Below, piece by piece: positions 1 to 64,000 of a stretch of DNA of 64,000 nucleotides. The translations under genes were made by a program, and so were the position numbers. The notes under the pieces were generated by a model. It saw only the letters and a list, made by a program, of their open reading frames with translations. It was not told the DNA's origin and did not search any database. Each line of letters starts with the position of its first letter. Within the stretch, counting starts at the first letter, position 1. The stretch is taken from positions 32,159 to 96,158 of IMG/VR virus record IMGVR_UViG_3300025886_001957; one strand, given 5' to 3'. Source of the DNA: a virus.

Positions 1-265
1 TGCAAATATAATTATGTGTGGTAAAAATATTTTCATCTTCTTTATTACATAGTACATTTTTACCAAGTATATGATGAAAACGATCATTTTCAGCATGAAA
101 AAGTGTATGACTCATATTGCGTAGACACATATACAGTTCGCCATTTTTCTCAGCAATTGACGGATTAGTTAATGCTGGGAATGATAAATCGTCTGCAGGA
201 ATTATGATTGGCTTAACTACTCCGTTATTATTAATAGCGTAGTCAACTAGTCTTGATATATTCAA
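1..265 (-). CDS. Partial conserved phage protein, possible glycan-active enzyme
   Basis: The 88 visible codons run off the left edge of the window. The sequence contains DYAINNNGVVKPIIIPADD, then NPSI and NGELYMCLRN, a layout that recalls the blade repeats of beta-propeller glycosidase-like proteins, but the match is from memory and weak. The start chosen is TTG at 265 because the frame has no nearby ATG and the upstream gene ends at 271; this start is uncertain. It follows a small membrane protein gene in the same direction. Function is not assigned. Confidence 0.5.
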   Translation of the reverse strand, partial: MNISRLVDYAINNNGVVKPIIIPADDLSFPALTNPSIAEKNGELYMCLRNMSHTLFHAENDRFHHILGKNVLCNKEDENIFTTHNYIC

Positions 266-270
266 TTTTT

Positions 271-435
271 TTAATCTTTTTTCCAGATAGTCCAGGCACC
301 ATATGCAATTGCTGCATATGCAATAAGTTTAGTTAATGGTGAAAAAATAATTATAGCGGCGCCAGCAGCGACCATGATTACGCCGTCAATTGTTGATCGT
401 TCAGCGAGGCGCTGGCTTATCCAATTTTTGATCAT
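271..435 (-). CDS. 54-residue small membrane protein
   Basis: The ORF starts with ATG at 435 after a good ribosome binding site (GGAGATTAACTA before the ATG) and ends with TAA at 271-273. It has a basic amphipathic start (MIKNWISQRLAERS) and two hydrophobic stretches at about residues 17-32 and 35-51, ending WKKD. It overlaps the end of the upstream gene by 35 bases in another frame. No family recognised; a small inner-membrane protein is the likely product. Confidence 0.7.
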   Translation of the reverse strand: MIKNWISQRLAERSTIDGVIMVAAGAAIIIFSPLTKLIAYAAIAYGAWTIWKKD

Positions 436-682
436 TAGTTAATCTCCTAATTCTTTTATCGTGCTCGTATACACTAGTTTCTAGTCTACGTAATTTATGT
501 TCAATTCCGTTTACATATGCTTGAGTTGGTATCTGACGCTCTTGTCCATCTTCACCTAACATTGTAAATGAATCTACACCTTGACCTTTTAATCCTCCTA
601 AAACTCTATTAGGATTTTTTTCTTGTATCGCCGGTTTGGGCTGGTTTTGTGCTGCATACATTTTTTTAATAAAATTGTTCAT
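401..682 (-). CDS. Hypothetical protein, 93 aa, leaderless late gene
   Basis: A hydrophilic, charged protein with a Gly-rich segment near residues 28-36 and a basic C-terminal half (KLRRLETSVYEHDKRIRRL) that may form a short coiled coil. It has no recognisable ribosome binding site: a late-promoter box (CATAAATA) lies only four bases upstream of the ATG, so the mRNA would be leaderless or nearly so. Its style fits small T4-like virion or chaperone proteins, but I do not recognise it. Confidence 0.7.
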   Translation of the reverse strand: MNNFIKKMYAAQNQPKPAIQEKNPNRVLGGLKGQGVDSFTMLGEDGQERQIPTQAYVNGIEHKLRRLETSVYEHDKRIRRLTNDQKLDKPAPR

Positions 683-686
683 AATG

Positions 687-694
687 TATTTATG
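687..694 (-). promoter_or_regulatory. T4-type late promoter box CATAAATA
   Basis: CATAAATA reads toward the 401-682 gene, four bases before its ATG, and overlaps the stop codon of uvsE. It matches the T4 late consensus TATAAATA except for the first base. With T4 spacing, transcription would start at about the ATG. Confidence 0.5.
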
Positions 695-1718
695 CTGCTA
701 ATGATTCCTGTGTTAAACTATAGAGTTGACCACTTGCTAAATTCTTACATTTTGCTTCGACCATAATGTCAGCCCAGTCCCAATGTGACAATGCCCACCG
801 GTTACATGCATCATTCCAGCAGTAGTCTGAATGAGCTCTAAGTTTTTGTTTTTTGTAGCCTTGCTCTAGTAGAGTAGTCATATCAGGCATAGTGTTTTCA
901 CTATGTCCTTCTAAGTACTCAGGACGACAAAGGCTGTAATGCATAGCAGGACGCACGCCACGCCAACTATCAATAATGCGATTGATTCTTTTGTCATTTG
1001 CTTTTATATACTCTCCTGTATTTACCCAGTGATGATGTATGTCTAATACCAATGCACAATGATCTGCAAGTTCGAGACTTGCTTCGAGACCCCATTTGTT
1101 TTCGTCGTTTTCGATTGTAATACAGTTACGTGCTTCAGGAGACAAACGAGGAAGTACATCTTTAATACCTTGCGGGCCTTTTCTGCCACTAATATGTACA
1201 TTACATTTAAAGTCTTGCCATTGTTGACCGTAGCCCATCCAGCGAAGTAAGTTAACATGGTATTCAAATTCTTCAATTGAACGTTCTACGATTTCTGGAT
1301 TATCTGAAGCAAGGACTGTAAATTGGCCTGGGTGCATGGAGAGTCGAACATCGAGTGCTCTTGCTGCTTCTCCGACTTTTGCATATTCTCTTTCACAGTA
1401 TGCCACCACGTCAGGCCGAGACCAAAAATACTTCCAGCTAGACTCGGTAGCACATGGAAGTTGATTACTACCCAATCGGACCATTCTAAGTTCAAACGGA
1501 AGACTTCCAACATACTCGACCAATCTCTTTGCTGCCGCAGCGTTGTGAACCATAATGTCCCACAATCTTTCTTCTGCAACATCTCTACTTTGTCTATTTA
1601 GCCAAGCAACAGTAGTACACTTTTCTGTAAGTGGACGTTGTAGTTCTTCAAGTACTTTTTTCTTCTGGGTCTGATTATGATGCATGTACTTACATGCAAA
1701 GCCTATACGTTTAATCAT
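690..1718 (-). CDS. uvsE: UV damage endonuclease UvsE/UVDE
   Basis: A 342-residue TIM-barrel endonuclease that nicks DNA 5' to UV photoproducts and abasic sites (alternative excision repair). The N-terminus MIKRIGFACKYMH, the central RLSMHPGQFTVLAS and the C-terminal half with CNVHISGRKG, ENDENKWG, LDIHHHWVN, PAMHYS and AHSDYCW carry the metal-binding His, Glu and Asp residues typical of UVDE. Length fits the family. Its end overlaps a late-promoter box and its start overlaps the upstream DHODH-like gene by 8 bases, so the two are co-transcribed. Repair of sunlight damage fits a surface-ocean phage. Confidence 0.93.
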   Translation of the reverse strand: MIKRIGFACKYMHHNQTQKKKVLEELQRPLTEKCTTVAWLNRQSRDVAEERLWDIMVHNAAAAKRLVEYVGSLPFELRMVRLGSNQLPCATESSWKYFWSRPDVVAYCEREYAKVGEAARALDVRLSMHPGQFTVLASDNPEIVERSIEEFEYHVNLLRWMGYGQQWQDFKCNVHISGRKGPQGIKDVLPRLSPEARNCITIENDENKWGLEASLELADHCALVLDIHHHWVNTGEYIKANDKRINRIIDSWRGVRPAMHYSLCRPEYLEGHSENTMPDMTTLLEQGYKKQKLRAHSDYCWNDACNRWALSHWDWADIMVEAKCKNLASGQLYSLTQESLAA

Positions 1719-2397
1719 TTATTATGCCTTTTATTTTCCATGGTGTAAAACATACACTGCCTAAACTGATATGATGTGCGCCTGCATTTATATAATCTTG
1801 TGCATCTTGTTTGCACGTTACTCCTCCACCGGCAATAACTTGTACATGTGGATGTGTTTGTTTAATGTAAGTAATTATCTTCATTGTATATGGTACCAGT
1901 ACTTTGCCACTAAGTCCGCCTTTGGATGTTTGTAATGTATTACTTGCATGTATAGTATTATAGCCTGATTCTATTAATTTGTCAACTAGTTTTTCGTCTG
2001 CTATAGGAGATATTTTAGCAATACACCATTTACGTTTAGAACTATTAAATATATTAAATCCAGGTAATAACTGATCAACCTGCTTGTCTAAGTTAGGACA
2101 ACTAATGTTTATTTCAACACTAGTATCAGATGGTATAAAACTTTCAAATGTATACCAATCATTTTTATCTATTGCAGCTAGGCTCATTATATTATTATGG
2201 CTATGCTGTGTAATTGCATGAAGTATACCTTTGTTACGCAATCCTATTTTATTGCGCCATCCTGTTTTAGTGTAACGTAGGGTTTTAGCTATTTGTTTAT
2301 ATAGTCCGGGTCTTGGTTGTACAGTCCAACTACCAGTAACACTAATAGCATTTTTAAATTTTAAGTAATTTCCAAATGGGGCTGATATAAAATACAT
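1711..2397 (-). CDS. Dihydroorotate dehydrogenase-like flavoprotein
   Basis: A 228-residue FMN-binding TIM-barrel protein resembling dihydroorotate dehydrogenase (pyrimidine synthesis). Visible signatures are SVTGSWT near the start, NISCPN in the middle, GGLSGKVLVPYT, and the FMN-phosphate region VIAGGGVT followed by AGAHHISLGSVCF. It is shorter than cellular enzymes (about 300-340 residues), so activity or substrate is uncertain. It is translationally coupled to uvsE downstream and sits three bases after the upstream small gene. Confidence 0.75.
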   Translation of the reverse strand: MYFISAPFGNYLKFKNAISVTGSWTVQPRPGLYKQIAKTLRYTKTGWRNKIGLRNKGILHAITQHSHNNIMSLAAIDKNDWYTFESFIPSDTSVEINISCPNLDKQVDQLLPGFNIFNSSKRKWCIAKISPIADEKLVDKLIESGYNTIHASNTLQTSKGGLSGKVLVPYTMKIITYIKQTHPHVQVIAGGGVTCKQDAQDYINAGAHHISLGSVCFTPWKIKGIIND

Positions 2398-2399
2398 TT

Positions 2400-2606
2400 T
2401 TAATTTTTCTCAAGACCTGCAATATATCCATCCAATGGTAAAATAGTTACAGTATGATGCATACGGCCTTCTTCCCACATTTCGCAGGCTTCAAGGCCTG
2501 CTGCATCTGCTTTTTCTTTTGTGGTGTAGACACCGACAATTTTATATGGATTGTCGGTGACTAGGTTTGTTACCTGCACAATAAACATGTTTACTGTTTC
2601 ATTCAT
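2400..2606 (-). CDS. Hypothetical protein, 68 aa
   Basis: Short soluble protein (MNETVNMFIVQVTNLVTDNP), with an alpha/beta pattern including a KEKADAAGLEACEMWEEG helix. It overlaps the upstream phosphoesterase by 8 bases and lies in the same operon. No family recognised. Confidence 0.65.
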   Translation of the reverse strand: MNETVNMFIVQVTNLVTDNPYKIVGVYTTKEKADAAGLEACEMWEEGRMHHTVTILPLDGYIAGLEKN

Positions 2607-3123
2607 TTATTAAGTCCTCTAAGTTTATTGGAGCAAAATTTGTTTGCTCTACACATACGCATTTATAAGGACCTTCAGGAGAAGGGTTACTATGTATATG
2701 TCCGTGTACGTTTAAAATTGGATCCTTGCCAAATCTGTGTGTCTCAGCAAGTGTACTTGCATGTTGTGGTGTATGTGATAGTAGCAATCCTTTATCACTT
2801 ATATCTTTCCAAAGCATCATGCTTTTAAAAAACGGAGCAAGAAATTTAGGATTGTCATGATTGCCCATAATTAAATGTTTCTTTCCTGGCAACTTAGCAA
2901 AGTTATTTTCTAACCATTCAACTTTATCAGGCCCAAACAACACATCGCCTAAATGATAAACAGTGTCAGTAGATTTAATTACGTCATTCCAGTTATCAAA
3001 CATAGCTTCGTTCATTTGATCTACATTATCAAATTCTCTCGGAGGCTTACCTGCATAATCCTTAAATGTAAGAATTGCTGCATGATTAAAATGTGTATCG
3101 CTTATAACCCATGTATTTTTCAT
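2599..3123 (-). CDS. Calcineurin-like metallophosphoesterase
   Basis: A 174-residue phosphoesterase with the standard metal-binding blocks in order: ISDTHFNH (D-x-H) near residue 7, YHLGDVLFG (GD) near residue 55, GNHD near residue 85, LLSHTP near residue 114 and VHGHIHS (GH-x-H) near residue 140. The substrate cannot be told; phage homologues are often cyclic-nucleotide or nucleic-acid phosphoesterases. It heads a short run toward uvsE. Confidence 0.9.
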   Translation of the reverse strand: MKNTWVISDTHFNHAAILTFKDYAGKPPREFDNVDQMNEAMFDNWNDVIKSTDTVYHLGDVLFGPDKVEWLENNFAKLPGKKHLIMGNHDNPKFLAPFFKSMMLWKDISDKGLLLSHTPQHASTLAETHRFGKDPILNVHGHIHSNPSPEGPYKCVCVEQTNFAPINLEDLINE

Positions 3124-3177
3124 AGCTGTGCCTTTGTTATTGCCTATATAACTTTGTAACAGGTTATACTATATATG

Positions 3178-3987
3178 TCAACCCCAATTATTTTTAGGCC
3201 ATTCGTCAACGCAATCATGTATATCAGGGTTGCCATGAAATACTGCTATACTAGTTTCGTCTAGTATAACTGGAATACCCGGAGCTCTAAAATTTCTTTT
3301 TCCATTTATTAATGAAAGATCGTGTTTAGCTCTCATTTCCCATTTGTAACTTTGTATCCATTCGTCCGGCCAAAAAATATGATTGTGTATTTCTTTAAAC
3401 ATAAAATCTTGATCGCCATGTAACCGCTTGGTCCAATGTGTTATATCTCCAATAAATTTTTGATATATATCTTTTAATGATCCAATTTTTATTCTAAATA
3501 CCGAACTGTTCATTCTATCATAACCAGCTCTTGCAAATCTATTAAAGTCTCTGATAATAATAAAATCATTATCAGGTCTATAATAAAAAAGATTATCAAT
3601 ATTTCTAAAAACAATCAAGTCTAAATCTAGAAATAATAACGTACCAGTAAACGGTAACTCGTCGCTTAAAAACCAAACTTTGAACCACCATCCTAGCACA
3701 GGAAGTTTTGGTAAATTGTATGTTTTAATATTTTTATCAAGTCCAGTATTGTCATCAGTAAAGCATACAAATTCATGCGGTATGGTTAAATTTCTACTAA
3801 CCATACTGTGTAACTTATTAACATACTCTGCACTATACTTGTTACCCCATTTTAGACAACACACATATTTAATATCAGTTTGTGCAGTTGGTATGGTATC
3901 TACTTGTAATAACTTGGATTGTTTTTGTTTGCGCTTGCGTAACTTTCTTTGCTCTTTTGTTTCACCAGGCAGATAAACCTTAGTCAT
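3178..3987 (-). CDS. Glycosyltransferase-like protein
   Basis: The start is taken at ATG 3987 (MTKVYLPGETKEQRK), overlapping the end of the QueD-like gene by 8 bases; a longer reading would run far into that gene. A basic N-terminal tail precedes a GT-A-type domain: CCLKWGNKYSAEYVNKL, then TLLFLDLDLIVF, whose DLD fits a DXD metal/nucleotide-sugar site, then HGDQDFMFKEI. This pattern is common in glycosyltransferases that modify phage or host surface glycans. Donor and acceptor unknown. Confidence 0.8.
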   Translation of the reverse strand: MTKVYLPGETKEQRKLRKRKQKQSKLLQVDTIPTAQTDIKYVCCLKWGNKYSAEYVNKLHSMVSRNLTIPHEFVCFTDDNTGLDKNIKTYNLPKLPVLGWWFKVWFLSDELPFTGTLLFLDLDLIVFRNIDNLFYYRPDNDFIIIRDFNRFARAGYDRMNSSVFRIKIGSLKDIYQKFIGDITHWTKRLHGDQDFMFKEIHNHIFWPDEWIQSYKWEMRAKHDLSLINGKRNFRAPGIPVILDETSIAVFHGNPDIHDCVDEWPKNNWG

Positions 3988-4456
3988 TAAAAGACATTTT
4001 TTGTACTGTAAATGGTGTGTAGATAGCACTATTAGCACCATGTTCTGAACACTCGCAGCTTTCGCACCAGCAACGTCCGTTTGTTACTTCTCTAATAAGT
4101 TCGTTTGCAAATTTCCATGCATGGTATGCAAACATCTCTGCACCAACACCATTTAATACTGTAATTTCAGCAAGTCCCATGTTCTCAAGTTCTGCAAACT
4201 TATATAAGTATGGATCATCTCTATCAATAACAGTTTTATGATCAAACATATCTTCTAACCAGGCCTTGAGCGGTTTAAGGCCTCCAAAGTCTACTGCCCA
4301 GTTCTTATCATCAAGATCTGTGCATCCAAATATAAATTTAAATCCTAAGCTATAGCCATGTAGTAAATGACAGTGTGAATGATCTGCATTAGGTTGTCGA
4401 AACACTGCTGATAATCCTATTTGTGATCCATATGTTTTAGTTGAATAGAACGCCAT
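3980..4456 (-). CDS. 6-pyruvoyl-tetrahydropterin synthase / QueD-like
   Basis: A 158-residue T-fold protein. HSHCHLLHGYS gives the zinc-binding His cluster, and VDFGGLKPLKAWLEDMFDHKTV the second conserved block (the D/FDH motif). In cells QueD makes 6-carboxytetrahydropterin for queuosine/7-deazaguanine; phages use the pathway for DNA modification or tRNA. No other 7-deazaguanine gene is in this window, so the role is open. A Cys-rich insertion (CWCESCECSEHG) near the C-terminus is unusual. Confidence 0.82.
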   Translation of the reverse strand: MAFYSTKTYGSQIGLSAVFRQPNADHSHCHLLHGYSLGFKFIFGCTDLDDKNWAVDFGGLKPLKAWLEDMFDHKTVIDRDDPYLYKFAELENMGLAEITVLNGVGAEMFAYHAWKFANELIREVTNGRCWCESCECSEHGANSAIYTPFTVQKMSFND

Positions 4457-4504
4457 ATTAATACTCCTGTGTTAACTATATTATATATGATTTTTAAGTA
4501 GTTG

Positions 4505-4822
4505 TCAATCAAACTTCGGAGGCTTGATCATATTTTTTTTAAGTTCGTCGAGTTCTAATTTAAGTTCTTCTAGTCCATTTGCTGCACTAGACATTTTACG
4601 AATTACTATTCTTACAGTATAAATTGTCCAGAACCACCAAGTAGTAGCAGTAATTGCAGTTAGTAGTAAACTAATGTAAAATAATATATCTAGTTCTACA
4701 AAGTCAATCCATAATAATAATATTGATATTATTATAAAACATACTGGAGCAAGTTTTGCATATAAATCCCAACGTGCTATTTGTTTTTCGATCTTTAAAT
4801 TTAAATCAGCGTCGGTGTTCAA
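4505..4822 (-). CDS. Two-TM membrane protein with coiled-coil tail, 105 aa
   Basis: An acidic N-terminus is followed by two membrane segments at about residues 23-45 and 48-72 and a C-terminal helix (NGLEELKLELDELKKNM) that looks coiled-coil. This layout is common for small phage membrane proteins of unknown function. No family recognised. Confidence 0.7.
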   Translation of the reverse strand: MNTDADLNLKIEKQIARWDLYAKLAPVCFIIISILLLWIDFVELDILFYISLLLTAITATTWWFWTIYTVRIVIRKMSSAANGLEELKLELDELKKNMIKPPKFD

Positions 4823-4931
4823 AATCAGTACTTCCTTAACTTTTGATAAAGGAGATGTGTGTTGAACTCCTATGTATTATATAATATATTTATCATTGCT
4901 ACAAGTTGTTTTCTAATTAGTTATGAATATG

Positions 4932-5222
4932 TTATTGTACTATATTTACATTATTAATTCTATCATATCTAAAACTGCGCCATCCTTTGGCATTTACATC
5001 CCATACGTTAATTACTGCATCAGATATTTCTCGAATCTTTTTTTGACTAAGAGGATCAGACTTTGTTGCCATTGGTTTTATATCTTCACGCAATGTACAA
5101 GTCATTATACGTTTGTCACCATTAAGTTTAGTAAAGTCAACTTCTAACACATTTTTTTCTAGTTGTAATTTTAGGTCTGTTTTAGTAGGAATACCTTTTA
5201 AGGTAGCTACCGTCTCATTCAC
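4932..5222 (-). CDS. WYL_2-type SH3-like phage protein
   Basis: The block [14 protein letters not shown] followed by [18 protein letters not shown] strongly resembles the small SH3/Sm-like (WYL_2, formerly DUF2693) proteins of T4-like phages; function unknown. The start chosen is GTG at 5222, which overlaps the ClpP stop codon (GTGAATGA); an ATG at 5252 in the same frame would reach further into clpP and has no clear ribosome binding site. Confidence 0.72.
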
Positions 5223-5805
5223 GATGTTTGACGATTTTGTCTGCGAGTCCATAATCTACTGCCTCCTGTGCTGTCATAAATGTATCTCTATCCATATCTC
5301 TTTCAAGTTCTTCGTAGGTTTTTCCAACACTGTTATGATGTACATATAAATTTGTAAGCATCTTTTTCATTGAAGTAATTTCTTTGTATTGTATTTCAAT
5401 GTCGCTTTGCATTCCACGTGCGCCGCCGCTTGGTTGATGGATCATTGTCCTGCTATGCGGTAATACACTACGATGACCTTTAGCACCCGATTGTGCTAAG
5501 AAGCTACCCATTGAACAAGCTTGTCCCATTACAATAGTATGTACATCATTTTTTACAAATTGCATAGTATCATAAATTGCCATACCTGATGTAATAACAC
5601 CTCCGGGACTATTAATCATTAGTGTAATTGGCTTTTTATTGTTTGATGATTCTAAAAATAATAATTGTGCTACAATTAAGTTAGCCATGCCATCTTCAAC
5701 TTGACCATTTAACATAACAATACGATCTTTCATTAGACGACTATAAATGTCGTATGATCGTTCGCCGCGTGATTCTTGTTCTACTACCATAGGTACTAAT
5801 GGCAT
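5215..5805 (-). CDS. clpP: ATP-dependent Clp protease proteolytic subunit ClpP
   Basis: A 196-residue serine protease, close to the size of cellular ClpP. The catalytic triad is visible: Ser98 in GQACSMGSF, His123 in [10 protein letters not shown] and Asp172 in [14 protein letters not shown] at 65-69 forms the oxyanion region. Rings of ClpP degrade proteins fed by ClpX or ClpA, neither of which is in the window, so host unfoldases are presumably used. It follows purS by one base and starts after the strong ribosome binding site GGAGAATAAA. ClpS (30508-30819) and a tmRNA (39303-39660) are encoded elsewhere in this window. Confidence 0.96.
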
Positions 5806-5806
5806 T

Positions 5807-6043
5807 TTATTCTCCTATTTCTTCTAGTTCGTAATATTCCATTACTTCATTTGTTTGAGATTTAGCTATAGCTTCGGCTTTCTTCCAATCAGCTTCTTCT
5901 AAGTTAAATTCAATTATTTTATCAATCCTAACGTCCTCAACTTCGGGCCATCCTAATGATTGAAGTGCATATGTTACAGTCTGTCCAGCATTGTCGAGTA
6001 TTCCTCGACGAATACATATCATTACTTTATATCGTGTTACCAA
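5807..6043 (-). CDS. purS: PurS, FGAM synthase small subunit
   Basis: A 78-residue protein matching Pur[21 protein letters not shown] is the family signature near residue 13, with [10 protein letters not shown] after it. PurS bridges PurL and PurQ in formylglycinamidine synthase (purine synthesis). No purL or purQ is seen here, so it would act with the host enzymes. It overlaps the phosphoribosyltransferase gene by 7 bases and is directly followed by clpP. Confidence 0.9.
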
Positions 6044-6501
6044 GTTACAGTTCTTTTTGCTGGCATTTGAAATAAAGCAGTAACACCATCGGTTGCTTGC
6101 GTTCTAGCAAAAATACACCAGCCAAACCAACCTTTGTCTTCAATATCTTTCTTAATAATTTCAATTTCCGTAAACTCACGAAAGCTTGTTCCAGTAGTCC
6201 AAACATCGTCAACAATAAGAACAGGATCGTTATCGTGTCCTGAAACATAATGACTCAATGCATTTTGTAATTTTACACCGCCTCTGGGAATACCAACTAC
6301 TTTAGAAAATTGTCGAGTTTCAATCTCAGAAATCATTTTAGCAAAACATTCCCATTCTGCATCTGAAATTGCGTCACACTCAATCTTCCACGTTAGGTCT
6401 AATCCAGCATGTGACTTAAAATTACACTGCTGAAATAAATCAATTTTTGGTTCGTCGAGTACAGTTATATTTAATTTGTCATAATAAGATTCTAAACCCA
6501 T
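6037..6501 (-). CDS. Phosphoribosyltransferase-like protein
   Basis: A type I phosphoribosyltransferase fold: VVGIPRGGVKLQNAL near residue 88, then the PRPP-binding loop VLIVDDVWTTGTSF near residue 113. The base substrate cannot be told; an orotate- or purine-type transfer is possible. Overlap with purS suggests a role in nucleotide supply. Confidence 0.8.
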   Translation of the reverse strand: MGLESYYDKLNITVLDEPKIDLFQQCNFKSHAGLDLTWKIECDAISDAEWECFAKMISEIETRQFSKVVGIPRGGVKLQNALSHYVSGHDNDPVLIVDDVWTTGTSFREFTEIEIIKKDIEDKGWFGWCIFARTQATDGVTALFQMPAKRTVTW

Positions 6502-6513
6502 GTATCTTTCCTT

Positions 6514-6741
6514 TCATCCACTTACATATGTTGTACCATCATTAAATTTAGCATAAAAATTTTTTTGTTCGTGTATTCTGCCTAGTACTTCTTGTATCTC
6601 ATGCATCTCTGCTCTAAGTTGTTCTGAAGTTTCTCCCTGAGCAATAGCTAATCCTCTTCTACCTGCTTTTGCTCTTAGAGCCTGTTCGATTATTTCAATA
6701 TCTCTAATTGATAAATTAAAAGTTGTATTTGGTTTTACCAT
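6514..6741 (-). CDS. Hypothetical protein, 75 aa
   Basis: Mostly helical (SIRDIEIIEQALRAKAGRR, then EQLRAEMHEIQEVLGRIHEQ), probably a helical hairpin. Its start lies 12 bases before the phosphoribosyltransferase in the same direction as clpP. Its style matches small conserved proteins of T4-like marine phages; function unknown. Confidence 0.68.
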   Translation of the reverse strand: MVKPNTTFNLSIRDIEIIEQALRAKAGRRGLAIAQGETSEQLRAEMHEIQEVLGRIHEQKNFYAKFNDGTTYVSG

Positions 6742-6755
6742 TTTAAAAAACTCAT

Positions 6756-6926
6756 TTAGTGAACGCCTTCTGAATATATTACAGGTATAGCAAGAAAGAG
6801 CATGCCAAATATTAGTGCAATCATAAGAATGACAGGAAATTGAGATAGCAAAGGTTTATGAAAGTCAAAAAGTCTGATATACTCGTGTACTCTGTATGCT
6901 ACAATTTTATTTTTAATCTTCTTCAT
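6756..6926 (-). CDS. Small membrane protein, 56 aa
   Basis: The start is set at ATG 6926 (MKKIKNKIVAYRVHEY) because a GGGAGGAGATAG ribosome binding site precedes it and the ATG overlaps the upstream TGA (ATGA). One long hydrophobic segment lies at about residues 30-52. Function unknown. Confidence 0.68.
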   Translation of the reverse strand: MKKIKNKIVAYRVHEYIRLFDFHKPLLSQFPVILMIALIFGMLFLAIPVIYSEGVH

Positions 6927-7117
6927 ATTGTATCTATCTCCTCCCATGTTCTAATAAAAAAACTACTACCTAGTTTATCAATCTCTGCTTGAGGATAACC
7001 CTCAGAAACTAACCAACTAATCATGTTGAAATCGTTTTCTAGTAAATAATATTCTTCATGCACAGGCTTAGGAAATCCATACTTCCAACCGCTTGGCGGA
7101 TCAACCATCAGTGTCAT
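6923..7117 (-). CDS. Hypothetical protein, 64 aa
   Basis: A soluble small protein starting MTLMVDPPSGWKYGFPKP; the DPPSGWKYGFP segment recalls a recurrent small protein in T4-like marine phages. It overlaps its neighbours on both sides (4 and 17 bases). Function unknown. Confidence 0.7.
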   Translation of the reverse strand: MTLMVDPPSGWKYGFPKPVHEEYYLLENDFNMISWLVSEGYPQAEIDKLGSSFFIRTWEEIDTI

Positions 7118-7283
7118 TGATTAGTACTCCTATACATGGTACAACTATTGACATTTTACAGTATTTAGGATAATCATCATAGCTCATAACAATCATCATT
7201 GGTATGCCGATCATAATGAAAGCTATAATAGCTATAGCTTTTCCTAAATCTTTTGTTGTACAGTAATTATGTTCGTTGCTCAT
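7101..7283 (-). CDS. Small one-TM protein, 60 aa
   Basis: One strong hydrophobic segment (AIAIIAFIMIGIPMMIV, about residues 15-33) and a second, weaker one near residues 44-55. It lies between the large 391-residue protein gene and a 64-residue ORF. Function unknown. Confidence 0.65.
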   Translation of the reverse strand: MSNEHNYCTTKDLGKAIAIIAFIMIGIPMMIVMSYDDYPKYCKMSIVVPCIGVLINDTDG

Positions 7284-7293
7284 AAGTGTTCCT

Positions 7294-8469
7294 TTATATC
7301 ACTTTTAGAATTATTGTGTCAGAATTAAATCTACCATTAAGTTTTGTATCTGTTGTTGGTATGTTTTCTATAAACTTTCTTAGTGCAACTTTACCTGCAG
7401 TCTTAAACTCTCGTAATTGATCAGCTGGTTTACGTAGTGTTTTTTGAATACTTTTCTTTTCATCAAAAAATTGTAATGTAGTTCCTTTAACCTGCAGTGT
7501 AGTATGTTCTTGTGCTATATATTTTCCTAACTTTCGAGTTTTAATATTAAACACCCACAACTCACTTGCTCCGATAATTCCTGCAGGATTTATACTAGCA
7601 ACTTTATACTTCTCGTCAGCTTTAAGATACTTGAGCTTTTCAACTAACTTGTCTGCACTTTTAGGCTTTGCTTTACGCGGCTTGCGTGTTGCTTTTGCAC
7701 TTTCAATAATAAAGTCAAGTGCTGCGAGCAGTTCATTAATTGCAATGGTATAATTTTTAATGTCGCCTTTTTTAAGATGACTATATCCTTCTTTAAGTTG
7801 AAGCCATTGATCAGCAGTATGCTCATCCATCTTTTTTAGTTTACCCGGAGTAGGATACTTTGCTAAGTCTTCAAAGTCAATTAGCTCGTCTTGATAAAAC
7901 TTACGCATCTTACGTGCATGTGCTTGTGTTACTCCTTTTGTTAAAAAGTGTCCTTTAAAGTCAAACCCTTTAGGATCAAAGTTTTTTTTGTTTGTAACAA
8001 ATCCATCAAGCCACGTGTCAATGTCTTCAACATAACTTTGTGCCTGTTCGTATATACGTTCTTGTATGCTTGGTTTGTGTAAAGTTTTTACAACAGCTTG
8101 TTCATCTTTTTTCTCTTTTTGAACGAGCTTTCCTTGTTCAACTAGTGCGTTAATTCTTTTGGGCAATCCGTCGATATACGACTCGTGTACTAGTTCAACG
8201 TGATCATTCATTATCAGCCATGCAGCAGTTGCCCAACTACTGTTCATACCAATTTTGTAATCAGGTAATCGATTTATAGCAACTAGTGCTTCTTTGGGCC
8301 AATGCATCTTAATGTATTCTTTTACAGTATTTCCCCACTCACGACTTTCAACTTCGTAGTGAACATACTGTTGGCAACGAATCCAATCTTGTTTAACTGG
8401 CATTGCTGCCATTCCAGTTGTTCGTCGTGATGCACGGACTGTTTTCTTTTTACGAGTTGCTTTGGCCAT
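7294..8469 (-). CDS. Conserved phage protein, 391 aa, unknown function
   Basis: A basic N-terminal tail (MAKATRKKKTVRASRRTTG) leads into a mainly helical protein with a second basic patch (KATRKPRKAKPKSADKLVEKLKYLK) near residue 262 and a beta-rich C-terminal domain. The basic tails suggest contact with nucleic acid; this is inference. I do not recognise the family. A clear ribosome binding site (AGAGGATC) precedes the ATG. Confidence 0.72.
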   Translation of the reverse strand: MAKATRKKKTVRASRRTTGMAAMPVKQDWIRCQQYVHYEVESREWGNTVKEYIKMHWPKEALVAINRLPDYKIGMNSSWATAAWLIMNDHVELVHESYIDGLPKRINALVEQGKLVQKEKKDEQAVVKTLHKPSIQERIYEQAQSYVEDIDTWLDGFVTNKKNFDPKGFDFKGHFLTKGVTQAHARKMRKFYQDELIDFEDLAKYPTPGKLKKMDEHTADQWLQLKEGYSHLKKGDIKNYTIAINELLAALDFIIESAKATRKPRKAKPKSADKLVEKLKYLKADEKYKVASINPAGIIGASELWVFNIKTRKLGKYIAQEHTTLQVKGTTLQFFDEKKSIQKTLRKPADQLREFKTAGKVALRKFIENIPTTDTKLNGRFNSDTIILKVI

Positions 8470-8527
8470 AATTTAGATCCTCTGTGTGTTTAACTTAATA
8501 CTACTATATAGTCATACATCTATTTTG

Positions 8528-8683
8528 TCAACCATGTTCTTTGGATAACCTATACTTACAATAGTAATCCCATGCTTCCCACATACCGTATGCAAGCAAT
8601 GGGCCAATGTACGGAACAAAAAATAGATTAAGAAGTACCCATGCCCATATTACTATAATTACTGTATCATAAATTCTTATCAT
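8528..8683 (-). CDS. 51-residue membrane protein
   Basis: This ORF begins MIRIYDTVIIVIWAWVLL at ATG 8683, sharing one base with the stop codon of the ligase gene (TAATG), and ends with TGA at 8528-8530. One long hydrophobic segment at about residues 5-32 and a charged C-terminus. Coupled translation with the ligase supports it as a real gene. Function unknown. Confidence 0.6.
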   Translation of the reverse strand: MIRIYDTVIIVIWAWVLLNLFFVPYIGPLLAYGMWEAWDYYCKYRLSKEHG

Positions 8684-9996
8684 TAGATCTTCTCGCCTGG
8701 TTCGAATCCTCTAAATGTTTTAAATCGAGGAAATCGTAAACTATAAGTTTCATCTTGATTTTGTGTTACAGCGTCGGCACGAACTTCAACCAACTGGCCA
8801 ATAAGATCATTACGGCTAGACCAAAATACGGATCTGTTATCATCCGTAAAGCCGCTGCCAACATTAACCCTAATGTCCTTCCCGTCATCCACGCCGCTGC
8901 ACACAACAGCCCCGAGCTTGCCTTTATTTCGGCCTGTTCCTTCTTCAACTTCAATAACCTCCAGTGTTACTTCAATAAACGGTTTTGCTTTAAGCCAAGA
9001 ATGTGTACGCTTACATTCATATGGTGCATCGATATCCTTAATCATAACTCCTTCATAGCCGCCGTCTACGGCTGCTTTATTTAACTGTACAAAGCGTTCT
9101 TGACCTTCTGACGTGTCCAAGTCAACATCTTCCCAATCAAGTGCTTGTACGTGCGCTAGTTGTTCTGTATTGTCACGTACCCAATGCGATGTATAAAGAC
9201 TGCGAGTTGATTGAGGCTTATCCCATGTACCTTCTTTGAATTTATCTAGTGGAATCATATCAAACAAGTGTAGCACAGCATCAGTAGATTGTTTACCGTC
9301 TTTGCGATGTAGTTGCTTCATAAGATCTTGGAAGTCTGCACTCATTACTTCTCCATCTAAAACTAAATCATACGGAGCAGGCTTAGATACTAGTACTGAC
9401 TCAATTTCTGCAATAATGTGTCCAAAGTTATGGAATTGTTTTCCATTGCGGCTAAACATTTCTACTTTATTACCACGTATAATTGTAATAACACGCACAC
9501 CGTCAAGTTTAATTTCAATTTGTTTTTTACCTGACATTTTCTTTTCGTGTTTGGCAGAATCGTGTGCTAACGAACAAGTAAATGTTGGAATTGTATATTG
9601 TGGAAACTGTTTAGCAACCTTGTTTACTGTCTTTTCACTTGTTCCACAACGTAAGTCTTTGATTAAGATTCGTCGATAAAACATATTCCATTGCTCAACA
9701 GTAGCAATGTTCATTGTTAATTCAATAGCATCTCGTGCAGCATGGCCTGTAAGTTCTCTTGCAATAAGTTTATTAGCTAGTTCTGCAAATACAGGCCATG
9801 CAAGACCTTGTCCGTCGACTGTTGCTTCAGGAACCTGTTTAACGCCATACGTTACAAGCGGATCAAGTGCCATTTGTACACCTTCAAAAAACTCATCTAG
9901 CCCTTGGGTCATTGCATCTTCAATAATAGCTTCCTTAGCAAGACGTGAATTATCTGCTTCAAGCCTACGGATAATTTCGTGCGGTTGTGTTCTCAT
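8683..9996 (-). CDS. ATP-dependent DNA ligase
   Basis: A 437-residue ligase that seals nicks through an enzyme-AMP intermediate. The adenylation lysine lies in IEIKLDGVRV (motif I, about residues 161-170), followed by FSRNGKQ (motif Ia/III region), DGEV (motif III), GVMIKDIDAPY (motif IV) and WLKAKPF (motif V). A C-terminal OB-fold (GAVVCSGVDDGKDIRVNVGSGFTD) completes the protein. Length matches phage replicative ligases of the T4 gp30 kind. It is followed at once by the 51-residue membrane protein gene. Confidence 0.95.
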   Translation of the reverse strand: MRTQPHEIIRRLEADNSRLAKEAIIEDAMTQGLDEFFEGVQMALDPLVTYGVKQVPEATVDGQGLAWPVFAELANKLIARELTGHAARDAIELTMNIATVEQWNMFYRRILIKDLRCGTSEKTVNKVAKQFPQYTIPTFTCSLAHDSAKHEKKMSGKKQIEIKLDGVRVITIIRGNKVEMFSRNGKQFHNFGHIIAEIESVLVSKPAPYDLVLDGEVMSADFQDLMKQLHRKDGKQSTDAVLHLFDMIPLDKFKEGTWDKPQSTRSLYTSHWVRDNTEQLAHVQALDWEDVDLDTSEGQERFVQLNKAAVDGGYEGVMIKDIDAPYECKRTHSWLKAKPFIEVTLEVIEVEEGTGRNKGKLGAVVCSGVDDGKDIRVNVGSGFTDDNRSVFWSSRNDLIGQLVEVRADAVTQNQDETYSLRFPRFKTFRGFEPGEKI

Positions 9997-10005
9997 AACA
10001 TTTCC

Positions 10006-10200
10006 TTAATTAAAGATTTCAAAACCTTCGTCAATTAGATCTCGATATTTTTGTTCTGCTTCGGCGTCTTCGTCAAACTCCATCGAAAATTGCCATTCAA
10101 TATCTTCCCAAAAATCAAAAAGAGTTTTAGGATCTTTTTTTGATCCAGTAATAGAAACACTACATAACCCTTTTTGTAGTATAATCATCTTTTTATTCAT
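10006..10200 (-). CDS. Hypothetical acidic protein, 64 aa
   Basis: A small acidic protein (DFWEDIEWQF, EDAEAEQKYRDL) just upstream of the ligase gene and just downstream of the tRNA cluster. No family recognised. Confidence 0.62.
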   Translation of the reverse strand: MNKKMIILQKGLCSVSITGSKKDPKTLFDFWEDIEWQFSMEFDEDAEAEQKYRDLIDEGFEIFN

Positions 10201-10270
10201 ATCAATATCTTCTTTGTTGTTTGCGTTATATGTAACTTACTACATAATAATATAGAAGTCAAGAAGTTTT

Positions 10271-10354
10271 TGGTGGGCGATCCAGGAATCGAACCTGGCG
10301 TGCGTCTCCGCGGAGGATTTACAATCCCCTGTCACACCTTGTAACATATCGCCC
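10271..10354 (-). tRNA. tRNA-Tyr (GTA)
   Basis: Acceptor stem GGGCGAT pairs with ATCGCCC, followed by encoded ACCA. The anticodon loop TTGTAAA carries GTA between GGGGA and TCCTC. A T-arm with GGTTCGATTCC and a long variable arm fit a class II bacterial tyrosine tRNA. It is the last gene of the tRNA cluster in the direction of transcription. Confidence 0.95.
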
Positions 10355-10359
10355 ATATT

Positions 10360-10450
10360 TGGCAACCCGTTAGCCGCATGTCTTTTGGACGGACACATCT
10401 GACCCCTACGCTATGTAGGATTTGTTTCACATAGTAGAATGCCACGGGTC
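10360..10450 (-). other. tRNA-like structured segment of unknown type
   Basis: Between the Trp and Tyr tRNAs lies a 91-base segment whose ends pair like an acceptor stem: GACCCGT at the 5' end with ACGGGTT at the 3' end, followed by GCCA. Inside are two hairpins: CTAC-TATGT with ACATA-GC-GTAG (plus-strand 10406-10438), and TGTC with GACA around 10378-10397. There is no normal T-arm (no GGTTCRA) or D-arm. It may be a decayed tRNA, a processing spacer or a small structured RNA. Confidence 0.35.
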
Positions 10451-10474
10451 CACAGCATTGCTCTACTTTGTATT

Positions 10475-10548
10475 TGGCATCGGTGCAGGGAGTCGAACCC
10501 CGGCTTTCAGTTTTGGAGACTGACGTGCTACCGTAACACTTCACCGAC
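10475..10548 (-). tRNA. tRNA-Trp (CCA)
   Basis: Acceptor GTCGGTG pairs with CACCGAT (first pair G-U), followed by GCCA, so the CCA end is encoded. The anticodon loop CTCCAAA, giving CCA, lies between TCAGT and ACTGA. The T-arm holds GGGTTCGACTCC. It is first in the tRNA cluster. Confidence 0.93.
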
Positions 10549-10559
10549 ATAACTTTTTT

Positions 10560-10624
10560 ATGAATACACTCCCAGTTTATCAGATCTGTTGCTTAGTGCT
10601 ATACACATAGCAGAGTGTACTCAT
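10560..10624. repeat. Imperfect 12-bp inverted repeat with internal hairpin
   Basis: Arms ATGAATACACTC (10560-10571) and GAGTGTACTCAT (10613-10624) pair with one mismatch, and enclose a second hairpin TGCTAT-ACAC-ATAGCA (near 10597-10612). It lies between the terminator and tRNA-Trp, so it could be an RNA processing signal for the tRNA transcript or a small RNA. No coding potential seen. Confidence 0.45.
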
Positions 10625-10660
10625 AAAAAAAGCCCCTAATAAAATTAATTACTAGAGGCT
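10625..10660 (-). terminator. Rho-independent terminator
   Basis: On the minus strand AGCCTCTA pairs with TAGGGGCT around an AT-rich loop, followed by seven T residues. It ends transcription coming from the 2OG-oxygenase genes, before the tRNA cluster. The rest of the 10661-10811 gap shows no gene. Confidence 0.8.
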
Positions 10661-10811
10661 GCTTAAAATAACTTTTTAAAAAGTCACGTCAAGACATACC
10701 CCCTAATAGCGGCCAATATGTAATATATATTGTATTAGTCTTGATCATGTTATCTACTCTCTGTTGTTATATTTATATAATACACTATTATTTGATGATG
10801 TCAACCTTTAT

Positions 10812-11369
10812 TTAATGCCACTGAGGTCCGTGTACCCATCCAACTAAACTATAACGTATACCTTCGGTCACTGGTTTAACTTGATGAAATACATAGCTTG
10901 GAAACACAATCATATCACCTTTATTGAGTTTTGCTGTCTGAATACGGTCAGGTATATCAGGTGCTCCGTTTTCTGTTTCAAACTCGCCACCTTTAAAATC
11001 GTCATTAAGTAAAATTGTAAAACTTACTTTGCGTACAGTCTCTCGAGTAAAGTCTAAATGATTATCAGTATGCCATCGATAATTTTGCTCTTTTTTACCA
11101 TCGTATTGTGTAAATTGTAATGGTTCTAAGAGGTCAATATTAAAATGCCAATGCTTGTTATTTGCTGTTTGTACTACTTTAGATATAACTTTTAGCAATG
11201 GTCCTGTTTTTTCAGATAATTCAATCCAACTTATATCACTATCACGTTGGCTATGATCGTCGGTACATGTAGCAGTTTCAATAGCAGGTGCAAGTTTATG
11301 AGTTAAATCAATAAGATCTTGATCAAAAACGTTTTTATATACTATATGGGTTAAACTTCGTATAGTCAT
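10812..11369 (-). CDS. Fe(II)/2-oxoglutarate oxygenase, prolyl-4-hydroxylase type
   Basis: A 185-residue dioxygenase with a double-stranded beta-helix core. The iron ligands are visible as WHTDNH (H-x-D, about residue 98) and FHQVKPVTEGIRYSLVGWV, giving the distal His and the Arg that holds 2-oxoglutarate. This is the PKHD/PiuC-like family. Substrate unknown; such phage enzymes may hydroxylate proteins or bases. It overlaps the next oxygenase gene by 4 bases. Confidence 0.88.
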   Translation of the reverse strand: MTIRSLTHIVYKNVFDQDLIDLTHKLAPAIETATCTDDHSQRDSDISWIELSEKTGPLLKVISKVVQTANNKHWHFNIDLLEPLQFTQYDGKKEQNYRWHTDNHLDFTRETVRKVSFTILLNDDFKGGEFETENGAPDIPDRIQTAKLNKGDMIVFPSYVFHQVKPVTEGIRYSLVGWVHGPQWH

Positions 11370-12025
11370 CTAAGTTTTCCTTTAAATCCAGGAGGTACTG
11401 CTAACGACATTCTACCGTCAAACAGATTGTTTGTTCCGTAAGGACCGTTAACATCATTATAATGTAAAAATACCTGGGCATGCCTTGTTCCTTGAAATTT
11501 TTCTCTCCAATGTTCAATCTCTTCACCTTTATACACTATCATATCTCCTGGATTTAGATATATCGGAGTGCCTGTATTTCCAACTTCTCCCGAACCATCG
11601 ACCCACATTGGCCAATTATATGTTTTGTCATCATTTTCATAACCTATACACAATGTAGTTGAAATTTCACACGATGGTCTATCTTTATGCCTCTCTAAGG
11701 TGTCGCCATTTTTATATAGACGCCAGTAGGAATAAGTTGGTGCTAATTGAAGTCCTGTGGTTTTTTCTAACACTGAAGCAGACTTGCCTAATAATGCTTC
11801 CATTACACCGTCAGCATAACAGGAATATGTATCAACTACCTGTGGATCATTAAATCCGCCGTCAGTTTCTGGTCGATAATATTCATAATTATTATTTAAT
11901 AATAAACTTGCTCTACCAGACCTTAATAAACAATAATTGTAAATAAATTCAGTAAACTCTTTAGTGAGAAAATTTCTCACTACTGCATAATTATGTTGTT
12001 TAAAAAATTCTTGATCAGTTGACAT
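11366..12025 (-). CDS. 2OG-Fe(II) oxygenase-like protein
   Basis: A 219-residue protein with ERHKDRPSCEIS (H-x-D metal site, about residue 117), PGDMIVYKGEEIEHWREKF (distal His) and HAQVFLHY near the C-terminus. The pattern fits the 2-oxoglutarate oxygenase superfamily found in marine T4-like phages. Translation is coupled to the P4H-like gene downstream. Substrate unknown. Confidence 0.8.
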   Translation of the reverse strand: MSTDQEFFKQHNYAVVRNFLTKEFTEFIYNYCLLRSGRASLLLNNNYEYYRPETDGGFNDPQVVDTYSCYADGVMEALLGKSASVLEKTTGLQLAPTYSYWRLYKNGDTLERHKDRPSCEISTTLCIGYENDDKTYNWPMWVDGSGEVGNTGTPIYLNPGDMIVYKGEEIEHWREKFQGTRHAQVFLHYNDVNGPYGTNNLFDGRMSLAVPPGFKGKLR

Positions 12026-12036
12026 TGATTATCCTT

Positions 12037-12900
12037 TTAATAGCTTTGAGCAAGTCGCCACATTAAATATTCTTTTGATTCAATTGGCGGATAGTGCGGC
12101 GATTCGTGAAATCGCAAGTTTTCTACTATAGTTCCAGGTGTAGGATCTACAAAGTGCGGCATACTGTAACGTGGCAAATGTATATGACTGTTTACAACTC
12201 TGTGTTTAGTTGATTTAAAATAATTATTTGTCCATCGTTGTAGTAAATCACCAATGTTTACAACCACGCCATTATCAGCATAAGGAACAGGATGCCAGTT
12301 ACCTTTAATATCTTGTACTTCCAATCCGGGTACGTCATTAATTTGCCAAAGCAATGTAATAGTTCCATAGTCACTATGTTCTCCAATTCTCATTTGGCGA
12401 TCGTTAATATGACCATCATATGCCGGATAATGAATTACTCTTGTAGTATTAAAAGGTTTTAAATGTGCATCAACTAATGTAGTTCCACATTTGAGTATTT
12501 GATCAAATCTCTCTAATATTCTTAGTGTAAGTTTGTCAGCTACATTAATACTTTCAAGTGCTGTTGCTTTAAAGTTTGGCAACTCAGTCGGCCATAAATG
12601 ATTTGGCATACGTTGGTTATTATAGTTAAAACTTTCTTTCATATCTTTTGGAGCAGTTGGGTCAACATTTTCGGCCCCCATAATACTATAGCCTAAATTA
12701 GTATCACCTTCATACGGATATTTGTTTTTAATTTTAAGATCAAGTTCGAAGAAATTTTTCATTTCGTCAAACCAACAGTTTATATCAGATTGTTCTGTGT
12801 CGGTTAAGCAATTGGTAAAAACAGCAAATCCAGTACTAGTATATGCATCTTCAATATGTTGATCTGAGTACGAAGATTTAAAGTCAATCACCGGAATCAT
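12037..12900 (-). CDS. Isopenicillin-N-synthase-like 2OG-Fe(II) oxygenase
   Basis: A 287-residue oxygenase of the IPNS/DIOX family: N-terminal MIPVIDFKSSY, the H-x-D iron site in GEHSDYGTITLL, distal His in STKHRVVN and the 2-oxoglutarate-binding R-x-S in PRYSMPHF. Cellular relatives oxidise small molecules. It is the first of three tandem but unrelated-looking oxygenases, so a shared pathway is possible but not shown. Confidence 0.9.
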   Translation of the reverse strand: MIPVIDFKSSYSDQHIEDAYTSTGFAVFTNCLTDTEQSDINCWFDEMKNFFELDLKIKNKYPYEGDTNLGYSIMGAENVDPTAPKDMKESFNYNNQRMPNHLWPTELPNFKATALESINVADKLTLRILERFDQILKCGTTLVDAHLKPFNTTRVIHYPAYDGHINDRQMRIGEHSDYGTITLLWQINDVPGLEVQDIKGNWHPVPYADNGVVVNIGDLLQRWTNNYFKSTKHRVVNSHIHLPRYSMPHFVDPTPGTIVENLRFHESPHYPPIESKEYLMWRLAQSY

Positions 12901-13037
12901 TTTTTATGTTCTTTCTTTTCTTTAATACAATTATTAATTAATTGCTTTTGGTCTCTAATCAATTTTTGTTGATTCTCTAATTCTATATATTGTTTATCAA
13001 GTTCTGATAATTGTGGGAATTCAATAATTTTAGTCAT
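12897..13037 (-). CDS. Small coiled-coil protein, 46 aa
   Basis: The start is ATG 13037 (MTKIIEFPQLSELDKQY), preceded by GAAAGGAAT; a longer reading to 13082 would run through a hairpin. The rest is a single charged helix (QQKLIRDQKQLINN) ending in lysines. It overlaps the start of the IPNS-like gene by 4 bases (ATGA). Function unknown. Confidence 0.6.
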   Translation of the reverse strand: MTKIIEFPQLSELDKQYIELENQQKLIRDQKQLINNCIKEKKEHKK

Positions 13038-13055
13038 ATTATTCCTTTCATAATA

Positions 13056-13078
13056 GTAGTAGCCCTTAGGGCTACTAC
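13056..13078 (-). terminator. Perfect 10-bp hairpin after the BMP gene
   Basis: GTAGTAGCCC and GGGCTACTAC pair around a three-base loop, 11 bases after the BMP-family stop codon. No clean T-run follows on the minus strand, so it may be a 3'-end stabilising or processing hairpin rather than a full terminator. Confidence 0.5.
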
Positions 13079-13088
13079 ACACTTTTTA

Positions 13089-14162
13089 TTATTGTGGTAC
13101 TTTTGCATCAATACCTTTGACATAGTATTGCATACTGTCAAGATGTGCTCTATCGGCAATCTCGCCATCGGCTAATACTTGGTTACCTTGATTGTCCCAA
13201 AGAGGACCAGTAAATGCAAAGTATTCACCGTCACGAATTGCATCATGTACTTCTTGTGCTTTTGCAGCTACGTTGGCTGGCATATTTGTAAATGGTGCCA
13301 TTTCGACAGAACCATCATTCATATGACCAAAATATGTTCCAGTTTTCCATGTTCCGTTAATAACTTGTCCTACCTTTTCAATATAGTATGGACCCCAGTT
13401 ATCAATAGTTGCTGTTAGCTGGGCATCAGGAGCAAATTGACTTTGGTCACTTGCTTGACCAAATCCTACTTTGCCCATTTTTTCTGCTGTTTGTAACGGC
13501 GCTGGAGAATCGGTGTGTTGTGCAATAACATCACAGCCTTGACTCATTAGTGCTCTTGCTGCATCAGATTCTTTACCTGGGTCGTACCAAGTCATAACCC
13601 ATACAATATCAATATCCACATCAGGATTTACAGTTTTTGCTCCTAAGTAATAGGTATTAATTTCACGAATTACTTCTGGAATTGGATAGGCTGCAACATA
13701 GCAAATTTTATTTGTCTTGGTCATCATACCTGCAATTACACCTTGGACGTGACGAGCTTGATAAAGACGTAGACCGTAGTTTGCAAAATTAGGACCTGAT
13801 TTGTAACCAGTTGCGTGTTCAAACTTTACATTTGGAAATTGTTTTGCAACTTTTTCCATAGCATTCATATAACCAAACGATGTTGCAAAAATAATATCAT
13901 GGCCGCTCATGGCCATTTGTCTAATAACTCGTTCAGCATCTGGACCTTCAGATACACTTTCAATGTAAGTAGTTTCAACTTGGTCACCGTATGCTGCTTC
14001 TACTTGTTGACGACCGATATCATGACGATATGTCCATCCATGGTCTCCAACTGGTCCAACATACACAAATCCAACTTTAACTTTGTCAGATCCTGCAGAT
14101 GCTGATGATAATGATACTATTGATACAAGTGCAATAGTTAAGATATTTGTTAGTAAATTCAT
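13089..14162 (-). CDS. BMP-family (PnrA-like) solute-binding protein
   Basis: A 357-residue periplasmic binding protein. A signal peptide (residues 1 to about 23, ending SSASAG) precedes KVGFVYVGPVGDHGWTYRHD, the typical start of the basic membrane protein family; IIFATSFGYM and GCDVIAQHTDSPAP are further family blocks. Relatives bind nucleosides or similar compounds for ABC importers. No permease or ATPase for it is nearby, so it would work with a host transporter. A strong hairpin follows it. Confidence 0.92.
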   Translation of the reverse strand: MNLLTNILTIALVSIVSLSSASAGSDKVKVGFVYVGPVGDHGWTYRHDIGRQQVEAAYGDQVETTYIESVSEGPDAERVIRQMAMSGHDIIFATSFGYMNAMEKVAKQFPNVKFEHATGYKSGPNFANYGLRLYQARHVQGVIAGMMTKTNKICYVAAYPIPEVIREINTYYLGAKTVNPDVDIDIVWVMTWYDPGKESDAARALMSQGCDVIAQHTDSPAPLQTAEKMGKVGFGQASDQSQFAPDAQLTATIDNWGPYYIEKVGQVINGTWKTGTYFGHMNDGSVEMAPFTNMPANVAAKAQEVHDAIRDGEYFAFTGPLWDNQGNQVLADGEIADRAHLDSMQYYVKGIDAKVPQ

Positions 14163-14180
14163 TAACGTTCCTTTCTTTTG

Positions 14181-14486
14181 TTAATCATGTTCGCCGTTGT
14201 TTCTACGGCCATTATACCCGTCAATTCTTTTAAAAATATCAGGGTTACGTTTAGCGGTATCAAATGTACCGACCGTGATTACAATTGCTCCAAGTAAAAA
14301 TGTGTGTGCAATTGCGTTAATTCCCCAAAACATAATGCTCCCCATATAAAGAGAACACACAGATACCCACATCCATGCAAGAATTTGCATTATTAAATGC
14401 CTAACCTGTAAATTTGGAATATTTTTAAGCGGATTAATGTTAGCATCCATTACACTATTCCACGATTCGTAAATCCATTGTCTCAT
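14181..14486 (-). CDS. Two-TM membrane protein, 101 aa
   Basis: Starts MRQWIYESWNSVMDANINPL and has two hydrophobic segments at about residues 27-50 and 53-76, then a hydrophilic tail (DGYNGRRNNGEHD). It lies just upstream of the BMP gene and overlaps the preceding 50-residue ORF by 4 bases. Function unknown; a small holin-like or accessory membrane role is possible. Confidence 0.62.
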   Translation of the reverse strand: MRQWIYESWNSVMDANINPLKNIPNLQVRHLIMQILAWMWVSVCSLYMGSIMFWGINAIAHTFLLGAIVITVGTFDTAKRNPDIFKRIDGYNGRRNNGEHD

Positions 14487-14635
14487 TTTAGTTCCTCATC
14501 TTTGTTTAATTGTTGTATTTGTTTACTTCCCGATTGTGAATCACTAATATTTTTTTGAAAATTCTTAGTTCGTTGGATATGGTAATGATCAGACATCTGT
14601 TTGTTTAGTTCTTTTTTAATTTCATCTTCTGTCAT
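14483..14635 (-). CDS. Hydrophilic 50-residue protein
   Basis: ORF starting MTEDEIKKELNKQMSDHY at ATG 14635 and ending with the TGA inside the ATGA shared with the next gene. Highly charged, helical. It lies 10 bases after the FkbM gene. Function unknown. Confidence 0.55.
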   Translation of the reverse strand: MTEDEIKKELNKQMSDHYHIQRTKNFQKNISDSQSGSKQIQQLNKDEELK

Positions 14636-14644
14636 GTCTACTCC

Positions 14645-15382
14645 TTATTTTTTCCATAACCAGTCATCATTATTACCATCATTATGATAGTTTTGTAAAC
14701 TTCCCCAGCATTTATAACCTAATGATTGTAGATACGCAAATTCTTGACTTGAACTTGTTTCGCTATGGCTATTTTCAGATATAATTACTGCATTATTGTT
14801 TACAATAGTTTGCTCGGCACCTTTTAAACATTCTAAATTAAATCCTTCAGTGTCAAGTATAAGAAGGTCGAGTCGCGGTAGATTAAAGCTATCAAGTGGC
14901 ATAGCCTGTACATCAATAGTTTTCTCAATTTGTATATTATTCATATACGGATCTGGACTGACAAAGCGATGTTGTCCAGTAGATAAACAATTATATGAAG
15001 GAGCATTAACAACTTCAAATTGACGTAACCCTGGTGTATCACTTAGACCCATTTGATATTTTAAAACATTATCTTGTTGACAGTTTTTATTTAAACAGAA
15101 AAAGTTTAATGGATCAGGTTCAAAGGTGTATACCAAATTAAACATAGTTGATAGTAAAAATGGATATACTCCTTGCCAGCCTCCGGCTTGTACAGCTACG
15201 CCTCTTTCGGCAACATGTTCAATAATTGCTTTATCAAATTTATTAACCCAATCATGACGTATATTATTAAACGTAAAAAATTCTGGATTTTCGCCGGCAA
15301 GTGTCCATGGACCCCAGTTGTAAATCGGATGCCAATGAGTATAAGTTAATGCATCATATGTTTTAAGGGCTGATACTTGCAA
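14645..15382 (-). CDS. FkbM-family methyltransferase
   Basis: A 245-residue SAM-dependent methyltransferase of the FkbM kind. VAVQAGGWQGVYPFLLS is a variant of the SAM-binding motif I, VYTFEPDPLNFFCL is motif II, and DLLILDTEGFNLECLKGAE is the family block near residue 172. Such enzymes methylate sugars of surface glycans, which fits the glycosyltransferase and sugar-nucleotide genes in this window. It starts 20 bases from tRNA-Leu. Confidence 0.82.
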   Translation of the reverse strand: MQVSALKTYDALTYTHWHPIYNWGPWTLAGENPEFFTFNNIRHDWVNKFDKAIIEHVAERGVAVQAGGWQGVYPFLLSTMFNLVYTFEPDPLNFFCLNKNCQQDNVLKYQMGLSDTPGLRQFEVVNAPSYNCLSTGQHRFVSPDPYMNNIQIEKTIDVQAMPLDSFNLPRLDLLILDTEGFNLECLKGAEQTIVNNNAVIISENSHSETSSSQEFAYLQSLGYKCWGSLQNYHNDGNNDDWLWKK

Positions 15383-15401
15383 TATTCTGTTTACCTTTGT
15401 T

Positions 15402-15486
15402 TGGTGCGAGTAAAGGGACTTGAACCCCCACGCCTTGCGGCACTAGAACCTAAATCTAGCGTGTCTACCAGTTTCACCATACTCGC
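15402..15486 (-). tRNA. tRNA-Leu (TAG)
   Basis: Acceptor GCGAGTA pairs with TACTCGC and is followed by encoded ACCA. The anticodon loop TTTAGGT carries TAG between CTAGA and TCTAG; the long variable arm (TGCCGCAAGGCGTG) and T-arm GGGTTCAAGTCCC are typical of leucine tRNA. Confidence 0.95.
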
Positions 15487-15545
15487 TTTTGTTATTATAT
15501 TAACACTTAACGTATTGATTGTCAACTATTTATTTTTGTTTAATT

Positions 15546-15776
15546 TTAAGAGTTTAGTTTTAGGTTTAATACGAAATTTTCAACCAACAGTTTTACAATA
15601 GTTCCCATGGCAATCCATAACTGCTGGTCGTTGGGCAATTCGTTAAACTGTTCGACTACACTAGAAGCCATTAATTCAAATGTTGCTTGTTCTTCAAGAG
15701 GCAACTCTCCCCAATCAATTGGATCATTTAGTTGTGCTTCTTTTGCCAGTTCGGCTAGTTGAGCAACTGTTATCAT
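15546..15776 (-). CDS. Conserved phage protein, 76 aa
   Basis: Helical protein starting MITVAQLAELAKEAQLNDPI, with DWGELPLEEQATFELMASSV; the style is that of small proteins shared among T4-like marine phages. It overlaps the upstream ORF by 4 bases (ATGA). Function unknown. Confidence 0.68.
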   Translation of the reverse strand: MITVAQLAELAKEAQLNDPIDWGELPLEEQATFELMASSVVEQFNELPNDQQLWIAMGTIVKLLVENFVLNLKLNS

Positions 15777-15991
15777 TTATAAATCCTTTTTTGACCAGTA
15801 CTATAGTTTAATTCGTCATTTGGATCTAATCCAAATTTTGTAATACACAAGTTAGCAACTGCTTCGGGTATTTCTATATGTTCTTTACTTTTAGGTATCC
15901 ATATACCTTTTAACGTTCCGTCTTCGCCGACGATTAATCCATAATCGTCATCAGATAGTGTTACTTTAAAATCTACATACTTGTGACTCAT
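15773..15991 (-). CDS. Hypothetical protein, 72 aa
   Basis: A soluble beta-rich protein (FKVTLSDDDYGLIVGEDGTL). Coupled by a 4-base overlap to the 76-residue ORF downstream. Not recognised. Confidence 0.65.
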   Translation of the reverse strand: MSHKYVDFKVTLSDDDYGLIVGEDGTLKGIWIPKSKEHIEIPEAVANLCITKFGLDPNDELNYSTGQKRIYK

Positions 15992-16030
15992 AATAGTCTC
16001 CTACTAATTAAATAATATTTAGTCTTACGT

Positions 16031-16153
16031 TTATCCCAATGTTCTTAGTAAATTTTTTAAACGAGCTATTTCAGCTGTAGTTAAACACATTACTGGAATA
16101 TTTAGTAATTTATTAACTGACTGTATTAGAAACTCTCGATCATCTTGTGTCAT
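16031..16153 (-). CDS. 40-residue protein
   Basis: Starts MTQDDREFLIQSVNKLL at ATG 16153, inside an ATGA overlap with the upstream gene, and ends with TAA at 16031-16033. One helix pair rich in Leu and Asn. Tight coupling supports a real gene. Function unknown. Confidence 0.5.
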   Translation of the reverse strand: MTQDDREFLIQSVNKLLNIPVMCLTTAEIARLKNLLRTLG

Positions 16154-16452
16154 CTTTTAGATAGTTCTTCTGATATTTGATCACGTTGCTTTTCAACTTG
16201 TGCTAATGATTTCCACAAATGATCATTTATTTCCTTTTCATTTTTTAGTTGTTGTTCAAGATTAATAATATGCTCAGCAGCTTTCCATTCAAAACTATCT
16301 ATGCATTTGAAAAGATATTTTTCGCCGGCCATGTTCTTGAGTGCAACAACCATTTCGGATTGAGGCTTGCGTGGTGTAATATCGTTGTATACTTGTTTTA
16401 CACCAGCATGTTCATTTTCTTCTTTTTCAAAACCGTGAGTATTAATGTCCAT
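16150..16452 (-). CDS. Coiled-coil protein, 100 aa
   Basis: An extended N-terminus is followed by a small folded part (MVVALKNMAGEKYLFKCI) and a long C-terminal coiled coil (AAEHIINLEQQLKNEKEIND). It shares one base with the next gene start. Function unknown. Confidence 0.65.
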   Translation of the reverse strand: MDINTHGFEKEENEHAGVKQVYNDITPRKPQSEMVVALKNMAGEKYLFKCIDSFEWKAAEHIINLEQQLKNEKEINDHLWKSLAQVEKQRDQISEELSKR

Positions 16453-16640
16453 TATTTGTTAGCTTCGGCAATAATTTGTTTCCGACCTTTTTCGCCAATA
16501 TGTACATCTAGAATTGTTTTTACTTTTTCTAGCATTGCACATGCTAACATTAGTGCATCTTTATGATCGTCACACATCATAATCTGTCTATCAATTGGTT
16601 CGCACAATTGTTGCATTCGTGTTATTACTTTTTCGCTCAT
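16452..16640 (-). CDS. Hypothetical protein, 62 aa
   Basis: Helical small protein (MSEKVITRMQQLCEPIDRQ; HKDALMLACAMLEKVKTIL). It shares single bases with both neighbours, as part of a tightly packed operon from tilS to the coiled-coil gene. Not recognised. Confidence 0.65.
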   Translation of the reverse strand: MSEKVITRMQQLCEPIDRQIMMCDDHKDALMLACAMLEKVKTILDVHIGEKGRKQIIAEANK

Positions 16641-17152
16641 TATTGCATTCCTTTTAAAATATTATTATATGTATCGTATACTTTAGATGTTAATTCATCA
16701 AGTGTTCCGTTGTTGTTGATAACGTGGTCTGCCATCTCTTTGGTTAGTGTCATACTGCTTGAATCTTCTGTGGGTAGATGTTCTGACCTATCTACCCAAA
16801 TTGCCGCATCAAAAACATGTTGTTCACGCATTGCATCAAATTCTCTTACGTTTCGTAGTCCACAATAAATATCATGTTCTGAAAAAATAGCCTTACCCAA
16901 CTTAGCTGGATCATGTTCACAGAAACTTGATATAGCATTATACCATTCAGCTCGATGATTATGCCGATCGTTATAACATTCTTCTAGCGTTGTATAATTA
17001 TATTTAGACTTTAAATCATCATATATAAATCGATTACAAGCAAACATACTGCTTGATATGAAACTTAATTTAAAATTATCACACAGTATATCTGATACTG
17101 TGTCTTTACCATGTCTGCCATGGCCAATTACTAATAACTTAGGCAACTTCAT
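16640..17152 (-). CDS. T4 gp1-like (deoxy)nucleoside monophosphate kinase
   Basis: A 170-residue P-loop kinase. The Walker A loop is GHGRHGKDTVS (about residues 10-20), followed by FISSSMFACNRFIYDDL, and IYCGLRNVREFDAM (the GxR-N-xxE block of this family). T4 gp1 relatives phosphorylate dNMPs for DNA synthesis. It overlaps the tilS-like gene by 14 bases. Confidence 0.8.
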   Translation of the reverse strand: MKLPKLLVIGHGRHGKDTVSDILCDNFKLSFISSSMFACNRFIYDDLKSKYNYTTLEECYNDRHNHRAEWYNAISSFCEHDPAKLGKAIFSEHDIYCGLRNVREFDAMREQHVFDAAIWVDRSEHLPTEDSSSMTLTKEMADHVINNNGTLDELTSKVYDTYNNILKGMQ

Positions 17153-17738
17153 TTACAACCTTCTTATGCAGTGTTTTATATATTCCTGGATTTACGTGCA
17201 GCACATGTGGCATCATTTGATGCCTAATATAGTTACGATTATAACATAGTTCATTGTTACTGTCATCCAAAATATAATCAATATTATTTAAGTTTAACCA
17301 AAGTTCAAAGTCTCTTTTTCGAGTAAGTCTAAAAGGACGAATAATATGATTGCGACGATACGGAATCCATTTTCCAGTTCCGTGTAAGCTACTGAAGATC
17401 CAAGTTTCAACACAGTCGTCAAGGTGATGGCACGTAATTAATGGTTTGTCAGTAAAGTTATCAAAAAATTTATAACGCTGCTCTCGCCAAAAATCTTCTT
17501 TGCTACGACCTGGAGGAATTGTTCCTTTTACTCCTCCTAACAGATAGTTAATATCGTTTTTTTGACAATAGTTTTCTACAAACCGTTGTGCTTTATCTGC
17601 ATGGGCTGTGCCGTGATTGTAATGTAGTACAGTTACGTCGTGATTACGATTAAGAAAATTAAGGCAAGCCATACTGTCAACACCGCCTGAACATGCTAGA
17701 TATACCGAACGTGGAATTCTACCTTGTAACTTAATCAT
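17139..17738 (-). CDS. tilS: tRNA(Ile)-lysidine synthetase-like PP-loop ATPase
   Basis: A 199-residue N-type ATP pyrophosphatase: the PP-loop SGGVDSMACLNFL near residue 16, then LHYNHGTAHAD and CHHLDDCVETW, and the TilS-type block LDDSNNELCYNRNYIRHQM near the C-terminus. TilS changes C34 of tRNA-Ile(CAU) to lysidine so that it reads AUA. The protein is shorter than cellular TilS (about 320-430 residues) and lacks the C-terminal tRNA-binding domains. In an AT-rich genome AUA decoding would be in demand. No tRNA-Ile(CAU) is seen here. Confidence 0.85.
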   Translation of the reverse strand: MIKLQGRIPRSVYLACSGGVDSMACLNFLNRNHDVTVLHYNHGTAHADKAQRFVENYCQKNDINYLLGGVKGTIPPGRSKEDFWREQRYKFFDNFTDKPLITCHHLDDCVETWIFSSLHGTGKWIPYRRNHIIRPFRLTRKRDFELWLNLNNIDYILDDSNNELCYNRNYIRHQMMPHVLHVNPGIYKTLHKKVVNEVA

Positions 17739-17937
17739 TAGGCCACTTAACTAAGATAACCTCGTCGTCTGTGTCAGTGTTGTTATCTTTTGTTTTAAGA
17801 TATCCTTGTTCGATTAGATCGTCAATTACTAATTCAACAATATCTTTTGTAATCTTGTCTTTAGACATAGTATAACCAAAAACAGTAAAGATGATAGCAG
17901 TTCCTAGTAGCCAAAGATACATTTCATTTATAAACAT
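17731..17937 (-). CDS. N-terminally anchored small protein, 68 aa
   Basis: A membrane segment (YLWLLGTAIIFTVFGYTM, about residues 7-24) followed by a small acidic winged-helix-like tail (ITKDIVELVIDDLIEQGYLK). Overlaps the tilS-like gene by 8 bases. Function unknown. Confidence 0.65.
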   Translation of the reverse strand: MFINEMYLWLLGTAIIFTVFGYTMSKDKITKDIVELVIDDLIEQGYLKTKDNNTDTDDEVILVKWPND

Positions 17938-17949
17938 TATACTGTTCCT

Positions 17950-18666
17950 TTATACTTTGTAGATTTTTACATAGTTGAGACGTGTTTCGTTTGCATCAAA
18001 CAGTCTGTTTTTTGTCTGAGACTTTACTTTACCTTTTACTCGTTTCATATCGTTTACATTATACTCATATTTATTCATGAATGATAAAAGGTTTCCGTCC
18101 ATTACAGCAACATAGTTGTATGATTCCCACTGTGAACTATAACGCTTGTCGAGAATTTTTACAACACCTTCAATTACATCTTTTTCTTTACCCAAGTGTT
18201 GGCTGTTGCGATACTCAACACGTATTTCTTTCTTTAGGCTACTTTCGTGTTGATCACGTTTTACAAACTCTGGAATAAATGCAACACGACCTAATTTATC
18301 AGCAGACACAGTATCCTGTGATACAGCGTCAATCATGTCACTTTTAAAGTTGTCCAAGTTACCAAGTCCTAGCATTACATAACGCTTCATCCATTTTTGA
18401 ATTTCAGCTACTTGAATATAGTCTTCTTCAGTAGGAGTAGGACGTACATAGTCGGATGGCAAATATTGCGGATCTTTGTGGAAAGCAAACTTCACAATCT
18501 CTTTGTTTGAAAATTTTGTGTTGTTTTCTACTTCGCTAAACCTACGTGTTTCCTTGATGTATGAACGATTAATACGTTGTGCTGCACATGCCATAGCAAG
18601 TGCTTCTTGTGTAGTAACAGTGGTTGACTGAACCACTTTATTAAGATCGATGCCTTGTTTAAACAT
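17950..18666 (-). CDS. Conserved phage protein, 238 aa
   Basis: A soluble alpha/beta protein (MFKQGIDLNKVVQSTTVTTQ) with several basic patches and a C-terminal NETRLNYVKIYKV. No motif recognised. Good ribosome binding site (AGAAAGGCAC). Possibly DNA-related by context with the kinase and endonuclease; inference only. Confidence 0.65.
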   Translation of the reverse strand: MFKQGIDLNKVVQSTTVTTQEALAMACAAQRINRSYIKETRRFSEVENNTKFSNKEIVKFAFHKDPQYLPSDYVRPTPTEEDYIQVAEIQKWMKRYVMLGLGNLDNFKSDMIDAVSQDTVSADKLGRVAFIPEFVKRDQHESSLKKEIRVEYRNSQHLGKEKDVIEGVVKILDKRYSSQWESYNYVAVMDGNLLSFMNKYEYNVNDMKRVKGKVKSQTKNRLFDANETRLNYVKIYKV

Positions 18667-18726
18667 TGTGTGCCTTTCTAAGTTGCCTAAGTATTTAATC
18701 TACACTAGCATACAGATACTAGCAAG

Positions 18727-19521
18727 TCAACCATGTTTTTCTAATTTCTTTTTATTCTTGTAATATTGCTTTTTACGTTCTGCAATTTTTTCTTTATTAT
18801 TCTTGAGATATTCTGCAATTTTTTCTTTATTATCTTTGCGATATTGCTTTTGATATTCTGCAAGTTTTTCTTTATTATTCTTGCGATATTCTGCAAGTTT
18901 TTCTTTATTATCCTTGCGATATTCTGCAATTTTTTCTTTATTATCCTTGTGATATTGCTTTTGATATTCTGCAATTTTTTCTTTATTATTCTTGTGATAT
19001 TGCTTTTGATATTCTGCAATTTTTTCTTTATTATCCTTGCGATATTGCTTCATATCTTCTGCAATTTTTTCTTTATTATTCTTGCGATATTGCTTTTTCT
19101 GTTCTGCAATTTTTTCTTTATTATCCTTGCGCCATTGCTTTTTATTTTGTTTGTATCGTGCTAAAATTTCTGGATCTGATGACAGGCTTCCAGTAAACAA
19201 CCCATGTTTATAAAATGAACTGTTTTCACCTGACTGATCAACATATCTAGGATCTCCTAAACTACGGTTGTAATATTTGTTCCATCGACGTGCTTTTCTA
19301 TTTTTTAAAAGTTCGTGTTCTAGAATACATATTTCCTCATCTGTACCGTAAGCAAGTATTCGTCTGCGAACACCTGTAGGAATATTGTCCTTTTTAAATC
19401 TCTTCCAAATCGTAGACGAATGTGTATAAGAATCGTCAGGTGTGCCTTTGTGTTTACCTAAATAGAATTTTTTATTATTAGAGTCAAACCATAAATAAAC
19501 AAAAGAATCATTTTTAGACAT
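18727..19521 (-). CDS. GIY-YIG-like protein with Lys-Glu repeat tail
   Basis: The 264-residue protein begins FVYLWFDSNNKKFYLGKHKG, which fits the GIY-YIG nuclease core (Y-x-[YW] and YLG) and is followed by RRRILAYGTDEEICILEHELL. From about residue 128 to the end it consists of a repeated unit of the form KDNKEKIAEYQKQYR in about nine variable-length copies, predicted as one long charged helix. Such tails occur on homing-endonuclease-like proteins of large phages and viruses and may bind DNA. Activity is not proven. Confidence 0.72.
   Translation of the reverse strand: MSKNDSFVYLWFDSNNKKFYLGKHKGTPDDSYTHSSTIWKRFKKDNIPTGVRRRILAYGTDEEICILEHELLKNRKARRWNKYYNRSLGDPRYVDQSGENSSFYKHGLFTGSLSSDPEILARYKQNKKQWRKDNKEKIAEQKKQYRKNNKEKIAEDMKQYRKDNKEKIAEYQKQYHKNNKEKIAEYQKQYHKDNKEKIAEYRKDNKEKLAEYRKNNKEKLAEYQKQYRKDNKEKIAEYLKNNKEKIAERKKQYYKNKKKLEKHG
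18760..19150 (-). repeat. Tandem 27-45 bp coding repeats
   Basis: Within the GIY-YIG-like gene, units such as TTCTGCAATTTTTTCTTTAT (plus strand) recur about every 45 bases, with some shorter spacings of about 27-30 bases. Copies are nearly identical at DNA level, so they are likely to expand and contract by slippage or recombination. Confidence 0.85.
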
Positions 19522-19929
19522 TTATTCTAATCCTCGTTGTGTCCATTTTTTGTGAGATAAATTATGTTCTTCTGCCCACATAATAAACAACTCATGTTCT
19601 CTATCATGTGCTTCAATCTCACTAGGTCTATCCCAGTAATCGCATCCTTGATTACTAGTTTGAGTTAATTCACCATGCTCATATTGTTTTACATGCACTA
19701 GCTCATGGGCTAGTGTAGTTAGCATCTCTCGTAGACGTAAACTACGTTTTATATCAATCTCGTACTCGCCGTCGTCAAGTTGTACACACCCGCCAACTGA
19801 TTGATCGTTTGTTAGTCTACGAAAATTAATTTCAATCTCTGGATAGATGTTAAATTTACGACAAACAAAAATAGCCATACTTTCGGCATAATCGTATTGT
19901 GAAGTTGTAGCGCCATTAACTGTAATCAT
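19522..19929 (-). CDS. Zincin-like metallopeptidase (SprT-like)
   Basis: The protein has the zinc-metallopeptidase motif in TTLAHELVHVKQYEHG (HExxH, with a nearby third His), and then DRPSEIEAHDREHELFIMW with an E/H that may complete the site. The start MITVNGATTSQYDY at 19929 is preferred over a longer reading from 19959 because an AGAGACAG ribosome binding site precedes it. SprT-like proteases act on DNA-protein crosslinks; the link is a guess. It shares its end with the GIY-YIG gene start. Confidence 0.75.
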   Translation of the reverse strand: MITVNGATTSQYDYAESMAIFVCRKFNIYPEIEINFRRLTNDQSVGGCVQLDDGEYEIDIKRSLRLREMLTTLAHELVHVKQYEHGELTQTSNQGCDYWDRPSEIEAHDREHELFIMWAEEHNLSHKKWTQRGLE

Positions 19930-19989
19930 TATACTGTCTCTAATAGTTTCAACAAGCATACTATAGCAGAAACCATACTAGATGTCAAT

Positions 19990-20208
19990 CTATAATCTAA
20001 AAGTTATTCGACCTTTATCTAAATCATAAGGCGTCATATCAAGTTTTACTCGATCACCTGCAACTAGTCTAATACGAAATTGTCGCATCTTGCCGCCTGT
20101 GTAGCATATCACATTATGTCCATTATCTAGTTCTACTTTGAATGTTTGGTTAGGCAGTACTTCTTTAATTTCACCTTCAACTTCTATAATATCACTATTC
20201 TTTGCCAT
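19990..20208 (-). CDS. infA: Translation initiation factor IF-1
   Basis: A 72-residue S1-fold protein, the normal length of bacterial IF-1. It starts [20 protein letters not shown] and has [40 protein letters not shown] and the ending KGRITFRL, all matching IF-1 block by block. IF-1 binds the ribosomal A site and helps IF-2 and IF-3 start translation. A phage copy suggests that the phage adjusts initiation on host ribosomes. It overlaps the AbrB-like gene by 14 bases and would be expressed from the divergent promoter at 20413. Confidence 0.93.
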
Positions 20209-20383
20209 CTACATCTTTCTTTGACATAGTAATAGAACCGTTGTCGTCTTGGGAGATTTTTATTATATCCCCGGGTACCCAATCCATTTTTTCTAATATC
20301 TCAGGTGGTATTGTCATTAAAATATTATCATCATCGCCATCTATATCTGAAAATATTTCATTAACATTATAATCTTTTATCAA
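20195..20383 (-). CDS. AbrB/SpoVT-like DNA-binding protein
   Basis: About 62 residues, with TTG start at 20383 preceded by AGAAAGGAAAC; no ATG gives a sensible product. The core [36 protein letters not shown] is a swapped-hairpin AbrB/MazE-type fold. Such proteins are transcription regulators or antitoxins; no toxin is adjacent. As first gene of the leftward transcript with infA, it may regulate the divergent promoters beside it. Confidence 0.7.
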
Positions 20384-20412
20384 GCTTGTTTCCTTTCTGC
20401 AAGTTAATGAAA

Positions 20413-20420
20413 TATTTATC
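20413..20420 (-). promoter_or_regulatory. Late promoter box GATAAATA (leftward)
   Basis: GATAAATA on the minus strand, 29 bases before the TTG start of the AbrB-like gene. It is back-to-back with a rightward box 6 bases away, at the only strand switch with divergent genes. Confidence 0.5.
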
Positions 20421-20426
20421 CGTTTG

Positions 20427-20434
20427 CATAAATA
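20427..20434 (+). promoter_or_regulatory. Late promoter box CATAAATA (rightward)
   Basis: CATAAATA on the plus strand, 31 bases before the ATG at 20466. It would drive the plus-strand holin-like block. Confidence 0.5.
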
Positions 20435-20465
20435 GTAGTGTAGAGCGTGAGGTGCGCAAAATAAT

Positions 20466-20579
20466 ATGCAACAATGGACACATGACAAAAAAAAGTGTAG
20501 CTTGATTGCTGCATTACCTATTGGCTTTATTGTTGGGTTATTAATTGGAATAATGATTATAATATGTACATTGTACTAA
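20466..20579 (+). CDS. 37-residue membrane protein
   Basis: Starts MQQWTHDKKKCSLIAALPIG and has one strong membrane segment (about residues 12-35). It is the first gene of the plus-strand block, 8 bases before the next gene. Function unknown; it could be part of the lysis set. Confidence 0.55.
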   Translation: MQQWTHDKKKCSLIAALPIGFIVGLLIGIMIIICTLY

Positions 20580-20587
20580 GGAACTGA

Positions 20588-20866
20588 ATGAATTTTTTAA
20601 GTTTAGTAACAGATGTAGGATTTCCAATAGCAGGTGCTCTTGCTGCAGGCGGCTTTGTTTTTTTAACACTTAAATTTATATTAGCAGGCGTTACAGATTC
20701 AGTTACTACACTTAAGAACATTATTGGAAGTTTAGATAACAGAGTACAAACTATGAATAATGATTTAGTAAAAATAGATGCTTTACTAAGTTATGCGTTA
20801 AATGTTAGGCCTAATATAGATAGGATAGCAGCAAATGAAGGGAAAGAAGATGCCAGACGTGACTGA
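20588..20866 (+). CDS. Holin-like protein (BhlA/UviB-like), 92 aa
   Basis: An N-terminal VTDVGFPIAGALAAGGFVFL membrane segment is followed by a helical tail with LDNRVQTMNNDLVKIDALLS. The YGFPI-type start plus coiled-coil tail resembles BhlA/UviB holin-like proteins. It is paralogous to the 21047-21370 gene (shared xGFPI and the LDNRV/LVDRV...MNNDLV/LDNDLI...LLS/KLS pattern). Holin function is inferred. Confidence 0.65.
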   Translation: MNFLSLVTDVGFPIAGALAAGGFVFLTLKFILAGVTDSVTTLKNIIGSLDNRVQTMNNDLVKIDALLSYALNVRPNIDRIAANEGKEDARRD

Positions 20867-21044
20867 TAATAGAGGTAAACTTGAAGTAGCAGTAAGAATT
20901 TTAGGCAATGAACTTATAGCTATCGAAATGAATGTTGACGACTTTAAAATGAAATGGTTAGCTGTTGGTGTAATTGCTATTGTTGCACTAGGTTATGCAG
21001 CTAGTGTATTTGGCCCTGCATTAGTAAATATATTTGGTTCGTAG
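20850..21044 (+). CDS. Small membrane protein, 64 aa
   Basis: The start at 20850 (MPDVTDNRGKLEVAVRILG) is preferred over 20835 because GAAGGGAAAGAAG precedes it. A helical N-terminus leads to one membrane segment (WLAVGVIAIVALGYAASVF) near residues 35-54. It sits between two holin-like paralogues with a 17-base overlap. Function unknown. Confidence 0.62.
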   Translation: MPDVTDNRGKLEVAVRILGNELIAIEMNVDDFKMKWLAVGVIAIVALGYAASVFGPALVNIFGS

Positions 21045-21046
21045 AA

Positions 21047-21370
21047 ATGTACGAAATTGATCTTGCAAAAATAGTAAGTGATTACGGATTTCCAATAATA
21101 GCTGCTGTTGGCATGGGCTATTTTATATTCTTTATATGGAAGTGGGTTACTGAAACTATTGATCCTGTAATTGGCGAAACAATGGGTACATTAATTAGAC
21201 TTGTTGATCGTGTACGCATGTTAGACAACGATCTAATTAGACTAAACAGTAAACTAAGTATGGTTTTAGAATATAGAGCAAAACTTAATCCACAACGTGA
21301 AGACGAATTACAACGTCTAGTAGATGAATACAAACACTCTTCGGCAGAATTCGATAGTACTGGAAAATAA
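21047..21370 (+). CDS. Holin-like protein, paralogue, 107 aa
   Basis: Starts MYEIDLAKIVSDYGFPIIAA with a membrane segment to about residue 35, then TLIRLVDRVRMLDNDLIRLN and a charged tail. Related to the 20588-20866 protein, so the two may form one membrane complex. The family resembles BhlA/UviB; not proven. Confidence 0.65.
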   Translation: MYEIDLAKIVSDYGFPIIAAVGMGYFIFFIWKWVTETIDPVIGETMGTLIRLVDRVRMLDNDLIRLNSKLSMVLEYRAKLNPQREDELQRLVDEYKHSSAEFDSTGK

Positions 21371-21380
21371 ATTTGTAATT

Positions 21381-21388
21381 TATAAATA
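21381..21388 (+). promoter_or_regulatory. Late promoter box TATAAATA
   Basis: Exact T4 late consensus, five bases before the ATG at 21394. With T4 spacing (+1 six bases after the box) the A of the ATG would be the first base of the mRNA. Confidence 0.6.
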
Positions 21389-21393
21389 ATAAT

Positions 21394-21666
21394 ATGAGAT
21401 ATTATTTAGGAAATTGTGAATATAAATGGTCGCATGTTAACACAAATTCAGAACCTTTATGGATACGTCGAGAGTTAGGCGAAGAACTTACTAAACAATG
21501 TAATCAAGATGGATTTAATTTAGTTTATCTAAGAACCTGCAGTCAAACATTGCCCAGTGACATATATTGCCGTTGTGATATTTATGTAGACATTGATGAA
21601 GGTAGAGATCATACTGTGTTTGCTTTAAAATACGCAGACAAAATTGCGTTAGGAGAACCGCTATGA
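21394..21666 (+). CDS. Hypothetical protein, 90 aa, leaderless late gene
   Basis: Soluble protein starting MRYYLGNCEYKWSHVNTNSE, with several Cys residues (LRTCSQTLPSDIYCRCDIYV). A perfect late-promoter box lies five bases before the ATG and no ribosome binding site is present. It overlaps the next ORF by 4 bases. Not recognised. Confidence 0.7.
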   Translation: MRYYLGNCEYKWSHVNTNSEPLWIRRELGEELTKQCNQDGFNLVYLRTCSQTLPSDIYCRCDIYVDIDEGRDHTVFALKYADKIALGEPL

Positions 21667-21893
21667 TATGGATGGATTATAATATAACTCAAGCTGGTAG
21701 TAGTTTTAGAGTTGAAGGAGACTGGCCAGGCGAAGTTATGGGACTTGACAAACAAGGTAATCCTGGATTTAAAGATAATCCTTTATACAAACCTGGCGAT
21801 GTGTTTATTGTAAATAATGGCGGATGGCTAGTTAAGACCGACGAAGTTAACGCATTATTATTAAAACACGAATCTACTTCGAAGTCGCAATAA
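21663..21893 (+). CDS. Hypothetical protein, 76 aa
   Basis: Soluble, Gly-rich protein (YKPGDVFIVNNGGWLVK). Last gene of the plus-strand block; its 3' end overlaps the convergent cyclase gene by 20 bases, with no terminator visible between them. Not recognised. Confidence 0.68.
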   Translation: MIWMDYNITQAGSSFRVEGDWPGEVMGLDKQGNPGFKDNPLYKPGDVFIVNNGGWLVKTDEVNALLLKHESTSKSQ

Positions 21894-23919
21894 ACACACC
21901 GTTCCAATCAGTAGGCAAGTCTTGTGTTTTTTGAAATTCGCAACGTTCTATCCACATGTTATAATATCCTTCTAACTTAGCATCAAAATGTCGCATAAGT
22001 TTATTACACAAGTCAATTGCTTCGTCAAATTCTTGTAATCTATATGCTTGATGCATACGTTGATGCATCTCTTGGCTTTTGCGTTGCGCTGGAGTTTTTT
22101 GAACATCTAACACTGTCCATATTCCAATTCCTATAGTTTTGCCCTTGACTGCTAAGTCATCTATTTTTAAATAGAAAAAGTCATTTTTAGTTTGCTGATA
22201 TGTAGCATCACCAACAAGCAGGACACATCCATATTCTTTACATTTACTTTCTATTCGTGCTGCTGTTGAAACAGAATCTCCGAGGACGTCATAACTGTGT
22301 CGCTGTGTACTTCCCATCTCGCCCAAATAACCAAGACCAGTATTAATGCCAGCCCCCATACCAACGGGTGGCCTACCTTCTGCTGTAATTTTCTCATTAA
22401 ATAACTCCACTGCTTTAAGCATGTCAAGACCGCATTGTACTGCGGTTTTTGGATGTTCAGGATCATCTATAGGTGCATTGTGTATGTGCATACTAGCATC
22501 ACCAATGTACTTAATTATCATTCCATCCATATCTAATACTGGTTGCGTAATTGCATCCATGTATGAGTTCATAACCTTTGTTAGTCCTTTTACATCGTCG
22601 CCAAATGATTCACCTAATGGAGTGAAGCCACGTAAATCACTGAACACAATGCTAACTTCTTTCTTCATACCTTCTTTGATTAGTGCAGGATTTTCCTGTA
22701 GCATACGCACCACTGTTGGTGATGCATATCCTGCAAACTGTTTTTTAATTTCTTGTTTTTGTAAAAACTCATCTAAGAACTTAGGTATATATCTTGCTAG
22801 TCCTACCGTAATTAAAAACACAGCAGGAATAAATCCATCAATCAATATCAGGTGCTCAGAAAACATCCAGTAACTAAATCCTATGCTGCTGCCCACGGAC
22901 ACTACAAAGAAGGCTATACCTATGTATGTCCAACGAGCTATTAATATCATTGCAATTCCTACAATAATAAATGCAGCGATTTCACCCCAAGCCTTTGCAT
23001 CAGGATGTCTTACTATATTAGATTCGTTAAAAACTGTACCTAATAGTGTAGCTTGTAATTCGTGTGGAAATATACTTCCTTTAGCTGTAGCAATTGGTTG
23101 TGTAATACCAGCAGCGGTAGGACCTACAAATACTACAGCACCAGCGAAATCATCAGGTAACTCTACAGCACTTGCTTTTATATTTTGTTGACTCCAATCA
23201 ATCCATACTCTTCCAACTGTATCTGTTTGTAGGAATCCAAATTGTGGTATACGTAGTTTATCTACTCCTAACTCATTTAGTTTAATTTGGAAGCTAGGAT
23301 CACCTGCTAGTACACGTAGTACTTCCATTGTTACATTTGGATATAGCGTGCCGTTTGATTCTAGTATTAACGGAGCTCTGCGTGTTACTCCATCAATTTC
23401 GGCAAATGTATTTGTTATACCACTACCATATGCATTATTTTCAATAGTCGGAACGTTTGCAATAATACCCGGAGCATTAGGAATCATGTGCATGTATTCT
23501 GGATTTATAATTGCTGCACCTGGATTAATTGGAGTATTTTTATCTTTTGTAGAACCTAGCATTGTTACTATCACAGGGTAGTTCTGCATGGTTAATGCAA
23601 GTACATCATCTTGAGATGATCTATCATTCTCTGACATTAACACATTAAACACCACAAGTCCAGCGCCTCTGGCATATAAATCCTCTATAAGGCTAGCATA
23701 ATCGCCTCTTGGCCATGGCCATTGACCACGTGCCTCTAAACTTGGTTCATCGATGTTTACTGTGTAAATGTTATTTTGTACAGAAGTTTGATTTATAATT
23801 AATGTATCAAAATATTTTAATCGAATACTTTCTAAAAAATTAGGATTTGATAGATATACATAACTTAATACACATAATAATAATACACTCCAGACAGACG
23901 AAAAGATAATTTTATGCAT
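21874..23919 (-). CDS. CHASE2-domain adenylate/guanylate cyclase
   Basis: A 681-residue membrane cyclase. A signal anchor (residues 7-24) leads to a periplasmic CHASE2 sensor (about 35-320; NIDEPSLEARGQWPWPRGDY), then three membrane segments (about 320-400) and a class III cyclase domain (about 430-610). Metal sites are in IVFSDLRGFTP and IIKYIGDASM, and YDVLGDSVSTAARIES gives the adenine-selecting Asp and the catalytic Arg. The usual transition-state Asn (VNxAAR) is Ser here, so activity may be reduced. CHASE2 cyclases often accompany FecR proteins, and one lies upstream (26129-27271) with the curli-like genes. Confidence 0.9.
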   Translation of the reverse strand: MHKIIFSSVWSVLLLCVLSYVYLSNPNFLESIRLKYFDTLIINQTSVQNNIYTVNIDEPSLEARGQWPWPRGDYASLIEDLYARGAGLVVFNVLMSENDRSSQDDVLALTMQNYPVIVTMLGSTKDKNTPINPGAAIINPEYMHMIPNAPGIIANVPTIENNAYGSGITNTFAEIDGVTRRAPLILESNGTLYPNVTMEVLRVLAGDPSFQIKLNELGVDKLRIPQFGFLQTDTVGRVWIDWSQQNIKASAVELPDDFAGAVVFVGPTAAGITQPIATAKGSIFPHELQATLLGTVFNESNIVRHPDAKAWGEIAAFIIVGIAMILIARWTYIGIAFFVVSVGSSIGFSYWMFSEHLILIDGFIPAVFLITVGLARYIPKFLDEFLQKQEIKKQFAGYASPTVVRMLQENPALIKEGMKKEVSIVFSDLRGFTPLGESFGDDVKGLTKVMNSYMDAITQPVLDMDGMIIKYIGDASMHIHNAPIDDPEHPKTAVQCGLDMLKAVELFNEKITAEGRPPVGMGAGINTGLGYLGEMGSTQRHSYDVLGDSVSTAARIESKCKEYGCVLLVGDATYQQTKNDFFYLKIDDLAVKGKTIGIGIWTVLDVQKTPAQRKSQEMHQRMHQAYRLQEFDEAIDLCNKLMRHFDAKLEGYYNMWIERCEFQKTQDLPTDWNGVFIATSK

Positions 23920-23935
23920 ATTAACTTCCTTTTAG

Positions 23936-24133
23936 TTATTCATTTTGTATATTAATTGGAACGCAATACGCCCATGTCCTAAATTCTATTGGTGCAGATG
24001 AATACGTACTCTGTTTACTTATCTCTTTGGCAACATGTATACATTCAGAAATATTATTGTAGTGTGTATCATTACTAATTTTTGTTGGGTTTGACATTCC
24101 TATCATTACTACTAATAAAAATACAGATTTCAT
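23936..24133 (-). CDS. Small secreted two-Cys protein, 65 aa
   Basis: A short signal peptide (MKSVFLLVVMIGMS) is followed by a hydrophilic part with NISECIHVAK and TWAYCVPI, likely joined by a disulfide. The same layout occurs in the 37637-37909 and 39694-39882 products. Function unknown. Confidence 0.6.
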   Translation of the reverse strand: MKSVFLLVVMIGMSNPTKISNDTHYNNISECIHVAKEISKQSTYSSAPIEFRTWAYCVPINIQNE

Positions 24134-24134
24134 G

Positions 24135-24617
24135 TTACCACTTTCCAGTTCCTACTCCGATTATAAACACAATTGCTCCTAGTGCTGTTGCTGCCAAGAC
24201 TGCTAATACAACAATTGCAAGAGTATCAAGAAATGCTTTCCTTTGTTGTTCTTGCTTATACACAGTTGCTTCACGTTGCTTTCGAATCTTGCGGCGCATT
24301 TCTTTAAGTTCTTCCATAGTGCCCCAGCCAAATCGATAGTTTAATAAGGTTGCAAGTTCTTTTTCTTGTTCCATTAATTTCTTTTCATGTATTAGTAGAT
24401 TAAAAGCTTCTTCTTCGACACTACGAGACTGTAATATTTTTTTAAAGATAGGAGGTTTTTTTTGAGACGTTTGCGCATAGCGAAAGTCAGCTGATGCTGT
24501 ATACCATTTGCCTAATTGCTTTGCTACGTTCTCAAAATCTTGCCCTGCATTTACAAATTTTTTAACAGTACTAAACGCTACTGTAGCAGCAGATATTGCT
24601 GAAATTGGATCTATCAT
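24135..24617 (-). CDS. Conserved phage protein with C-terminal membrane anchor, 160 aa
   Basis: Starts MIDPISAISAATVAFSTVKK, has a long helical region (ELKEMRRKIRKQREATVYK), and ends in a membrane segment (TLAIVVLAVLAATALGAIVF, about 131-155). A protein of this type is common in T4-like marine phages. A late-promoter box lies 16 bases upstream of the ATG. Function unknown; a structural or assembly role is possible. Confidence 0.72.
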   Translation of the reverse strand: MIDPISAISAATVAFSTVKKFVNAGQDFENVAKQLGKWYTASADFRYAQTSQKKPPIFKKILQSRSVEEEAFNLLIHEKKLMEQEKELATLLNYRFGWGTMEELKEMRRKIRKQREATVYKQEQQRKAFLDTLAIVVLAVLAATALGAIVFIIGVGTGKW

Positions 24618-24633
24618 GTTTTTCCCTCAACAG

Positions 24634-24641
24634 TATTTATT
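24634..24641 (-). promoter_or_regulatory. Late promoter box AATAAATA
   Basis: AATAAATA toward the 24135-24617 gene, overlapping the stop codon of the beta-barrel gene upstream. Confidence 0.45.
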
Positions 24642-24990
24642 ATTTTCCTATAGGTATTTCAACGCCTATAACAATACCAGTTTTTATATTGCCTGTCCTA
24701 TTACGTTCGTATGCTGGCGCTATAAACATTTTTAAATTTTCTGTATTATATATGACTCTTATATATGGAGAAACTTTATCAAATGTTGTATATCCTGTTA
24801 CACCTCCAATTTCAAAACTAAAGTTTTCACCAGTTGGTATATTAATTCCTCCATACCAGCTTAATCTATTAATACTATTATAATATACACCACTTATTGT
24901 ACTACCTTCTAAAAATCGAATATGTGGATGTATGCTATTATATTCGTTAGTTACTCCTAAGTGTGTGCTAAGTGCTAGTCCTAAAATCAT
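24640..24990 (-). CDS. Possible small outer-membrane beta-barrel protein, 116 aa
   Basis: Starts MILGLALSTHLGVTNEYN and consists of alternating amphipathic strands (SWYGGINIPTGENFSFEIGG; MFIAPAYERNRTGNIKTGIV) typical of small barrels such as PagL-like proteins. No catalytic motif confirmed. It lies at the end of the curli-like operon, so an outer-membrane place is plausible. Confidence 0.55.
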   Translation of the reverse strand: MILGLALSTHLGVTNEYNSIHPHIRFLEGSTISGVYYNSINRLSWYGGINIPTGENFSFEIGGVTGYTTFDKVSPYIRVIYNTENLKMFIAPAYERNRTGNIKTGIVIGVEIPIGK

Positions 24991-25002
24991 TTGTAATACC
25001 CT

Positions 25003-26190
25003 TTAATTTTGTAATATCGAAACAGAACAACCTGCTGTATTTGTACAACTTCCAGTAAGACTGTATGTTTGAGCAGTACTACTATTCTGTTCAGTAGTTA
25101 CACTATATGCGCCACCCCCATTGGTTACATTAATTTCCATATTATGTGCGCCGTTGCCGTGTTGCAATGCATCAACTGTATGCCCGTCTCCTGTTACTAG
25201 TACATCGGCAAATAAACTGTTAGAACTCTTCTGTGTTAACTCAATGTTATTATTGTCGCCGGTTACTTCAATAAATCCCTGGTGCTGTCCATTTTTACGT
25301 TGTTCATGTAATATATCATTATTATCACCTGTAACAATGTTTGCCAAATGTTTTGAACCACTACAGCAACTAGTTTTTTGATCTGTTTGAGTATGTTTAT
25401 AAACATTATTATCACCTGTAACTGTTACGTATGCTTCGTGATCGCCGCCTTCGATTGTATCAACTGTGCCGCTGCCGTATTTTCCTTGCCAACTTATTAC
25501 ACTGTTATTACCTCCAATAACAACTCCACGTAGAAAATTACTTTCGCCGTCACCGCCCTGATATACATCAATAGTATTATCATCTCCGATTAGCATACCT
25601 TCAAATTGTTCGTATTGTGAACCATTTTGTGTAACTGTAAGAGTATTACGATCGCCAGTAATAGGTGTGCTGTCTATGCCACTAGTACTATGATTATTAC
25701 CATCTTGATCAATTGTAATAGTGTTATCATCGCCGTTAACTTCTACATATGCTTCGTTATCATCTCCGTCTTGTGAAACTGTAATAGTTTGATCATAGTC
25801 GCCGCCATTGCCTAGCTCGGCATATACTGTATTGTCATCGCCGGTTTGTGTTAAAATAATCTTTGCATTATTACCGTGACTATCTGCCACAGCAATATTT
25901 CTATCACCAGTTTGACTAATTGTTTGCTGTCCATTCCCGGCACTTTGATATAATCCTATACTATTATTATCACCTGTTTGTGTGTAAGAATTATCTTGAT
26001 TATTTCCATGTAGTGTAGCTTTAGCTGTGCTACTATGAAGATGACTTATAGTATTATCTTGGCCATCTTGATCTATAGTCAAGTTGGTATTATTTCCAAC
26101 TTGCTTAATATAGATATCATTTGCATAACTACCACTCGCGTTGAATAATAGTAATACTATTGCCAGTGGTTGTACCCAACCTATAATCAT
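25003..26190 (-). CDS. Curlin-repeat (CsgA/CsgB-like) secreted protein
   Basis: The start at 26190 (MIIGWVQPLAIVLLLFNASG) gives a clean signal peptide; longer readings run deep into the FecR gene. The mature protein of about 370 residues is made of curlin-type repeats: IDQDGQDNTI, YTQTGDNNSI, ISQTGDRNIAV, LTQTGDDNTV, VSQDGDDNEAY, IDQDGNNHS and more (Q-x-G-x-x-N pattern). Curlin repeats stack into amyloid. It is much longer than E. coli CsgA (151 residues) and has a Cys pair (KTSCCSGS). It probably is exported by the CsgG of the same operon. Confidence 0.85.
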   Translation of the reverse strand: MIIGWVQPLAIVLLLFNASGSYANDIYIKQVGNNTNLTIDQDGQDNTISHLHSSTAKATLHGNNQDNSYTQTGDNNSIGLYQSAGNGQQTISQTGDRNIAVADSHGNNAKIILTQTGDDNTVYAELGNGGDYDQTITVSQDGDDNEAYVEVNGDDNTITIDQDGNNHSTSGIDSTPITGDRNTLTVTQNGSQYEQFEGMLIGDDNTIDVYQGGDGESNFLRGVVIGGNNSVISWQGKYGSGTVDTIEGGDHEAYVTVTGDNNVYKHTQTDQKTSCCSGSKHLANIVTGDNNDILHEQRKNGQHQGFIEVTGDNNNIELTQKSSNSLFADVLVTGDGHTVDALQHGNGAHNMEINVTNGGGAYSVTTEQNSSTAQTYSLTGSCTNTAGCSVSILQN

Positions 26191-27271
26191 AGTATTCAAA
26201 GTCTTGTTGCTCCATGTCGATCGTATATCCATAGTTTTGATCAAGTCGTAATCTAAAATAATTATCGCTTCCATTATCCTCTCGACTAATCTCCCAACTA
26301 CCTTCCCATTCTTCTAATTGTATTCCTGTTGTTAAATCTATGCCGGTTTGGTATTGCTTAAAAAATAAAGAATTTTGTATATCTAATTCATTACTAAGTC
26401 TAGCCATAAGTGCTGCATTTAGTGCATCAAGCATATCATATAGTACATCGGCAAAAATGTAATCTGTTTCATCAAGCTGTGTTGACCAAATTCCGTCAAT
26501 ACTGTCTTGAAGTGCATCAGCATCTAACCCATCAAATTCTAGCATATCGATACCTAAGAAATCATATTGTGCTCTTGCTTTTCTTAGGATTTCAGCTTCT
26601 TCGTCTTCGTAAGGAGTGCGCTTTCTTAGAATTAATAACTGTGTAAGATTTTGTTCTTCTATATCAAGTATAAGAGGTTTTGATGGCGGTTGATTGCTAG
26701 TGCTAGTCATAGTTGTTTGAAAAGATTGATTCATAATAACTATACCTGCATCAGTCTCAACTTCTATTTCTCCTGTATAACATACTCCTTGATCATTGCA
26801 ACTCGGTAGTAAGGTTATCATTGATCCTCCAAGTTCGTCAACTACCATTGCAAAATCTGTGCCGCGGACATTAATAGTTGCACTTGGCGTTCTTATATTA
26901 ACATTTTGTCTAAAGTTTTTAGCAATTTGGCCACTAGCATATCTAATTCCTCCAAGGCTTGCTTTAATACTTAATTTACCTATTCCGTTAGCTGGGTCGT
27001 ATACAAATTCATCAATTAATAGTCGACTATGTTCTGTTAAATCAACCCTAGTATCATCAATAAAATCAATTTGCATAGTACCTCGTGCTGTTACAGCAGT
27101 GTCAAGGCTTTGTACACCAATTCCTTTATCGCCAACTACTACGTCATTGCCTCTTTCAAGAACTCCTGACCCTTGTATTTTCCCAATTTGTCCAGCAGAA
27201 TCAACAGCAGCAAATGCTATCGAGGTTAGACAACCTAAGTTAATCAGACTGATTAATATTAACTGAACCAT
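26129..27271 (-). CDS. FecR-domain secreted protein
   Basis: A 380-residue protein with a signal peptide (residues 1-22) and a FecR domain: GVLERGNDVVVGDKGIGVQS, TAVTARGTMQIDFIDDTRVD, LTEHSRLLIDEFVYDP, NVNIRTPSATINVRGTDFAM. The C-terminal half is helical and then beta-rich. FecR domains transmit or anchor in the periplasm and often occur with CHASE2 cyclases. It overlaps the curlin genes on both sides (32 and about 62 bases), so expression is coupled. Confidence 0.85.
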   Translation of the reverse strand: MVQLILISLINLGCLTSIAFAAVDSAGQIGKIQGSGVLERGNDVVVGDKGIGVQSLDTAVTARGTMQIDFIDDTRVDLTEHSRLLIDEFVYDPANGIGKLSIKASLGGIRYASGQIAKNFRQNVNIRTPSATINVRGTDFAMVVDELGGSMITLLPSCNDQGVCYTGEIEVETDAGIVIMNQSFQTTMTSTSNQPPSKPLILDIEEQNLTQLLILRKRTPYEDEEAEILRKARAQYDFLGIDMLEFDGLDADALQDSIDGIWSTQLDETDYIFADVLYDMLDALNAALMARLSNELDIQNSLFFKQYQTGIDLTTGIQLEEWEGSWEISREDNGSDNYFRLRLDQNYGYTIDMEQQDFEYYDYRLGTTTGNSITIIQREW

Positions 27272-27977
27272 CGTCGCCTGTCATTTCTAAATTTACTTTG
27301 TTGTCATTTATTCCACTTTGTGTTATGTCAATTAGATTGCCGCCTCCTGTGATATCTAATGTAACTGCATGTCCTCCGCTGTCTCCATCGCCACTAATGT
27401 CTATATCAATTAAGTTTCCACCGGCGTCGGTACTATTACCTGATGCTACGTCATTTAGAGTAGTTGAACTAGATGTACTACTATTATCTACAGTAACAGT
27501 AACGTCTGCATTAGTCCCGTCTACTTCGGCTTGTATAACATTTCCATCGCCGTCAATTGTAAATGCTGCTACTAAATTTTGTGCATCATTTGTTTCACCA
27601 GCAAAAATATCAAATGTATTATCATCGCCAGTTGTTGTAATGTTAACAGTCACATTATCACAATTAACACCGTTGGTTGAATCACATTTCATATCAACGT
27701 TGTTTGAATCTCCAGTAAATGTCCATGTTCCTGTGTAGGTGCTACCATCAATAATTGCATCTATTTTATTTGTATCACCAGTTTGTGTAATTGCAAAAGT
27801 CATTGAATCGCCAGAGAGCATGGCATCTTTTGTGCTATCGCCAATTTCATTATTTTGCCCATCTTGTATTATATCTAAATCTAATGTGTCGCCAACTTGT
27901 TCGATATAAATTTCATTTGCTAACAAACTTGATCCAAATAATATTAAAGTAGCAATTATTATTATTTTTATTTTCAT
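27240..27977 (-). CDS. Curlin-repeat secreted protein
   Basis: The ATG at 27977 follows GGTGAGGGCA; a GTG at 27986 is a possible alternative. Signal peptide MKIKIIIIATLILFGSSLLA, then EIYIEQVGDTLDLDIIQDGQ, ITQTGDTNKID, ITTTGDDNTFD, ITQSGINDNKV and VNINQSD: curlin-like repeats rich in Asp, Asn and Thr. One Cys pair (DMKCDSTNGVNCDN). Likely a second amyloid-type subunit exported with CsgG/CsgF. Confidence 0.83.
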   Translation of the reverse strand: MKIKIIIIATLILFGSSLLANEIYIEQVGDTLDLDIIQDGQNNEIGDSTKDAMLSGDSMTFAITQTGDTNKIDAIIDGSTYTGTWTFTGDSNNVDMKCDSTNGVNCDNVTVNITTTGDDNTFDIFAGETNDAQNLVAAFTIDGDGNVIQAEVDGTNADVTVTVDNSSTSSSTTLNDVASGNSTDAGGNLIDIDISGDGDSGGHAVTLDITGGGNLIDITQSGINDNKVNLEMTGDDGSVNINQSD

Positions 27978-27982
27978 TGCCC

Positions 27983-28792
27983 TCACCTAAACTCTTTAAA
28001 TTTCCAAAGACCCTTTCTTTCGCCCTCGTACACCATTTCAACTACTCCGGCCTCAATAGCTGCTCTTACAGCATAATTTACTGGTTCGTTAATTGACCAT
28101 CCAATTTCGCTTTCAACTGCTTTAGTTCCCATATCAAAAAACTTAAAAACATCAGTTCCTGAACGATAGCTAGCAATAGTTTTTTCAGTTGCTACACTAA
28201 ATAGTACCCTTCCTGTACTAACACTTACTATTCTCATTACTACAGTTACATAGTCAATTCTATATTCATCTTGCAACCCTAGTCCTAAGTAACGTGCTCC
28301 AACTCCTCCAGTTGAAACATTACTATCATAACCAACAATACCGCCTTCCAGTAAAAGTCCTGCAAACAACATTGGCTTAAGGGCAGTTGGACCATGTGGT
28401 TTTTCTTTTTCATATGTATCTCTTGTGTTTCTTATTAGTTGTCGTTCTTTAATCAAATGCTCCATGCCAACACGCTCTACAACTTCAAACCAAGTTCCAT
28501 TTCCGACTTCCTGTAATGCTTTAATTACCCATACTTCGGATCCTTGTGTAACTGCACTACTAAGATTTGCTATCTTGTCTGCAGGTTTACGCTGACCCGT
28601 TTTATCTAAAAAATTATAAACAGCAATAGTCATCTTTTTAGCATCAAGTTCAGGCACGGCATCTAGACGTATCTGCTCAGGTGCCGTTTGTATTCTTGCT
28701 GGACCTACTGACTTTTTGATATCTTGAGATTTCTGCCATCCAGTACAACTTGTTAGAATACACACAACCAATATTAATATTATATTTTTCAA
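27983..28792 (-). CDS. csgG: Curli secretion channel CsgG
   Basis: A 269-residue lipoprotein: signal MKNIILILVVCILTSC with the lipid-accepting Cys at 16. Then MTIAVYNFLDKTGQRKPA, GTWFEVVERVGMEHLIKERQ, LLLEGGIVGYDSNVSTGGVG and VTVVMRIVSVSTGRVLFSV match CsgG throughout. CsgG forms a nonameric outer-membrane pore for curli subunits. It overlaps csgF by 4 bases. No csgE or csgD is seen here. Confidence 0.93.
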   Translation of the reverse strand: MKNIILILVVCILTSCTGWQKSQDIKKSVGPARIQTAPEQIRLDAVPELDAKKMTIAVYNFLDKTGQRKPADKIANLSSAVTQGSEVWVIKALQEVGNGTWFEVVERVGMEHLIKERQLIRNTRDTYEKEKPHGPTALKPMLFAGLLLEGGIVGYDSNVSTGGVGARYLGLGLQDEYRIDYVTVVMRIVSVSTGRVLFSVATEKTIASYRSGTDVFKFFDMGTKAVESEIGWSINEPVNYAVRAAIEAGVVEMVYEGERKGLWKFKEFR

Positions 28793-29265
28793 AATGCAAA
28801 CTCTCCACTGCCCGGAATATTAATTTCAGTATATCCATCATCGCCATCTACAATAATTGTAATTTCACCAGTATCAGGATTTTTAGCCCAGGTTATTTCA
28901 GCACCTTCAATATTGGCACTCCCGCTATCAGGTGGAACACATTCAGTGTCGTCAGCCTCGCATGTAGCAAACATAGCATCAACAAGTTGCTTGCTCATTG
29001 TAGCATATATTCTACTTTCAAGATTACGCATAAATTTTGTAAGTATTGAACTATCGCCTTCTCGTTCTAATGCTCTGTTAGCTGCTTCAGCATCTTTACG
29101 ACGATCTTCTCGTCTATTGTACTGTAGTTGTTCTACGCTTAATACATGAGTTGAATATCCATTTCCATAGTGAAATGCTGGGCTTTTAAATCCCCATCCT
29201 AGCTCACTTGAATATGTTACTGATCCTATAAAGATTAGTATAATAATTAATATTGGTAGCTTCAT
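28789..29265 (-). CDS. csgF: Curli assembly factor CsgF
   Basis: A 158-residue protein with a signal peptide (1-19) and the CsgF mark ELGWGFKSPAFHYGNGY right after cleavage, the part that plugs into CsgG. It ends with a beta-rich domain (GEITIIVDGDDGYTEINIPG). A late box (GCTAAATA) lies five bases before its ATG, with no ribosome binding site, so it is the probable leaderless first gene of the curli operon. Confidence 0.9.
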   Translation of the reverse strand: MKLPILIIILIFIGSVTYSSELGWGFKSPAFHYGNGYSTHVLSVEQLQYNRREDRRKDAEAANRALEREGDSSILTKFMRNLESRIYATMSKQLVDAMFATCEADDTECVPPDSGSANIEGAEITWAKNPDTGEITIIVDGDDGYTEINIPGSGEFAF

Positions 29266-29270
29266 GCTAA

Positions 29271-29278
29271 TATTTAGC
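29271..29278 (-). promoter_or_regulatory. Late promoter box GCTAAATA
   Basis: Five bases before the csgF ATG and overlapping the end of the pcyX gene. Separates the bilin genes from the curli operon. Confidence 0.45.
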
Positions 29279-29973
29279 TATAGTTTAGGGAATAATAAGT
29301 CTCTACAAAATATTTCTACATCATTCTCAGGTAATCCAAGACTTTTCATTACAGCTGGTGTATGAGGATTCATCTGTTGATTTGTACAATAATAGTTGTG
29401 CATTTTTTTATTATACTCAACATCTAAGATATCTTGATATGTTGAATACTTGGTAATTTCTTCTAAATAATACACAGTGTTAGATAAAACAATATCAATA
29501 ATTTGATCTATTTCTTCTGTAGTACTAACATTACTAGCAGAAATCATCCACGGTGTAAATATATTACTTGCCCATTCGGGTAACACTCTTTCCTTAGTTG
29601 GTGTATAATCTCTTACACTCTCTTGAAACCCTTGAATCATTGGATGATCTATGCCGCCGCTAGTTTCGCTAAAATCATGAAATGCACCTGTAATTTTATT
29701 TTTACCGGCAATAACGTCGAAGCCATAAATGGGTCCATTGTTATCCATGGATGGAAACATACAAACATGCATCATCCATAGACCTTTAGTATCCCTAGCA
29801 TCAACTACATCAACATGTGCTCGGCGAATGTGTTGATTAACCCATGTTCTATTAATCCAATTGTTATGATTAAATTGTGCTAATGCTGGTTCATGATATT
29901 CAGCAGCATTATCGTTGAGTAGTTTAATAATTTGATTTTGACAATCAACAAGTTTATTCCATATAAGGCTCAA
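29278..29973 (-). CDS. pcyX: Ferredoxin-dependent bilin reductase, PcyX-type
   Basis: A 231-residue reductase of the PcyA/PebS family. IRRAHVDVVDARDTKGLWMM, IYGFDVIAGKNKITGAFHDF and the C-terminal YCTNQQMNPHTPAVMKSLGL are family blocks. Together with the heme oxygenase upstream (20-base overlap) it would reduce biliverdin to a pink or violet bilin such as phycoerythrobilin. PcyX genes next to heme oxygenase have been described from uncultured oceanic phages thought to infect alphaproteobacteria. No phycobiliprotein gene is in the window, so its use is unknown. Confidence 0.9.
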   Translation of the reverse strand: MSLIWNKLVDCQNQIIKLLNDNAAEYHEPALAQFNHNNWINRTWVNQHIRRAHVDVVDARDTKGLWMMHVCMFPSMDNNGPIYGFDVIAGKNKITGAFHDFSETSGGIDHPMIQGFQESVRDYTPTKERVLPEWASNIFTPWMISASNVSTTEEIDQIIDIVLSNTVYYLEEITKYSTYQDILDVEYNKKMHNYYCTNQQMNPHTPAVMKSLGLPENDVEIFCRDLLFPKL

Positions 29974-30511
29974 TGTCCAACTCCATTAATTCTTGAAATA
30001 ATTTAGTTGCAGATTCAAATACATAGATTGCTTCAGTAGCCATATCATCTGTGGTCTTGCTTCTTATTATTTCTTTTAATGCTGCTTTATCGCCGTCAAA
30101 CTGATACATTTGTTTTGACCCTGGTACCTTACGTGCTATCATTTGCCCTCCGCTTAGGTCTCCCATATGAAGTGTATAGATGTGTGCTGTTAACAATACA
30201 GGATCTTGCATAATTTCTTTCATATGCAAAATATATTCATGAGTGCTAGGTAGTACAACAGGTGATTCGTTGTGATTCCATAATTCGTTAAAATCTTGTT
30301 CAATTTTTAAATGACGACTTACTCCAGGAAGATCGTCAAATATTCCATGAGAACTTGCAAGTGTTTCTAATAATTTATATTTTTTATGTTGATTCCACAA
30401 ATATGTAGCATATAACTCAGGATTAATTTTTCCACTCATCAATACTTTAACAAATTTTTGTCTTTCTGCATTTCGATGTTGATCATGAGTTAATTCTTTT
30501 AATTTACTCAT
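29954..30511 (-). CDS. ho1: Heme oxygenase
   Basis: A 185-residue heme oxygenase, slightly short for the family. The proximal His is in LTHDQHRNAERQKF, and the distal helix glycines are in YTLHMGDLSGGQMIARKV. It opens heme to biliverdin, iron and CO, giving the substrate for the adjacent reductase. Sits in one operon clpS-ho1-pcyX with overlaps. Confidence 0.94.
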   Translation of the reverse strand: MSKLKELTHDQHRNAERQKFVKVLMSGKINPELYATYLWNQHKKYKLLETLASSHGIFDDLPGVSRHLKIEQDFNELWNHNESPVVLPSTHEYILHMKEIMQDPVLLTAHIYTLHMGDLSGGQMIARKVPGSKQMYQFDGDKAALKEIIRSKTTDDMATEAIYVFESATKLFQELMELDIEPYME

Positions 30512-30819
30512 TCTTCTTCAATCTTTATTCGTAAAGGAAATCCATTATCTCGACTTAGTGTAGTTGCTTCAACAGATTTTTGTTCAGCAATTTCGTAACT
30601 GTATATACCAACTACTCCTGATCCTTTTTCATGAATTTCAAGTGTTAACGAAAGTGCTGATTCTTCTGAATGTTTAAATAATTCGGTTATTAATGATATT
30701 ACAAAATCCATTGGAGTTTGCTCATCGTTAAGAAATACTACCTTATAACGACTTGGCTCGTCAATATTAATTTTAATTTTATCATTTATTTTTATATCTA
30801 AGTCAACATCTGTGGTCAT
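30508..30819 (-). CDS. clpS: Clp protease adaptor ClpS
   Basis: A 103-residue adaptor that brings N-end-rule substrates to ClpA(P). Matching blocks: RYKVVFLNDEQTPMDFVISL, then SALSLTLEIHEKGSGVVGIY and EIAEQKSVEATTLSRDNGFP, ending with basic-acidic LRIKIEEE. Overlaps ho1 by 4 bases. With phage ClpP and tmRNA, it suggests control of host proteolysis. Confidence 0.93.
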   Translation of the reverse strand: MTTDVDLDIKINDKIKINIDEPSRYKVVFLNDEQTPMDFVISLITELFKHSEESALSLTLEIHEKGSGVVGIYSYEIAEQKSVEATTLSRDNGFPLRIKIEEE

Positions 30820-30833
30820 TTTTAAATCCTTTT

Positions 30834-30858
30834 ATTAGGGGGAGTTATTCCCCCTAAT
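30834..30858 (-). terminator. Perfect 10-bp hairpin between hsp20 and clpS
   Basis: ATTAGGGGGA pairs with TCCCCCTAAT around ATAAC, 16 bases after the hsp20 stop codon. It is followed by AAAAGG rather than a T-run, so it may work as an RNA-processing or 3'-end stabilising hairpin. Confidence 0.5.
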
Positions 30859-30873
30859 GTACTTAGTTAATAT

Positions 30874-31317
30874 TTATTTAAGTGTGCTGACAGTTGAAAT
30901 ATTAATTTTTTTAGGTTGATCAGCTTCAGGAACTTCTCTAACTAAATGAATATTTAACATTCCTAATTCAAGTGTAGCATTTTCAACCTCAACATTATCG
31001 GCTAGTGTAAACTCTTTTTTAAAGTTACGACCAGCAATACCTTGATGTAAATAGTTTATACTGTTGTCATTAATCGTTGTTTTACGACCTTCAATTCTTA
31101 AAACATTCTTTTCTTTTAGAATATCTAAATTGTCCATATCAAATCCTGCAACAGCTAACGAAATTAAGTATTCATTTTCGTTGAGTTCTATTAAATTATA
31201 TGGTGGATAATTAGTAGCTGATGTAGTTGTAAAACGTTCCATCTGATCAAATAAATTATCAAATCCAACTGAGGTTCTATGAAAATTAGGGAAGTCTATT
31301 GTTTGTAATCTTGTCAT
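30874..31317 (-). CDS. Small heat-shock protein Hsp20 (IbpA-like)
   Basis: The real start is ATG 31317 (MTRLQTIDFPNFHRTSVGFD) after AAGGAG; a longer reading would translate the leader. The 147-residue alpha-crystallin protein has YPPYNLIELNENEYLISLAV, LRIEGRK and FKKEFTLADNVEVENATLEL, with GMLNIHL at the end of the domain. It holds unfolded proteins for DnaK. Its leader carries a ROSE-like thermometer. Confidence 0.94.
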   Translation of the reverse strand: MTRLQTIDFPNFHRTSVGFDNLFDQMERFTTTSATNYPPYNLIELNENEYLISLAVAGFDMDNLDILKEKNVLRIEGRKTTINDNSINYLHQGIAGRNFKKEFTLADNVEVENATLELGMLNIHLVREVPEADQPKKINISTVSTLK

Positions 31318-31370
31318 GTTATTTCTCCTTATATAAGCAAGATATAGTGGACCCAATAAGGCGTCCACTA
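31318..31370 (-). promoter_or_regulatory. ROSE-like RNA thermometer of hsp20
   Basis: Two hairpins lie in the leader. The first (31345-31370) has perfect 8-bp arms TAGTGGAC/GTCCACTA around GCCTTATTGG. The second (31325-31343) pairs TCTTGCTT with the Shine-Dalgarno AAGGAGA, with the G of UUGCU unpaired or in a G-G pair: this is the ROSE signature UYGCU opposite AGGA. At low temperature it would hide the ribosome binding site; heating would open it. The dnaK leader has the same design. Confidence 0.72.
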
Positions 31371-31371
31371 G

Positions 31372-31379
31372 TATTTATT
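31372..31379 (-). promoter_or_regulatory. Late promoter box AATAAATA before hsp20
   Basis: AATAAATA ends one base before the 5' hairpin of the thermometer, the same geometry as at dnaK, and overlaps the end of dnaK. Confidence 0.45.
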
Positions 31380-33271
31380 TAAGATTCTTGGGTAAATTCT
31401 GCATCTACAATTTCAGCATCATCTTTATTAAGATCGTTTGGTTCTTCTGGTTTTTCTCGTTCTGCCTTAATTTTGAATACAACTTCCATTGCTGTTAACA
31501 GTTCTTTGGTTTTTTCTTGCATATTATCAGTGTCATCAGTTTTAGCTGATTCTAAACAAGTTGAAGTTGCTTCTTCAATTGCAGTTTTTTCATCTTCGGA
31601 CAAATCGTCTTTTACTTCGTTATAGTCTTTTTGTAGTTGAGCAACAGTTGATTCTGTTCTATTTCTTTCATCGACAATTTTTCTGCGCTGCATATCATTT
31701 TCAGAATTTTCTTCAGCATCTTTAATCATCTGTTCAATTTCGCTCTCAGATAGTCCGCCACCAGATTCGATAGTAATATTCTGTTCTTTACCTGTGCCTT
31801 GATCCTTTGCACTTACTGAAAGAATTCCGTTAGCATCAATATCAAATGTTACCTCAATTTGTGGAACTCCTCGTGGCGCTGGTGCAATACCATCTAAGTT
31901 AAATGTACCAAGCATTTTGTTGTCACTAATAAATTCTCTTTCACCTTGACCTACTGTAATAGTTACTGTTGGTTGACCGTCATCAGCTGTACTAAATACC
32001 TGACTTTTCTTTGCAGGAATTGTAGTGTTTTTGTCAATAAGTTTTACCATGACACCGCCTACTGTTTCAATACCAAGCGATAGTGGTGTTACATCTAATA
32101 ACAGTATATCTTTATTATCGCCAGCAAGTACTGATCCTTGTAGAGCAGCACCCATAGCAACTGCTTCGTCTGGATTTACATCCTTACGAGGTGCTTTACC
32201 AAAAAACTTTTCTACCGCAACTTGGACTGCTGGCATACGAGTTTGACCGCCAACTAATATAACTTCATCAATATCTGAGATACTAAGTTCAGCATCTTTA
32301 ATTGCAACTTCGCAAGGCTTAATTGTTCTAGCAACTAAGCCTTCAACTAGACCTTCAAAAGTTGAACGTGTAATTTTTGATGTAAAGTGTTTTGGACCTG
32401 TTGTATCGGCTGTTAGATATGGTAAGTTAATATCTGTTTGTGCTCCAGAGCTTAGTTCAACTTTGGCTTTCTCGGCAGCTTCTTTAAGACGTTGTAATGC
32501 CATGTTATCAGAAGATATATCAATTCCAGATTCTTTCTTAAATTCTGCAATTATCCAATCAACTAATACTTGATCAAAATCTTCACCACCTAGAAGTGTA
32601 TCGCCATTTGTTGATAATACTTCAAACTGTTGTTCACCGTCCATTTCGTCAATTTCAATTATTGAAACGTCAAATGTTCCGCCACCTAAGTCATACACTG
32701 CAATTTTACGTGTACCAGTAACACCTTTTTCAACACCATATGCTAATGCTGCTGCTGTTGGCTCGTTGATAATACGCAATACTTCTAAACCTGCAATCTT
32801 ACCTGCATCCTTAGTTGCTTGACGTTGCGAGTCATTAAAATATGCTGGAACTGTGATAACAGCTTGTGTTACTTCCTCACCAAGATAATCTTCAGCGTTT
32901 GTTTTAATTCTACGAAGAATTTCTGAAGAAACCTGTTGTGGTGCATATTGTGATCCATTTGCTTCAATCCAAGCATCGCCGTTCTTTGCTTTTACAATTT
33001 TATAAGGACTATTCTTAATATCCTTTTTAACAGTTTTGTCGCTAAACTTACGTCCAATTAAACGCTTTACTGCGTGAATAGTGTTTGAACTATTTGTAAC
33101 TGCTTGTCTTTTTGCTGCTGCTCCAACTAAAATATCGTCATCAGTGTATGCAACAATACTTGGTGTAGTACGTCCTCCATCTGCATTTTCAATAATTTTG
33201 TGAGTTGTTCCGTTGACTACTGCTAAACACGAATTAGTAGTCCCTAGGTCAATGCCTATTACTTTTGCCAT
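31379..33271 (-). CDS. dnaK: Chaperone DnaK (Hsp70)
   Basis: The start is ATG 33271 ([20 protein letters not shown]) after AAAGGAGAATAAA. About 630 residues, full Hsp70 length. Phosphate 1 [29 protein letters not shown], phosphate 2 [12 protein letters not shown], adenosine motif [13 protein letters not shown], linker region [20 protein letters not shown] and a substrate domain are intact, with an EEVD-like acidic tail ([13 protein letters not shown]). No dnaJ or grpE is in the window, so host cochaperones are presumably used. Confidence 0.97.
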
Positions 33272-33322
33272 TTTATTCTCCTTTATAAGCAAGATATGTT
33301 GAACCCATTACGGCGTTCAACA
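33272..33322 (-). promoter_or_regulatory. ROSE-like RNA thermometer of dnaK
   Basis: First hairpin (33297-33322): perfect 8-bp arms TGTTGAAC/GTTCAACA around GCCGTAATGG. Second: TCTTGCTT pairs with AAAGGAGA over a three-base loop, hiding the ribosome binding site through a UUGCU motif. The arms differ from the hsp20 copy at three of eight positions while pairing is kept, which supports RNA structure; loop and anti-SD sequence are almost identical. Confidence 0.72.
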
Positions 33323-33323
33323 T

Positions 33324-33331
33324 TATTTATC
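33324..33331 (-). promoter_or_regulatory. Late promoter box GATAAATA before dnaK
   Basis: GATAAATA overlaps the stop codon of guaC and ends one base before the thermometer hairpin. With T4 spacing the start would fall within the 5' arm of that hairpin. Confidence 0.5.
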
Positions 33332-34415
33332 AGTTTGTATAAACTGAGTTAAATTGTTGAGTACAACGGATAAATGTTGTACATTTACTCAATTGTTTTA
33401 ATTTTATTGCACCAGCGTATGTACAAGTAGATCTTAATCCTCCAAGAAGATCTTGTATTGTATATGCTACTTCACCTCTATAAGGAACAAGTACTTCACG
33501 ACCTTCAGCTGAACGATAATCCTTGAGACCGCCAAAGTGTTTTGTATTTGCTGCTTCGCTACTCATACCGTAGAACTGTACAAACTTTTTTTCTTTGATA
33601 ACACGGGATTCATTTTCAAACTCATCTGTGATATATCTTTTTGTAATTACTTTGCCGCTGCCTTCGTTGTGTCCCGCAAGCATTCCTCCGAGCATAACGA
33701 AATCAGCACCACCTGCAAACGCTTTGGCAATATCGCCAGGACAAGTGCAACCACCATCAGCAATGATATGACCGCTAAGGCCGTGAGCAGCATCGGCACA
33801 CTCGATAACAGCTGATAGTTGTGGATAACCCACTCCTGTTTGAATACGAGTAGTGCAAACAGACCCGGGACCAATACCAACCTTAACAATATCTGCGCCA
33901 GCAAGAATCAATTCCTCTGTCATTTCTCCAGTAACTACGTTACCTGCTATAATCACTAATTTTGGAAACTGATCACGTACTTTACGCACCCTTGCCGCAA
34001 AGTGGTCACTGTATCCGTTTGCGATATCCATACATACATATTTTAAGTTATCGCCTACGTGGGCCTGTACATTGACTAACTTTAAAAAGTCAGCATCACT
34101 TGAGCCAATACTCATAGCAACATTAGCTGTACGCTCGGGTATATTGATATTAAAGTATTCTACAAGTTGTTCGGCTGAGTAAGTTTTAACTAAACATGTA
34201 AAGATGTTACCTTCGGCAAGTTTGTTTGCCATTTCAAATGTACCAACACCATCCATGTTACTTGCCATAATCGGCACACCTTCGTATTCTGCTTTACTGT
34301 TTCTAAATTTAAACTTACGGTCTAGGCGTACTTGGCTACGACTTTGTAGTGTACTACGTTTTGGTCTTATAAGCACATCTTTATAGTCAAGGCGAATTTC
34401 TTGGTCGATACGCAT
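33330..34415 (-). CDS. guaC: GMP reductase GuaC
   Basis: A 361-residue IMPDH/GMPR barrel; [20 protein letters not shown] carries the catalytic Cys, followed by [20 protein letters not shown] and [31 protein letters not shown] and [16 protein letters not shown] are GMP-reductase-type, and the CBS domains of IMP dehydrogenase are absent. It converts GMP to IMP, so would shift purine pools toward adenine nucleotides. It lies 2 bases after bS21. Confidence 0.92.
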
Positions 34416-34416
34416 A

Positions 34417-34653
34417 TTAAAGCTCGTTTGATTTTTGTTTTAGTTTTTTTGCTCTGCGTATTGCAGCAAGCTTTGATAACCTTCTTTTGGTTCCTTTGGA
34501 CTGATAAAATTCTCTTTGTTTCATCTCTTGAAACAGTCCGTCATCGGCTAATTTCTTTTTTAGTTTTCGTAATGCTTTAGCAATGTCATTGTTATAAACA
34601 TCGACTTTAAAGCCTTTGCTAAATGTTGTGTCTGTTTTTAAATGTTTACTCAT
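34417..34653 (-). CDS. rpsU: Ribosomal protein bS21
   Basis: A 78-residue basic protein matching bS21: [20 protein letters not shown] near the start, then [20 protein letters not shown] and a Lys/Arg-rich end. bS21 sits near the anti-Shine-Dalgarno region of 16S RNA and helps initiation; phage copies are known from marine phages and can enter host ribosomes. Overlaps the upstream ORF by 8 bases. Confidence 0.93.
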
Positions 34654-35047
34654 TATTTCCTCTATCTATTAATATATTGTTGAGCCATTGTAAGTCATAG
34701 ACTTTGTTATTGCTTATTAAATTATAAGGTGTAACCGAGTCGTTTGTCAAGTAAAAAGTGTCTGGTTGTGCAATAAAATACGATGAAAATTTACGAACCG
34801 CTGGATTACAATTATCCAAGTCAATAATAGTAGATTTTATATTTTTTTGTTGACTTATTGATAATAACCAAGGTATCTCATGTTCGTCAAACCATGTTTC
34901 AAATAGAAATATATTCAAGTCAATGGTTAAATGATCAATTGACTGTTGTAACATTTCTTTAAGGTGTTCGGTTGGACAAATAAGTAAAATACTAAGTGTG
35001 TCATTTAATAATACATCAGGTGGTGTAATTATTGTAATATTATTCAT
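34646..35047 (-). CDS. Conserved phage protein, 133 aa
   Basis: An alpha/beta protein starting MNNITIITPPDVLLNDTLSI, with IFLFETWFDEHEIPWLLSIS and STIIDLDNCNPAVRKF, suggesting a Rossmann-like fold. It precedes bS21 with an 8-base overlap. Function unknown. Confidence 0.65.
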   Translation of the reverse strand: MNNITIITPPDVLLNDTLSILLICPTEHLKEMLQQSIDHLTIDLNIFLFETWFDEHEIPWLLSISQQKNIKSTIIDLDNCNPAVRKFSSYFIAQPDTFYLTNDSVTPYNLISNNKVYDLQWLNNILIDRGNNE

Positions 35048-35053
35048 ACTATT

Positions 35054-37222
35054 CTAATTCCATGGAAGTTTATCTATTTTACCTTTTATATATCTCATTT
35101 TCCATATCTTGATACTTTGATCTGGATTGTTCTGTTTCCATTCATGTTTTTTGTTGTTATACTCATTGTCTTTTTCTAATCTAGATAGATGTTCTTGGCG
35201 TTGCTTTTCATCTTCATTATTAGGTATAAATTCTTCGTCGGCTTTAGGAATTACTGGTACCATTCCTTGGGAAGTGTCTCTTCCATTATCATTGGTTCTA
35301 AGTTGTTTATTATTAATTGTAGTTGTTTCACTGTCATTGCTGGCTTGCTCTGTGGCAACTTCTTTACTTCCTTTGTCGGATTGTTCGTTGTTGTCTGTGT
35401 TGACATCATCAGGTCTATTATACTGGTCATTTCTGGTATCTCCGTCATCGTATCCAGGATTATTAACAATAGCTTGCGCCCGTTGTCTTTCATAATCTGT
35501 TCGACTATTAGTCTGATCGTGTTTTTCTTTTGCACGATACATAAATGTATATTGGCTAGCAATTAGCAGTAACACAGCTAATGGATCAAAAACTAGAATT
35601 ATTATTAAGATTACCCATCTTACTGCCTCTTCTAATATAGTTTGATCTGCTTTTTCGCCATATACAAATTCTGCGAGATATTTAACAGGACCAACTTCTG
35701 CTTCTAGCTTACGATAATCAGCTTGTAAAGCATATTTTTGTTCTGTTAGTTCGTCAATAGTATTATTAGTTGTACGTATTTTATTTTGTTGTTCAGTAAC
35801 AAATTGTTCAACATCTTCATCTTTTCCTACAGTTAAATTATCTCTTAATCGCTGTATCAAAGAATTGCTTGCTGCAATTTGTGTATCTGCACTAGTGCGT
35901 AAATTGGCTATTGTTTGTCTAGCAGAAATAATTTTAGGATTTTCTGCTTTACGTAAATTTGCAATAGTTTCTTGTATTGTTTTTTGTTGACTACGGATAT
36001 TTGGAATACTATTATCTATTATTGTTTGAATATTAGTAAGTATTTGCTTACGAGAGTTAGTAGCTTCAGTTGTAGCCTTGTTACGTATTCTGTCAATATC
36101 TACTACTATCTGCTGTTTACGTTTTGTAATGTTATCAGTTTGTTCTCCACGTAAATTATTTACTAGTGTAGTAAGTCTTTGCCTTTCAGTGTCAAACGCA
36201 GTTTGAGCTTGTTGACGTAATTCAGTTGCTTGTGTTTGTAATTCATTAATGCGAGTTTGTTGTGCTTCAACCCATGCATCAAGAGCACGTTGAGTATTTG
36301 AACCAAATTTACCGTCACTGTTTACACCAATAATAGCTTGACCAATTTTAATTTGTTCTTTTTCATTACTTTGTAATTTATTTGTAATTACTGTTAGGTT
36401 TTCTTTTAAATCTGCTACTTGCTGTAACATTTCATCAGCTAGTGTTGTATCGATACTTAGTAAACTTATTCTTTCTTCATATTCATTTGCTTGAGTATTA
36501 ATACGTCCTAGATTTTCTTCTAGTTGTTCACTTTCGTCAATGTACGGCTGTACTTGTTCTTCAACACTTGACGCACTTACTGAATCAAGTTGAGTTCTAT
36601 AATCTTTTACTACGCTTTCTAATCTAGTAATTTCGTCGTTAAAACTTGTTAATTCTTTTTCATGCGAAGTTATTTGTTTTTCAACTTTGAGTAACTCTGC
36701 TGTAATAATGCTGTTTTGTTCAGCTATTGCAGGATCTATTCTATCATATGCTGTATCAATACGTATTTGTTCTTTGTCAATTTGTTCTTGTATAGCATCA
36801 TTGCCGCTGCCTACACTTGCTTCAGCTTCGTTTATGCGTGTTTCAGATCTTGAAATAATCTGTTCTTGTCGTATTATTTCTTCGTCAATCCGGTCTATTT
36901 GAGCAATGCCTTCATCGGCAGCACTTGTTTGTTCTATATGTGCCTTTGAAAGAAATCCAAAAATACCCATACTGGTTATAAACATAAGAATAAAAACAGC
37001 TAGTGTAAGGTAAGTTTTTAACCACCAAGTTGCTTGTTTCCAGTATCGATGTAACCATACCGCGGTAATTAATTTACCTACTTCAAGTACACCTCCCATA
37101 ATCATGATAGGAATTGCAGCCGCAGCAAAAATAGCCATAAGTCCAGCTACTGAATAATAAATTGCTACTGCACTTATTGAAAGAGCAGTAACCAGTGTAA
37201 GTATTCCTAAAAATATATTCAT
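35054..37222 (-). CDS. Large coiled-coil membrane protein, 722 aa
   Basis: The N-terminus has three or four membrane segments (about 5-40 and 65-95), then a very long coiled coil (about 105-530) with a short peptidoglycan-binding-like insert (GVNSDGKFGSNTQRALDAWV), then another membrane segment (AVRWVILIIILVFDPLAVLL, about 545-570) and a disordered Asn/Asp/Gln-rich tail. Proteins with this layout recur in T4-like marine phages. It may span the envelope during infection or lysis; inference. Confidence 0.78.
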   Translation of the reverse strand: MNIFLGILTLVTALSISAVAIYYSVAGLMAIFAAAAIPIMIMGGVLEVGKLITAVWLHRYWKQATWWLKTYLTLAVFILMFITSMGIFGFLSKAHIEQTSAADEGIAQIDRIDEEIIRQEQIISRSETRINEAEASVGSGNDAIQEQIDKEQIRIDTAYDRIDPAIAEQNSIITAELLKVEKQITSHEKELTSFNDEITRLESVVKDYRTQLDSVSASSVEEQVQPYIDESEQLEENLGRINTQANEYEERISLLSIDTTLADEMLQQVADLKENLTVITNKLQSNEKEQIKIGQAIIGVNSDGKFGSNTQRALDAWVEAQQTRINELQTQATELRQQAQTAFDTERQRLTTLVNNLRGEQTDNITKRKQQIVVDIDRIRNKATTEATNSRKQILTNIQTIIDNSIPNIRSQQKTIQETIANLRKAENPKIISARQTIANLRTSADTQIAASNSLIQRLRDNLTVGKDEDVEQFVTEQQNKIRTTNNTIDELTEQKYALQADYRKLEAEVGPVKYLAEFVYGEKADQTILEEAVRWVILIIILVFDPLAVLLLIASQYTFMYRAKEKHDQTNSRTDYERQRAQAIVNNPGYDDGDTRNDQYNRPDDVNTDNNEQSDKGSKEVATEQASNDSETTTINNKQLRTNDNGRDTSQGMVPVIPKADEEFIPNNEDEKQRQEHLSRLEKDNEYNNKKHEWKQNNPDQSIKIWKMRYIKGKIDKLPWN

Positions 37223-37263
37223 ATAATTATCATAATATCAAGGTACGGTGCGCATTTACTTTT

Positions 37264-37626
37264 TTAGTTGCGCCGCATAGTACTAGCTTCAATAGCTTGT
37301 TTTTTACTTGTAACGGGCATAAGATTGCTTTTATGAGTAGTTGCAATACCAATAATATAAGTCCCTGTATATTGTTGCCTTTCTTTAGCAGCGCCTGCGC
37401 CTGCAATTTTATTACTTAATTTTACACCAGTTCTATTATCTTTATAGTCTGGTATATTATTTATGTCTATTTTTTCAGTCTTACTAGTATTAGCTCCTTT
37501 AACACCCATCTTTTTAAGCCATTTTTCGTGCTCAGTTTGGGCTTTCTGTTGTCGTGCGTTAAGTTTCTTTTTCTTAGAATTATATCTAGTTGTAGTCAAG
37601 TATGGTCCAACAAGATGCATTGACAT
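37264..37626 (-). CDS. Conserved phage protein, 120 aa
   Basis: Basic protein starting MSMHLVGPYLTTTRYNSKKK, a start typical of a small protein of T4-like marine phages. No catalytic motif. Possibly virion-associated or DNA-binding; unknown. Confidence 0.7.
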   Translation of the reverse strand: MSMHLVGPYLTTTRYNSKKKKLNARQQKAQTEHEKWLKKMGVKGANTSKTEKIDINNIPDYKDNRTGVKLSNKIAGAGAAKERQQYTGTYIIGIATTHKSNLMPVTSKKQAIEASTMRRN

Positions 37627-37636
37627 ATTAAAACTC

Positions 37637-37909
37637 CTATACCATTATGCCAGGTTTTACTTTTTGTGTATTAACAACTGGCACTCGTCTTGACGGATCA
37701 CCATCTTTTTCAACACAGCCAATTTCTAACGTAGTATAAGTACCCTGGCCGTAAATGTCATCTAAGTGTATAACTAATTTGGAAGATAAGTCAACTATAT
37801 TATTCTGTGTGTAATATAGGCATTGTTCTTTATTAGAAAAGTTTTTACCTTCGAGTACAAGTCTTTCGTCAGTTTCAACTATAAAAAATAAAGAATACAA
37901 CATCCACAT
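37637..37909 (-). CDS. Small secreted two-Cys protein, 90 aa
   Basis: A hydrophobic start (MWMLYSLFFIVET) followed by NFSNKEQCLYYTQNN and TTLEIGCVEKDG: two cysteines in the same spacing style as the 23936 and 39694 products. Likely periplasmic with one disulfide. Function unknown. Confidence 0.62.
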   Translation of the reverse strand: MWMLYSLFFIVETDERLVLEGKNFSNKEQCLYYTQNNIVDLSSKLVIHLDDIYGQGTYTTLEIGCVEKDGDPSRRVPVVNTQKVKPGIMV

Positions 37910-37916
37910 AGTAACA

Positions 37917-38366
37917 TTATCCAGAAAATGGGTCGAATTGTGTACCGTTAGTAATCAAACATGCCATGCCGTTTGAATGTACTACTAATGTCCATTTTCC
38001 GCTATTTTGATCTACATAAAAACTAACTGGTGACTTGAATGGTTGTGCAAATTGTGGTGGGCGTCCTGGAGGGATCATATAAAATAATCCTTCAGCACTA
38101 AAAAGTTTCTTTTCATTGTTTTCATTGGTTAGTAAATTTATTACATATTCTTCAGTATCGCAGGGTATACGTTGAGCCTGCATAGACGGATTTCGTGGAA
38201 TATCTGTCTTATCTTTTTCTGGTGCCAAAATTCCTGGCGGTGCTGGTGGTAGTGTTTCTTGATATATTTCAGGATCTCCAGACATATCTTGGGCTTTAAC
38301 TGATATGCTAGCAGTACAGGATACTAGCAACAGTGTAGTAGTAAATATTAATAAGTTTTTGATCAT
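37917..38366 (-). CDS. Lipoprotein, 149 aa
   Basis: Lipoprotein signal MIKNLLIFTTTLLLVSC (Cys17), a Pro-rich linker (ETLPPAPPGILAPEKDK), then a beta-rich domain with two Cys (RIPCDTEEYVINLL; HSNGMACLITNG). Could act in superinfection exclusion or envelope change; not recognised. Confidence 0.7.
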   Translation of the reverse strand: MIKNLLIFTTTLLLVSCTASISVKAQDMSGDPEIYQETLPPAPPGILAPEKDKTDIPRNPSMQAQRIPCDTEEYVINLLTNENNEKKLFSAEGLFYMIPPGRPPQFAQPFKSPVSFYVDQNSGKWTLVVHSNGMACLITNGTQFDPFSG

Positions 38367-38413
38367 TTAATATACTCCTCTATTGTTAATTGTATAATAT
38401 AATCATAATAAAG

Positions 38414-38854
38414 TCAACCTAAATGATCTATTTTAACAACTCCTTCGGAAATTAAACGTTCTCGATTAGCCAAATGAGCAGCAGCTACGTCATCTTTATT
38501 TTGTCCATGATACGGCACACAATGACCTTCTTCAATCATAACTTCGGTAGCCATACGTCCATCTTCGGTTACAAAATCACCTAGTACTCTTCCAAATTTA
38601 CCTTTCATGTCTTCGCCGTTTTTATTAATCTCAGTTTTAAGTATTGTTGTTTCGCCTAATAATTCTTGTAATCTTTTCTTAGCAGCTAACCCAAATTGTT
38701 TTTCTGTTAAATCTCTAGTTCTGCTTTCAGGAGTATCAATCCCCATAACTCTAACTCTTTCGTCTGATAATACAATTCCAAACCCTAAATCAATATCTAC
38801 ATCCACAGTATCACCGTCTATAACTTTTATAACCTTTGCCCTATATTCATACAT
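38414..38854 (-). CDS. Thermonuclease-like (SNase) nuclease
   Basis: A 146-residue OB-fold nuclease: KVIDGDTVDVDIDLGFGI and RVRVMGIDTPESRTRD carry the Asp and Arg of the active site, followed by KFGRVLGDFV and GHCVPYHGQNKDD. No signal peptide, so it probably acts in the cytoplasm. Late box 17 bases upstream with a GAGGG ribosome binding site. Confidence 0.88.
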   Translation of the reverse strand: MYEYRAKVIKVIDGDTVDVDIDLGFGIVLSDERVRVMGIDTPESRTRDLTEKQFGLAAKKRLQELLGETTILKTEINKNGEDMKGKFGRVLGDFVTEDGRMATEVMIEEGHCVPYHGQNKDDVAAAHLANRERLISEGVVKIDHLG

Positions 38855-38871
38855 TTTAAAACCCTCATATA

Positions 38872-38879
38872 TATTTATC
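38872..38879 (-). promoter_or_regulatory. Late promoter box GATAAATA
   Basis: GATAAATA 17 bases before the thermonuclease ATG; leaves room for the ribosome binding site. Confidence 0.5.
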
Positions 38880-38912
38880 GGAATATAAAAAAAGAGACTA
38901 CAAAAAACTGTT

Positions 38913-39302
38913 TTATTTTTGTAGTAATATTTTAAAGTTTAGTTGCAATCCCTTGTCACCAGCAGCAAACACCTCGGGCTTTGTGATACGAGATACTTTT
39001 GATTTGTTTTCTGGTTTTTGTTGAAACTGAGAAAATGCATAACTTATTTCAGTTTCCATAATATTTTTAAATCTAAATGCTCTATCGCATTCGCAGAGTA
39101 TTTGAAAATTCCAACTTGATTGAGTTTTAGTTTTTTCGTATACTGGTTCACCAAGAATTATATCAACAAACTTAACACCTTGACGAGAGGCTCCTCTAAG
39201 TGATTGTTTAATTATTTCTCCAACAACAGTTTTAGTCGCTAGATTAATTGCCTGTTGTTTTGCTTCTCTATGTGAAGCACTTAAAGATTTAAAAAATCCC
39301 AT
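38913..39302 (-). CDS. Hypothetical protein, 129 aa
   Basis: Starts MGFFKSLSASHREAKQQAIN and has a helical N-terminus and beta-rich C-terminus (EVFAAGDKGLQLNFKILLQK). The ATG lies directly at the 3' end of the tmRNA coding piece, so it may be read from the tmRNA transcript. Function unknown. Confidence 0.62.
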   Translation of the reverse strand: MGFFKSLSASHREAKQQAINLATKTVVGEIIKQSLRGASRQGVKFVDIILGEPVYEKTKTQSSWNFQILCECDRAFRFKNIMETEISYAFSQFQQKPENKSKVSRITKPEVFAAGDKGLQLNFKILLQK

Positions 39303-39660
39303 GTATGTAAGCCCTCGTAGTCGGCACTTCTGTTGCCAGGCAGTACCCGCCCCGGAAAGCCTATTTAGGCTGCCATTGCCATGTCTGGCGCATAATTGTC
39401 ATTTGCAATTATAGTTGTTGACCAATAACGCAGTCATCCGGTAAACTCCACTCTATCTTCACACTGGTCGATCCTATTTCGGCCCCATCAAAGATACACT
39501 ATCCTGCCTCCTCTTAACATTTAGTTAAGTATCAACAATCAGGTTCAAAACATCTCGCAATGTCAGTTTTATCAACTACTAAGTAGCATAGTATATCTAT
39601 GGTGGAGCCGTCCGGTACCGCCCCGGAGTCCCATATGTGTCCATTTTGCTTCAACATTTA
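39303..39660 (-). ncRNA. ssrA: Permuted two-piece tmRNA gene
   Basis: In transcript order: an acceptor piece ending CGGCTCC-ACCA at 39600, preceded by a T-arm TCCGG-GGCGGTA-CCGGA; a 113-base intervening segment; then the coding piece starting GGGGCCGAAATAGGATCGAC at 39486. GGGGCCG pairs with CGGCTCC (7 bp, one G-U). The tag frame (39365-39406) encodes ANDNYAPDMAMAA and a stop inside a GCC-GGC hairpin. This is the circularly permuted form of alphaproteobacteria. It frees stalled ribosomes and tags peptides for degradation. Outer ends are approximate. Confidence 0.9.
39365..39406 (-). other. tmRNA tag reading frame ANDNYAPDMAMAA
   Basis: GCA resume codon at 39404-39406, then AAT GAC AAT TAT GCG CCA GAC ATG GCA ATG GCA GCC and TAA at 39365-39367. 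The AND-N-[YF]-A start and the AA end match known proteobacterial tags; the final MAA differs from the usual LAA or VAA. Confidence 0.9.
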
Positions 39661-39693
39661 CAAGTATATTTATATATTAATTTATGGGTATTG

Positions 39694-39882
39694 TCAAGTC
39701 TCAATGGCATCTTTTAATGTACATTTATATTCAACAGCATCCCATCTACCATCTGGTGGTATTAATTGGTATATTGGGAGCATGTCATAACAATCTTGTT
39801 TAGAATCAAACCACTGTACATCTTGTGTAATACAGTCCGATTGTAAACAAACTGTTAGCAATATGTGCCACATTATTTCCAT
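39694..39882 (-). CDS. Small secreted Cys-containing protein, 62 aa
   Basis: Starts MEIMWHILLTVCLQSD with a signal-like stretch, then FDSKQDCYDMLPIYQ and AVEYKCTLKDAIET. Third member of the two-Cys small secreted set in this window. Shares one base with the oxygenase-like gene stop. Confidence 0.6.
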   Translation of the reverse strand: MEIMWHILLTVCLQSDCITQDVQWFDSKQDCYDMLPIYQLIPPDGRWDAVEYKCTLKDAIET

Positions 39883-40979
39883 CAGTTACGAGCCATATGT
39901 TTAGGTTCAGTGTCTACTAATGCTTGCTGATACGGATTAACATCTAAATACTTGCCCCATTCACTATAGTAATGACGCATACCAACTTCGTCATGTATTG
40001 TTGAGTTTTCATGTCTTCCATGTAAGATATGTCTATCTTCTGTACCTTCTCTCATTGTTGTGCCTTGTCCAGATACGCCTAATAAATCTTCATGTAAGTT
40101 GCGTCCAAATGGTCCCCAAATTGTATTATGATGCTTGATACGAGTTTGTCTTTCTTCTGGAGTGTCTTTGCGTAATCCATATCCTCTAAATTCAATTAGT
40201 ACGCTGTTAGGTCCTAGTGGAGTAACACTATCACTACGGTAAGCACTACCACGCAAGTTAAAGTTAAAGCCTGGAAACAAGTCTACCATATACCATTGGT
40301 TAGGCGGCAAGTTAGGAAAACTTAATTCTCCTCTATCACCTTCTTTATCAAATTCGGTATAGTTGACTGTAAAACTACTTACATTTACATGTCCATTATC
40401 AAACGGTACATTTTTTCTAGCAAAATATTCATCATTAAACCCAGTTACGCGATTGAAATAGTGCATAAAGTCGTGGTAGAATTCACTGTTAGTATCATGC
40501 CATAGTTTGTAGTTGGTGGGAATAATTGCTTTGTGATAATGAAATATTTCTAGTTCTTCTGTATCAATAGCATCTGCAATACAATCAAATGCACCTGCTG
40601 TCCATTGTTCTACATCCATTGTAGGATTAGGATCTAGTGTTACCCAAACCATACCACCATGCTTTATTTCACTGTATAGTTCTGAATTGCTAGTCGCAAT
40701 AGGGGCCTTTAATGTTCCTGTAGGAGTTATTACATCGTAGTTATAATATGCTTTTACTCCGTTACCTGTATTGTAAACAATAATATTATGTCCAGCAATT
40801 TGTGATGTACGATAATCGAATTTATTATACATTTCACTAATATGGCATACTGGTACCCATACTTTACTAAAAATGTTTTCAACTTCTTCATTGAATATTG
40901 TTTGACTAGAATATATTTCGCTACTAAGTGATTCTACGTTAGGTTTTTTTAACCAATTCTTATGATTACGTGGTGGCAT
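39882..40979 (-). CDS. Rieske-oxygenase alpha-subunit homologue lacking the Rieske centre
   Basis: A 365-residue protein that follows ring-hydroxylating oxygenase alpha subunits: FSKVWVPVCHISEM at the start, and the mononuclear iron site in YKLWHDTNSEFYHDFMHYFN (D/N-x-x-H-x3-H), then LFPGFNFNLRGSAY in the catalytic domain. The usual C-x-H ... C-x-x-H cluster ligands that should lie at about residues 55-115 are absent; that region holds only VYNTGNGVKAYYN and GGMVWVTLDPNP. Without the cluster it could not take electrons in the usual way. Strong AAGGAGATA ribosome binding site. Confidence 0.8.
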   Translation of the reverse strand: MPPRNHKNWLKKPNVESLSSEIYSSQTIFNEEVENIFSKVWVPVCHISEMYNKFDYRTSQIAGHNIIVYNTGNGVKAYYNYDVITPTGTLKAPIATSNSELYSEIKHGGMVWVTLDPNPTMDVEQWTAGAFDCIADAIDTEELEIFHYHKAIIPTNYKLWHDTNSEFYHDFMHYFNRVTGFNDEYFARKNVPFDNGHVNVSSFTVNYTEFDKEGDRGELSFPNLPPNQWYMVDLFPGFNFNLRGSAYRSDSVTPLGPNSVLIEFRGYGLRKDTPEERQTRIKHHNTIWGPFGRNLHEDLLGVSGQGTTMREGTEDRHILHGRHENSTIHDEVGMRHYYSEWGKYLDVNPYQQALVDTEPKHMARN

Positions 40980-41075
40980 GTTAATGTATCTCCTTGTACT
41001 ATATTTAATTTAATATAGCACAGGAAATGTCATTAACCTAATACAAAGATGACAATAGCTAATAGATAATATCTA

Positions 41076-41426
41076 TTATTCATTATTGTAAAATGCATCA
41101 ACTGTTGCATCTAGTACTGTATCTAATGCTAAATCTTTAAAATCTTCGTGTAATTTTATTGACTCAGTTGGAGACAGTACTACATTATCTTCTTCTTCAT
41201 TGTCATCTTGAATGTCAAAGAACATTACTAATTCGTCCTGTGTTAGTACATCATCAGCAGCAGCAGTTGCCCATGCAGCTGAAATTAATATTAACTGACA
41301 TCCTAGTTCTGAGTCTAGTATTTTGTGTTTAACAATATATCTAATTGTCTGACGTCTTACATCATGATAGTATTGTACTCTTTTACCAACATTAAGTAAG
41401 TATCTTTTAGTATTTTGAATTCCCAT
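41076..41426 (-). CDS. Hypothetical protein, 116 aa
   Basis: A helical protein (MGIQNTKRYLLNVGKRVQYY; ISAAWATAAADDVLTQDELV) with an acidic middle. Overlaps the upstream 59-residue gene by one base. Not recognised. Confidence 0.65.
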   Translation of the reverse strand: MGIQNTKRYLLNVGKRVQYYHDVRRQTIRYIVKHKILDSELGCQLILISAAWATAAADDVLTQDELVMFFDIQDDNEEEDNVVLSPTESIKLHEDFKDLALDTVLDATVDAFYNNE

Positions 41427-41605
41427 TATAAGTCCATTTTCTGTTCTTGAATCTCCTGTCTACGTGTCGGTATAAGAGATTTTATTTCATTAAGAGTTTG
41501 TCTTGCACGAACCGCACTTACTTTAATACCTTTATCTTCAAATTTTTCACATTCTAAAAGGTAAACCGAAAATAATAATTTTAACTGTTCGTGTGTATCG
41601 CTCAT
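41426..41605 (-). CDS. 59-residue helical protein, possibly histone-like
   Basis: Starts MSDTHEQLKLLFSVYLLECE at ATG 41605, overlapping the HAD gene stop by 4 bases. The segment KFEDKGIKVSAVRARQTLNE resembles small helical histone-like proteins of T4-like marine phages. It may bind DNA; inference from resemblance. Confidence 0.6.
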   Translation of the reverse strand: MSDTHEQLKLLFSVYLLECEKFEDKGIKVSAVRARQTLNEIKSLIPTRRQEIQEQKMDL

Positions 41606-42195
41606 TTTTCTACTAATACTGAATTATATAATTTTTCCCAGTTTGTAAACCTAGGTATCGTATCTCTTTTATTATCTAGCATCTTATTATGTTGATGTGA
41701 AATAAGTACACTGTTTAAGCCATATTTTAATCCTGTATTTGCATTTTCTAATTTGTCTTCAACCCACAGTAGGTTTGTATTTTGATACTTAACTAGTTCG
41801 TCATCCTTATCTGCGCCAACATCAAGAAAAATATATTTTTCAAATGCTGTTTTACCAAATAATCTTTCTGTGTTTTCAATACGTAGTTTGCCAGCCCATG
41901 GACTACGCGATAATGATGTAATCATATGAAACACGTATCCGTGTTCTTCGTGTAGTTTTTTTACATACTTGATTGCATCACGCAGTGGTGGCAACCATCC
42001 AATTCTTGACGACTCATTAAAGTGTTTGATTATTTTTGTTTTTTCATCTTCAGTTATGCTGTATTTTTTAGCCATGTTATACGAAGTTGCATACTCTTGA
42101 TTAATAGTATAACTGTTATCAATCATCCATTCACTAAATGTACGCTCCCAGTCCATGAGCACGCCATCGCAGTCTGTTAGTATTATCTTAGTCAT
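41602..42195 (-). CDS. HAD-family phosphatase
   Basis: The start at 42195 (MTKIILTDCDGVLMDWERTF) follows GAGGATAAC. The nucleophile motif is TDCDGVLMDW; then HMITSLSRS (motif II Ser/Thr) and FLDVGADKDD with LLWVEDKLENA. A 5'(3')-nucleotidase or related role is plausible for a phage; the exact substrate is unknown. Confidence 0.82.
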   Translation of the reverse strand: MTKIILTDCDGVLMDWERTFSEWMIDNSYTINQEYATSYNMAKKYSITEDEKTKIIKHFNESSRIGWLPPLRDAIKYVKKLHEEHGYVFHMITSLSRSPWAGKLRIENTERLFGKTAFEKYIFLDVGADKDDELVKYQNTNLLWVEDKLENANTGLKYGLNSVLISHQHNKMLDNKRDTIPRFTNWEKLYNSVLVEK

Positions 42196-42751
42196 AAATG
42201 TTATCCTCTTCGTCAAAGTCATGATCTCTATAGTTCATGGTTGTTTCATTAAAACATTGATCGTGATATTCTTTTAATGCCGATTTAACTGCATAATAAT
42301 CTTTTGGATCTTTGTACAGTGCCTTTGGCATACTATCACATGCTAGTGTTGTTTTAATTTGATTACAATCAAGACACAGTGTTTGACAGTTACTTGGATC
42401 GTTACTGCCTGCATATTTTTGAGGAACAATATGATCTACTATTAACATACCCCATGCTACTCTATCACGTACTAATTTACTAGTGATTCTTTGTACAACT
42501 GGATGATCCCAAGGATTAAACCCACAAAAATCACAACTACATTTCTTGTTAAAAGTATATTGCCTATCTGTTCTTGCTGGTCCGCCATATTCTCGCATAA
42601 GACCTTGATGTGTTTCGCAAAATCTACTACCGGGTCCTCTGTAACTACTTACTGGCTCGTTGCACCAAGGAAGGAGACACTTGCAACTAGTTTTATTCTT
42701 CTTCTTTGGAAGATCCTTTTGTACTAGTCTTTCAAAAAAATACTTACTCAT
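42188..42751 (-). CDS. HNH endonuclease
   Basis: A 187-residue protein with zinc-binding pairs (CKCLLPWCNEP, FCETHQG, CSCDFCGFNPW) and an HNH motif LIVDHIVPQKYAGSNDPSNC followed by QTLCLDCNQIKT. It may be a free-standing homing endonuclease. The acidic tail (DHDFDEEDNIYD) overlaps the HAD gene start. Confidence 0.85.
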   Translation of the reverse strand: MSKYFFERLVQKDLPKKKNKTSCKCLLPWCNEPVSSYRGPGSRFCETHQGLMREYGGPARTDRQYTFNKKCSCDFCGFNPWDHPVVQRITSKLVRDRVAWGMLIVDHIVPQKYAGSNDPSNCQTLCLDCNQIKTTLACDSMPKALYKDPKDYYAVKSALKEYHDQCFNETTMNYRDHDFDEEDNIYD

Positions 42752-42826
42752 TTTATCTCTCTGCTTATATTTTAATTATACTATGATATGCTATGTATGT
42801 CAAATAATTAAACAAAGTAGGCAGTA

Positions 42827-43306
42827 TTAAACTGCCATTTCTGTTTGTGTTACGTATTCATCAATATATGTATATGCTTCTTGTAAACTAGATTGCTTGG
42901 TCCTGCCAAATCCTAATTCACCATACTGCTCTGTCAAGTGAGAATCTATAAATTGTGTTACATAACAATGATCGTTGCCGTTTGCATCGTATTCCTCATA
43001 CCAACATCCTTCGATCTCTTGTTTGAGTTTGTAACCCTTGTACTCAAAAATATCTTTGGTTGGCTGTGCATCAAGTGGACCTATAGGCATACGTTGCAGT
43101 TCATCTTCATCTTCTGCATCCATTTCAGTAAACTCGTCGTCTTCAAACAGATCATCATTTTCGTCTTCGTCATCATAAGGATCTACATACCTAGTTGATG
43201 TATCTGCCATTGCCATCATGTTGGCAAACAGTACACCACACCCACCAAAGATACAAATCATAAGTATAATCTGTGTTAGGTTAGATAATGTTGTATTCAA
43301 GTCCAT
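42827..43306 (-). CDS. Membrane-anchored acidic protein, 159 aa
   Basis: One membrane segment (LTQIILMICIFGGCGVLFAN, about 10-30), then a strongly acidic linker (DPYDDEDENDDLFEDDEF) and a small C-terminal domain (YKGYKLKQEIEGCWYEEYDA). Overlaps the first of five tiny membrane genes. Unknown function. Confidence 0.65.
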   Translation of the reverse strand: MDLNTTLSNLTQIILMICIFGGCGVLFANMMAMADTSTRYVDPYDDEDENDDLFEDDEFTEMDAEDEDELQRMPIGPLDAQPTKDIFEYKGYKLKQEIEGCWYEEYDANGNDHCYVTQFIDSHLTEQYGELGFGRTKQSSLQEAYTYIDEYVTQTEMAV

Positions 43307-43464
43307 TATACTACTCCTTGTGGTAACAGTTTATAAATTACTGAGCATATGTTTAGTGCAGCAACACCTGATAATACAGCAGCCATGTGCAGTTTATCTT
43401 CTCTAATCATTGCCCATATACTAAGGAATGCAATCCATACATTAAATACCATTACTATTGTCAT
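43306..43464 (-). CDS. Tiny membrane protein, 52 aa
   Basis: Starts MTIVMVFNVWIAFLSIWAMI and has two hydrophobic segments separated by REDKLH. Start at 43464 after AGGAGATACAA; overlaps both neighbours. Unknown function. Confidence 0.6.
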   Translation of the reverse strand: MTIVMVFNVWIAFLSIWAMIREDKLHMAAVLSGVAALNICSVIYKLLPQGVV

Positions 43465-43577
43465 TTGTATCTCCTAAACATATCAAACATCATCCATATT
43501 ATAAATCCTAGTTGTGCTATTAGTGTAAGCACGCCTATGCTTATTACACTAATGGCAAACCATTGTAACATTTCCAT
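43461..43577 (-). CDS. Tiny membrane protein, 38 aa
   Basis: MEMLQWFAISVISIGVLTLI, one membrane segment, ending MFRRYK. Ribosome binding site GGAGACAG. ATGA-type overlap with the next gene. Confidence 0.58.
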   Translation of the reverse strand: MEMLQWFAISVISIGVLTLIAQLGFIIWMMFDMFRRYK

Positions 43578-43663
43578 TATCTGTCTCCTACATCTATACA
43601 CATTGCTACTATAGCAATTACTACAGGAATTGCAACCATTAAGATTATAAGTTCATTAGTCAT
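43577..43663 (-). CDS. Tiny membrane protein, 28 aa
   Basis: MTNELIILMVAIPVVIAIVA, then MCIDVGDR; a single membrane segment. Start after AAAGGATCAATTA. The overlap of start and stop with neighbours supports translation. Confidence 0.5.
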   Translation of the reverse strand: MTNELIILMVAIPVVIAIVAMCIDVGDR

Positions 43664-43766
43664 TTAATTGATCCTTTAATGCAAGTGAACATGCCCAGCA
43701 ACCAAGGCAAAAGCCAAATGCTGTACCCAATGTGGCTCCTACAAGCCACCATAAAAATATAGTCAT
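43656..43766 (-). CDS. Tiny membrane protein, 36 aa
   Basis: MTIFLWWLVGATLGTAFGFC, then LGCWACSLALKDQLND: one Gly/Cys-rich membrane segment. Starts one base from the previous stop (GAGGACTACTAAATG). Confidence 0.55.
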   Translation of the reverse strand: MTIFLWWLVGATLGTAFGFCLGCWACSLALKDQLND

Positions 43767-43946
43767 TTAGTAGTCCTCTTCATCATCTTTTTTGATAAAA
43801 AGTTGATCTGTGTTGTTTGCTATAAACAGCCAAACTAATACGCCATAGCACATTAAGTATCCTGCGAGCGCATCTAGTACAATAAGCCAAATACCAAGTC
43901 CGCCAAAAAATAGTGTAAACACAATCCATAATGGGTTAATTTGCAT
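43767..43946 (-). CDS. Small membrane protein, 59 aa
   Basis: MQINPLWIVFTLFFGGLGIW and two membrane segments (5-25, 27-44), then an acidic tail (IKKDDEEDY). Strong ribosome binding site GGAGAATAAA identical to those of clpP and dnaK. First of the five-gene run. Confidence 0.62.
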   Translation of the reverse strand: MQINPLWIVFTLFFGGLGIWLIVLDALAGYLMCYGVLVWLFIANNTDQLFIKKDDEEDY

Positions 43947-44021
43947 TTTATTCTCCTGCTATGTTAAGTTATAGCAGTGTTATAGCATCCTATGAAAGTA
44001 TTGTCAACCAATATTTTTTTA

Positions 44022-44951
44022 TTATCCAGGATAATTGTATCCTTTTGCTTCTAAAGCCGTTACTGCCCAAGGATAACTCGACAGACCTGTCCAACTACCA
44101 TTGGAACCCCATGCTCGAAGTGCGCCTCCGCGTATATCTAAATGAGTAAATGTATTGTATATTCCTATTGCTGTAAATCCTGCATCAACTGCGGCTTGTA
44201 TGAACTGTTGACGTTGTGCTGTTGTTAGTCCTGTCTGAATAATATCCACAGCATTTGCCTGCATATGTTGACTAGCTTTGGCACCGCCAACACTTTCATT
44301 ATATGCCGGTGATCTATATCCACTAGTAACCTGTAATTGATAACCAACAGCTTGAGATACTGTTTCTAAATTTGAAATCACTTGGGGCTTAACTCTACTG
44401 TCTGTATGAGGAAGCCAGTATATATATTGTCCGTTTTCATTACTTGGTTGTGGACTAGGCACATCGCTTACTGCGTTTGCATCCTGTGCTCCTGATACTC
44501 CATTTGTAGGGCTTGTATTACTATATCTTGCACTACTAATTCCACCGTCGCCATATTCTACCCCTTCTGATGTATCAGGATCTAGTCCTTGTGCTACTTC
44601 AGCATCTCTGCCTTGTAGTATGTCTATTGCATCAGCTTCAGTAATGTTAAGGCTAGAAAATCCCATTGCTATTGCTACTGCATCGGCAACATTTCCTGCT
44701 GCAACATCTCCGCTTCCTGTTGCTGTGTGACCGCATACTGTATTTCCATCACCTTCATTACACACTGCAATACCACCGATAAAAATTTTGGCACTGCCTG
44801 CTACAATATTTTGAGGAAGGTGTGGCGAATCTCCATGTCCAGCAACAACATCATTATGAACAATTACTAGATTGCCGTTGGCATAAACAGTACTTTGACT
44901 TGCTGTTAATCCGCCGCCTGATGTGTCAATGTCTGTGGTAATTCCTGGCAT
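44022..44951 (-). CDS. PAAR-tipped tail spike with M15 peptidase domain
   Basis: A 309-residue protein. The N-terminus MPGITTDIDTSGGG and LPQNIVAGSAKIFIGGIAVC with NTVCGHTATGSG form a PAAR-type spike tip; a Ser/Gly-rich linker follows; the C-terminal domain (about 190-309) is a zinc D-Ala-D-Ala peptidase: VTSGYRSPAYNESVGGAKAS, QHMQANAVDI (His, Asp) and FTHLDIR (His). It probably cuts peptidoglycan cross-links as the tail tip enters. Confidence 0.85.
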   Translation of the reverse strand: MPGITTDIDTSGGGLTASQSTVYANGNLVIVHNDVVAGHGDSPHLPQNIVAGSAKIFIGGIAVCNEGDGNTVCGHTATGSGDVAAGNVADAVAIAMGFSSLNITEADAIDILQGRDAEVAQGLDPDTSEGVEYGDGGISSARYSNTSPTNGVSGAQDANAVSDVPSPQPSNENGQYIYWLPHTDSRVKPQVISNLETVSQAVGYQLQVTSGYRSPAYNESVGGAKASQHMQANAVDIIQTGLTTAQRQQFIQAAVDAGFTAIGIYNTFTHLDIRGGALRAWGSNGSWTGLSSYPWAVTALEAKGYNYPG

Positions 44952-44953
44952 TA

Positions 44954-45241
44954 TTAAGTAACGATTCCTGTTGTTGTGGTGGTATACTGTTTACTTATCT
45001 CCGATTCAGTTTTAGCAACACAACTAACAGAATTAGATTGCAGTACAAATTTTCCAGTTGGCGGCACTGAGAACATAAATGGGGCTAGTGCTAGTGCTTC
45101 GTTTTGAAAAACAAGCACCATTGGTTTACTAACTGTGTATCCTGTTGTATCGTGTGATGTTAAACGTGCAACAATCTCTTCTCCTGAGTTCATTTTAAAC
45201 GACACAATATCGTTATCTTTGTATGGTGTTTCAATAATCAT
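44954..45241 (-). CDS. Sm/SH3-like phage protein, 95 aa
   Basis: Start at 45241 (MIIETPYKDNDIVSFKMNSG) after AAAGGAAAAATA. NDIVSFKMNSGEEIVARL looks like a small beta-barrel (Sm-like) fold. Sits 2 bases before the PAAR gene, so it may help spike assembly; inference. Confidence 0.65.
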   Translation of the reverse strand: MIIETPYKDNDIVSFKMNSGEEIVARLTSHDTTGYTVSKPMVLVFQNEALALAPFMFSVPPTGKFVLQSNSVSCVAKTESEISKQYTTTTTGIVT

Positions 45242-45251
45242 TATTTTTCCT

Positions 45252-45509
45252 TTATGATAATGTATAGCCGGTGCCGTTGTAACCTGTTTCATTAAGATAG
45301 GTTACAAATTTATCGTAGCCGCCAACTTTTGTCCCAATTACTATAATTTGAGGGAATGTCTTTGCATCTGGAAATTTTTCTAAAATTTCTTCTCTTGTAA
45401 AATCAACATCTAGTTGCTTGTACACATAATTTAAATTTCGAGATTCGCACAACTGTTTTGCTTTTTCGCAAAAATTACATCTAGGCTTACCCCAGATTTC
45501 AACAGTCAT
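45252..45509 (-). CDS. Glutaredoxin
   Basis: An 85-residue thioredoxin-fold protein with the redox site GKPRCNFCEKAK, then FPDAKTFPQIIVIG (cis-Pro) and VGGYDKFVTYL. It supplies electrons to ribonucleotide reductase encoded just upstream (4-base overlap with nrdB). Confidence 0.92.
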   Translation of the reverse strand: MTVEIWGKPRCNFCEKAKQLCESRNLNYVYKQLDVDFTREEILEKFPDAKTFPQIIVIGTKVGGYDKFVTYLNETGYNGTGYTLS

Positions 45510-46639
45510 AAATCAAATCCTTTAAATGTATCTGTACCAACATCTTGTTTAATTGCTCCAACTGTATAACTACTAATTTCAGTTTCTTGTGGTGCAACTT
45601 GTACTTCAGAGCCGCTGATCCATTTTTGTGTCCACGGTAATGGATTAGTTTTTACTGAATACGGAGATTTTAAACTTACATTATTCATCCGACGTGTGCA
45701 GATCCATTCAATATAATCACTCAGTAATTGGGCATTAAGTCCTATCATAGATCCGTCTTTGAACAAATATTCAGCCCATTCTTTTTCTTGATCAACTGCA
45801 TCGACAAACATTTGAATACATTCTTCTTCAGTTTCTACTGCAATTCTTGCAAAATCAGGATCATCCTTTTTAAGAAGTTTAAGAAGTAACTGAGTTGAAG
45901 CAAGATGTAAATTTTCGTCACGGGCAATAAGTTTAATAATTTTAGCATTGCCTTCCATCTTCTTTAGTTCAGCAAATGCCCAACTACAGGCAAAGCTTAC
46001 ATAAAATCTTACACCTTCAAGAATATTCACACTCATTAGTGTCAACCAAAGTTTCTTCTTTAATTCGTACAAGTCTACTGTAACATTACGTTCCCCATTG
46101 ATTTGATGTGTACCTTCGCCAAGTAAATTATACCAAGCACTTGACTCAATAAGGTCATCGTAGTATTTTGATATATCGCCGGCACAATCAACAATCTCTG
46201 ATATTTCCATCATTTCGTCGAAGATTATAGACGGGTTTGCATACACATTTTGTATAATATGTGTATATGAACGTGAATGTATTGTTTCACTAAATGTCCA
46301 AGTTTGTATCCAGTTTTCAATTTCTGGAAGACTTACTACTGGACTAAATGCTTCAACTGGGGCACGGCCCTGAACACTATCAAGCAAAATCTGTCTTTTT
46401 AGATTACTTGTAAAAATATGTCTTTCGTGTTCGGTTAATGATTTAAAATCATTAGCATCTTTGTAGATGTCAACTTCTTGTGGTCTCCAAAAAAACCCAA
46501 GTTGTTTATCAGTAAGTTGGTCAATTGATTTGTATTTTAATTTATCATAACGCTGGATAGTTGGTCCACCTGATGGATCAAAAAAAGCAGTTACAGATGT
46601 GTGATCAACACGGTTATTAGTATCAAAAACGCTAACCAT
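45506..46639 (-). CDS. nrdB: Ribonucleotide reductase class I small subunit
   Basis: A 377-residue R2 protein. WTFSETIHSRSYTHI has the Glu and His iron ligands and the radical Tyr; IARDENLHLA has the second Glu-x-x-His. It makes the tyrosyl radical used by NrdA. Ends FKGFDL. Together with nrdA and glutaredoxin it forms a complete dNTP module. Confidence 0.96.
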   Translation of the reverse strand: MVSVFDTNNRVDHTSVTAFFDPSGGPTIQRYDKLKYKSIDQLTDKQLGFFWRPQEVDIYKDANDFKSLTEHERHIFTSNLKRQILLDSVQGRAPVEAFSPVVSLPEIENWIQTWTFSETIHSRSYTHIIQNVYANPSIIFDEMMEISEIVDCAGDISKYYDDLIESSAWYNLLGEGTHQINGERNVTVDLYELKKKLWLTLMSVNILEGVRFYVSFACSWAFAELKKMEGNAKIIKLIARDENLHLASTQLLLKLLKKDDPDFARIAVETEEECIQMFVDAVDQEKEWAEYLFKDGSMIGLNAQLLSDYIEWICTRRMNNVSLKSPYSVKTNPLPWTQKWISGSEVQVAPQETEISSYTVGAIKQDVGTDTFKGFDL

Positions 46640-46700
46640 TTAAATATTCCTTTTTGTAAGTAATTGTTTATATTATATAATATGACTGAACTTATGTCAA

Positions 46701-48995
46701 CTAAATTGTACAGCTTTCGCACTCTTCATCGTCAATAATTGGTGCTTGTTCTGATTCGAGCATAGCTGTTACATCAATTTCGCCTTGGCCGTCATTTGTA
46801 TTAAAGTAATACAACTGTTTGCCGCCATACTTGTAAAACATAAGCATATGTTGTAGCATTGTACTCATTGGTATTTTATCATCATCATAAAATTTTGGAT
46901 TATAAGATGTATTGACTGAAATACCCTGATCAATATACTTTTGTAATACTGCCATTATTTTTAAATATCCTTCAGGTGATTCATGATCCCAAAGTAAATC
47001 ATACCTGTTTTTTAATTTTTTATATTCAGGGACAACTTGTTTTAATACTCCATGTTTACTTTGTTTTACAGAAATATATGCCCTTGGAGGTTCAATGCCG
47101 TTGGTTGCATTTGCAATTTGTGCAGAAGTTTCAGCTGGCATTAGTGCCATTAGTGTACTATTTCGTATACCATGTTCTTTTAACTGTTCACGTAACTTAT
47201 TCCAGTCCATGCGCTCTACATGCGGAATTAAGTCATCTAGATCTTTTTTGTAAGTTTGATTAGGTGTAATTCCGTGACCATATTTTGTTTCAAGATTGCC
47301 TGATGGCGCACCTTGTTCAATAGCCAAATCAGCACTTGCTTTAATTAGATAGTAACTCCATGCTTCGGCCCATTCATCTACTAAGCACAAACCACTAGCA
47401 TCAATGTTTTGATAAGTTAAATTATTCTTAGCCAACCAGTATGCAAAGTTAATAATGCCAACGCCAAGTGGCCGCCTTTTTTCTGTACTATTTTTAGCTG
47501 CTAACACAGGATAATCTTGATAATTTAAAAGTGCATCTAAACCTCTAACAGCTAGTGTACACACACTTTCAAAATCTTCAACTACTTTGATATTTCCCCA
47601 GTTTATTGCACTAAGAGTGCAAAGGCTTATTTCACCATCAGGATCGTTCAAGTGTGTTAGCGGAGTAGTAGGTAAATCAATTTCAGCACAAAGATTTGAT
47701 TGTCGTATAGGTGCTAATTCTGGAATAAATGATCCGTGATCATTTGCATTATCAACATTTTGTAAATATATTCTACCAGTACTTTTACGTTCTTCCATAA
47801 AATTACTGAACAATTCGCTAGCTCTAACTGTTTTCTTACGTAACGATGTATTAGCTTCTGCTTTTATATATAATTCACGAAATTTATCTTGATCAGCAAA
47901 AAATGCATCGTATAATCCTGGAACATCCTTTGGTGAGAATAATGTAATATCGCCGCCAGTAACTAATCTTTCATACATTAATTTATTAAACTGCACACCA
48001 TAGTCCATGTGACGTACACGATTTTCTTCGGTACCTTTATTATTTTTTAACACTAACAAGTCTTCAACTTCAAGATGCCATGCTGGATAATAAATTGTTG
48101 CAGCGCCGCCGCGTACACCACCTTGACTACAACTTTTAACTGCTGATTGAAACATTTTATAAAAAGGTATAATACCTGTGTGATATGCATCTCCGTTACG
48201 TACAGGCGAACCAATAGCACGTATTTTGCCGCCGCCAATACCAATACCAGCTTTTTGACTTACATATTTGACTACTGCACTGGTTGTGGCATTAATACTA
48301 TCTAAACTGTCATCTGATTCAATAAGAACACAGCTTGAAAATTGTCTTTGTGGAGTACGTACACCTGCCATAACCGGAGTCGGTAAACTAATATCATGAT
48401 TACTAATAGCATCATAATAATCTTTAATCCATTTTAGTCTTGTTTCTTTAGGGTAATTATGAAAGAGGGTTGCAGCAATAAGAATATAACACATTTGAGG
48501 AGTTTCAAATATTTGATTAGTAACTCTGTTTTGTACCAGGTATTTTCCTCTTAGTTGTTCCATTGCAACATAGGTTAATGATTCGTCACGTTTATGATTT
48601 ACAAAAGAATTAATTTTAGTCCATTCTTCATCGTCATAGTAGTTAATTAATTCTGTATCATAAAAGCCTAATTTTGTATTTTTTTCAACCAACTGTTTAA
48701 CAGTAAATTCATTGTATCCATTATACACTTCTTTACGTAGTGCATAGTTTATTAATCTGCCGCCAACATATTGATAGTTTGGTGTTTCGTCTGTGATAAG
48801 ATCTGCTGCTGCTTTAATAAGTGTTTCTTGAATTTCGCTTGTTTTCATTCCGTTGTAAAATTGAATTTGACTTTTTATTTCTACTTCGCTTGGGCTAACT
48901 CCTGTAATTCCTTCACATGCATAAAATACAACTTTGTGTAATTTCTCAATGTCGAGTGGTTCTTTTTTGCCGTTTCGCTTAGTAACTTGAATCAT
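46701..48995 (-). CDS. nrdA: Ribonucleotide reductase class I large subunit
   Basis: A 764-residue R1 protein: N-terminal ATP-cone (VTKRNGKKEPLDIEKLHKVV), NLCAEIDLP with the catalytic Cys region, SLCTLSAINWG with the second, MPAETSAQIANATNGIEPPR, and the redox-active tail ECESCTI. It reduces ribonucleoside diphosphates. Late box 30 bases upstream. Confidence 0.97.
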   Translation of the reverse strand: MIQVTKRNGKKEPLDIEKLHKVVFYACEGITGVSPSEVEIKSQIQFYNGMKTSEIQETLIKAAADLITDETPNYQYVGGRLINYALRKEVYNGYNEFTVKQLVEKNTKLGFYDTELINYYDDEEWTKINSFVNHKRDESLTYVAMEQLRGKYLVQNRVTNQIFETPQMCYILIAATLFHNYPKETRLKWIKDYYDAISNHDISLPTPVMAGVRTPQRQFSSCVLIESDDSLDSINATTSAVVKYVSQKAGIGIGGGKIRAIGSPVRNGDAYHTGIIPFYKMFQSAVKSCSQGGVRGGAATIYYPAWHLEVEDLLVLKNNKGTEENRVRHMDYGVQFNKLMYERLVTGGDITLFSPKDVPGLYDAFFADQDKFRELYIKAEANTSLRKKTVRASELFSNFMEERKSTGRIYLQNVDNANDHGSFIPELAPIRQSNLCAEIDLPTTPLTHLNDPDGEISLCTLSAINWGNIKVVEDFESVCTLAVRGLDALLNYQDYPVLAAKNSTEKRRPLGVGIINFAYWLAKNNLTYQNIDASGLCLVDEWAEAWSYYLIKASADLAIEQGAPSGNLETKYGHGITPNQTYKKDLDDLIPHVERMDWNKLREQLKEHGIRNSTLMALMPAETSAQIANATNGIEPPRAYISVKQSKHGVLKQVVPEYKKLKNRYDLLWDHESPEGYLKIMAVLQKYIDQGISVNTSYNPKFYDDDKIPMSTMLQHMLMFYKYGGKQLYYFNTNDGQGEIDVTAMLESEQAPIIDDEECESCTI

Positions 48996-49025
48996 CTTTA
49001 TACCTTTCTAATCCATAATGACGAA

Positions 49026-49033
49026 TATTTATT
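49026..49033 (-). promoter_or_regulatory. Late-type box AATAAATA before nrdA
   Basis: AATAAATA overlaps the stop codon of the 49032 gene, upstream of nrdA. RNR is usually early in T4, so this match may be chance. Confidence 0.35.
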
Positions 49034-49457
49034 ACATACATGGTAATGTATATTTTTTTTCGATTATTAAGTCAGATGAAATCTGACTACTGTTAATGAC
49101 TGTATTATTTTCGTAATTTAAAATATCATCATTAACATATAAAAGGTATGTTAACTCTGACTTTTCGATGTTAGTACATATATGTATCTCAAAAGTATCA
49201 TTACAAAACCTATCAGTTAATTGTAATGTATAACCTATAAATAAGATAATTGCAAAATTACAAAATTCATTTTCAAGAATCATTGTCCATGGATCTGTCC
49301 ATGTACTTTTATCATATGGATCAACTTGTATACTAACTAGTGGTATTTGTCTAAATTCTTCTAAAATATCATTAAATGGCGTTTTTGATGTTTCTAATCC
49401 TTTTCTAAAATTTACCCATTCTTTTAGTCTAAATTGATAAGTGTTATTAACAAACAT
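49032..49457 (-). CDS. Hypothetical protein, 141 aa
   Basis: Starts MFVNNTYQFRLKEWVNFRKG; DPYDKSTWTDPWTMILENEF looks like a conserved part of a tail-associated phage protein. It is 3 bases from the tail-spike gene, so may be its partner or chaperone. Not recognised with certainty. Confidence 0.65.
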   Translation of the reverse strand: MFVNNTYQFRLKEWVNFRKGLETSKTPFNDILEEFRQIPLVSIQVDPYDKSTWTDPWTMILENEFCNFAIILFIGYTLQLTDRFCNDTFEIHICTNIEKSELTYLLYVNDDILNYENNTVINSSQISSDLIIEKKYTLPCM

Positions 49458-49460
49458 TCA

Positions 49461-51098
49461 TTAAGACTTAATTTTCATTTTATATTTAAATTCATCAGTT
49501 GTAACTGGTTGTGTATTTGATACACTTAATATTATAGTATCATTTCCTGATTTTACTGTTCCTGCATCAGCAAATGCTGCTGTAAAAGTTAAACCACTAG
49601 CATGTGCAGTATCACCTAGAATGGTATTTTCATGACATACTTGTATTTCATTTGCAACAATATGACAAATAATTTCTATTACTCCATGTCTTACTACATT
49701 CGGACCTGTTGAGGTATATTGATAATCAATTACAACCGAACCATTGTCAATTGCTGGGAACTTTAAAAGAGTAATAGTACTTTCTACATTATGTTGACCG
49801 ATATTAATTGAATTACTGTGTTCAGCTGACCAGGAAACTGGGCCAGAAACCTCAGGAACATACTCTTCATTGTAATATGTATCAGCAAGTTTATTTGGAG
49901 TTAATGCCTCAGTACGTTCAAAATAATCATTTTTAGAAATGTTGTATTTGTGGAGATGAATATTTGAAGACACAGCAACAGAAGGTGCTCCATTATCGTT
50001 ACCTACATTATAAAATCTATTGTTACAACTGGTGTTAAATTTTCCTGTAGGAATATTAATTGCTTGTCGATCAATATAGTTAAATCTGCAAGATGTTATA
50101 TCATTGTGTATTGGCCCTGTTGCCTGCCCAGGAAAAGACGATCCGTAATTTCCTGAAGTGCCAAATGCAATAGCGTTGTAACAATGTTCAAATAAACAAA
50201 AATTCCACAAATTATCTTTAATGTCAAAGTTACTGTATACTCCGTAGTAGATTCCATCAAATTCAATATTTTCAAAAACATTATTTTTACATGTAGCTAC
50301 ACCATTACTAGACATAGTAATACCCGTATCTTTTTGAGCAGCACTGCGTACTGTTCCATTGGTCCATGATCCAATGAGTTTGATATTTTTAAATATACTA
50401 TTTGCACACATATCGAGATCTAGTGCTACAGTTGTAGTAGTTGCCGACATGTCAATTGAGATGTCACTGATTTCAATATGACGAGATTGATTGCCTCCAG
50501 CACTGTCTAAACTGGTACTAATGGCTACATTTACTGTTGTTCTAGTGGTGCTGCTGTTTACAGTTTTAAATACATTTGTACTTGATGTTGAAACTATTAT
50601 TGACTTTTCTTTGCCTGCGCCTCTAATAACAGCATAAGGAGGTATATTTAATACAGCAGTAGTTTTGTACTGTCCTGGCGGAAAATATAATATTTTTCTA
50701 TTAGCAACACTTCCGTCTAAGAATGAATATAGTGCATTTTGTATTGAAACAGTATCGTCTGTGGTACCGTCTCCTGTTGCTCCAAAATCTAATACTGAAA
50801 CGGTATCCTCAAGAGTTGATTGAAGTGTTCGTGATGTAGGTGTAACTGTGCTCCATACTGTAGCATTACCTGATTTGTAAGAATACGAATTTGCTAAAGA
50901 AAAGATGTTAGTATGTTGAGTGAGAAGTTCGGTATTGCCAACTGCTGGCGATCCTTCAGCAACTGATCCATTACCTACATATAATTGTTGGGTATCAATT
51001 GCCCAACCTAACTCGCCACTGGATAATTGTGGTAATCCACTACCAGTTAACTTTTTACCTCTTCTATGTTGTATTCTTGAAATTTGAACCACAGCCAT
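49461..51098 (-). CDS. Tail spike/fibre with pectate-lyase fold
   Basis: 545 residues. The N-terminal module (ISRIQHRRGKKLTGSGLPQL; GELGWAIDTQQLYVGNGS) is a common phage tail-fibre attachment domain. SVLDFGATGDGTTDDTVSIQ then opens a right-handed beta-helix of pectate-lyase type (YFPPGQYKTT; SRHIEISDISIDMS). It likely binds or cuts surface polysaccharide for host recognition. Confidence 0.87.
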   Translation of the reverse strand: MAVVQISRIQHRRGKKLTGSGLPQLSSGELGWAIDTQQLYVGNGSVAEGSPAVGNTELLTQHTNIFSLANSYSYKSGNATVWSTVTPTSRTLQSTLEDTVSVLDFGATGDGTTDDTVSIQNALYSFLDGSVANRKILYFPPGQYKTTAVLNIPPYAVIRGAGKEKSIIVSTSSTNVFKTVNSSTTRTTVNVAISTSLDSAGGNQSRHIEISDISIDMSATTTTVALDLDMCANSIFKNIKLIGSWTNGTVRSAAQKDTGITMSSNGVATCKNNVFENIEFDGIYYGVYSNFDIKDNLWNFCLFEHCYNAIAFGTSGNYGSSFPGQATGPIHNDITSCRFNYIDRQAINIPTGKFNTSCNNRFYNVGNDNGAPSVAVSSNIHLHKYNISKNDYFERTEALTPNKLADTYYNEEYVPEVSGPVSWSAEHSNSINIGQHNVESTITLLKFPAIDNGSVVIDYQYTSTGPNVVRHGVIEIICHIVANEIQVCHENTILGDTAHASGLTFTAAFADAGTVKSGNDTIILSVSNTQPVTTDEFKYKMKIKS

Positions 51099-51119
51099 CG
51101 GCTAATCTCCTATTTTATA

Positions 51120-51127
51120 TATTTAGC
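51120..51127 (-). promoter_or_regulatory. Late promoter box GCTAAATA
   Basis: GCTAAATA overlaps the stop codon of the 51123 gene, 21 bases before the tail-spike ATG; the gap holds the ribosome binding site AGGAG. Confidence 0.45.
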
Positions 51128-51683
51128 CGAAACATCTAAAGTGATCATCCAAGGTCATGTTAGTATCTACGTCTTTTTCAGTATATGTTTTAAATTTAGC
51201 ATCTATACAGCTTGTATATCTTTGCCAAAACAAATAGATATTAGGAGTGTTACTTGCCCATCCTGCTAGTCTTAGTTTGTTATCGTTTTCTTTACTAATA
51301 CGACATGTGGGCATGTTACATCCTTGAATAGGTGTTAATGTGCCTGCAATAACCATATCACGAATAGTGCTTAATGGAACCATATGTTCAAATACTCCCT
51401 TTTCGTTGAGTCCAATTTCAACATAATGATGTCCATGTTTTTGCTGAATACAGTACTCGTGATACCGGCGCAATGGAAAATCAATGCCATCACGATATAA
51501 TCTTTTTTTGTATGGCAATGTGCCTGTATAACTATTATAGTTGTACACATTGCGTTTTATTTCTTCAATAGCCCATTCTGTAATAGCACTGTATGTTTCG
51601 GTACTACGTCTTGTTTTAGAATGTACTACTTCTGTGAAGTTTTCTATGCGTTCTCGTAATACTGATGACACCTGTTCCACCAT
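51123..51683 (-). CDS. Conserved phage protein, 186 aa
   Basis: Start taken at ATG 51683 (MVEQVSSVLRERIENFTEVV) after GGGAGCAAGA; an ATG 12 bases earlier is possible. RYHEYCIQQKHGHHYVEIGL and CNMPTCRISKEND give a His/Cys-rich core that may bind a metal. Overlaps the nuclease gene by 40 bases. Function unknown. Confidence 0.65.
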   Translation of the reverse strand: MVEQVSSVLRERIENFTEVVHSKTRRSTETYSAITEWAIEEIKRNVYNYNSYTGTLPYKKRLYRDGIDFPLRRYHEYCIQQKHGHHYVEIGLNEKGVFEHMVPLSTIRDMVIAGTLTPIQGCNMPTCRISKENDNKLRLAGWASNTPNIYLFWQRYTSCIDAKFKTYTEKDVDTNMTLDDHFRCFG

Positions 51684-52324
51684 TCTTGCTCCCATTCTGC
51701 AAACTCATCAGGCCACAAATCAAACTGCTGGTATTCCAGTCCACGACTACACATAAAAATATGTCCTTCACGAATATCTGTGCCGTGTACTTCGTTATGT
51801 CCTAATGCATAAGCTGTTAATTGTAAATAGTAATCTTCTACCCACTCAGGCTTCTTAGGCTTGTTAGTTTGCTTAAAGTCCATAATACATGGATTACCTT
51901 TATATGTTCCGACTAAGTCAGTTGTTCCTGCAAATATACCAGGAACATACAGCGGAACTTCGCTACCCCAAATTTCGTCAACGTGAGTCATTGCTTGATC
52001 ACGTATAATACATGCCATTTTGTAGGCCTGTTGTGCATAAGGATTGCTTCCTGCACTTTCTGTCCATACGCCATTGTCAACATAATCTTCAAGGTACTTG
52101 TGCATACGTGTACCTACACCTGCTGCTTCGGTTGTAATCTCCTGTGCTTTTTTGTGTCCAACACGCCTGCGCCATTCGTGCAGATGTGTCATATCCTTTG
52201 TGTTGCTTAAAATTGTTGTTACACTTGCAACAGGAGGTCCTCCTGGTACTGCATATCTGCGTTTACCGTCAACTTCAACTCGATTTATTTTTTTGTATTT
52301 GTATTTAGGTTTAATTAATGTCAT
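51644..52324 (-). CDS. Cas4/RecB-type PD-(D/E)XK exonuclease
   Basis: A 226-residue nuclease. Active-site pattern: GTRMHKYLEDYV, then GIFAGTTDLVGTYKGNPCIM followed by DFKQTNKPKK (D ... DxK) and YYLQLTAYALGHN (the Q-x-x-x-Y motif). These phage enzymes process DNA ends in recombination. No Cys cluster, so more RecB- than Cas4-like. Confidence 0.82.
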   Translation of the reverse strand: MTLIKPKYKYKKINRVEVDGKRRYAVPGGPPVASVTTILSNTKDMTHLHEWRRRVGHKKAQEITTEAAGVGTRMHKYLEDYVDNGVWTESAGSNPYAQQAYKMACIIRDQAMTHVDEIWGSEVPLYVPGIFAGTTDLVGTYKGNPCIMDFKQTNKPKKPEWVEDYYLQLTAYALGHNEVHGTDIREGHIFMCSRGLEYQQFDLWPDEFAEWEQEWWNRCHQYYENA

Positions 52325-52353
52325 AGTTTATTATAACATTAATTAAATTTTTG

Positions 52354-52731
52354 TCAATGATGTAATTCAAAGTTTCCTACTACTGGCGTACAATCTTCTT
52401 TATTACCAAATACAAATGCACAAGTATCAAGAGGAATAAAATGTGTACTATCACCGTCACGTAGTGGATAAGTAGGATCATGTACTACGTCACTTACTAA
52501 GTCTAGTGCATTTGCAACTGCAACACTTGTACGCATTTGTACTTCAGTTACACCTAACACTAATACGGTGCCAAACCCGTTACACTGTAACCATTCATTA
52601 TAAATGTCATGTGCATCTTTAGGCAATGTGGCAACAAATTGATTACTAGCATGACTAGCCTGTGCCATTGCTTTACCTGGATTCATACTGTCTAAATCAG
52701 TACGCATTAGTATGTAAAGTATAGGTGTCAT
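52354..52731 (-). CDS. Peptidyl-tRNA hydrolase Pth2-like
   Basis: 125 residues. YILMRTDLDSMNPGKAMAQA and SHASNQF match the Pth2 start (RTDL...GK...Q.SHA); VLVLGVTEVQMRTSVAVANA follows, with a C-terminal part differing from archaeal Pth2. The enzyme frees tRNA from stalled peptides. Common in archaea and eukaryotes and also seen in marine phages. Fits the translation-rescue theme (tmRNA). Confidence 0.75.
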   Translation of the reverse strand: MTPILYILMRTDLDSMNPGKAMAQASHASNQFVATLPKDAHDIYNEWLQCNGFGTVLVLGVTEVQMRTSVAVANALDLVSDVVHDPTYPLRDGDSTHFIPLDTCAFVFGNKEDCTPVVGNFELHH

Positions 52732-52789
52732 GACATTTCCTTTGTGTTGTTTTACAAAGTTTGTAACATATAAATTACATTATGTCAAG

Positions 52790-53106
52790 TTAGATTCTGC
52801 GATTTGTTGCATTCATTGCCATACGGTTTACATCAGCAGCAGGATCTTTTGGTGCAGCACCTGATGTTTTTACATCATCAACTTCACTGGTTTTGATTGT
52901 AATAGTGTCTTTATTAAAATCTGTAATAATTTCTTTCAATCGAGCATCGCTATCATATGCCATTTTAAATGACTCGTAGTCAAAATGTTCATTGCCAACA
53001 TTGTGCATAATCTTATCAAGGCGCTCAACACTTATTTCAGTGTCGCCTTTGTCTTTTAACAAGTTAAAAATTTGATACAGCTTATCTGTATCAATGGTTT
53101 CAATTA
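52790..53106 (-). CDS. Probable -1 frame continuation of the 53104 gene
   Basis: An open frame from the A10 run at 53107-53116 to the TGA/TAA at 52790, with no good start codon or ribosome binding site (only TTG 53062). Read by -1 shift, the product continues KKIIETIDTDKLYQIFNLLK and then DKGDTEISVERLDKIMHNVG. It ends DVNRMAMNATNRRI. It may be made as a fusion of about 355 residues or by transcript slippage. Confidence 0.6.
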
Positions 53107-53856
53107 TTTTTTTTTTGAAAGCATTTTAGCAAGTTTGCGCGGCTCAATCGACTCACGCTTTTCTCTATTAGCAGGTTCTGTGCCGCCAGCGGCTGCTGGA
53201 TCTGCTACAAAGTCGTCATCGCCTTCGAGATCAGGCGGAGCAATTTCTTCACCGTCTACAGTTGGCTCCATATCAGGATCTGGTAAAGGATCGTCATCGC
53301 CCATTGCAACTGGTGCTTCGCCTTCGCCAGTTAGAATCATAACACCTTGTGTTAATGCTTCTCTAGTTCCTTCTAATGCAGTGTATAAAGAATCTAACGA
53401 TGTTTTAACTGTTTGTGTATAAAGATCCGATTGTGCTAGACCCATTTCGTCACGTATAGCATCAGCAAGTTCTAGCATTGATTCTGTTTGCATTTCAGCT
53501 GTATCTTCCATCCAGCTAGTAATTTTGTCAACCATATCTTTTGACGCCATAACTAGTGCAGCAGCATCTTCAGCACCTTCTCTAATATAAGAACCGTCAT
53601 CGACACTTGAACGTTCGCCAATAGCTGCGTTAAGTACGTCTAACATAAGTTTTGTTTTTTGATAATTGTTGTTATGAACGTTATTAAAACTTTCATTTGT
53701 TTCAACTTGAAATAATTTAGTACGTAATTTATTTCGCACATCTTGTAATTCTTCTAGAGTAAATTTATTTAAGTTTATTTTTTTGCCAAATCTAGCAGCC
53801 AAATTTTCATTTAATACAGTTGATGTTAATGGTCTTGCAAATTCTCTAATGTTCAT
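53104..53856 (-). CDS. Conserved phage protein, 250 aa, ending at an A10 slippery run
   Basis: MNIREFARPLTSTVLNENLA, then KFTLEELQDVRNKLRTKLFQ, a helical middle and an acidic Pro-rich linker (MGDDDPLPDPDMEPTVDGEE). It ends KLAKMLSKKK with the three Lys codons inside ten A residues directly before TAA. Proteins with this start occur among small late genes of T4-like marine phages. A scaffold or core role is possible by composition only. Confidence 0.7.
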   Translation of the reverse strand: MNIREFARPLTSTVLNENLAARFGKKINLNKFTLEELQDVRNKLRTKLFQVETNESFNNVHNNNYQKTKLMLDVLNAAIGERSSVDDGSYIREGAEDAAALVMASKDMVDKITSWMEDTAEMQTESMLELADAIRDEMGLAQSDLYTQTVKTSLDSLYTALEGTREALTQGVMILTGEGEAPVAMGDDDPLPDPDMEPTVDGEEIAPPDLEGDDDFVADPAAAGGTEPANREKRESIEPRKLAKMLSKKK

Positions 53857-53886
53857 AATATGGGTTCCTACATATGCTATTTAATT

Positions 53887-53894
53887 TATTTATC
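53887..53894 (-). promoter_or_regulatory. Late promoter box GATAAATA
   Basis: GATAAATA overlaps the stop codon of the 53890 gene, 30 bases before the ATG at 53856; AGGAACC serves as ribosome binding site. Confidence 0.5.
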
Positions 53895-54321
53895 TCATAT
53901 CGCCAAGAATGATGTCGTCAAGCGACTTAGTTGCACTCTCTATTTTCTGTTTTGATACTTCCATTCTAATTAATATTGAATCTTTGTTTGCGTTATTATT
54001 ATTTGACTTGATTACGTGGTTATAAAACTTACAATCGTTATAATTTTTTTCTAAAATATTATCAATATTTAATACTGATTGAAAATTATTTGATTTTAAA
54101 TAAGACTTGGCTACTGCTATAGCAGCAATTTTTGAAAATGTAGTTGCAACAGTTTTATTTAGAGTAATATCAACTACAATATATCCATAACGTTTGCTTG
54201 GTCTAATTACTACATTTGAAATACGAATTGTTTTTCCTTCTTGATGAGGAATCATGTAATTTTTAATATTATTTTCAATAATTGATCCTAGCTCAGTTAA
54301 GGCCTGATTAATCTGTTTCAT
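53890..54321 (-). CDS. Hypothetical phage protein, 143 aa
   Basis: MKQINQALTELGSIIENNIK, IRISNVVIRPSKRYGYIVVD and FSKIAAIAVAKSYLKSNNFQ: an alpha/beta soluble protein. Lies in the row of late-type small genes. Unknown. Confidence 0.68.
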   Translation of the reverse strand: MKQINQALTELGSIIENNIKNYMIPHQEGKTIRISNVVIRPSKRYGYIVVDITLNKTVATTFSKIAAIAVAKSYLKSNNFQSVLNIDNILEKNYNDCKFYNHVIKSNNNNANKDSILIRMEVSKQKIESATKSLDDIILGDMR

Positions 54322-54375
54322 ATAATACCTTTATTAACAACTTATACTAACAATAATTTATCACTTTACCAAGGC

Positions 54376-54672
54376 TTAGTTTTTCATTATTGATTTTAAA
54401 GTATCTTTATTAAATGTAAGTTTTGACGGTTCGTTTGGACCAGGTTTAGGATTTTCAATTTCAATGTCTTTGCCTATTACTCTTTTGATAGGAAATTCTT
54501 CTTTGCCGCCAGGGCCTGCTGTGGGTAATGATATTTTTTTACCTGGAGTTAACATTTTATCTTGACTAATTCCAGTATTAGGACCAACACTACCCATAGG
54601 TTTTTTTGTTAATACAAGCGGCATAATTTCATCTAACTGCTCTTCATTAGTAATAAACTCATTTGCTCTCAT
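54376..54672 (-). CDS. Hypothetical phage protein, 98 aa
   Basis: MRANEFITNEEQLDEIMPLV, then a Gly/Pro-rich middle (MGSVGPNTGISQDKMLTPGK). Many small T4-like marine phage late proteins begin M-R-x-x-E-F/I-I in this manner, as do the two genes upstream. Overlaps the next gene by 4 bases. Confidence 0.65.
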   Translation of the reverse strand: MRANEFITNEEQLDEIMPLVLTKKPMGSVGPNTGISQDKMLTPGKKISLPTAGPGGKEEFPIKRVIGKDIEIENPKPGPNEPSKLTFNKDTLKSIMKN

Positions 54673-54983
54673 CTTCTTATCCTTCTCCTGGTAGTCGAAC
54701 GTATTCTAGGACGGTGTCTTACTCTGTTAAGACGTTGTAATCGAATACTATTAGGCCTTTTTTGCCTCCAGGATTTTCTCACCTGTTGTCCACGTCCTTT
54801 AAGTGCTCTTGTGCGTTTCAGTGTGTTTGATTTTCGAGCACTGGTTCTTGATGTACAGGTTTGAGGCTTTGCAACAACTCTGCCTTTCTTTGGCCCGTCT
54901 GTGCATCGATATCGACGTACAATTCCACCTTTGTTGCGCCCCCACGTAGTGGTAAATCCTTCGATGATTTCACTGATGCGCAT
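54669..54983 (-). CDS. Arg-rich basic protein, 104 aa
   Basis: MRISEIIEGFTTTWGRNKGG followed by IVRRYRCTDGPKKGRVVAKP and an Arg/Lys-rich tail (RSTTRRRIRR). Paralogous to the next gene (shared W-G-R-x-x-G-x-I-V-R-[KR]-Y-R-C and G-R-V-V-x-K). Probably binds DNA inside the head; inference. Shares one base with that gene's stop. Confidence 0.75.
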   Translation of the reverse strand: MRISEIIEGFTTTWGRNKGGIVRRYRCTDGPKKGRVVAKPQTCTSRTSARKSNTLKRTRALKGRGQQVRKSWRQKRPNSIRLQRLNRVRHRPRIRSTTRRRIRR

Positions 54984-55264
54984 TATCGTTTCCTATTTAA
55001 GGCTTTTAATCGTTTGCTTGCCGGATTAATTCTTTTAGTGCGTTTGGACTTTCTTGCCATACGTGCTCCTAAACGATTTTTTGTTTGTTTAAATTTTACA
55101 CTTTGTTTTATATTCAAAGGAGCAAAACATTGAGACAGTTTGCTTACTACTCGACCATTTCTACGACCGCCAGCACAACGATATTTACGTACAATTTTGG
55201 TTCCAGTACGGCCCCAAACTTGACGTTCTTCTAAATCTGTTTGTAATAATTCTCTTAAAAACAT
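54983..55264 (-). CDS. Lys/Arg-rich basic protein, 93 aa, leaderless
   Basis: MFLRELLQTDLEERQVWGRT, KIVRKYRCAGGRRNGRVVSK, then a basic tail (ARKSKRTKRINPASKRLKAL). Paralogue of the previous gene. The late box lies five bases before the ATG, with no ribosome binding site. Confidence 0.75.
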   Translation of the reverse strand: MFLRELLQTDLEERQVWGRTGTKIVRKYRCAGGRRNGRVVSKLSQCFAPLNIKQSVKFKQTKNRLGARMARKSKRTKRINPASKRLKALNRKR

Positions 55265-55269
55265 AACAT

Positions 55270-55277
55270 TATTTATC
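55270..55277 (-). promoter_or_regulatory. Late promoter box GATAAATA
   Basis: Five bases before the ATG at 55264; would give a leaderless mRNA for the pair of basic proteins. Confidence 0.55.
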
Positions 55278-55285
55278 GAGAAATT

Positions 55286-55519
55286 TTATAAATTCATTAT
55301 TAAAACGATTATAGTTGACAATAGTCCGGCAATAATTGTTCCAGTTGCTCCAACAATAACTTTTATTAAATTTGAATTTCCATCGCGTAGATTATCAGAA
55401 ATCTCGTCTAGTTTTTCTTCTACTTTGTTTAGACGTGTTTCTAATGCACTATAACGTATTGAACATAATTCAACATGATGTTCTAAACTTTGTTTTTCCA
55501 ATTCCATAGATCCAGACAT
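55286..55519 (-). CDS. XhlA-like holin-associated protein, 77 aa
   Basis: A coiled-coil N-terminus (RYSALETRLNKVEEKLDEIS) and a C-terminal membrane segment (VIVGATGTIIAGLLSTIIVL). The layout matches haemolysin XhlA-type proteins that join holins in lysis. Ribosome binding site AAGGAGATATC. Confidence 0.7.
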   Translation of the reverse strand: MSGSMELEKQSLEHHVELCSIRYSALETRLNKVEEKLDEISDNLRDGNSNLIKVIVGATGTIIAGLLSTIIVLIMNL

Positions 55520-55575
55520 GATATCTCCTTAATTAAAATAGTATTGCCTTAAGATATTCGCCTGGTTATTACTGT

Positions 55576-55959
55576 CTAGTATTTATCTAATCGATTAAAA
55601 ATTATGTTTTTAGACTTGGTACTGTTTGTTAAAAATGAAACAATTTCAAACTTGGTTGTTTCAGATAATTGATCTATAAACGGTACATAATTAAAATCTG
55701 TAATTAACATATCTGTTGTGAATTCATAATCATAACTAAAAATCATCGACCATACTTTTTGTTCACCACTGAATTGGCGTCCAAACCCTAGTTTGTTAAT
55801 ATTGATTATTTTAGAAGTTTCTGTAGAAACTTCAACGTTGGCTCGTAAACTTAAAGTTTGTATCATTGTTAGATAATTTTGATATTGATTTTTGTAAAAA
55901 GTATTGTCTTTTTGAATAGGATTAGTAATATCAACTAGTGTATGTAATTCGTATTTCAT
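55576..55959 (-). CDS. Conserved phage protein, 127 aa
   Basis: MKYELHTLVDITNPIQKDNT, LGFGRQFSGEQKVWSMIFSY and FDYEF-like strands (YDYEFTTDMLITDFNYVPFI). Recalls a recurrent protein of T4-like marine phages. A variant box (AATAAGTA) is five bases before the ATG. Function unknown. Confidence 0.68.
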   Translation of the reverse strand: MKYELHTLVDITNPIQKDNTFYKNQYQNYLTMIQTLSLRANVEVSTETSKIININKLGFGRQFSGEQKVWSMIFSYDYEFTTDMLITDFNYVPFIDQLSETTKFEIVSFLTNSTKSKNIIFNRLDKY

Positions 55960-55978
55960 ACAAATACTTATTCGTCAT

Positions 55979-56009
55979 AAAAAAAGGGTCCGTAAAAAAC
56001 GAACCCTTT
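55979..56009 (-). terminator. Rho-independent terminator after the 56045 gene
   Basis: Minus strand AAAGGGTTCG pairs with CGGACCCTTT (one T-G) around a T-rich loop, followed by a T-run. It isolates the 56045-56428 gene as a single-gene transcript. Confidence 0.8.
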
Positions 56010-56044
56010 AATAGTGTTGTTAGTAATTTGGTTAAGACTATGTC

Positions 56045-56428
56045 TTAAGCAAAAGTAACACCTGTTAGTCCTACATTAGTAACAGTTGCGGTGACACCAT
56101 TGATTGCATCAAGTGGGTCTTTGATATTTCCAGCTACGCCTGTACTAAATGATCTATCAGGTGATAGATTTGCGTCAACTAGATAAAGACAAGCACCCGA
56201 GTCGGGTTGTGGTGCATAAATAATTTGATATCCCATAGATTGCATAACCGAAGTTGCTTGAGACCAAACACTGTTTTTATCGGCATAACTTCCTTCAATA
56301 CCAGTTGATGCTACTTTTATCCATTGTATAGCTGGTACACCGATTGTTCCAACTGCTGTTTTTCTTGCGTTAGCACCAATAGTAACTGCACTGCCACTAC
56401 CGATTGCTTGATCATATACGTTTGCCAT
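56045..56428 (-). CDS. Probable abundant virion protein, 127 aa
   Basis: MANVYDQAIGSGSAVTIGAN, a Gly/Ala/Val-rich protein with Thr-rich end (GVTATVTNVGLTGVTFA), composed like small head or decoration proteins. It has its own late box (56482), a leader hairpin, the strong GGAGAATAAA site and its own terminator, so it is probably expressed at high level. Virion role inferred. Confidence 0.7.
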   Translation of the reverse strand: MANVYDQAIGSGSAVTIGANARKTAVGTIGVPAIQWIKVASTGIEGSYADKNSVWSQATSVMQSMGYQIIYAPQPDSGACLYLVDANLSPDRSFSTGVAGNIKDPLDAINGVTATVTNVGLTGVTFA

Positions 56429-56453
56429 TTTATTCTCCTAAATGTTTAGCGAT

Positions 56454-56489
56454 ACTTCACTTTTGTGAAGTTCTTATATTGTATTTAGC
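56454..56489 (-). promoter_or_regulatory. Late promoter box with leader hairpin
   Basis: GCTAAATA at 56482-56489, then a 7-bp leader hairpin ACTTCAC-AAAA-GTGAAGT (56454-56471) before the ribosome binding site of the 56045 gene. The hairpin near the 5' end could stabilise the mRNA. Confidence 0.5.
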
Positions 56490-56535
56490 CTTTAGGTAGA
56501 AAACCCTATGATTATACATCAAAATGCAGGTATGA

Positions 56536-57267
56536 TTATAACATTACAACACTGTTTAATTGAATGCCACTTAACTGCTTGATCCTATCAAGCTCTTCGT
56601 TTGTTTGTTGTGACCATTGTGGATTGCTTTTAAGTTCGTCTAGCATCCGTTCGGCATCTTGCTCTGGCAGTGAATCCATTATAGCTTCAAATGAACCTAG
56701 GTTATTTTTATCTGCTGCATCATCTAACAACAGCTTTGCAATTTTATCTAAATCTCTAGTGATAACTTCTTTGGTTTCAGCATTAATTAAACCTTTGAAC
56801 GCACTCCAGTTCATACCTTTTTGTTTAGCTAGCCACCATATTGCAAGTTGTTTGTTTACGCCTTTGTAAGGTGATCCTTGTGGTATATTGTGTGTATGAA
56901 ATTTACTAACCATTTCGGCATGTGGCACAACCATAATATCTACCTGTGCCGAAGCTGATCCTAATGGTACTCTTACATGCACATTAACTCCTCTGTTTTG
57001 TGTTTGGTACCCCGACTCCTGATATAATTTAGCCAGTTCAGCTTTGATATTTCTTGGTGTTTTTGTACCAAATTTATTTGATAGTATAGCTTGGTCAACC
57101 ATTACATCTAAATCGTTTGAAGTTTTTCCTGGAGTAGGTGTTGCGCCGCTGCCTATTGGAATTAATCTCGCTCCAATGGGCTTTACCACTTGATTAATTT
57201 TATCCATCAACTGGTCAATTTGATCATGATCAAATTCAGCTGAATCATCAAAAACATTACCGCCCAT
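56536..57267 (-). CDS. Nucleotidyltransferase-fold phage protein, 243 aa
   Basis: IPIGSGATPTPGKTSNDLDV carries the GS ... DLDV pattern of polymerase-beta-type nucleotidyltransferases, with AQVDIMVVPHAE as the second Asp block. C-terminus EELDRIKQLSGI is a tail seen on several T4-like marine virion proteins. Activity unproven. Overlaps the next gene by 11 bases. Confidence 0.72.
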   Translation of the reverse strand: MGGNVFDDSAEFDHDQIDQLMDKINQVVKPIGARLIPIGSGATPTPGKTSNDLDVMVDQAILSNKFGTKTPRNIKAELAKLYQESGYQTQNRGVNVHVRVPLGSASAQVDIMVVPHAEMVSKFHTHNIPQGSPYKGVNKQLAIWWLAKQKGMNWSAFKGLINAETKEVITRDLDKIAKLLLDDAADKNNLGSFEAIMDSLPEQDAERMLDELKSNPQWSQQTNEELDRIKQLSGIQLNSVVML

Positions 57268-57520
57268 CTTTTTTCCTCGATTCTGTTACTTTGTTAATTC
57301 CAGATGTAAACTTTTTTGGATTGGCATTTTTTATTGAACTTAGAAATCTTCTTTCAAGATCTGTAGCCACATCTTCAGGATAGGTATTGTGAATTTTTGT
57401 TAGAAGATTAATGGCACTTTCAATAATATTGTTTCCAGTCATGTTAACAAATTCATCAGAGTTTTTCCGAGGACCTGTGTGCGTTAATTCTTCTAGTATT
57501 CCGCGTGTGTGCTTTTTCAT
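57257..57520 (-). CDS. Conserved phage protein, 87 aa, near-leaderless
   Basis: Start at ATG 57520 (MKKHTRGILEELTHTGPRKN); a longer reading to 57568 would overlap prs and cross the promoter. Helical (NIIESAINLLTKIHNTYPED). The late box lies four bases before this ATG, with no ribosome binding site. Confidence 0.7.
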   Translation of the reverse strand: MKKHTRGILEELTHTGPRKNSDEFVNMTGNNIIESAINLLTKIHNTYPEDVATDLERRFLSSIKNANPKKFTSGINKVTESRKKDGR

Positions 57521-57524
57521 ACTG

Positions 57525-57532
57525 TATTTATT
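57525..57532 (-). promoter_or_regulatory. Late promoter box AATAAATA
   Basis: Four bases before the ATG at 57520, between prs and the late genes. Confidence 0.5.
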
Positions 57533-57536
57533 ATTC

Positions 57537-58487
57537 TTAACCGAAGAGAGTGCTAACTGATTCTTCATTGGTTACTCTACGAATTGATTCGCCAAACAGT
57601 TTTCCAACACTTACTTGTCTTGTTTTTTTACAATTTTTAGGACAACGATTAATAATTGAATCTGTTACTACTAATTCTTCTAGTACACTCTTTTCAACTT
57701 TTTGACAGGCTTCTCCACTTAACACTCCGTGTGTAATATATGCCCTAACACTCAGCGCACCAGCATTAATAATAGCCTTGGCTGCATTACACAGTGTTCC
57801 GCCACTGTCAATAATATCATCTACTAGAATTGCATGTTTTCCTTCTACATCTCCGATTAGGTTCATTACTTCACTTTTACCAGCTTCGGGTCTACGTTTG
57901 TCTACAATAGCAATATCACCTCCAAACATATTAGCAAATTTTCTAGCACGAACAACTCCGCCCGCATCAGGTGATACAAACACTGTGCTGATTTCGGTAT
58001 CGCTTTCAATATCCATACTGCGTTTTATATCCTTAGCAAATACTATACGACTGGTTAAATCATCAACTGGAATATCAAAGAATCCTTGTATTTGTCCTGC
58101 GTGTAAATCCATTGTCAGTATTCTATCTGCGCCTGCTGTAACCAACAGATTAGCAACTAACTTTGCAGTAATAGGAGTACGTGATGCACTTTTGCGATCT
58201 TGTCTTGCATAACCAAAATAAGGAATAACTGCTGTAATTCTTTTTGCACTTGATCGACGTGCTGCATCAATCATTATTAATAGTTCCATTAGACTATCAT
58301 TTACAGGAGTTGCTGTACTCTGAATAATAAACACATCTTCTCCTCTAATATTCTCTAAGAATTCAACACTTGTTTCACCGTCTGCGAATGTACTGATATT
58401 TGTAGGAACAAGGGTAGCAAAACAATGTTCAGCTATTTCATGAGCTAGTACCGGATTAGCATTTCCTGTAATAATTTTCATTTTCAA
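57537..58487 (-). CDS. prs: Ribose-phosphate pyrophosphokinase (PRPP synthetase)
   Basis: 316 residues, normal length. [76 protein letters not shown] and the PRPP loop [18 protein letters not shown] are all intact. It makes PRPP from ribose-5-phosphate and ATP for purine, pyrimidine and NAD synthesis. Overlaps the next gene by 4 bases. Confidence 0.96.
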
Positions 58488-59239
58488 GTAACATCCTTCC
58501 TTACTGTGTTATTATATTCAATTATACTGTCAAGTATACTTAACTTTACATTGTGTTGTGCTGCTGTATTTGTGATTGCTTGAGTATCTTTTGGCAGACA
58601 GTGTCCTCCGTATCCCCTTTGATTTGTTACTGTTGTATGACTATCGCCAATACGTAAATCCATTGTTATAAACTTTTTTACTGTCTCATAGTCAATACTA
58701 GCAGCATTGCACAGATCATATATTTGATTAAAGAATGATACTTTTGTTGCTAAAAATGCATTACGAAAATACTTGGCAAGTATAAGTTCTTCGGGATCAG
58801 CATGTGATATTGAGATATTACCAAATGCTTGCAACAATAATACTTGCCAAAAATTTATACATTTTCCACCTATTAGTATTTCTCGACAGTATTTAAAATC
58901 TGTAAATGCATGTTCAGCACGTAAAAATTCTGGTGAAAATGCAATATCTTTATTTGGGTATTGCTGATTAATATGTCTCCATCCTTCTAAACTAATTGTA
59001 CTTTTTATAAGAATAGGAACATTAGGAGCCTTATCAATTACATCTACAATATTAGTAAAATCACATTGGCCATTAACATCAGAAGGAGTAGCTACACATA
59101 TTATTATTGCATCAGCATGACATAAATCAGCAAAATGACCTTTGTCAGGATCATTAATTAGCACTTGATGAAATTCTTCAAATATTTGTGCATGTGCTTG
59201 CCCAACAAATCCATAACCTGCAATACCTAGTCTATTCAT
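58484..59239 (-). CDS. UDP-glucose/GDP-mannose dehydrogenase-like, short form
   Basis: Start ATG 59239 ([20 protein letters not shown]), in an ATGA overlap with the PMM-like gene. N-terminal NAD-binding GIAGYGFVG, the middle [11 protein letters not shown] and [15 protein letters not shown], and the catalytic Cys block [14 protein letters not shown] are present. The C-terminal UDP-binding domain of cellular enzymes is missing (251 residues rather than 400 or more). Its N-terminus has a truncated copy at 60485-60790. Confidence 0.85.
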
Positions 59240-59934
59240 ATCATTTCTTTCAAATAGTTCCATGTGTGACTCCAATTATCTACTGCATATGCTTTACTTG
59301 GTGATTGTAATAATTTTCCTAAAGGATAGTCATTTCCGCCTTCAGACATTGCATCACCAAAAAATCTAATTGTATCATCTGAATTAAAATCTCTTAAAAT
59401 TTGTCCTTTATCAGAACCTCTTGGTGCAATATCTATACCTGTTTCGCCGCCGATAGTTGCTTGTAAAGCAGGAAACATTATGTTAAATGCATCTGCTGTG
59501 CGGCGCCTACTTCCATTAGATGCTTCCCATTCTACAAATGCATTACGGTCTTGTTGAGTTGCATTGCGTCCAACTACACTGTAGTTTATCATTCCGGGTC
59601 TTTCTTCAATATGGTTACCTGTTCTAATACTAAAGTCTTCTTCGTCTAATGTTTGTAATAAAAATTGTCTCGCTAGGGTCGGTAGTGTCCATAGTGTTTT
59701 ATACACATTTGTATTACCATTATATACATCACTGCCAGAACAATTATAGACACGGTTACACATGCCATATATAACGTTACCAACTTGTTCAATTGTTTTT
59801 TCTCTGTCACTGCCTGTAACAAGATATACTTTGTTTAGCGTACAAAAGTCAAAAAAGAATTTTGAAAAATTCTCATCCATCTTACCACGACTTGGAGTAA
59901 GAGTACCGTCAACATCAAAAATATAGTGTATCAT
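59236..59934 (-). CDS. Phosphomannomutase-like HAD protein
   Basis: Start ATG 59934 (MIHYIFDVDGTLTPSRGKMD). 232 residues. HAD nucleophile FDVDGTLTP; VGRNATQQDRNAFVEWE and TIGGETGIDIAPRGSDKGQI match eukaryotic-type (PMM) phosphomannomutases; FFGDAMSEGGNDYPLG is the metal site. Could make mannose-1-phosphate for GDP-sugars. Coupled to the dehydrogenase-like gene. Confidence 0.85.
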   Translation of the reverse strand: MIHYIFDVDGTLTPSRGKMDENFSKFFFDFCTLNKVYLVTGSDREKTIEQVGNVIYGMCNRVYNCSGSDVYNGNTNVYKTLWTLPTLARQFLLQTLDEEDFSIRTGNHIEERPGMINYSVVGRNATQQDRNAFVEWEASNGSRRRTADAFNIMFPALQATIGGETGIDIAPRGSDKGQILRDFNSDDTIRFFGDAMSEGGNDYPLGKLLQSPSKAYAVDNWSHTWNYLKEMI

Positions 59935-59971
59935 GCTTACACTATAATGTATAAAGTTTGTAATGTCAATC

Positions 59972-60003
59972 AAAAAATAAGGACAAGCAAACTTTGCTTG
60001 CCC
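59972..60003 (-). terminator. Rho-independent terminator
   Basis: GGGCAAGCAAA pairs with TTTGCTTGTCC and is followed by TTATTTTTTG, just after the 60012 gene. Confidence 0.8.
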
Positions 60004-60011
60004 TTTGGATA

Positions 60012-60536
60012 TCAAAATCCGTTTGGTACTAACACATAATGAATCATTAGTACTAGTGCAACTGACGCACCTAATCCTATCATCATCTTCTGAAAGTCTC
60101 GTGCTACCAATGGAAATACGCTCTTAAACTTCTTCTTACCAGTAAAGCTTGCTATTGCAAGTTCTCGGCCTGCGAGCATTCCAACAAACACCCATGTGGT
60201 ACTCATTGGTATATCATTGAGTTCTTTGAAGAAGTACAAGCATAGCCAGTAAAATAAATCGATTAGTGTAGCACTACGTACATATCTTGTGTTGTGTTTT
60301 TCTAATACAATTGATTGTATTTTGCCGCCACGCTCTCTAAACATAAAAAATAAGCCAACTACAAATACTGTACTAACTAACAACATTAGGTCCAACGGAA
60401 CTTGTCTCGGAAGGAATACTGCAATGTTGGCCATGTCATGCGACAACCAAGTCCACCACAGGCCTCCTGTTGCAATCCATTGTGCTACTCTCCAGTAATT
60501 TTTATGTTCTTCTTTAACCGGTGAAGTTTCGTCCAT
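60012..60536 (-). CDS. Membrane protein, possible C-terminal half of a PiT-like permease
   Basis: 174 residues with membrane segments at about 20-40, 48-68, 90-110, 115-135 and 148-168. GGLWWTWLSHDMANIAVFLP and DIPMSTTWVFVGMLAGRELA resemble the signature regions of PiT-type phosphate transporters, but only about half such a protein is present. Its ATG lies exactly where the truncated dehydrogenase loses homology, so it may be a fragment joined by recombination. Next to pst, a phosphate role would fit. Confidence 0.5.
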   Translation of the reverse strand: MDETSPVKEEHKNYWRVAQWIATGGLWWTWLSHDMANIAVFLPRQVPLDLMLLVSTVFVVGLFFMFRERGGKIQSIVLEKHNTRYVRSATLIDLFYWLCLYFFKELNDIPMSTTWVFVGMLAGRELAIASFTGKKKFKSVFPLVARDFQKMMIGLGASVALVLMIHYVLVPNGF

Positions 60537-60790
60537 CCTTCAATACTAATTGTGCTTTTTATTAATATTGGTACATTTGAATTATCGTTGACAACATCAT
60601 ACACATTATCCATATGACATCCGCCGTGTGAGCCTTGAGGCGTACTGACACAAACAATAATTGCATCTGCATGTCTTAGATCACCGTAGTGTCCTAGTGC
60701 AGGATCATATACAATCAAGTCGTGATAGTCTTTCAACACATTCTCATGTGCCTTGCCTACAAATCCGTATCCTGCTATTCCTATTTTCAT
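60485..60790 (-). pseudogene. Truncated UDP-sugar dehydrogenase N-terminus
   Basis: 101 residues: [38 protein letters not shown] and [12 protein letters not shown] are close to residues 1-90 of the 58484 gene, after which homology stops and the frame ends in an unrelated tail (TKLHRLKKNIKITGE) overlapping the membrane protein gene. It may be a remnant of a full copy, or a kept small NAD-binding protein. Confidence 0.7.
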
Positions 60791-60822
60791 ACTGTAATTA
60801 TAACACCTTTAGTATCGAAGTC

Positions 60823-60849
60823 AAGAGAAAAGACGCCGAAACGTCTTTT
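60823..60849 (-). terminator. Rho-independent terminator after pstB
   Basis: AAAAGACG-TTTCGG-CGTCTTTT, perfect 8-bp stem followed by CTCTTG, six bases after the pstB stop. Ends the pst operon. Confidence 0.8.
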
Positions 60850-60854
60850 TATGT

Positions 60855-61643
60855 TTATCCAAAGTCTCCTGACACATATGCTTTGGTTTTTCTGTGTGAC
60901 GGGTTGTCAAAGATCTTCTTTGTACTGCCTTTTTCTATAATCTCACCTAGGTGAAAGTATGCTGTTGTATCGCTGATACGTCTTGCCTGTTGCATGTTGT
61001 GAGTAACAATAACAATAGTATAGTTCTTCTTTAACTCTAGTATAAGTTCTTCAATTGCGTGTGTAGAGATAGGATCTAGTGCTGAACAAGGCTCATCTAG
61101 TAATAGTATCTGTGGATCAACAGCAAGGCTACGAGCAATACATAATCGCTGTTGCTGTCCACCACTAAGGCCAAACGCATTGTCGTGTAATCTATCTTTT
61201 ACTTCATCCCAAAGATTTGCTTTCTTTAGACTGTCTTCTACGATAGCATCTAACTGTTCTTTTGTTTCGTACATACGATGTAGTTTAGGACCATACGCAA
61301 TGTTTTCGTAGATGCTTTTAGGAAAAGGATTAGGCTTTTGGAATACCATACCAACACTCTTGCGTAGATTGTTTACATTTGTGTATTGTGTTCTATAGAT
61401 ATCAGTACCGTCAATGTCTACACTTCCTTTGGTACGGCAAATATCAACAAAGTCGTTCATACGATTGAGAGCTCTAAGGAATGTGCTCTTGCCACAGCCA
61501 CTAGGGCCAATCAATGCTGTTACATTGTTCTTGCGTATCTGTAAGTCAGCATCAATAATAGCGTGATGATCGTCATACCAAATGTTTAGTCCTCGAACAT
61601 TGATCTTTGAACTTGAATTTAGTTCTAGTGTTTCTCTTACCAT
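60855..61643 (-). CDS. pstB: Phosphate ABC transporter ATPase PstB
   Basis: 262 residues. Walker [16 protein letters not shown]-loop [14 protein letters not shown], signature [20 protein letters not shown], Walker [16 protein letters not shown], and the switch His in [11 protein letters not shown]. Drives phosphate uptake with PstA and PstC. Overlaps pstA by 7 bases. Confidence 0.97.
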
Positions 61644-62815
61644 TTTATTTCAAACCTCTTTCGTAACCAGATTGCTAATACATTTAGCACTATGAGTGCT
61701 GTTAGTAGAACAAGGATAGCCGCACTGGTTTTCTCAGCAAAGCCTCGTTCAGGTGAGTCTGCCCAAAGATATATTTGAACAGGTAATGTTGTTGCACTAT
61801 CCATCGGAGTGCTTGGTGCTGTAAGAATAAATGCAACCATACCAATCATTAGTAGTGGCGCACTCTCTCCTATTGCTCTAGCAATGCCTATGATAGTTCC
61901 TGTGATGATACCAGGCATAGCCGCAGGTAGCACTTGATATACAGTTGTTTGCATTCTACTGCCACCTAGAGCATTTGATGCATCTCTAATTGCCTGTGGC
62001 ACTGTACGCAGGGCCGTCCTAGCACTGATAACAATCACAGGAAGTATTAGGATGCCCAGTGTGATTGCTCCTACTAGACTAGCACTCCTTGGCATACCAA
62101 AGAAGTTTATCAACAATGCTAACCCTAACAAGCCATAAACAATACTAGGTACTGCGGCCAGGTTGTTGATGTTGATCTCCATAAAGTCTCGTACCCACCC
62201 ACGTTTCTTTGTTTGGAACTCTTCCATATAGGTAGCACATCCTACTCCTATTGGAAACGCGAACAATACTGCCAGTCCAATAGTATAGACAGTTCCTACC
62301 ACTGCTCCCCATATGCCTGCTATCTCAGGTGAGCGACTGTCTGAGTTTCGCCAGAAGTCCAAATTGAATGTTCGATATATCTTGCCTTGTTCAATTAATT
62401 GATCTGTTATTGAACGTTGCTTATCTGTTAGTTTGTCATAAACTCCCTTTACATACATATCAACATCTGTATGGGCTACTAATGTGTATACACCGGGCTC
62501 TGTGATATCTAATGTTGAATAGGCATTAGGTGTAACTAACTGTCGTAAATCCTTTTTTGTTTTTCTGTCAGCGCCTGGCCAGAGATGATACATTGCACTG
62601 TTAATTGTTTTCTTTGTAGTACTTTCTACAGCATAAACTTCTACATCAATCTTAGTTTGTGTAAATGCGCCTATACCTCTATAGCCTAGTGTAGCAAAGA
62701 ACACTAACATCAATAATGCTGTTAGTGCAAGTGCAGACTTACAGGCATACTCTAGGCCTTTTTGTAAGCGTCTGCGTTTGCCGTCTAATTTACTGTTTAA
62801 GTCTATCGATTGCAT
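61637..62815 (-). CDS. pstA: Phosphate ABC transporter permease PstA
   Basis: 392 residues, longer than E. coli PstA (about 296) because of a periplasmic insertion of about 110 residues after the first membrane helix. [20 protein letters not shown] starts the permease core, and [20 protein letters not shown] and [20 protein letters not shown] are the EAA-type loop. Overlaps pstC by 26 bases. Confidence 0.95.
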
Positions 62816-63737
62816 TCTTATAGTTCCTATATGCTATCCAGTTTAATATAAATGTCACAACAAACAGTGTAAAGGCTAGAGCAAATGCGGATAGCGTTTT
62901 CGCACTGTCAAACTCTTGGTCGCCTATTAGTAGTGTTACGATCTGTACTGTTACTGTTGTTACTGCTTCGAGTGGATTGGCTGTTAGATTAGCGGCTAGA
63001 CCTGCGGCCATAACAACAATCATTGTTTCACCTATGGCTCTTGCAATGGCCATAATAAATCCTGCAACAATGCCCGGCAGGGCGGCAGGTAATATAATAT
63101 CTTTAATTGTTTCTTCTCGTGTAGCACCTACACCTCTTGCTCCATCTCGCATTGCACTTGGTACTGCTTTGATAACATCATCTGTGATTGATGAGATCAA
63201 GGGTATAATCATCATACCCATTACAACACCTGCGGCCAATGCTGACTCTGTTGCTACATCTAAACCTAGTGTAACACCCATACTCCTCAGCCACGGACCT
63301 AACACAATCGCGGCAAAGAATCCATACACCACTGTTGGAATACCTGCTAGTATTTCCAGTAACGGTTTTACAACTGTTCGATGTGAGGGTTTTAAATATT
63401 CTGCTGTATAAATTGCGGCAAGCAATCCTATTGGACCTGCTATGCACATTGCAATAAGTGTAATAAACATTGTACCCCATATCAAAGGTACAAATCCAAA
63501 CTCGCCTGAACTACCTACACTGTCTGCTCTAAAGGCTGTTTGGGGGCTCCAAGTTGTGTTAAAGAAAAACTCACTTGGTTCAACCATTGTAAAAAATTTA
63601 ATTGTTTCGTAACTTAGACTAGCAATGATGGCAAATGTAATGCCTACTGTAATCCAACTACTAACTCTAAAAAAGCCTTTGAGCCAGTCTTCACTGAACC
63701 CGCTTTGCTTTTGCTTTGGTCCTATCCATATAAACAT
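62790..63737 (-). CDS. pstC: Phosphate ABC transporter permease PstC
   Basis: Start ATG 63737 (MFIWIGPKQKQSGFSEDWLK) after ATGAGG. About 315 residues with six membrane helices; IPTVVYGFFAAIVLGPWLRS, IPLISSITDDVIKAVPSAMR and LPGIVAGFIMAIARAIGETM are PstC blocks. Partner of PstA. Confidence 0.95.
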   Translation of the reverse strand: MFIWIGPKQKQSGFSEDWLKGFFRVSSWITVGITFAIIASLSYETIKFFTMVEPSEFFFNTTWSPQTAFRADSVGSSGEFGFVPLIWGTMFITLIAMCIAGPIGLLAAIYTAEYLKPSHRTVVKPLLEILAGIPTVVYGFFAAIVLGPWLRSMGVTLGLDVATESALAAGVVMGMMIIPLISSITDDVIKAVPSAMRDGARGVGATREETIKDIILPAALPGIVAGFIMAIARAIGETMIVVMAAGLAANLTANPLEAVTTVTVQIVTLLIGDQEFDSAKTLSAFALAFTLFVVTFILNWIAYRNYKNAIDRLKQ

Positions 63738-63753
63738 TCTATACCTCATAATA

Positions 63754-63775
63754 GGAGTGAGCCGAAGCCCACTCC
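63754..63775 (-). other. UUCG hairpin between pstS and pstC
   Basis: GGAGTGGGC-TTCG-GCTCACTCC, a 9-bp stem with a stable UUCG tetraloop. Such hairpins after binding-protein genes protect the upstream mRNA and lower expression of the permease. Confidence 0.65.
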
Positions 63776-63788
63776 CTTAATTTATGAC

Positions 63789-64000
63789 TTAGTTTAACAC
63801 GTTCGCACGTACTTTGTCAAGTTCTTTTTGTGGTAGAGGAATAAGTCCTGCATCACCTAATGAACCATCAGCACCTGCAACGTCATCACTAAGGTATAGT
63901 TCCATAAACTCAGTCATACCTGGAATTACACCCATATGCTCTTTCTTAGCATATACATATAGTCCACGGCTTGCTGGATATGTTCCATCTGCGATAGATT
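63789..64000 (-). CDS. pstS: Phosphate-binding protein PstS (3' end)
   Basis: The last 69 residues before the window edge: SIADGTYPASRGLYVYAKKE, then MTEFMELYLSDDVAGADGSL and the C-terminus ELDKVRANVLN. The YPASRGLYVY block is typical of PstS. Stop TAA at 63789-63791; the rest lies outside the window. Confidence 0.9.
   Translation of the reverse strand, partial: SIADGTYPASRGLYVYAKKEHMGVIPGMTEFMELYLSDDVAGADGSLGDAGLIPLPQKELDKVRANVLN

Follow-up and report, generated by a model that had tools for sequence, protein, structure and literature searches.

A tmRNA releases ribosomes that are stuck and marks their products for degradation. Does a phage gene for a two-piece tmRNA encode a working RNA, what drives its expression, and was it taken recently from a host or long kept by phages? 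A locus from a marine phage raises these questions. The window, i.e., the whole stretch of 64,000 nucleotides analysed, comes from a viral record of 96,158 bp (hereafter the contig), which was judged to be a fragment of a large phage because its relatives reach 330–357 kb. Phage two-piece tmRNAs have already been published, and therefore the bare finding is not new; one survey counted 133 distinct tmRNA structures in phages, of which 53, mostly marine, were permuted (PMC9004378). New here are the conserved slot of the gene, a phage lineage without the host leader, a composite promoter, and Clp, DnaK and DnaJ genes on the same contig.

Identification and structure of the two-piece tmRNA gene

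ARAGORN, the Rfam covariance models and reading of the sequence agreed that window positions 39661–39319 on the minus strand hold a complete, alpha-type, circularly permuted tmRNA gene (Table 1). A sequence-only reading of this stretch had claimed such a gene in a phage and had proposed a search with RF01849 as the check. The match to this model was significant, at 131.8 bits (E 1e-35; gathering score, 50), and RF04321 matched at 119.3 bits (cut-off, 47). Both matches are far beyond chance. ARAGORN reported a permuted tmRNA with a tag identical to that read from the sequence, and the 13-codon frame with its stop was thereby confirmed.

The acceptor end lies upstream of the 5′ end on the minus strand, as had been described. 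The acceptor 3′ strand, CGGCTCC-A-CCA, has its last base at 39600, and the coding piece opens with GGGGCCGAAATAGGATCGAC, its G1 being at 39486; both positions agree with the ends named in the sequence-only reading. The claimed 7-bp acceptor pairing forms completely (GGGGCCG/CGGCTCC, 7/7 pairs, with G.U at 3:70), as does the T-stem (5/5), and co-folding of both pieces gave paired acceptor strands and a formed T-arm. The G.U pair at 3:70 is the recognition signal of alanyl-tRNA synthetase, and it was present in 99 of 99 parsed permuted tmRNAs and likewise in each of the 45 viral sequences compared below. For the acceptor piece, the 5′ end was placed from the start of the RF04321 match and the promoter position, and the 3′ end of the coding piece is approximate, being set by the end of the RF01849 match. 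The intervening sequence is longer than in the 25 parsed host genes (9–94 nt). The 5′ leader hairpin of the hosts, an optional flank of RF01849 that lies outside RF04321, is a gap in the alignment here.

Table 1. Features of the tmRNA locus and of the Clp and chaperone genes (window coordinates, except where the contig is named)
Feature	Position	Strand	Remarks
ClpA-like unfoldase	contig 3442-5679		IGF loop at the ClpP-docking place
DnaJ	contig 5741-6538		
ClpP-like protease subunit, 196 aa	5215..5805	-	PF00574, 258 bits
DnaK (Hsp70), 637 aa	31379..33292	-	PF00012, 837 bits; NCBIfam DnaK above cut-off
Coding piece	39319..39486	-	acceptor 5′ strand, D-arm core, tag frame, 3′ hairpin region
Tag frame, 13 codons + TAA	39365..39406	-	ANDNYAPDMAMAA; ARAGORN and sequence reading
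Intervening sequence, 113 nt	39487..39599	-	between CCA and G1; predicted to be removed on processing
Acceptor piece, 62 nt	39600..39661	-	outer P2 strand, T-arm, acceptor 3′ strand, CCA
-10 element TATAAATA	39667..39674	-	identical to the T4 late-promoter consensus
sigma70-type -35 box TTGACA	39692..39697	-	exact; 17 nt before TATAAATA
Methanesulfonate-monooxygenase-alpha-like protein	39882..40979	-	adjoins the tmRNA gene, upstream, same strand

The tag frame (GCA AAT GAC AAT TAT GCG CCA GAC ATG GCA ATG GCA GCC TAA) is intact, with an SspB-type start and a final AA followed by the stop. Its MAA end had been called unusual; it is indeed uncommon, but it recurs in one host gene (L470, ANNNSAPVAMAA) and in two viral genes (L219 and L557, ANDNYAPEMAMAA). 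The T-loop GGCGGTA had been called non-canonical, but it equals the consensus of RF01849 and occurs in 20 of the 25 parsed host genes; an unusual T-loop is ruled out, since this sequence is the family norm. The best reading of the locus is a functional phage two-piece tmRNA, with its structure visible in the sequence and its processing and tagging predicted.

Tags of 29–30 aa, conserved between contigs (ANDNAL.NV.FV.F.......NEDFALAA), were seen in a group of phage permuted tmRNAs, at the viral loci L538 (3572–3965), L509, L537, L572, L203 and L495. Each is possibly a real long tag, or else a frame extending upstream of the true resume codon.

Selection, genomic slot and lineage of the gene

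Pairing in the acceptor stem, in the T-stem and in the helix between the two pieces is kept through compensatory changes among 45 diverged viral sequences, with covariation at acceptor positions 5:68 and 6:67, at T-stem positions 1–3 and in the inter-piece helix. Acceptor pair 5:68 was paired in 45/45 (six pair types) under a parser that demanded at least 6/7 acceptor and at least 4/5 T-stem pairs and so favoured both stems. The parser did not demand the inter-piece helix, where pair 27:91 was paired in 42/45 (AT, CG, GT, GC and TA). The tmRNA is under selection.

The gene lies between nrdA/nrdB and a block of nuclease-37264-35054-34646-IMPDH-DnaK, and the same slot is occupied in eight other diverged viral contigs, where the neighbours are 29–85% identical at the protein level and some block genes are missing in some. 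A slot shared by eight contigs at such divergence indicates that the gene has been kept over long times. No tmRNA was found in the 34 closest clamp-loader relatives, most of whose records stop short of the slot (57 kb away here). The adjoining protein upstream is 67% identical to the methanesulfonate monooxygenase alpha subunit of Puniceispirillum phage HMO-2011, a SAR116 phage. A permuted tmRNA lay at most 4 kb away in about one third of the 80 nearest IMG/VR relatives of this MsmA-like gene, many of them near-copies, upstream in some loci and downstream in others.

Most hosts have a leader hairpin followed by TATGGnnATAAACG, while most phage genes have a short (G/A)TTGA-type head. The strict host leader motif, a crude regular expression, matched 28 of 30 hosts and 13 of 90 viral genes, and 10 of the 13 viral matches also fit the phage head. 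A tree built from 66 genes placed 43 of the 49 viral genes, together with one gene from a bacterial bin (L328), on one side and the 16 other hosts on the opposite side, with moderate support (80/90); six viral genes lay near the hosts. L328 lies on contig FZLS01000066.1 of Rhodobacteraceae bacterium Water_Bin34, and its neighbours are a phage-type DNA polymerase, a primase/helicase and a MazG-like gene, so that this contig is probably a misbinned phage. The closest relative of the window tmRNA is the viral L219, mentioned above. From the split of the tree, inheritance among phages is more probable for this gene than a recent capture. Most phage permuted tmRNAs probably form a lineage apart from the sampled hosts, a set that may lack a closely related marine host.

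A composite promoter upstream of the acceptor piece

An exact TTGACA-N17-TATAAATA (39697–39667) ends 5 nt short of the acceptor piece; no second exact copy exists on the contig, where the expected number is about 0.009. This element was found by direct scan; the sigma70 scan requires T at the sixth -10 position and therefore did not list it. The octamer TATAAATA is the T4 late-promoter consensus, as cited in PMC5587285. It is rarer than chance in the window, with 4 copies against about 12 expected. The contig has five coding-strand copies. One stands before the tmRNA, and two precede start codons in the tail-fibre region by about 20–25 nt; one of the genes behind these two matches tail/baseplate connector families, and the other, adjoining it, has no family match. 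At the level of sequence and position, two marks of a T4-type late promoter are seen here: TATAAATA about 10 nt upstream of the start, and its placement ahead of virion genes.

Among 64 non-redundant viral permuted tmRNAs, 34 have TATAAATA in the 75-nt promoter zone, where shuffled sequences gave 1.4 on average and 8 at most. In 28 of these 34 the octamer has a TTGAC box ahead of it; the spacing from TTGACn is 16–18 nt in 27 and exactly 17 nt in 24, and the distance from the octamer to the T-arm is 39–46 nt. By contrast, TATAAATA was present in only 1 of 63 alphaproteobacterial tmRNA genes read from genome contigs, and that one was L328. Without L328 the count is 0 of 62 hosts (Fisher p 3e-13, a value too small given related sequences); these 62 genes were not de-replicated, and they do not certainly include SAR11 and SAR116. 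The host genes are on average GC-richer, and AT-rich hosts (0.28–0.37 GC) likewise lack the octamer. We interpret the promoter as a putative early signal (host sigma70) fused to a putative late signal (T4-type), the late polymerase being suggested by the motif.

Another coding-strand TATAAATA (window 10770–10777, minus strand), with TTGACA nearby, lies about 220 nt upstream of genes for tRNA-Trp and tRNA-Tyr, and it may be a similar promoter for these tRNA genes.

Clp protease and chaperone genes on the contig

The ClpP-like protein matched bacterial ClpP chains in phmmer searches with up to 255 bits, and its Ser-His-Asp triad is present, CSMGSF, MIHQP and DRDTF being aligned with bacterial ClpP. 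The unfoldase scored 867.5 bits against TIGR02639, below the curated cut-off of 993.15, and was therefore named ClpA-like. Its closest solved relatives are those of E. coli ClpA (659 bits), with whose SIGLIH its TIGFGG is aligned; the Walker motifs and both AAA+ modules are present.

Since ClpA belongs to the core genes of this group of phages, its presence beside a tmRNA is by itself no evidence for a link. Thirteen large ClpA-bearing records, not chosen for tmRNA, comprised four with tmRNA and ClpP, one with tmRNA only, two with ClpP only and six with neither; the association of tmRNA with ClpP among them is not significant (one-sided p 0.09), though suggestive. Most large viral records chosen only for tmRNA have no ClpA. 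From the gene content, the phage tmRNA probably feeds ClpAP. A stronger proposal is a dedicated tag-and-degrade pathway, in which a lineage-specific tmRNA, on early and late, would make tags that are read by the phage ClpA-like/ClpP pair (with DnaK/DnaJ). We put this forward tentatively, as possible but doubtful; if true, ribosome rescue and protein recycling would continue after shutdown of the host genome.

Proposed mode of action and alternative explanations

Considering the structure, covariation, tag frame, promoter conservation, synteny and Clp genes together, we think it likely that the locus encodes a working phage tmRNA that is expressed early and late, processed into two pieces, charged with alanine, used with host SmpB and able to send tagged proteins to Clp proteases. 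Early in infection, the host RNA polymerase (sigma70) would start from TTGACA/TATAAA, and late in infection a phage T4-type late polymerase complex would start from the overlapping TATAAATA, both close to where the acceptor piece begins. Host tRNA-processing enzymes are predicted to cut the precursor at the CCA (39600) and at G1 (39486), and the two pieces would remain paired after cutting. Host alanyl-tRNA synthetase would charge the RNA via G3.U70, host SmpB and EF-Tu would deliver it to stalled ribosomes, and A-ANDNYAPDMAMAA would be appended to the stalled products. Ribosomes would be kept free throughout infection, and the truncated proteins would go to Clp proteases, probably including the phage ClpA-like/ClpP pair. 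The earlier idea that the phage brings its own trans-translation is correct for the tmRNA itself, which is phage-encoded, but goes too far for the machinery. Neither the contig, itself a fragment, nor any of 50 related viral records yielded an SmpB gene, and therefore host SmpB, AlaRS, RNase P and others would be needed.

The RNA could equally work if the promoter were an ordinary sigma70 promoter with TATAAATA serving as just a good -10 box, giving early expression only, as proposed for phage Melnitz. TTGACA-N17-TATAAA is a near-perfect sigma70 promoter, and the Melnitz tmRNA is described behind an early promoter in PMC9004378. We nevertheless consider this explanation rather unlikely, since conservation covers the whole octamer and not the hexamer alone, and TATAAATA is rare on the contig and sits directly upstream of tail-region genes. 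Moreover, L544, L546, L167 and L192 have TATAAATA or TAAATA at the usual place without TTGACA at the right distance, and L537 and L547 have a separate TTGACA-N17-TATAAT farther upstream together with TAAATA at the usual place.

The intact tag bears on a different possibility, in which the phage RNA would be a decoy that sequesters the SmpB of the host and stops host trans-translation, as has been suggested for the tRNA-like-domain-only (TLD-only) RNA of mycobacteriophage DS6A. Phage TLD-only RNA is reported to inhibit tmRNA (PMC4131195, PMC11915505), and the gene comes without SmpB on the contig. A decoy, however, needs no tag, so the intact frame with its SspB-type start and AA end, and the intact tags in most phage relatives, count against it and leave it very unlikely. 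It has also to be considered that tmRNA genes are common integration sites (PMC11915505), and a host gene might have been copied by chance, e.g., by an integrating ancestor, or persist as a decaying remnant. This explanation is hardly credible: the slot is conserved across diverged phages, the helices covary, the promoter is phage-specific, and in the tree 43 of 49 viral genes are separated from every bona fide host that was sampled.

Provided that the findings on promoter and lineage stand, two-piece tmRNAs of phages have long been phage genes under phage control and are not recent captures from hosts. It would then become testable why phages keep a tmRNA, whether for help in early shut-off, for late ribosome rescue or for both. 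In that case the host could not be told from the tmRNA type alone, and a phage tmRNA filed by mistake in a bacterial genome would be recognisable by its promoter and missing leader, as in L328.

Comparison with known systems and the host

The gene shares with alphaproteobacterial tmRNAs (RF01849/RF04321) the gene order, the G3.U70 acceptor stem, the GGCGGTA T-loop, the D-arm core GAAATAGGATCGAC and an ANDN..AA tag. It differs in its RF01849 score, which is under that of nearly all sampled hosts (roughly 130–313 bits), in having neither the leader hairpin nor TATGGnnATAAACG, in its 113-nt intervening sequence and in the late-type promoter motif. Methylophilales phage Melnitz and Pelagibacter phage Mosig, marine T4-like phages, likewise have a permuted alpha-type tmRNA (PMC9004378). 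The Melnitz gene has TTGACA-N17-TATAAATA upstream, as here; the genome neighbourhood differs. A glutamine riboswitch is reported for Melnitz in the same article, whereas none reached the Rfam threshold in the window. In the accessible part of that article we found no mention of a late motif fused to the Melnitz early promoter or of its conservation. The T4 late promoter has the identical octamer (PMC5587285), which here also stands directly upstream of tail-region genes; in contrast to T4, the octamer of the tmRNA gene is joined, in register, to a -35 box.

Some huge phages are known to carry both tmRNA and SmpB (PMC7162821), and Clp genes have been described in jumbo phages. The accessible parts of PMC6102473 and PMC11242549 describe Atu_ph07 and AP-J-162, alphaproteobacterial jumbo phages of about 470–490 kb from soil hosts, which resemble the present phage in large size, Clp proteins and DnaJ; a tmRNA is listed for AP-J-162. 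Those parts contain no discussion that we could find of a link between tmRNA and Clp.

The sequence-only reading had also tied the phage to an alphaproteobacterial host. The alpha-type tmRNA and the HMO-2011-like neighbour do point in this direction, but the tie is too strong as worded, because Melnitz has an alpha-type tmRNA yet infects the gammaproteobacterial OM43 clade (PMC9004378), and the phage DnaK is equally close (about 60–63%) to alpha- and gammaproteobacterial DnaK. DnaK does not decide between the two classes.

Other genes of the contig

The contig also encodes ribonucleotide reductase, IMPDH, Hsp70, a CHASE2-cyclase, PRPP synthetase, permease-like, CsgG and curlin-repeat proteins, and beyond the window a PhoH-like protein, a clamp-loader-like (gp44-like) protein and the tail-fibre region. 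The MsmA-like oxygenase keeps the mononuclear iron motif DTNSEFYHDFMH, and no Rieske CxH...CxxH motif was seen in it by eye. The CHASE2 plus adenylate/guanylate cyclase protein (window 21874–23919, minus strand; 681 aa) is a membrane sensor and an unusual phage cargo. Two neighbouring genes for binding-protein-dependent (ABC-type) permeases, possibly of a phosphate transporter, lie at 61637–63749 (minus strand). Genes for a CsgG-like pore and a curlin-repeat protein, which reportedly occur in pelagimyophages and Melnitz, are at 25003–28792 on the minus strand.
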